From Candidatus Woykebacteria bacterium GWB1_45_5 (GTDB lineage: Bacteria > Patescibacteriota > Microgenomatia > Woykebacterales > RBG-16-39-9b), in NCBI GenBank assembly GCA_001816645.1, contig MHCO01000007.1:169-16502 (forward strand): a stretch of DNA of 16,334 nt, read 5' to 3'. A program made the translations under genes and the position numbers. This document shows positions 1 through 16,334 of the stretch, in pieces. Positions within the stretch are counted from its first letter, which is position 1; each line of letters opens with the position of its first letter. The notes below the pieces were generated by a model. The model did not search any database and had not been told where the DNA came from. It worked only from the letters and a program-made list of their open reading frames with translations.

Positions 1-1304
1 ACAATTGATTTGCCAGCAATAGTAACATATTCCACCTCCTTCTTTAGACGGCTGCCTCGGCATACCTCACAAGTTTCTTCCCGCATATATCTTTCAATTT
101 CCCGCCTCGTCCAATCACTTTCCGTTTCTTTGTAGCGGCGCAAAAGCTCCGGTACCACCCCTTCAAAAGTGGTGTGAAAAGTAATATGGCGGCCAAAACG
201 ATTTCGTCCAGAAACCGGAAAAACTTCTTTCTCAGAACCGTACAAAATTATTTCTAAAGTCTCCCTCGGCAAATCTTTTATTGGTCTCGAAAGAGAAAAC
301 TTTAGATGATCAGCTAAAGCTTCTAGCCGGCGGGTGGTCCAAGTATCATGAGCAAGCATCCGCTGCCAAGGCAAAATAGCTCCTTCGGAAATAGAAAGGT
401 TTTTGTTTTGGATAACCAAATCGGGATCAATAGTAAGTTTCGCGCCAATTCCTTGACAAGCTGAACAGGCTCCGCGAGGAGAGTTAAAAGAAAAAGTCCG
501 AGGTTCTAGCTCGGGTAGGGAAACATCGTGCTCGGGACAAGAAAATTTTTCCGAGTAGGCTTTGTCCGTCCCCCTATCAACATAGTTGACGATCATCACA
601 CCTTCACCCAATCTTAACGCCGTTTCAACCGATTCAGTTAATCTTTGCCGATCAACAGGAATCTCTACTCGATCTACCACCACTTCAATATCATGGATCT
701 TGTAACGATCTAACGATGGTGCCTCATCAATTTCATAAACCTTTTTATCCACCCTTACCCGCACAAAGCCTTTTTTCCGTAGATCCTCAAAAACCTCCTC
801 ATAAATTCCCTTACGACCCTTTACTATCGGCGCTAAGATCAAAATTCTCGCTTTCTGCTGTCTGCTATCTGCTTTCTGATTCATTATTTGATCTACTATC
901 TCCTGCGGCGTTTGCGCTCGGATTTCTTTCCCATCCACCGGACAATGCGGCACGCCTATCCTTGCCCACAAAAGTCGCATATGATCGTAAATTTCGGTAA
1001 TTGTCCCAACTGTCGACCGGGGATTTTTTGAGGCACTCTTTTGATCAATCGAAATCGCTGGCGAAAGACCCTCGATCTGATCAACATCTGGTTTCTCCAT
1101 TAAACCCAAAAACTGCCGGGCGTAGGCTGAAAGTGATTCAACGTAACGTCGTTGTCCTTCGGCATAAAGAGTGTCGAAAGCTAAAGATGACTTACCTGAA
1201 CCAGAAATCCCAGTAATCACAACGAATTTATTCTTTGGGATTTCCAAATCTATATTCTTTAAGTTGTGCTCGCGCGCGCCTCGAATAATAATCTTATCGG
1301 TCAT
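1..1304 (-). CDS. uvrA: UvrA excinuclease ABC subunit A, N-terminal part (cut by left edge)
   Basis: UvrA is the damage-scanning ATPase of nucleotide excision repair; it loads UvrB on DNA. About 434 codons are read from the ATG at 1304 to the window edge without a stop. The start MTDKIIIRGAREHNLKNI is canonical. Walker A GISGSGKS lies at residues 32-39, followed by the family segments LAFDTLYAEGQRRYVESLSA and YARQFLGLMEKPDVD. The UvrB-binding region follows, then a zinc module whose first pair is C-P-E-H rather than C-x-x-C, with the second pair C-S-A-C; ELEPRTFSFNSPRGAC surrounds it. Another Cys pair (CEVC, followed by RGSRLK) lies near the cut end. A four-copy heptamer repeat encodes a small loop insertion (see 851-878). 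No Shine-Dalgarno is seen; a promoter sits immediately upstream. Gene identity is certain; only the C-terminal half is missing. Confidence 0.97.
   Translation of the reverse strand, partial: MTDKIIIRGAREHNLKNIDLEIPKNKFVVITGISGSGKSSLAFDTLYAEGQRRYVESLSAYARQFLGLMEKPDVDQIEGLSPAISIDQKSASKNPRSTVGTITEIYDHMRLLWARIGVPHCPVDGKEIRAQTPQEIVDQIMNQKADSRQQKARILILAPIVKGRKGIYEEVFEDLRKKGFVRVRVDKKVYEIDEAPSLDRYKIHDIEVVVDRVEIPVDRQRLTESVETALRLGEGVMIVNYVDRGTDKAYSEKFSCPEHDVSLPELEPRTFSFNSPRGACSACQGIGAKLTIDPDLVIQNKNLSISEGAILPWQRMLAHDTWTTRRLEALADHLKFSLSRPIKDLPRETLEIILYGSEKEVFPVSGRNRFGRHITFHTTFEGVVPELLRRYKETESDWTRREIERYMREETCEVCRGSRLKKEVEYVTIAGKSI
851..878. repeat. Four tandem heptamers CTNTCTG inside uvrA
   Basis: Four contiguous 7-bp units, CTTTCTG, CTGTCTG, CTATCTG and CTTTCTG (plus strand), lie in frame within uvrA. 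In the protein they give part of the hydrophilic stretch NQKADSRQQKA before LILAP. From memory of E. coli UvrA (VLSQPEGKRLMLLAP at this place), this is an insertion of about five residues in a loop. Since 7 is not a multiple of 3, gain or loss of one unit would shift the frame. Confidence 0.8.
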
Positions 1305-1315
1305 AGAGACGGAAA

Positions 1316-1344
1316 ATTTTACACCTTTTGGCAATTTTTCGCAA
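1316..1344 (-). promoter_or_regulatory. uvrA promoter, near-leaderless
   Basis: On the minus strand TTGCGA (1344-1339) and TAAAAT (1321-1316) are separated by exactly 17 bp. The -10 box ends 11 nt before the uvrA ATG, so transcription would start roughly 4 nt before the start codon. An AAAGGT further upstream is too far (18 nt) to act as a ribosome binding site and would lie upstream of the RNA start. Confidence 0.6.
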
Positions 1345-1376
1345 TAGTTAAGAGACCACACGTCTATAAACCCCAA

Positions 1377-1405
1377 TTGACAATGATCTTATTAATAACT
1401 AAAAT
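1377..1405 (+). promoter_or_regulatory. Promoter of structured RNA-1
   Basis: TTGACA (1377-1382), 17-bp spacer, TAAAAT (1400-1405): a near-consensus housekeeping promoter pointing right, divergent from uvrA. No credible ORF follows; what follows is a G+C-rich, stem-rich 400-nt interval. Confidence 0.75.
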
Positions 1406-1411
1406 CTCATT

Positions 1412-1820
1412 AACTTGAGGGAGACAACTTTTGGATTCTCCAGCTGTTCTGCTCGGGTAAGGGGGCAGGCGAGGCCCTAAAACCTTAGTGGAAACCGCTG
1501 GGAATCATAGGACGCGGGGGTGGCGAAAGTATTGGTTGGAGAAGGGGCTACCCACCCGAAACCGACTAGAGGACGTGCTCTTTGCCTTCACCGCGTCCAA
1601 CACCGGCCCTGGAACTTAGTGCTTGGCAGTGAGAGGGGAATCAGCCCCAGTAGATCTCCAAGCCGCCTGAGTTCTGGGGCCAACTGACTCTAAACCGTGA
1701 AGGGGCGCTAGCGGTTTGGAGTAATCACAGGAAGGGGGTGATATTAGAGGGGCCAGGCTCCTTTCCTGCGAATCCGTAACTGTCTGACAGCTCCTGTGTT
1801 GCGTCCCCACAGGAGCATCC
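1412..1820 (+). ncRNA. Structured non-coding RNA-1, family unknown
   Basis: An interval of about 410 nt between divergent uvrA and convergent uvrB, visibly richer in G+C than the flanking genes and without a plausible reading frame. Stems read directly: GGAGA 1420-1424 with 1437-1441; GGACGCGG 1510-1517 with 1591-1598 (8 bp, perfect), enclosing GGGTGG 1518-1523 with 1552-1557; GCCCCAG 1644-1650 with 1674-1680; an 11-bp stem 1687-1697 with 1712-1722 (one G.U); and a final GCTCCTGTG 1790-1798 with 1808-1816, followed by a weak pyrimidine tract. GGACG 1571-1575 can compete for the same CGTCC (1594-1598), so two alternative folds exist. I did not find the RNase P core (GAGGAAAGTCC, ACAGAA), the tmRNA 3' arm with CCA, or SRP domain IV. 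Start and end are inferred from the promoter and last hairpin. It could be a very divergent housekeeping RNA or a new family. Confidence 0.68.
1790..1816. terminator. 9-bp hairpin between convergent 3' ends
   Basis: Perfect 9-bp stem GCTCCTGTG/CACAGGAGC with a 9-nt loop, between the end of RNA-1 and the uvrB stop codon. On the plus strand it is followed by a C/T-rich tract (ATCCCTTCTTCC) instead of a clean U-run, so it may be a 3' end-protecting stem or a weak terminator of RNA-1. Confidence 0.45.
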
Positions 1821-1838
1821 CTTCTTCCAATAGTAAAT

Positions 1839-3866
1839 TTAGGAAATCTTTATCTTACTAGCTTCTTTTGGCGAAATTGTTTTGGGGATTTCAAGATTTT
1901 GATTTTTTATTTCTAGTAACTGATCACGTAAAATTGCGGCTCGTTCGAATTCGAGATTTTTTGCTGAGGAGAGCATTTCTTGGGTTAAATCCCTGATCAA
2001 TTGTCTCACTTGATCCTTGGGCACTTTTGTTAAATCTAGCTCTTGCACCACTTCTGCTTTCGGTTGAATCTCAGCCAGTCGTTCGCTAATATCGTGAATT
2101 GCTTTTTTAATCGTTACAGGCGTGATTTTGTGTTTTTTGTTGTAACCAAGTTGAATTTTCCGCCGACGGTTTGTCTCATCAATCGCCCCTCTCATACTTC
2201 CAGTCTGCTCGTCAGCATACATAATTACCTTCCCCTCAACATGGCGGGCTGCCCTACCAACAGTTTGAATAAGTGCTGTCTTACTTCTCAAAAACCCCTC
2301 TTTATCAGCGTCCAAAATTGCAACCAACGAAACTTCTGGCAGGTCAAGACCTTCGCGAAGTAAGTTGATTCCAACCAACACATCATATTTTCCTTTTCGT
2401 AAATCTCGCAAAATATCCACTCGCTCCAAGGTGTCAACCATATAGTGAATATACATCACTTTGACACCTCTCTCTTGGAGATATTCAGCCAAATCTTCAG
2501 CCATCCTTTTTGTCAAAGTGGTAACCAAAACCCGCTGACCTTTCTTGACCCGGCGATCAATCTCTTCGATTAGATCAGGAATTTGACCTTTTGTTTTTCT
2601 GACTTCAATTTCTGGATCAACGATTCCTGTCGGTCGAATAATTTGTTCTACTACTTGACTAGAACTACTAAGTTCAAATTCATCAGGCGTTGCACTAGTA
2701 AAAATAGCCTGTCTCACTTTTTTCATAAATTCATTAAACGTCAATGGTCGGTTATCCATTGCACTCGGTAAACGAAAACCATTATCAATCAAAACCTCTT
2801 TTCTACTTCGCTCTCCATGCCACATACCACGGATCTGCGGAACGCTCATGTGAGATTCATCAATAAAAATTAATAAATCTTTCGGAAAATAATCCAGCAA
2901 AGTATACGGCGGCTCGCCTGGCAAACGCCCATCGAAATAGCGAGAGTAATTTTCGATCCCTTTAACACTACCGATCTCACGAATCATCTCTAAATCATAA
3001 TTAACTCGTGAAGTTAGCCTTTGCAACTCAACCAGTTTATTTTCTTTTTTTAGTTTCGTGCTCCAGGTTTTAAATTCCTTTTCGATCTCTACCAACGGGT
3101 CATAAGGCAGATCAATCGGCACATTGTAATGGCGGGCCGGAAAGATAGTGATTTCTTCGAGCTCTTCTTCTGGCTCCAAAGTAACCGGGTTTAGTTTGCT
3201 GATTTTTTCAACTTTTTCGCCGAAAAAGGAGAGCCGAACGGCAAACTCTTCGTAAGCGGGATAAATTTCTAAGATATCGCCTTTGACTCGAAAAGTCGCC
3301 CGCTTTAAATCAAAATCGTTTCGTTCATATTGCAAACGGATAAGTTGTTCTTTGATCTGGCCAATCGGTAAAATCTGATTTTTAAATAAAGTCCGTGTAC
3401 TTTGCCTGTAAGCAGTCGGCGAACCGATGTTGTAAATACAAGAAACACTGGCGACAATCAAAACGTCTCTGCGTGTCAATAAGGATTTTGTTGCGGCTAG
3501 GCGCAACCGGTCGATTTCCTCATTTATATCAGCGTCTTTTTCAATATAAAGATCAATTTGAGGCACGTAGCTTTCCGGTTGGTAATAATCGTAGTAAGAA
3601 ACAAAATATTCGACTGCATTATTTGGGAAAAACTCTCTAAATTCCGCAGCAAGCTGTGCAGCCAAAGTTTTATTGTGAGCAATCACCAAAGTCGGTCGGT
3701 TTAACTTGGCAACTATATTAGCCATGGTAAAAGTCTTACCGGTCCCAGTCGCTCCCAAAAGAGTCTGAAATGGATACTTTCTATTCAACCCATCAACTAA
3801 TTTTTCAATCGCCAGCGGCTGATCACCAGTTGGCGGCCACGGAGATTTCAGCTCAAATTTATCCAC
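1839..3866 (-). CDS. uvrB: UvrB excinuclease ABC subunit B
   Basis: UvrB is the DNA-opening, damage-verifying subunit of nucleotide excision repair; it receives DNA from UvrA and recruits UvrC. At 675 residues it is of usual length (E. coli 673). Visible are the opening GDQP (14-17), Walker A GATGTGKT (38-45), the Tyr-rich beta-hairpin YYDYYQPESYVP (91-102) used to clamp the strand, the Walker B box FIDESH (about 334-339), the later helicase motifs including LREGLDLPEVSLV and QTVGRAARH, and a C-terminal UVR domain (about 626-658) for UvrC contact. The start is GTG at 3866, fitting the family N-terminus. It has no Shine-Dalgarno; a TAAAAT -10 box ends 9 nt upstream. The gene follows directly on the terminator of RNA-2. 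Confidence 0.98.
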   Translation of the reverse strand: MDKFELKSPWPPTGDQPLAIEKLVDGLNRKYPFQTLLGATGTGKTFTMANIVAKLNRPTLVIAHNKTLAAQLAAEFREFFPNNAVEYFVSYYDYYQPESYVPQIDLYIEKDADINEEIDRLRLAATKSLLTRRDVLIVASVSCIYNIGSPTAYRQSTRTLFKNQILPIGQIKEQLIRLQYERNDFDLKRATFRVKGDILEIYPAYEEFAVRLSFFGEKVEKISKLNPVTLEPEEELEEITIFPARHYNVPIDLPYDPLVEIEKEFKTWSTKLKKENKLVELQRLTSRVNYDLEMIREIGSVKGIENYSRYFDGRLPGEPPYTLLDYFPKDLLIFIDESHMSVPQIRGMWHGERSRKEVLIDNGFRLPSAMDNRPLTFNEFMKKVRQAIFTSATPDEFELSSSSQVVEQIIRPTGIVDPEIEVRKTKGQIPDLIEEIDRRVKKGQRVLVTTLTKRMAEDLAEYLQERGVKVMYIHYMVDTLERVDILRDLRKGKYDVLVGINLLREGLDLPEVSLVAILDADKEGFLRSKTALIQTVGRAARHVEGKVIMYADEQTGSMRGAIDETNRRRKIQLGYNKKHKITPVTIKKAIHDISERLAEIQPKAEVVQELDLTKVPKDQVRQLIRDLTQEMLSSAKNLEFERAAILRDQLLEIKNQNLEIPKTISPKEASKIKIS

Positions 3867-3875
3867 TAGGAATCT

Positions 3876-3881
3876 ATTTTA
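3876..3881 (-). promoter_or_regulatory. Candidate -10 box for leaderless uvrB
   Basis: TAAAAT on the minus strand, 9 nt before the uvrB GTG and directly after the T-tract of the RNA-2 terminator. The matching -35 position falls in the terminator stem and is a poor match (TGGCTG). If active, the mRNA would begin within a few nt of the start codon. The alternative is read-through from RNA-2. Confidence 0.4.
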
Positions 3882-3885
3882 ACTC

Positions 3886-3942
3886 AAAAAGAAAACCGCA
3901 GCCAGAGCCGTGTAACTGGCGGTTACACATTTCTAGCTGCGG
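3886..3942 (-). terminator. Intrinsic terminator of RNA-2
   Basis: Stem CCGCAGC/GCTGCGG (3936-3942 with 3896-3902) encloses a second stem GTGTAAC/GTTACAC (3922-3928 with 3910-3916), and the outer stem is followed on the minus strand by TTTTCTTTTT. Polarity fixes the transcript direction as leftward. It lies 20 nt before the uvrB start codon, so it could also act as an attenuator. Confidence 0.8.
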
Positions 3943-4247
3943 AACGTGTTGTCTTGGCAGGAGAGCCCGGGTACAACCAGCAACTTTCCAGGAAGGTGCC
4001 TTCGGGAATGCGAGAACCCTATCTGGTTCCTTATCGAAATAGGCTCGATCTCTCCTGCCAGCTTCACCAAGTGACACATCATCTCCCCAGAACTGTGCCA
4101 CTCAGATCAGCCAAGTTAATTGAAAGCGCTATTTTTGGCGCTCTTAGGCCGACAGCACTTTTGGTTTAGCTTTAGGCTCCTTAAGGAACCAAGGTCCCAA
4201 GCCCCTTCCGGCCACCGACCAAGCCAGACGCCAAAGGTGCTGTCGGC
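3886..4247 (-). ncRNA. Structured non-coding RNA-2, family unknown
   Basis: An interval of about 360 nt with its own promoter and intrinsic terminator, between lexA (divergent) and uvrB (downstream, same strand). Stems seen: GCCGACAGCAC 4247-4237 with 4158-4148 (11 bp, perfect, closing a 100-nt domain); AGCGC with GCGCT near 4126-4142; GTGGCACA 4101-4094 with 4078-4071 (one G.U); GGCAGGAGAG 4059-4050 with 3965-3956 (10 bp, perfect, closing a 104-nt domain that includes AACCAG/CTGGTT); and the terminator. The predicted first nucleotide (4247) is exactly the first base of the first stem. The first domain carries a CCGGAAGG tip like SRP RNA but lacks the required AGCAG. RNase P and tmRNA signatures are absent. 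It may be a trans-acting RNA or a long uvrB leader. Confidence 0.72.
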
Positions 4248-4253
4248 AAAGTA

Positions 4254-4282
4254 AATTTAAAACAAAGCAATATGTTTGTCAA
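4254..4282 (-). promoter_or_regulatory. Promoter of structured RNA-2
   Basis: Minus-strand TTGACA (4282-4277), 17-bp spacer, TAAATT (4259-4254). Transcription starting after a 6-nt gap gives a first base G at 4247, where the first RNA stem begins. It diverges from the lexA promoter; the two -35 regions form the inverted repeat TGTCAAC (4277-4283) and GTTGACA (4318-4324). Confidence 0.72.
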
Positions 4283-4310
4283 CTACCTAATGACCTATTT
4301 TGATATATTT

Positions 4311-4329
4311 ATAATTGGTTGACAATTAT
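4311..4329. promoter_or_regulatory. Candidate LexA operator over the lexA -35 box
   Basis: Perfect 19-bp inverted repeat ATAATTGgttgaCAATTAT: 7-bp arms and a 5-bp centre, covering the lexA -35 hexamer. LexA normally represses its own gene by binding a palindrome at the promoter, so position and symmetry fit. I found no exact second copy at uvrA, uvrB or RNA-1, and the motif differs from the E. coli and Bacillus boxes, so the operator role is inferred. Confidence 0.5.
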
Positions 4330-4347
4330 CCGAAAAATAACCATAAT
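4319..4347 (+). promoter_or_regulatory. lexA promoter, leaderless
   Basis: TTGACA (4319-4324), 17-bp spacer, CATAAT (4342-4347). The -10 box ends 10 nt before the ATG at 4358, so the transcript would begin 3-4 nt before the start codon. An in-frame TTG at 4319 is the -35 box itself and cannot be the translation start. Confidence 0.75.
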
Positions 4348-4357
4348 AAAAATTGTA

Positions 4358-4975
4358 ATGGCCTACGTTGTCTATAAAAGAGAACGAGATCTTCTTGAAT
4401 TTATTTCCCAATATCTACAAAAGCATGGGTTTGCTCCCACTTTAGCCGAAATTTGTGATGGTTTGGGCCTTCGCTCCCCTGCTACCGCTCACGAACATAT
4501 TCAGAACCTAATCGAAAAAGGCATTTTAAAAAAAGAAGAAGGGGCCCGGCGGGGTTTAGAAATCGTCGATCAAAAAGTCCTTGGTTGGGTCCAAACTACT
4601 GTTGAAGTCCCTTTAATTGGTAAAATTGCTGCTGGTACACCTATCGAGGCGATCAGTGACCACACAGCCGCTGTCAACGTTCCGCCGGATATTATTGGTA
4701 AAAAGAAATGTTTTGCCCTGCAGGTTCGAGGAAATAGCATGGTAGAAGCAGCAATTTTGGATGGTGATTTCGTCATTTGCGAAGAAACCAGCGAAGCCAG
4801 TAATGGTGATATCGTTGTCGCTTTGCTTAACGAGAATTTTGCCACCCTCAAACGATTTTATAGAGAAAGCGATCATATCCGTCTTGAACCAGCCAACTCA
4901 TCGATGAATCCGATTATCACCAAAAACGCTACGGTGCAGGGTAAGGTCGTCGGGGTAATCAGGAAGTATCATTAG
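4358..4975 (+). CDS. lexA: LexA SOS repressor / S24 autopeptidase
   Basis: LexA represses DNA-damage genes and cleaves itself when RecA filaments form. The protein is 205 residues from the ATG at 4358 (MAYVVYKRER). A winged helix-turn-helix occupies about 1-70 (family segments PTLAEICDGLGLRS and ATAHEHIQNLIEKGIL). The peptidase half has the Ala-Gly cleavage bond at 92-93 in IGKIAAGTP, catalytic Ser127 in GNSMVEAAILDGD, and catalytic Lys165 in ATLKRF. All key residues are present, so autocleavage should work. The gene lies back-to-back with RNA-2/uvrB and close to uvrA, typical SOS targets. There is no Shine-Dalgarno. Its stop codon lies 3 nt from that of the convergent transporter gene. Confidence 0.96.
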   Translation: MAYVVYKRERDLLEFISQYLQKHGFAPTLAEICDGLGLRSPATAHEHIQNLIEKGILKKEEGARRGLEIVDQKVLGWVQTTVEVPLIGKIAAGTPIEAISDHTAAVNVPPDIIGKKKCFALQVRGNSMVEAAILDGDFVICEETSEASNGDIVVALLNENFATLKRFYRESDHIRLEPANSSMNPIITKNATVQGKVVGVIRKYH

Positions 4976-4978
4976 TAA

Positions 4979-6259
4979 CTAGAGTAACCAACTTACTAAC
5001 ATCGAAACTGTTGCCGCACCCATCAGGAAAAAAGTCAACCAACCCAAAGCGTTTGACCAAACACCGTTGACCCTTCCCCCCAAAATATTTCTATTGTTTG
5101 AGACCAAAATTATTATCACCAGAAGCGGTATGGCGATTATTCCGTTGATAACAGCTGTGTAAAACAACGCCCGGATTGGATTTATCCCAACAAAATTCAT
5201 CATTAAACCAATCAAGGTTGAAAAAATTATCACCCCGTAAAATCCATGGGCCCGCTTAAACTTCAGGTAAAGGCCTTCGCGCCAACCAAAGGCCTCAGAA
5301 AGAGCATAAGCAGCACTCCCGGCTAAAACAGGCACAGCCAAAAGACCAACTCCAACAAGCCCAGTCGTAAAAAGAAGCTTGGCTAGCGTACCAGCGTAGG
5401 GGAAATTCGCTACCAGTGGCTCAATTGCTTTTGCTGCATCTTGGGCGGTTTGAATGTCACGAATCCCAGCAGCAAACAATGTTGAGGCGGTTGTTACAAT
5501 GATGAAAAAAGTAATGGTATTCGAAAAAAACATTCCAACGGCTGTATCGATACGCATCTCACCAATCTCCCCCTTGGTTACCCGCGGCCTACCTTTACCA
5601 AACGCGACAATTTTGTGTTCCGCCACCTCCTCCTCTACTTCTTCGCTTGTCTGCCAAAAGAAAAGATAGGGTGAGATCGTTGTTCCCAAAAAAGCAACCA
5701 TCATTGCCAAATAGGTGTCGTCTAATTTCAATGTCGGAATAATCAAGTCTTTAAAGACCTCGCCCCAGTTTACACTTACAACAAAAGCGGTTAGAACATA
5801 TGCAAACAAAACGACCGTTAGCCACTTTAAAAATTTGGCGTATGCTTTATAGGAAATAAGAATTTCTAAAGCAAGGATAAGTACTGTAAAAAGTATCGCC
5901 CAAGCGAAAAAGGGAACATCGATAAGCATCTTTGCGCTTGCCGCCATCGCTCCGATATCAGCGCCAATATTTATTGTATTGGCAATCAAAAGTAAGAAAA
6001 CAACAAAATAGAGGAAAGATTTCGGGTAATTTGCTTTAATTACACCCGCTAGGCCTTTTCCGGTCACCAAGCCGATGCGTCCACACATCTCTTGGACAAT
6101 CGTCATCAAGGGATAAAGAAACAATGTCAACCAATTTAAAGCGTAACCAAAAGAGGCACCGGCAATTGAGTAAGTCGCAATTCCAGAAGGATCATCATCA
6201 CTCGCCCCTGTGATCAAACCAGGACCAAGCTTAGAGAGAAACTTTTTTAGTTTTTTCAT
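4979..6259 (-). CDS. NRAMP-like divalent metal transporter with altered motifs
   Basis: A 426-residue polytopic inner-membrane protein with about eleven hydrophobic segments, of the NRAMP (COG1914) superfamily that moves divalent metal ions with proton or cation coupling. The first helix carries D-D-D-P-S-G (21-26) where classical transporters have DPGN, so the Asp-Pro is kept but Asn becomes Gly. The sixth-helix region reads GTTISPYLFFWQ (192-203), lacking the Met and His of the MPH motif that select Mn/Fe. Such changes are also known from NRAMP-related magnesium transporters, so the substrate should not be assumed to be manganese. It is last in the operon dedA-receiver-transporter; its ATG directly follows the receiver stop codon, with GGAG 7 nt upstream. 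Confidence 0.85.
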   Translation of the reverse strand: MKKLKKFLSKLGPGLITGASDDDPSGIATYSIAGASFGYALNWLTLFLYPLMTIVQEMCGRIGLVTGKGLAGVIKANYPKSFLYFVVFLLLIANTINIGADIGAMAASAKMLIDVPFFAWAILFTVLILALEILISYKAYAKFLKWLTVVLFAYVLTAFVVSVNWGEVFKDLIIPTLKLDDTYLAMMVAFLGTTISPYLFFWQTSEEVEEEVAEHKIVAFGKGRPRVTKGEIGEMRIDTAVGMFFSNTITFFIIVTTASTLFAAGIRDIQTAQDAAKAIEPLVANFPYAGTLAKLLFTTGLVGVGLLAVPVLAGSAAYALSEAFGWREGLYLKFKRAHGFYGVIIFSTLIGLMMNFVGINPIRALFYTAVINGIIAIPLLVIIILVSNNRNILGGRVNGVWSNALGWLTFFLMGAATVSMLVSWLL

Positions 6260-6631
6260 CTAAACTCCGAGGATTGAGCGTACTTCCACTACGACTTGGG
6301 TTGGGGTATAAAGGCTTTTTACGATGTAGGCTTTAGCACCAATCTGCAAGGCTTGTTTAATTAGTTCTTCTTGACCAAGATTACTTAAAATTACTGCCGG
6401 AATATCCCTTTTGGCCGGGTCGGCTTTCAACCTTTTCAAAACTTCCAAACCATCGATTTTGGGAATCATGATATCTAAAAGTACAAGATCAAATTTTTCA
6501 GCTGTGACTGCTGCTAAGGCCGCCTCGCCATCCACCGCTATTTTCGCTAAGAATCCCTGTTTGGTAAATTGATGCTCGTAAAGCTCTGCAACAAACTTAT
6601 CATCTTCAACGATTAAGATTCTTTTCTCCAC
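6260..6631 (-). CDS. Single-domain response regulator (CheY-like receiver)
   Basis: A 123-residue stand-alone receiver domain with no output domain. Acidic pair Asp10-Asp11, phospho-acceptor Asp53 in LVLLDIMIPKIDG, Ser83 and Lys105 (YIVKS) are all in place, so phosphorylation is expected. The start is GTG at 6631, preceded by AGGAAGGTGG as Shine-Dalgarno; this start fits MEKRILIVEDD. It overlaps the end of dedA by 19 nt and abuts the transporter start with no gap, so the three genes should be co-translated. No histidine kinase is in the window, and the partner is unknown. Confidence 0.93.
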   Translation of the reverse strand: MEKRILIVEDDKFVAELYEHQFTKQGFLAKIAVDGEAALAAVTAEKFDLVLLDIMIPKIDGLEVLKRLKADPAKRDIPAVILSNLGQEELIKQALQIGAKAYIVKSLYTPTQVVVEVRSILGV

Positions 6632-7254
6632 CGTGCCACCTTCCTAAACTTTAGATAAAAAAATACTCCTACTACCATTATACCTAAAACTATTATTAAA
6701 ATGTCAAACTTTCTAAAGATTGGCTCCAGAAAGGCCCAGTTTTCTCCCAATCTTACACCTAAATAGGCTAGAAATGCGGACCAAATTAGACTACCGGAAA
6801 AGGTCAAGAGACTGAATTTGAAAAAACTGACCCTAGCGACGCCAGCAGGCAAGGATATAAAAGTCCTTACCACCGGCATTACTCGTGAAACTAGAACAAT
6901 CGCGTCTCCGTATTTTCTAAACCACTCCTCCCCCAACTTCAATTCATCCTCGCTAACCAAAAGGCGGCCCCAGCCACGAACAAACCTTCTAACCACCACC
7001 TCTTGGCCATAAAACCCAAGCCAATACATCATCGTCGATCCGGCTAGATTACCAGCTGCACCAACCACTACTACTAGCCAAAAATTAAACCTACCCATTG
7101 CAACCAAAAAGCCAGAAAACGGCATGATAATTTCCGAAGGTAGAGGAATACAAGCAGACTCTATCGTCATTGTGAGAAAAATGCCGAAATAACCAAGGCT
7201 CGAAATTGTGTTCAAGGTCCAAGTAGTAATAGCGGCCAACAAAGCATCAAGCAT
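6613..7254 (-). CDS. DedA family membrane protein (SNARE-associated/VTT domain)
   Basis: A 213-residue integral membrane protein. The conserved segment TIESACIPLPSEIIMPFSGFL near the N-terminus, GNLAGSTMMYWLG in the middle, and RVMPVVRTFISLPAGVARVSF define DedA proteins; the C-terminus is a further helix. Members have been linked to undecaprenyl-phosphate or phospholipid flipping and to membrane-potential maintenance. The individual substrate cannot be read from sequence. It is the first gene of the three-gene minus-strand operon; ATG at 7254. A heptamer repeat lies about 20 bp upstream in the promoter region. Confidence 0.93.
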   Translation of the reverse strand: MLDALLAAITTWTLNTISSLGYFGIFLTMTIESACIPLPSEIIMPFSGFLVAMGRFNFWLVVVVGAAGNLAGSTMMYWLGFYGQEVVVRRFVRGWGRLLVSEDELKLGEEWFRKYGDAIVLVSRVMPVVRTFISLPAGVARVSFFKFSLLTFSGSLIWSAFLAYLGVRLGENWAFLEPIFRKFDILIIVLGIMVVGVFFYLKFRKVARWRKES

Positions 7255-7273
7255 ATAATTATGATAACATATG

Positions 7274-7301
7274 TCAGGGATCAGGGATCAGAAAACAGGG
7301 G
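7274..7301. repeat. Four heptamer repeats in the dedA-rsmI intergenic region
   Basis: TCAGGGA, TCAGGGA, TCAGAAA and ACAGGGG follow each other without gaps: two exact and two degenerate 7-bp units sharing CAG. It has the same period, copy number and CAG core as the repeat inside uvrA (whose complement reads CAGAAAG, CAGATAG, CAGACAG, CAGAAAG). It occupies the expected -35 area for dedA. Confidence 0.65.
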
Positions 7302-7310
7302 AAAGAGTAC

Positions 7311-7376
7311 ACGAGCGTACGTCTCCTCAGCGGTTTAACGTTGGTTTAAGCCGAGAGGCGGACGCGAGCGGTCTCA
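7311..7376 (+). other. Hairpin-rich leader before rsmI
   Basis: GGTTTAA (7332-7338) pairs with TTAAGCC (7346-7352, one G.U), and imperfect outer pairing CGTC..CTC with GAG..GACG (7320-7328 with 7353-7364) extends the stem; GTAC repeats flank a small hairpin just upstream (near 7308-7320). It lies between divergent dedA and rsmI, 10 nt before the rsmI ATG. It could be an rsmI 5' leader structure or the 3' part of a small RNA. I do not recognise a riboswitch class. Confidence 0.4.
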
Positions 7377-7385
7377 AAACTAATC

Positions 7386-8054
7386 ATGTCCACTCTTTAT
7401 CTTGTCGCAACACCAATTGGCAATTTAAAAGACATTACTCTAAGAGCGTTGGAAACCTTAAAAGAGGTCGATTTAGTTCTGGCTGAAGACACCCGGCGAA
7501 CGAGGCAGCTTCTTTCTCATTACAACATTTCCAAACCGATAGAATCTTTCCACGAACACAGCGAGGAGAGCAAGATCCCAACTGTTCTAGAAAAGTTAAA
7601 TGCGGGTGTCGAAATCGCTTTAGTTTCCGATGCCGGCACACCAACAATTTCAGACCCTGGTTTTAAATTAGTGCGGGAGTGTCTAAAGAACAATATAAAG
7701 GTGGAACCGATACCTGGTCCCAGCGCCATCTTAACTTCCCTAATCGCCTCTGGACTACCAACCGATTCCTTTCTCTTTCTTGGTTACCTGCCGAAAAAGC
7801 GAGGTAAGCAAGATGCTATGTTGGATTTTTTGGAGCTCGTTTGGTCAAAACGGGCAGTTACCGTAATCTTCTTTGAGTCGCCTTATCGAATCAAAAAAAC
7901 CTTAACCGACTTTGCTCGAAGGTTTCCTCAAAGGGAATTGGTAGTAGGTCGAGAGCTAACTAAAGTACACGAAGAATTTATACGCGGAAAAGTAATGGAA
8001 GTAGCTAGCAAAGAATTTCCCACCAAAGGAGAATTTACTATTCTTTTACACTAG
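7386..8054 (+). CDS. rsmI: RsmI, 16S rRNA (cytidine1402-2'-O)-methyltransferase
   Basis: It transfers a methyl group from S-adenosylmethionine to the ribose of C1402 in the ribosomal P site. Family signatures are complete: LVATPIGNLKDITLRALE, LAEDTRRTRQLLSHYNI, LVSDAGTPTISDPGF, and PIPGPSAILTSLIASGLPTD followed by FLFLGYLPKKRGK. At 222 residues it is shorter than E. coli RsmI (about 286): it stops after FTILLH, so the tetrapyrrole-methylase catalytic fold is whole but the small C-terminal domain is absent. ATG at 7386 has no clear Shine-Dalgarno. Its stop overlaps the 3' end of the convergent gpmI by 9 nt. Confidence 0.95.
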   Translation: MSTLYLVATPIGNLKDITLRALETLKEVDLVLAEDTRRTRQLLSHYNISKPIESFHEHSEESKIPTVLEKLNAGVEIALVSDAGTPTISDPGFKLVRECLKNNIKVEPIPGPSAILTSLIASGLPTDSFLFLGYLPKKRGKQDAMLDFLELVWSKRAVTVIFFESPYRIKKTLTDFARRFPQRELVVGRELTKVHEEFIRGKVMEVASKEFPTKGEFTILLH

Positions 8055-9587
8055 CAGATCGTTTCCCGTCATTGAGTCTGGTTTTCGAATCTGAAGAAGA
8101 GAAAGAATTGTTGGTGCAACATCCGCTAAAAGTCCAACCGGCAGCTCAACATCTTGTCTACCTTTAAAAGCCTCCCCAACAACGATAAACGGGACTGGGT
8201 TGGCTGTGTGTTCGGTATCAACACCGCCAGTTTCTGGATTAATCATTTCCTCAGCATTGCCATGGTCACTAGTAATAATAGTTACCCCATCCACCGAGGA
8301 AGTAAGGTTAGTAATTTTTTCCAGACATTTATCTAAAACATCAACCGCTTTTTTTGTTGCTTCGAAAGAACCAGTATGAGCAACCATATCGGCATTGGCA
8401 AAGTTGATAATAATGCAATCGTAAATCTGCTGCTCGATAACCGTGCAGACGTGGTCGGTGATTCCAAAAGCTGACATCTCTGGTTTTTTGTCGTAGGTAG
8501 CAATTTTTGGTGAAGGGGTATGCACACGGTCTTCCCCTGGATACGGCTCCTCCTTACCACCATTTAGAAAATAAGTCACATGGGCGTATTTTTCCGTTTC
8601 GCCAATATGGAGTTGCCGTTTATCATGCAGGGAAAGAACTGCTGCCAAGGGATATTCGATCACAGGCGGTGGAAAAGCCGTCATGACCGGTAAGCCTTTT
8701 TCGTATTCGGTCATCGTCACAAAAATTAGGTTTTGCAGGGTAGTCTTCCGAGGGAATTGGCCAAAATCCGGTAGGACAAATGCTTTTGTCAACTGCCGTG
8801 ATCGATCGGGTCGAAAATTAAAAAAGATTACAGCATCGCTATCTTTAATTGTATAGCTACTACCTTCCTTCTCGGTCAACAACAAAGGTTCGATAAACTC
8901 ATCGGTCACTCCTTTTTGATAAGACCGGTTAATTGCTTCCAAAGGATCTTGAGTCTTATCACCATTGCCGTTAACAATCAATTCATAAGCTTTTCTAGCT
9001 CGCTCCCAACGATTATCCCGATCCATCGCGAAATAGCGACCACAAATACTCGCAAGTTTCCCCACCCCAATTTCGGAAAATTTTGTTGTAATCTCGTGAA
9101 TTATTTCCAATCCAGAAGTTGGTGAGGAATCGCGACCATCAGTAAAAGCGTGGAGAAAAACATTTTTTATATCTTGCGCTTTGGCAAACCAAAGTAGGGC
9201 ATAAAGATGCTCAAGATCGGAGTGTACACAACCATGACCTACCAAACCTAAAAGATGAAGGTTGCTTTTGTTTTTCTTCACATGTTCAGCTGCGGCCAAA
9301 AGGGCATCATTTTTTATAAACGATCCATCAGAAATCGCCATGTTTATCCTCTCCAATTCTTGATAAACAATCATCCCAGCGCCGATATTTAAGTGTCCCA
9401 CCTCGCTGTTTCCCGCTTCGCCACTAGGCAGCCCAACGGACTCCCCAGAAGCAAGCAGACTGGTGTGAGGATAGGAAACTGAAATTTTATCCCAAAACGG
9501 TGTGTGAGCGCGAGAGATCGCATTACCAGGCGAGTCTGGAGCAACCCCCCAACCATCCAAAATTATTAAAACAACTGGTTTAACCAT
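8046..9587 (-). CDS. gpmI: Phosphoglycerate mutase, 2,3-BPG-independent (GpmI)
   Basis: Interconverts 3- and 2-phosphoglycerate using two metal ions and a phosphoserine intermediate. Of 513 residues, the usual length. Asp11 in LIILDGWG and Ser61 in EAGNSEVGHLNIGAG are the metal ligand and nucleophile; FTDGRDSSPTSG follows; the second metal cluster is in NFANADMVAHTG, TSDHGNAEEM and DTEHTANPVPF. ATG at 9587 overlaps the eno 3' end by 8 nt, with AAAAGGAA as a moderate Shine-Dalgarno inside eno. Paired with enolase, it performs consecutive steps of lower glycolysis. Confidence 0.97.
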   Translation of the reverse strand: MVKPVVLIILDGWGVAPDSPGNAISRAHTPFWDKISVSYPHTSLLASGESVGLPSGEAGNSEVGHLNIGAGMIVYQELERINMAISDGSFIKNDALLAAAEHVKKNKSNLHLLGLVGHGCVHSDLEHLYALLWFAKAQDIKNVFLHAFTDGRDSSPTSGLEIIHEITTKFSEIGVGKLASICGRYFAMDRDNRWERARKAYELIVNGNGDKTQDPLEAINRSYQKGVTDEFIEPLLLTEKEGSSYTIKDSDAVIFFNFRPDRSRQLTKAFVLPDFGQFPRKTTLQNLIFVTMTEYEKGLPVMTAFPPPVIEYPLAAVLSLHDKRQLHIGETEKYAHVTYFLNGGKEEPYPGEDRVHTPSPKIATYDKKPEMSAFGITDHVCTVIEQQIYDCIIINFANADMVAHTGSFEATKKAVDVLDKCLEKITNLTSSVDGVTIITSDHGNAEEMINPETGGVDTEHTANPVPFIVVGEAFKGRQDVELPVGLLADVAPTILSLLQIRKPDSMTGNDLLV

Positions 9588-10836
9588 TTGTCAGTTCCTT
9601 TTCAATTGCTAGTAATCTTTTGTATTTTTCCAACCTCTCCTCCTGAATTGGTGAACCAATCTTTACAAAGTCTGCACCGGCCGTCACTGCCAAATCGGAA
9701 ACAAAGGTATCTTTTGTTTCTCCGGAGCGGTGTGAGACTACCACTTTCAAACCAGCCTCTTTCGCTTTCAAAATAAACTCAATTGTCTCGGTCAAGGTAC
9801 CAACCTGGTTTGGTTTCACAATCACGCCGCTGGCTACTTTCTGATTAATTGCTTTGCAGAGCCTCCGCGTGTTAGTTGTAGTAAGATCGTCAGCAATTAT
9901 CAAAGTCGCGGGTGTAAGCCTTTCCATCAGCTGCTGCCAAGCGCTCCAATCTTCTTCACTAAAGGGATCTTCCAAAGAGAATAAATTGTGTTTTTGACAA
10001 AGATTAGTCAAAAAATTAATAAAAGCAGTCGAGTCTAGTGTCCCTTTAATATCACTGAAGCTATAAACTCTCCCATCACACAAGGTGTTGGCGGCAAGAT
10101 CCAACCCAACCACAAGATCCTTCTCTAAACCGGCCTTGTGGACCGCCTCTTTCAAAATAACGATCGCTTCTTCGTTGCTTGACGAAGCAAGGGCAAGACC
10201 CCCCTCGTCACCGAAAGGTGCCTCTAATCCTCTTTCCCTAATTACTTCCTTCAAGGCCTCAATAACCCTCTTAATCTTTTTAAAACTTTCGGCAAAAGAG
10301 GCCTGGTCCTTTGGTACAACCATAAACTCCTGGAAATCTAGACCACCCTTCGCGTGTTTACCGCCTTCGATAAGATTCGCCATCGGTAAGGGCATTAGGA
10401 AATCACTTTTTGCTGGAAGGTTAAATAGTCCCCGCAAGTATTTAAAAAGCGGAGTTTTTTGTGAAACCGCGGCAGCGACCGCTACAGCTAAGGAAACTGA
10501 CAAGATGGCATTTGCCCCTAGTTTCCGCTTATTTTCCGTCCCGTCCAACTGTCGCATTATCTCATCAATCTTATTTTGGTCGGTTATCTCAACTTCCCTT
10601 AAGGCCTTTTGAATTGGCCCTTGGACGTTTTCGATTGCTTTGAGAACACCCCTTCCTCCGTAACGTTGGGGGTCTTTGTCGCGCAGCTCTAATGCTTCGT
10701 TTGTACCAACCGAGGCTCCGGAAGGCACGCACGTCTCCCCAACACTGCCGTCATCAAGGAACACGGTGGTTTTTAGGGTAGGGTCACCGCGGGAATCAAG
10801 AATTTCTCTACTCTCTATCTTTTCTATTACCGCCAT
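9580..10836 (-). CDS. eno: Enolase
   Basis: Converts 2-phosphoglycerate to phosphoenolpyruvate; also part of RNA-degradation complexes in some bacteria. From the ATG at 10836 it is 418 residues, starting MAVIEKIESREILDSRG as in other enolases. Signatures: SGASVGTNEALELRD loop, GGKHAKGGLDFQEFM, GDEGGLA, metal ligands in LVVGLDLA, SLEDPF and ADDL, catalytic Lys in VIVKPNQVGT, and SHRSGET near the C-terminus. An in-frame ATG at 10866 would add ten residues (MPFEGLRLNL) not typical of the family. TAAGAT 8 nt before 10836 resembles a -10 box, which favours the shorter, leaderless form. Operon eno-gpmI. Confidence 0.96.
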   Translation of the reverse strand: MAVIEKIESREILDSRGDPTLKTTVFLDDGSVGETCVPSGASVGTNEALELRDKDPQRYGGRGVLKAIENVQGPIQKALREVEITDQNKIDEIMRQLDGTENKRKLGANAILSVSLAVAVAAAVSQKTPLFKYLRGLFNLPAKSDFLMPLPMANLIEGGKHAKGGLDFQEFMVVPKDQASFAESFKKIKRVIEALKEVIRERGLEAPFGDEGGLALASSSNEEAIVILKEAVHKAGLEKDLVVGLDLAANTLCDGRVYSFSDIKGTLDSTAFINFLTNLCQKHNLFSLEDPFSEEDWSAWQQLMERLTPATLIIADDLTTTNTRRLCKAINQKVASGVIVKPNQVGTLTETIEFILKAKEAGLKVVVSHRSGETKDTFVSDLAVTAGADFVKIGSPIQEERLEKYKRLLAIEKELTNG

Positions 10837-10843
10837 TAGATTT

Positions 10844-10874
10844 AATCTTAAACCCTCAAACGGCATTTTTACAA
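10844..10874 (-). promoter_or_regulatory. Possible eno promoter
   Basis: TTGTAA (10874-10869) and TAAGAT (10850-10845) on the minus strand are 18 bp apart; the -10 ends 8 nt before the ATG at 10836. Each hexamer matches consensus at 4 of 6. A second weak candidate (TTAACA then CATAAC) lies about 40 bp further upstream and would suit the ATG at 10866. Confidence 0.35.
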
Positions 10875-10954
10875 GAATTAAACTTTGTTATGTATAGAGT
10901 AGTAAGGAGTGTTAACAGGATCGATATCTTTATTAGACTGCTATATCAAATAGT

Positions 10955-11593
10955 TTATTTGGAGGACTTTAGTTCGCTTTCGATGATATTTTTGAACTGA
11001 TCGTAACTTTGCACCCCCACATATTTTTTACCGTTTATAAAAAATGTCGGGGTGGAATCAACACCCAACTTTTCCCCATCGGCGAGATCAGCCATTACCT
11101 TATTTTTATATTTATCGCTATTTAAATCAGATTCGAATTTATTCATATCCAAATTCAATTCTTTGGCATACTTCTTTAGATCGTCAATCGTTAATTTGCC
11201 ACCGCTAGAAAATACAAGTTCGAAATACTGCCAAAACTTTCCTTGTTCACCTGCTGCCTCTGCCGCTTCCGCTGCCTTCAAAGCGTATTTGTGCGAAGAA
11301 ATAATCGGAAAGTGGCGGTAAACAAACAAAATCCTGTCGCCGTATTCAGTGATCACCTTTTTGACAATTGGATGGGCTGCTTGGCAAGCCGGGCACTGAA
11401 AATCGGAAAACTCGACAATCGTCACTTTAGCATCTTTAACACCCAAAACATGACTATCATCTTTAACAAGTTCTCCCTTGGAAACCTGCCCGCTTTTTTC
11501 GCTACCCGATAGGCTAAAAACGGCTGCACCAACAATAAAGATGCTAACTATCCCAATTAAAATGAAAATCCACTTATCAGCAATAACTCTCAT
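10955..11593 (-). CDS. Membrane-anchored DsbA-family thiol oxidoreductase
   Basis: A 212-residue protein with one N-terminal hydrophobic helix (about 8-28) and an extracytoplasmic thioredoxin-like domain with a helical insert. The active site is Cys67-Pro-Ala-Cys70 in FSDFQCPACQ; the cis-proline loop is STPTFFINGKKYVG. It should introduce or exchange disulfides in exported proteins; a VKOR or DsbB partner is not in the window. The N-terminus lacks a signal peptidase site I can defend, so a retained anchor is likelier than secretion. Family assignment is firm, but redox direction (oxidase versus isomerase) is not decided. Confidence 0.92.
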   Translation of the reverse strand: MRVIADKWIFILIGIVSIFIVGAAVFSLSGSEKSGQVSKGELVKDDSHVLGVKDAKVTIVEFSDFQCPACQAAHPIVKKVITEYGDRILFVYRHFPIISSHKYALKAAEAAEAAGEQGKFWQYFELVFSSGGKLTIDDLKKYAKELNLDMNKFESDLNSDKYKNKVMADLADGEKLGVDSTPTFFINGKKYVGVQSYDQFKNIIESELKSSK

Positions 11594-11616
11594 AAGATTT
11601 TGAAAATTGATCTAAA

Positions 11617-11645
11617 ATTTTAACAGAACGAGAATCAGCAATCAA
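11617..11645 (-). promoter_or_regulatory. Promoter of the DsbA-like gene
   Basis: Minus-strand TTGATT (11645-11640), 17-bp spacer, TAAAAT (11622-11617). The -10 ends 23 nt before the ATG, so this unit would have a short leader of about 16 nt, unlike the leaderless genes nearby; no clear Shine-Dalgarno is seen in it. Confidence 0.55.
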
Positions 11646-11685
11646 GCCACCTTACTAAGAAAGCAAAAAATTCACGAAAGGACTC

Positions 11686-11714
11686 TAGACAGCAAGCTGC
11701 CAATCTGCTAATAT
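11686..11714 (+). promoter_or_regulatory. Promoter of the carbonic-anhydrase-like / atp operon, leaderless
   Basis: TAGACA (11686-11691), 17-bp spacer, TAATAT (11709-11714), with the ATG 9 nt after the -10 box. This is the only promoter I see ahead of the ATP synthase genes. Confidence 0.65.
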
Positions 11715-11723
11715 ATTTCGTTC

Positions 11724-12086
11724 ATGTCAAAGCACACATGCACCGCCCTGGTAATTTCTTGTACTGATTTTCGTTTTGTTACCATGATAAGAGATCTCTT
11801 GGTGGGTAGCGGCTTGAAGGATAATTACGATCTGATCGCCACACCTGGCGCTTCTTTAGGACTCGAAAAAATAGCAGATAGTATCTCAACCTCTATTCGG
11901 CTACACGAACCAGAAAATATTTACATCTTTGACCACGAAGATTGTGGTGCTTATGGCGAAGACAACCCTCGGGAGGCACACATGAGAAATTTGAAGAAGG
12001 CTAAAGAACTGCTCATTCAAAACTACCACAACAAAAAAGTTCTAACCTATATTTCCGGTTTTGACAAAATCGAGGAGATTCTTTAA
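11724..12086 (+). CDS. Minimal beta-carbonic-anhydrase-like protein
   Basis: A 120-residue soluble protein with the zinc-site pattern of beta-carbonic anhydrases: Cys13-Thr-Asp15-x-Arg17 (the C-x-D-x-R motif), then His71 and Cys74 in FDHEDCGAYG (H-x-x-C). ATPGAS at 39-44 matches the family segment usually reading RNAGN. It is much shorter than typical enzymes (about 170-220), lacking N-terminal helices and C-terminal strands, but all metal ligands and the Asp/Arg dyad are present. Hydration of CO2 is therefore plausible but unproven; a related non-enzymatic zinc fold is the alternative. Its TAA is directly followed by the atpB ATG, and GAGGAG in its last codons is the atpB ribosome binding site, so the two are coupled. 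Confidence 0.75.
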   Translation: MSKHTCTALVISCTDFRFVTMIRDLLVGSGLKDNYDLIATPGASLGLEKIADSISTSIRLHEPENIYIFDHEDCGAYGEDNPREAHMRNLKKAKELLIQNYHNKKVLTYISGFDKIEEIL

Positions 12087-12824
12087 ATGGAAGTCACGCT
12101 TTACGCGGAAAAATTGTTTTCGATTGGTACCCTGCCAGTAACAAACACGCTAATCACTACCCTAATCACAACTTTAATATTGGCAACGTTTGCCATTGTT
12201 GTATCCAAAAATGTTTCGTTAATTCCCGGGAAACTTCAATCTTTGTCCGAAATTGTAATCGAGACTATCTTCTCTACTATCGAAAACCTCTCCGACAAAA
12301 AAAGGGCGCTGAGATTTTTCCCAATTGTTGCTACTTTTTTTCTCTTTATCTTCACTGCCAATTACCTTGGTTTGTTACCTGGTTTTAATACAATTGGTAT
12401 GTTTGAGCACCATGAGGGAGAAAATATTTTTGTTCCGATCTTTCGTTCAGTAAATAGTGATCTTAATGTTACTCTGGCATTGGCTTTAATTTCTGTCGGG
12501 GTAACCCATTTTTATTCAATTACCTCATTGGGAATAATTGATTATTTGAAACGCTATTTTAGTTTAAACCCAATTAATCTATTCGTCGGTTTTTTGGAGA
12601 TAATCGCTGAGATTACTAAGATTCTCTCTCTTTCTTTCCGGCTTTTTGGTAATGTCTTTGCCGGCGAGACTCTGTTGGTAACGATGTCGGCTCTATTTGC
12701 TTTTGTCTTACCGCTACCTTTCATGTTTCTAGAAATGATCGTTGGCTTTGTCCAGGCAGCAATTTTTATGATGCTGACACTTGTATTTATGGTAATTTTA
12801 ACTGAAAAACATGCTACAAACTGA
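12087..12824 (+). CDS. atpB: ATP synthase F0 subunit a
   Basis: Membrane stator subunit forming the proton half-channels against the c-ring. It has 245 residues and several membrane helices. The essential arginine is Arg185 in the signature LSFRLFGNVFAGE; SLSEIVIETI and NYLGLLPG are also family-typical. ATG at 12087 abuts the preceding stop, with GAGGAG about 10 nt upstream. First F0 gene of the operon; no atpI precedes it. Confidence 0.96.
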   Translation: MEVTLYAEKLFSIGTLPVTNTLITTLITTLILATFAIVVSKNVSLIPGKLQSLSEIVIETIFSTIENLSDKKRALRFFPIVATFFLFIFTANYLGLLPGFNTIGMFEHHEGENIFVPIFRSVNSDLNVTLALALISVGVTHFYSITSLGIIDYLKRYFSLNPINLFVGFLEIIAEITKILSLSFRLFGNVFAGETLLVTMSALFAFVLPLPFMFLEMIVGFVQAAIFMMLTLVFMVILTEKHATN

Positions 12825-12841
12825 AAAATTCAAACTTTTTG

Positions 12842-12849
12842 AAAGGAGG
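12842..12849 (+). promoter_or_regulatory. Strong Shine-Dalgarno deciding the atpE start
   Basis: AAAGGAGG, 8 nt before the ATG at 12858. An in-frame GTG at 12849 overlaps this site and is therefore not the start. This is among the strongest ribosome binding sites in the window, consistent with the high copy number needed for subunit c. Confidence 0.85.
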
Positions 12850-12857
12850 TGCGGAAA

Positions 12858-13064
12858 ATGGAGTTTTCGATAACTGGTGGACTTATTATTGCTTTAGGTG
12901 GTGTCGGGCCGGCTGTCGGTATTGGCTTAATTGGTATGAAAGCGATGGAAGCAATCGGCCGCAATCCTGAAGCCCAAAGTAAAGTCATGCCGGCAATGCT
13001 TTTGGCTATGGCTTTTGCCGAAGCAATCGCGATTTATGCCCTAGTTTTGGCGTTCAGAGGTTAG
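12858..13064 (+). CDS. atpE: ATP synthase F0 subunit c
   Basis: Ring-forming proteolipid that carries the coupling ion. It has 68 residues in two helices joined by the polar loop GRNPEA (34-39). The ion-binding carboxylate is Glu55 in MAFAEAIAIYALV. The helix-1 Gln and the Ser/Thr after Glu that mark sodium-type rings are missing (GVGPAVGIG; Glu55-Ala56), so proton coupling is the better guess. Start chosen at 12858 because of the Shine-Dalgarno. Confidence 0.96.
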   Translation: MEFSITGGLIIALGGVGPAVGIGLIGMKAMEAIGRNPEAQSKVMPAMLLAMAFAEAIAIYALVLAFRG

Positions 13065-13069
13065 GTTGT

Positions 13070-13567
13070 ATGGAAATTTTAAAAGATTTTGGAGTACAAC
13101 CAATTCTGTTGTTAGCTCAGATCGTAAATTTTGCGATCTTACTCTATTTGCTTAAGCGTTTTTTGTACAAACCGATCCTTAAAGTTTTGGAAGAACGGCG
13201 CCAAAAGGTTGAAACTTCAATGAAACAAGCTGAAGAAATGCAAAAAAGGTTTGAGGAAACCACGAAAAAACAAGAAGAGATCTTGGGTGCGGCAAGGTCT
13301 GACGCCTCAAAAGTGATCGAAGACGCCAAAGAAGAAGCAAAAGCCCTTGCTGAAACAATCCAAAAAGAATCTAAAGAAGCGACCGAAGCAACAATAAAAA
13401 GAGCCCAAGGCACACTTGAATTGGAAAAGCAAAAAATGATCGCCGAGGCCCGCTCCCAAATCGTTGAGATCGTCACCACCGCCACTGAAAAGGTAGTTGC
13501 GAAGACCCTTAAAGGCTCCGAAAAGGAAAGATTGATCGAAGAATCAATTAAGGAAATCCAAGGATGA
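13070..13567 (+). CDS. atpF: ATP synthase F0 subunit b
   Basis: Peripheral stalk subunit: one N-terminal membrane helix (about 12-30), the conserved FLYKPI segment, then a long charged Ala/Lys/Glu-rich coiled coil to residue 165. It links subunit a to delta/alpha. It ends in ATGA shared with atpH, giving a 4-nt overlap. Confidence 0.95.
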   Translation: MEILKDFGVQPILLLAQIVNFAILLYLLKRFLYKPILKVLEERRQKVETSMKQAEEMQKRFEETTKKQEEILGAARSDASKVIEDAKEEAKALAETIQKESKEATEATIKRAQGTLELEKQKMIAEARSQIVEIVTTATEKVVAKTLKGSEKERLIEESIKEIQG

Positions 13568-13965
13568 AAAGCAAAAAAGAGATGACAAAAATTGCCAAAA
13601 AGCTTTTTCAAGCTAGTTTCACCAAAGATAATCTCGACCAAACAAAGGTAAGAGAAAATATTCACTCGGCGCGGAAAATTTATAAAACCCTCGCGATAGG
13701 GATCTTAAAATCCTATCTTGGTTTACTAAAACGACACCTAGCCAGTGAAACTTTGTTAATTGAAACGGCTGACAAGCTGAAACCCCGTTACATCGATGCG
13801 GTTAAAATTTATTTTGAAAAAAAAGTTGGCAAGGACCTACAGGCCACTTTTAAGCAGAATCCAGCTACTTTGGGCGGCTTAAAAATTACTTTAGCTGACA
13901 ATCAGTGGGATTTTTCGGTAAAAGGAAAAATTATCCAATTGAAGGAGGCTCTTCTAAATGGCTGA
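13564..13965 (+). CDS. atpH: ATP synthase F1 subunit delta (short)
   Basis: Connects the peripheral stalk to the top of F1. It has 133 residues against about 175-180 usually. The C-terminal signature is clear ([20 protein letters not shown], then [12 protein letters not shown], like the family's GG..I.(x)n.D.SV.G.L..L). The N-terminal helical domain is basic and reduced to roughly 90 residues. Overlaps atpF by 4 nt and atpA by 8 nt. Call rests on the C-terminal motif plus operon position. Confidence 0.88.
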
Positions 13966-15457
13966 CATCATTAGCGAACTAAAAAGAGAAATTGAGGGAT
14001 TAAAAATCTCTCCAGCTGCAAAAAACATTGGCACGGTCGTTGAAGTTGGCGATGGAATCGCTAGAATCGAAGGACTTTCCGATGTTGCTTATAACGAACT
14101 AGTAGAACTGCCTCATGGCCTCTCTGGCCTTGCTTTAAATCTCGAGGAAACTAATGTCGGAATTGTTGTTTTTGGCGAATACAAACTGCTAAAAGAGGGA
14201 GATCAAGCAAAAACAACCGGAAAAATACTCTCTGTACCGGTTGGCGAATCCTTAATCGGGCGGGTTGTAAATGCCTTAGGTAATCCAATCGATGGAAAAG
14301 GACCAATCAAGTCTTCCAAGTACTACCCGATTGAAAAAATCGCACCACGAGTAATAACTAGGGAACCAGTCACCACTCCTTTGCAAACGGGGCTTAAAGC
14401 CATTGATTCCATGATTCCAATCGGTCGTGGGCAACGCGAGTTAATCATTGGCGATCGCGGCTTAGGCAAAACAGCGATCACTGTGGACACAATCATTAAT
14501 CAAAAAGATTCTGGCGTAATCTGCGTTTATGTCGCCATCGGTCAAAAAACAGCTAAAATCGCTCAGGTAGTCGACACTCTAGAAAAACACGGCGCGATGG
14601 GACACACAATTGTCGTGCTTGCTTCGGCTGACGACTCGGCTGCGATGAATTACATTGCTCCTTATTCAGGCTGTGCAATTGGTGAGTACTTTATGGATCA
14701 AGGAAAGGATGCACTTGTCGTCTATGACGATCTCTCCAAACATGCCTGGTCTTATCGCCAAATTTCAATTATTTTGAGAAGACCTTCTGGTCGCGAAGCC
14801 TACCCCGGTGACATCTTCTATCTTCACAGCCGTTTGCTTGAACGTGCTGCAAAGTTGAACAAAGACTATGGCGGCGGATCGCTTACTGCTTTACCAATTA
14901 TCGAAACCCAAGCCGGTGATGTTTCTGCCTATATTCCAACCAATGTGATTTCGATTACCGATGGCCAAATTTATCTGGAAGGCGATCTTTTCTTCGCTGG
15001 AGTAAGACCCGCCGTAAATGTCGGTTTATCGGTCTCACGGGTTGGCGGCAAAGCCCAGATTAAAGCGATGAAGAGTGTGGCCGGCTCATTGAGACTTGAT
15101 CTTGCCCAATACCGTGAGCTTGCTTCCTTTGCCCAGTTTGGCTCCGATTTGGATGAAGCAACACGAAACCAACTAGAGAGGGGTAAAAGAATCGTCGAAG
15201 TTCTGAAACAGCCTCAATACGTTCCAATGCCAGTTGAGCAGCAAGCAGTAATTATTTGGACTGTAACCAATGGTCATCTTGATGATATTCCGGTTGAAAA
15301 GATTAAAGGATTTGAAGAAAAATTCCTTGACTTTATGAAAACAAGAAAAGAAAAAATTCTCGAAACAATTGCTAAAGAAAAAACCATTGACGATAAAACA
15401 ATAAGAGAGCTGGCGAAAGCAACAGAGGAATTTAAGAAAGGGTTCAAGGTTAAATAA
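13958..15457 (+). CDS. atpA: ATP synthase F1 subunit alpha
   Basis: Non-catalytic nucleotide-binding subunit of the F1 hexamer. It has 499 residues. N-terminal beta-barrel domain, P-loop GDRGLGKT at 165-172 (most relatives have GDRQTGKT), [20 protein letters not shown] around 278-297, and the arginine finger Arg361 in [10 protein letters not shown] that completes the beta active site. AAGGAGG 9 nt upstream sets the ATG at 13958. Confidence 0.97.
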
Positions 15458-15458
15458 A

Positions 15459-15683
15459 ATGATATGTGATCTTCACTATATCGTAATGTATCGTATTTTT
15501 AATACGTTTACTGTTTTTTGGCTGGTAGTTTTCGCTGGTATTATTCTTTCATTAATAGGAATATTTTTAACGAAACAAAGGAAACAAGCCTTAATAGTAT
15601 TAGGAATATCAATAGGGTTAATCTTCATAAGAGTTGCATTTGAGATCCTTGCGATCCAGTTCGGCTGCATAATAATAGATTAG
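15459..15683 (+). CDS. Unrecognised two-helix membrane protein inside the atp operon
   Basis: A 74-residue ORF one nucleotide after the atpA stop. Two hydrophobic segments (about 17-37 and 43-66) are separated by the positive turn TKQRKQ, predicting a hairpin with the loop inside the cell. The codons look A/T-richer than in atpA and atpG, and neither its start nor that of the next gene has a good Shine-Dalgarno. A second in-frame ATG at 15486 would give a 65-residue form. I recognise no family; it does not look like atpI, atpZ or epsilon. It sits where the canonical order has atpA directly before atpG, so either an acquired gene or a lineage-specific small subunit. Confidence 0.6.
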   Translation: MICDLHYIVMYRIFNTFTVFWLVVFAGIILSLIGIFLTKQRKQALIVLGISIGLIFIRVAFEILAIQFGCIIID

Positions 15684-15694
15684 GTTTAACCTAA
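15680..15694. repeat. 15-bp perfect inverted repeat before atpG
   Basis: TTAGGTTTAACCTAA: 7-bp arms around one central base, overlapping the stop codon of the small membrane ORF and ending 4 nt before the atpG ATG. It could be an operator or a site left by insertion; as RNA the loop is too tight for a good hairpin. Confidence 0.55.
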
Positions 15695-15698
15695 ACAG

Positions 15699-16334
15699 AT
15701 GGCATCTTTAAGGGAAATTAAAAGACGAATAAAATCGATTCAAAATACATCCAAAATTACCCATGCCATGGAGCTGGTGGCCGCAGCAAAGATGAAACGG
15801 GCTCAAAACCAAGCAGTAGCTGGTAAACCGTACTCGGAATTAGTTAACAATGTTATCCGCTCCATCGCGAACAGAATCGATCCCGAAGCCCACCCATTGT
15901 TAGCAAGAAGTGAAGGACCAAACACGGCAGTTATATTTTTTTCCACCGATCGAGGTCTGGCTGGATCGATTAATGCAAATTTATTTCGTGAAATTGGCAG
16001 TTTTAAAAGCAGCTTAAAATTTATCACGCTTGGCAAAAAAGCGCGCAACTTTATCGTTAAGTCCGGTAGAGAATTAGTCGCCGATTTTCCCCTACCAGAA
16101 AGGGCAGAAACTGCTTTTGTTCGACCAGTAGCAAAATTAGTGACCGAGTGTTTTTTAAATGGTGCATTTAACAAAGTCTATGTTCTCTACACAGAATTTG
16201 AATCGACACTGAAACAGACTGCCACTATCAAACAACTACTACCAATCATCGACGAGAGTGTTTTGAAGGAGTTATCTCAAGAAGCGGAAAGGTTGGAGAC
16301 TCGTGAACCGTTGTTTGAACCAGATCCTGACACG
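15699..16334 (+). CDS. atpG: ATP synthase F1 subunit gamma, cut by right edge
   Basis: Central rotor shaft of F1. 212 codons run in frame from the ATG at 15699 to the last base. The N-terminal coiled-coil helix is typical: MASLREIKRRIKSIQNTSKI, then THAMELVAAAKMKRAQ. The Rossmann-like middle shows FFSTDRGLAGSINANLF, the equivalent of the family's SDRGLCGG(x)N. The C-terminal helix lies beyond the window. No Shine-Dalgarno before the ATG. Confidence 0.96.
   Translation, partial: MASLREIKRRIKSIQNTSKITHAMELVAAAKMKRAQNQAVAGKPYSELVNNVIRSIANRIDPEAHPLLARSEGPNTAVIFFSTDRGLAGSINANLFREIGSFKSSLKFITLGKKARNFIVKSGRELVADFPLPERAETAFVRPVAKLVTECFLNGAFNKVYVLYTEFESTLKQTATIKQLLPIIDESVLKELSQEAERLETREPLFEPDPDT

Follow-up and report, generated by a model that had tools for sequence, protein, structure and literature searches.

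What is the strongly folded sequence that lies between the divergent lexA gene and uvrB in Candidatus Woykebacteria bacterium GWB1_45_5: an RNA gene, a leader of uvrB, a small coding cassette, or simply hairpin-rich intergenic DNA? Structured RNAs of CPR bacteria are, to our knowledge, poorly catalogued, and this region, called RNA-2 here, is a testable new case in which a homolog allows the fold to be checked. "The window" below is the whole 16,334 nt stretch of DNA that was analyzed, and G000 is the genome from which it comes.

Layout and folding of the lexA-uvrB gap

The features of the region, in the direction of RNA-2, are as follows.

4319..4975, plus strand: lexA (NCBIfam TIGR00498), divergent from and upstream of RNA-2; start probably at 4361
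4254..4282, minus strand: putative sigma-70-like promoter of RNA-2, TTGACA-17-TAAATT (TTGACA 4282-4277, TAAATT 4259-4254), 10/12 matches
3886..4247, minus strand: RNA-2, putative transcript of 362 nt, ends predicted from sequence
4148..4247, minus strand: domain I, closed by a perfect 11-bp stem (arms 4247-4237 and 4158-4148)
4122..4144, minus strand: small linker hairpin of the minimum-energy fold, position approximate; contains GAGCGCC and AGCGCTTTC
4069..4103, minus strand: hairpin GAGTGGCAC/TGTGTCACTT of the minimum-energy fold
3956..4059, minus strand: domain II, closed by the perfect 10-bp stem GGCAGGAGAG/CTCTCCTGCC
3896..3942, minus strand: terminal hairpin CCGCAGCTAGA...TCTGGCTGCGG, the best-conserved part of RNA-2
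3886..3895, minus strand: T-tract TTTTCTTTTT, directly after the terminal hairpin, as read from the sequence
3876..3881, minus strand: -10-like element TAAAAT of uvrB, 9 nt ahead of its start codon
1839..3866, minus strand: uvrB (NCBIfam NF003673), downstream of RNA-2 and in the same orientation

The promoter, the two stem-closed domains and the terminator-like end that the initial annotation had described are thus all present on the minus strand, from 4247 to 3886. The terminal hairpin is made of 11 pairs (one of them G-U) around an inner 8-bp hairpin. The predicted fold of RNA-2 has an energy of -164 kcal/mol (z -7.0), and none of 100 shuffled sequences is equally stable; the opposite strand reaches -141.5 (z -5.9), so the strand preference is modest, the minus strand folding better yet both strands folding well. 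RNA-2 is present once in G000, and its G+C content of 53% compares with 42.5% in the window as a whole and 23% in the remainder of the lexA-uvrB gap. The promoter match is weak on its own, because the four promoter-like sites in positions 3600-4700 are not clearly above the number in shuffled sequence (1.7, sd 1.4). A terminator scan of the region did not return the RNA-2 terminal hairpin, probably because that scan requires a 3-8-base loop inside the stem that meets the T-run. The LexA protein encoded here shares 80% identity with its counterpart in Candidatus Woykebacteria RBG_16_39_9b.

Comparison with known RNA classes

The same annotation had offered two possibilities for RNA-2, an undescribed RNA family or a very divergent housekeeping RNA, and had suggested a search of Rfam. 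When this was done (Rfam 15, permissive thresholds, for the window and for the RNA-2 region alone), nothing came near any cut-off, RNase P RNA and tmRNA included; the best score in the RNA-2 region is 18.8 bits, against a cut-off of 80, and the homologous loci L112 and L002 of the relatives discussed below give no family match either. RNase P RNA (RF00010) is close to RNA-2 in length, and both are multi-domain and strongly folded. RNA-2 was rejected as a candidate for it, the window having no RF00010 match up to E 10 and G000 carrying its copy on another contig (C39:8595-8978, 72.9 bits, E 1.2e-22). The RNase P RNA scores under the Rfam cut-off in six of the seven genomes of the family (L071-L077), and one study of other CPR bacteria reports that its detection needed lowered thresholds (PMC8172020). 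Similarly, tmRNA (RF00023) has a length close to that of RNA-2, and this candidate was also set aside: ARAGORN found 0 tmRNA genes in the window, and the G000 tmRNA sits on C52 (43273-43629, 130.7 bits).

SRP RNA, like domain I of RNA-2, has a GGAA-capped hairpin, which was not seen by eye in the homolog in genome G007. The window has no match to RF00169 or RF01854, and RNA-2 was not found in four of the seven family genomes, so RNA-2 is too patchily distributed to be the missing SRP RNA of this group. Neither SRP model reached its cut-off in any of the seven; G000 gave nothing, the only sub-threshold match was in G005 (15.5 bits, E 1.0), and a scan for the SRP tip pattern gave many matches, none convincing by eye. 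The SRP RNA of these genomes is either very divergent or missing.

The large, ornate bacterial RNAs GOLLD, ROOL and OLE, as well as raiA/ModT, have Rfam models, and GOLLD and ROOL are longer than RNA-2. They are, like RNA-2, orphan and highly folded (PMC12286853, PMC11706538), but the window gives no match to any Rfam family. A literature search found no paper joining Woykebacteria and noncoding RNA and nothing on the lexA-uvrB locus. The suggestion of an undescribed RNA family is supported by the lack of any near-cut-off Rfam match together with a homolog in the same place in a second genus. The housekeeping alternative did not hold up, as G000 has its RNase P RNA and tmRNA elsewhere and RNA-2 was found in only three of the seven family genomes.

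Homologs and distribution in the family

RNA-2 relatives were searched for at the DNA level in 10 genomes of the order and in 373 sampled genomes of the class. Besides chance pieces, this search returned only the 3' 86 nt of RNA-2 in G006 (80% identity, between lexA and uvrB) and a terminator core beside clpP in G006 and G009. What is new here is a homolog, as judged from sequence comparison, in G007, which belongs to a second genus of the same CPR family; it lies in the 962-nt lexA-uvrB gap in the same place and orientation, was missed by the sequence search, and was found by reading the lexA-uvrB gaps of relatives. The G000 and G007 sequences have in common, in this order, GCCGACAG.ACC, GTGCTGT.GGC, GGCAGGAGAG, CTCCTGCC, CAACACGT, CGCAGCTAGAAA and CTCTGGCTGCG. 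Their local alignment scores 97.0, and none of 500 shuffles reaches this value (mean 52.9, sd 6.5, maximum 77.9); as a control, the unrelated RNA-1 (described below) scores 52.5 against G007. The G000-G006 alignment scores 93.1 (again 0/500 shuffles reach it), and that of G006 with G007 scores 71.4, just over the best of 500 shuffles (70.7). The G006 sequence is a probable third copy that retains the 3' half of RNA-2, and the same place and orientation between lexA and uvrB recur in three genera.

G007 has counterparts of the domain I arms, of domain II and of the terminal hairpin. The 5' arm of its domain II stem is wholly identical to that of G000, and the 3' arm is identical at 8 of 10 bases. 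Its domain I is 178 nt long (L112 1002-825), compared with 100 nt in G000; when this domain is folded by itself, 11 of 12 positions at its ends pair (8 + 3 bp with one mismatch), a result that 208 of 100,000 shuffles of one arm match, and in the minimum-energy fold of the whole 611-nt G007 RNA this stem is absent. G006 has a domain II-like stem and the terminal hairpin without domain I. The z-scores are -5.43 for the G007 RNA (20 shuffles) and -3.86 for that of G006 (200 shuffles), and the T-tract is good in G000 and G006 and poor in G007.

In the terminal hairpin, pairing is kept in 96.1% of 51 cells over the three sequences, with one change from C-G to G-C. Changes on both sides thus occur in 1 of 17 pairs, and 178 of 500 shuffles do as well with these three sequences; there are too few compensatory changes to establish the fold, and the covariation is not significant. 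An apparent covariation in domain II of G006 (ACCAGGA/TCCTGGT) was dropped since the stem can also pair in another register, CAGGAG/CTCCTG, which the aligner preferred in one alignment out of two. G007 is misplaced in the automatic alignments A1, A3 and A4, and its terminal hairpin in A2; these were excluded from the counts. The structure of RNA-2 is supported by its energy and by the shared arms and their order, not by compensation, and with three sequences a stronger structural statement is out of reach.

A hairpin model, R1, was built from the terminal hairpins of G000, G006 and G007. Its scores on these three homologs are circular, and homology therefore rests on the pairwise alignments against shuffles. 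Within the class, R1 matches 15 of the 373 genomes at E 0.05 or better, namely the three homologs and 12 further genomes at 17-22 bits; uvrB or lexA is present in none of these 12 weaker loci (2.0-3.1 kb each), one of which is the terminator beside clpP in G009. This RNA-2-end-like sequence, GTTACRCGGCTCTGGCT, folds into a terminator-like hairpin that follows a short ORF adjacent to clpP (L003 1501-1535 and L004 1501-1535, in G009 and G006), and a family search confirmed the clpP neighbors.

RNA-2 is thus found in three of the seven family genomes (G000, G006 and G007). Shorter lexA-uvrB gaps occur in G004, G005 and G009, and no RNA-2 was seen on reading them; in G008 the gap holds short ORFs where the other genera carry RNA-2 or nothing. 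Several of these ORFs, on the uvrB strand, are overlapped by a longer frame on the opposite strand (L140 86-1500). With the G007 RNA as query, only that RNA and, beyond the family, two short matches of 24 and 33 nt were returned, and no convincing RNA-2 copy was found outside the family in the 373 sampled genomes. On inspection by eye, a 30-nt match in G190, adjacent to rRNA-like sequence, and a coding-like match of 21 nt in G031 were put down to chance. A phage or plasmid origin was also considered and rejected, the matches being at E 1 or worse and covering at most 9% of the query; on viral contigs there were two exact 17-mer matches, the number expected by chance on a rough estimate, and no match to two longer patterns. 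Because it was not found in four of the seven family genomes and has no convincing copy outside the family among the sampled genomes of the class, RNA-2 is a lineage-specific orphan, patchily kept at a variable spot, and not a housekeeping RNA.

Alternative explanations and possible role

Our best explanation, to which we give even odds, is that RNA-2 is a noncoding RNA gene in its own right, with a terminal hairpin that additionally serves as a recognition element. The stability of the fold, the shared place and the homology are established here, and the transcript, its termination and an action in trans as RNA are inferred. The gene would belong to one CPR (Woykebacteria-like) family, in which some genera have retained it and others have lost or replaced it. 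Transcription would begin at its own promoter within the lexA-uvrB gap, the RNA would fold into domains I and II and the terminal hairpin, and transcription would end just ahead of uvrB, which has its own start signal. The two stem-closed domains may be a variable scaffold, and the terminal hairpin most likely doubles as a site recognized by a protein or by a second RNA; this second role is suggested by the conservation of the sequence of both arms beyond what termination needs and by the weak T-tract of G007.

The orientation of uvrB raises another possibility. Leader attenuators and riboswitches as a class place a hairpin and T-tract directly ahead of a co-oriented gene, and RNA-2 shares this arrangement; it could be a long 5' leader of uvrB, in which the terminal hairpin halts transcription except when overridden by an alternative pairing or a bound factor (attenuation). 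All three homologs are oriented in this way with the hairpin just before uvrB, and G000 and G006 have good T-tracts. However, a -10-like element of uvrB lies between the hairpin and the start codon and is likewise found in many relatives without RNA-2, conservation sits in the hairpin and not in an upstream aptamer, and there is no Rfam riboswitch match. The element adjoins the uvrB start in 15 of 27 rows, against 12% in shuffles (14 of 25 without duplicates), in relatives with or without RNA-2; the 27 rows include the duplicate pairs L011/L111 and L012/L142, and some of their start codons are mislocated (e.g., L012, L141 and L142). No Shine-Dalgarno-like string precedes uvrB in any of the 27. 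With its own -10-like element and no such string, uvrB is probably leaderless, with an independent start, and RNA-2 would then probably be a separate transcript; we regard the attenuator reading as fairly unlikely.

RNA-2 could also be the mRNA, or a decayed remnant, of a small-protein cassette at a variable lexA-uvrB spot, a reading that we consider unlikely. It would account for the short ORFs of G008, which are on the uvrB strand, encode up to 164 aa and stand at the place of RNA-2, for a 56-codon GTG frame across the G006 region, for the RNA-2-end-like sequence after a short ORF beside clpP in G006 and G009, and for a weak R1 match in G008, on the hairpin that immediately precedes uvrB (15.0 bits, E 0.018 for 77 kb). 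Other observations speak against it. The 75-codon frame of G000 reads through the terminator, and a translated comparison of G000 with G007 gives nothing above chance (best E 0.099); the translated G000-G006 matches (best E 2e-7) fall on the hairpin-bearing 3' end in several frames of both strands, as expected from conserved DNA. A Pfam run on three short frames gave no match for the 75-codon frame of G000 or the 56-codon frame of G006, and what G000 and G007 have in common is the stem arms.

It is very unlikely, in our judgment, that the stems act at the DNA level or are neutral, RNA-2 being a hairpin-rich intergenic insert of a kind common in G000, since it is single copy and its arms and their order are retained in another genus. 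Such regions are nevertheless frequent in this genome, and the opposite strand of RNA-2 also folds well. A rough scan of G000 (20 shuffles per z, genes called only as long ORFs) found 213 intergenic regions of at least 200 nt, of which 211 were scored in 160-nt windows, and 51 had a window with z below -4. Repeats account for 23 of these windows and tRNAs for three; the remaining 25 are single copy and non-tRNA, and they include one in RNA-2 and one in the RNase P RNA region, mostly past the 3' end of that RNA. The RNA-2 region ranks 40th, its best window being on the plus strand over domain I, and RNA-1 ranks 88th. RNA-2 is therefore not a singular object of the SOS locus, and it points to a genome with 25 single-copy, non-tRNA windows among its 51 strongly structured intergenic ones, most of the 25 lacking an explanation.

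RNA-2 had also been proposed to be tied to the SOS locus. This applies to its position, a place common to three of the seven family genomes, and no link beyond location was found. The string CCGAA/TTCGG of many lexA promoters is absent from the RNA-2 promoter. This is a weak test, as TTCGG itself is present in 17 of 33 lexA upstream regions, and no LexA operator has been established for this group. A more far-reaching thought, which we consider improbable, is that RNA-2 might be a damage-linked CPR RNA of a new kind, three-part and kept beside uvrB, with its hairpin GTTACACGGCTCTGGCT a mobile recognition and termination module that is also placed downstream of other genes, for instance the one next to clpP.

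Other structured regions of these genomes may be mentioned here. RNA-1 lies between uvrA and uvrB in the window (1390-1830, plus strand); it folds with z -5.26 (minus strand -0.87), has 54% G+C and no Rfam match. On contig 12 of G000 there is a single-copy folded stretch of about 370 nt (L027 4445-4830, minus strand, z -7.36) with a promoter-like start and a terminator-like end by eye and no Rfam match at the gathering threshold. G000 also carries dispersed short repeats with strong hairpins (e.g., L067 6389-6598), and one such window matches the genome at 45 further positions. The uvrA-uvrB gap of G006 has a promoter-like start and folded domains (z -2.89, 20 shuffles) with no sequence similarity to RNA-1, and it contains a small ORF (L010, about 390-710, plus strand) that looks by eye like a winged-helix regulator.
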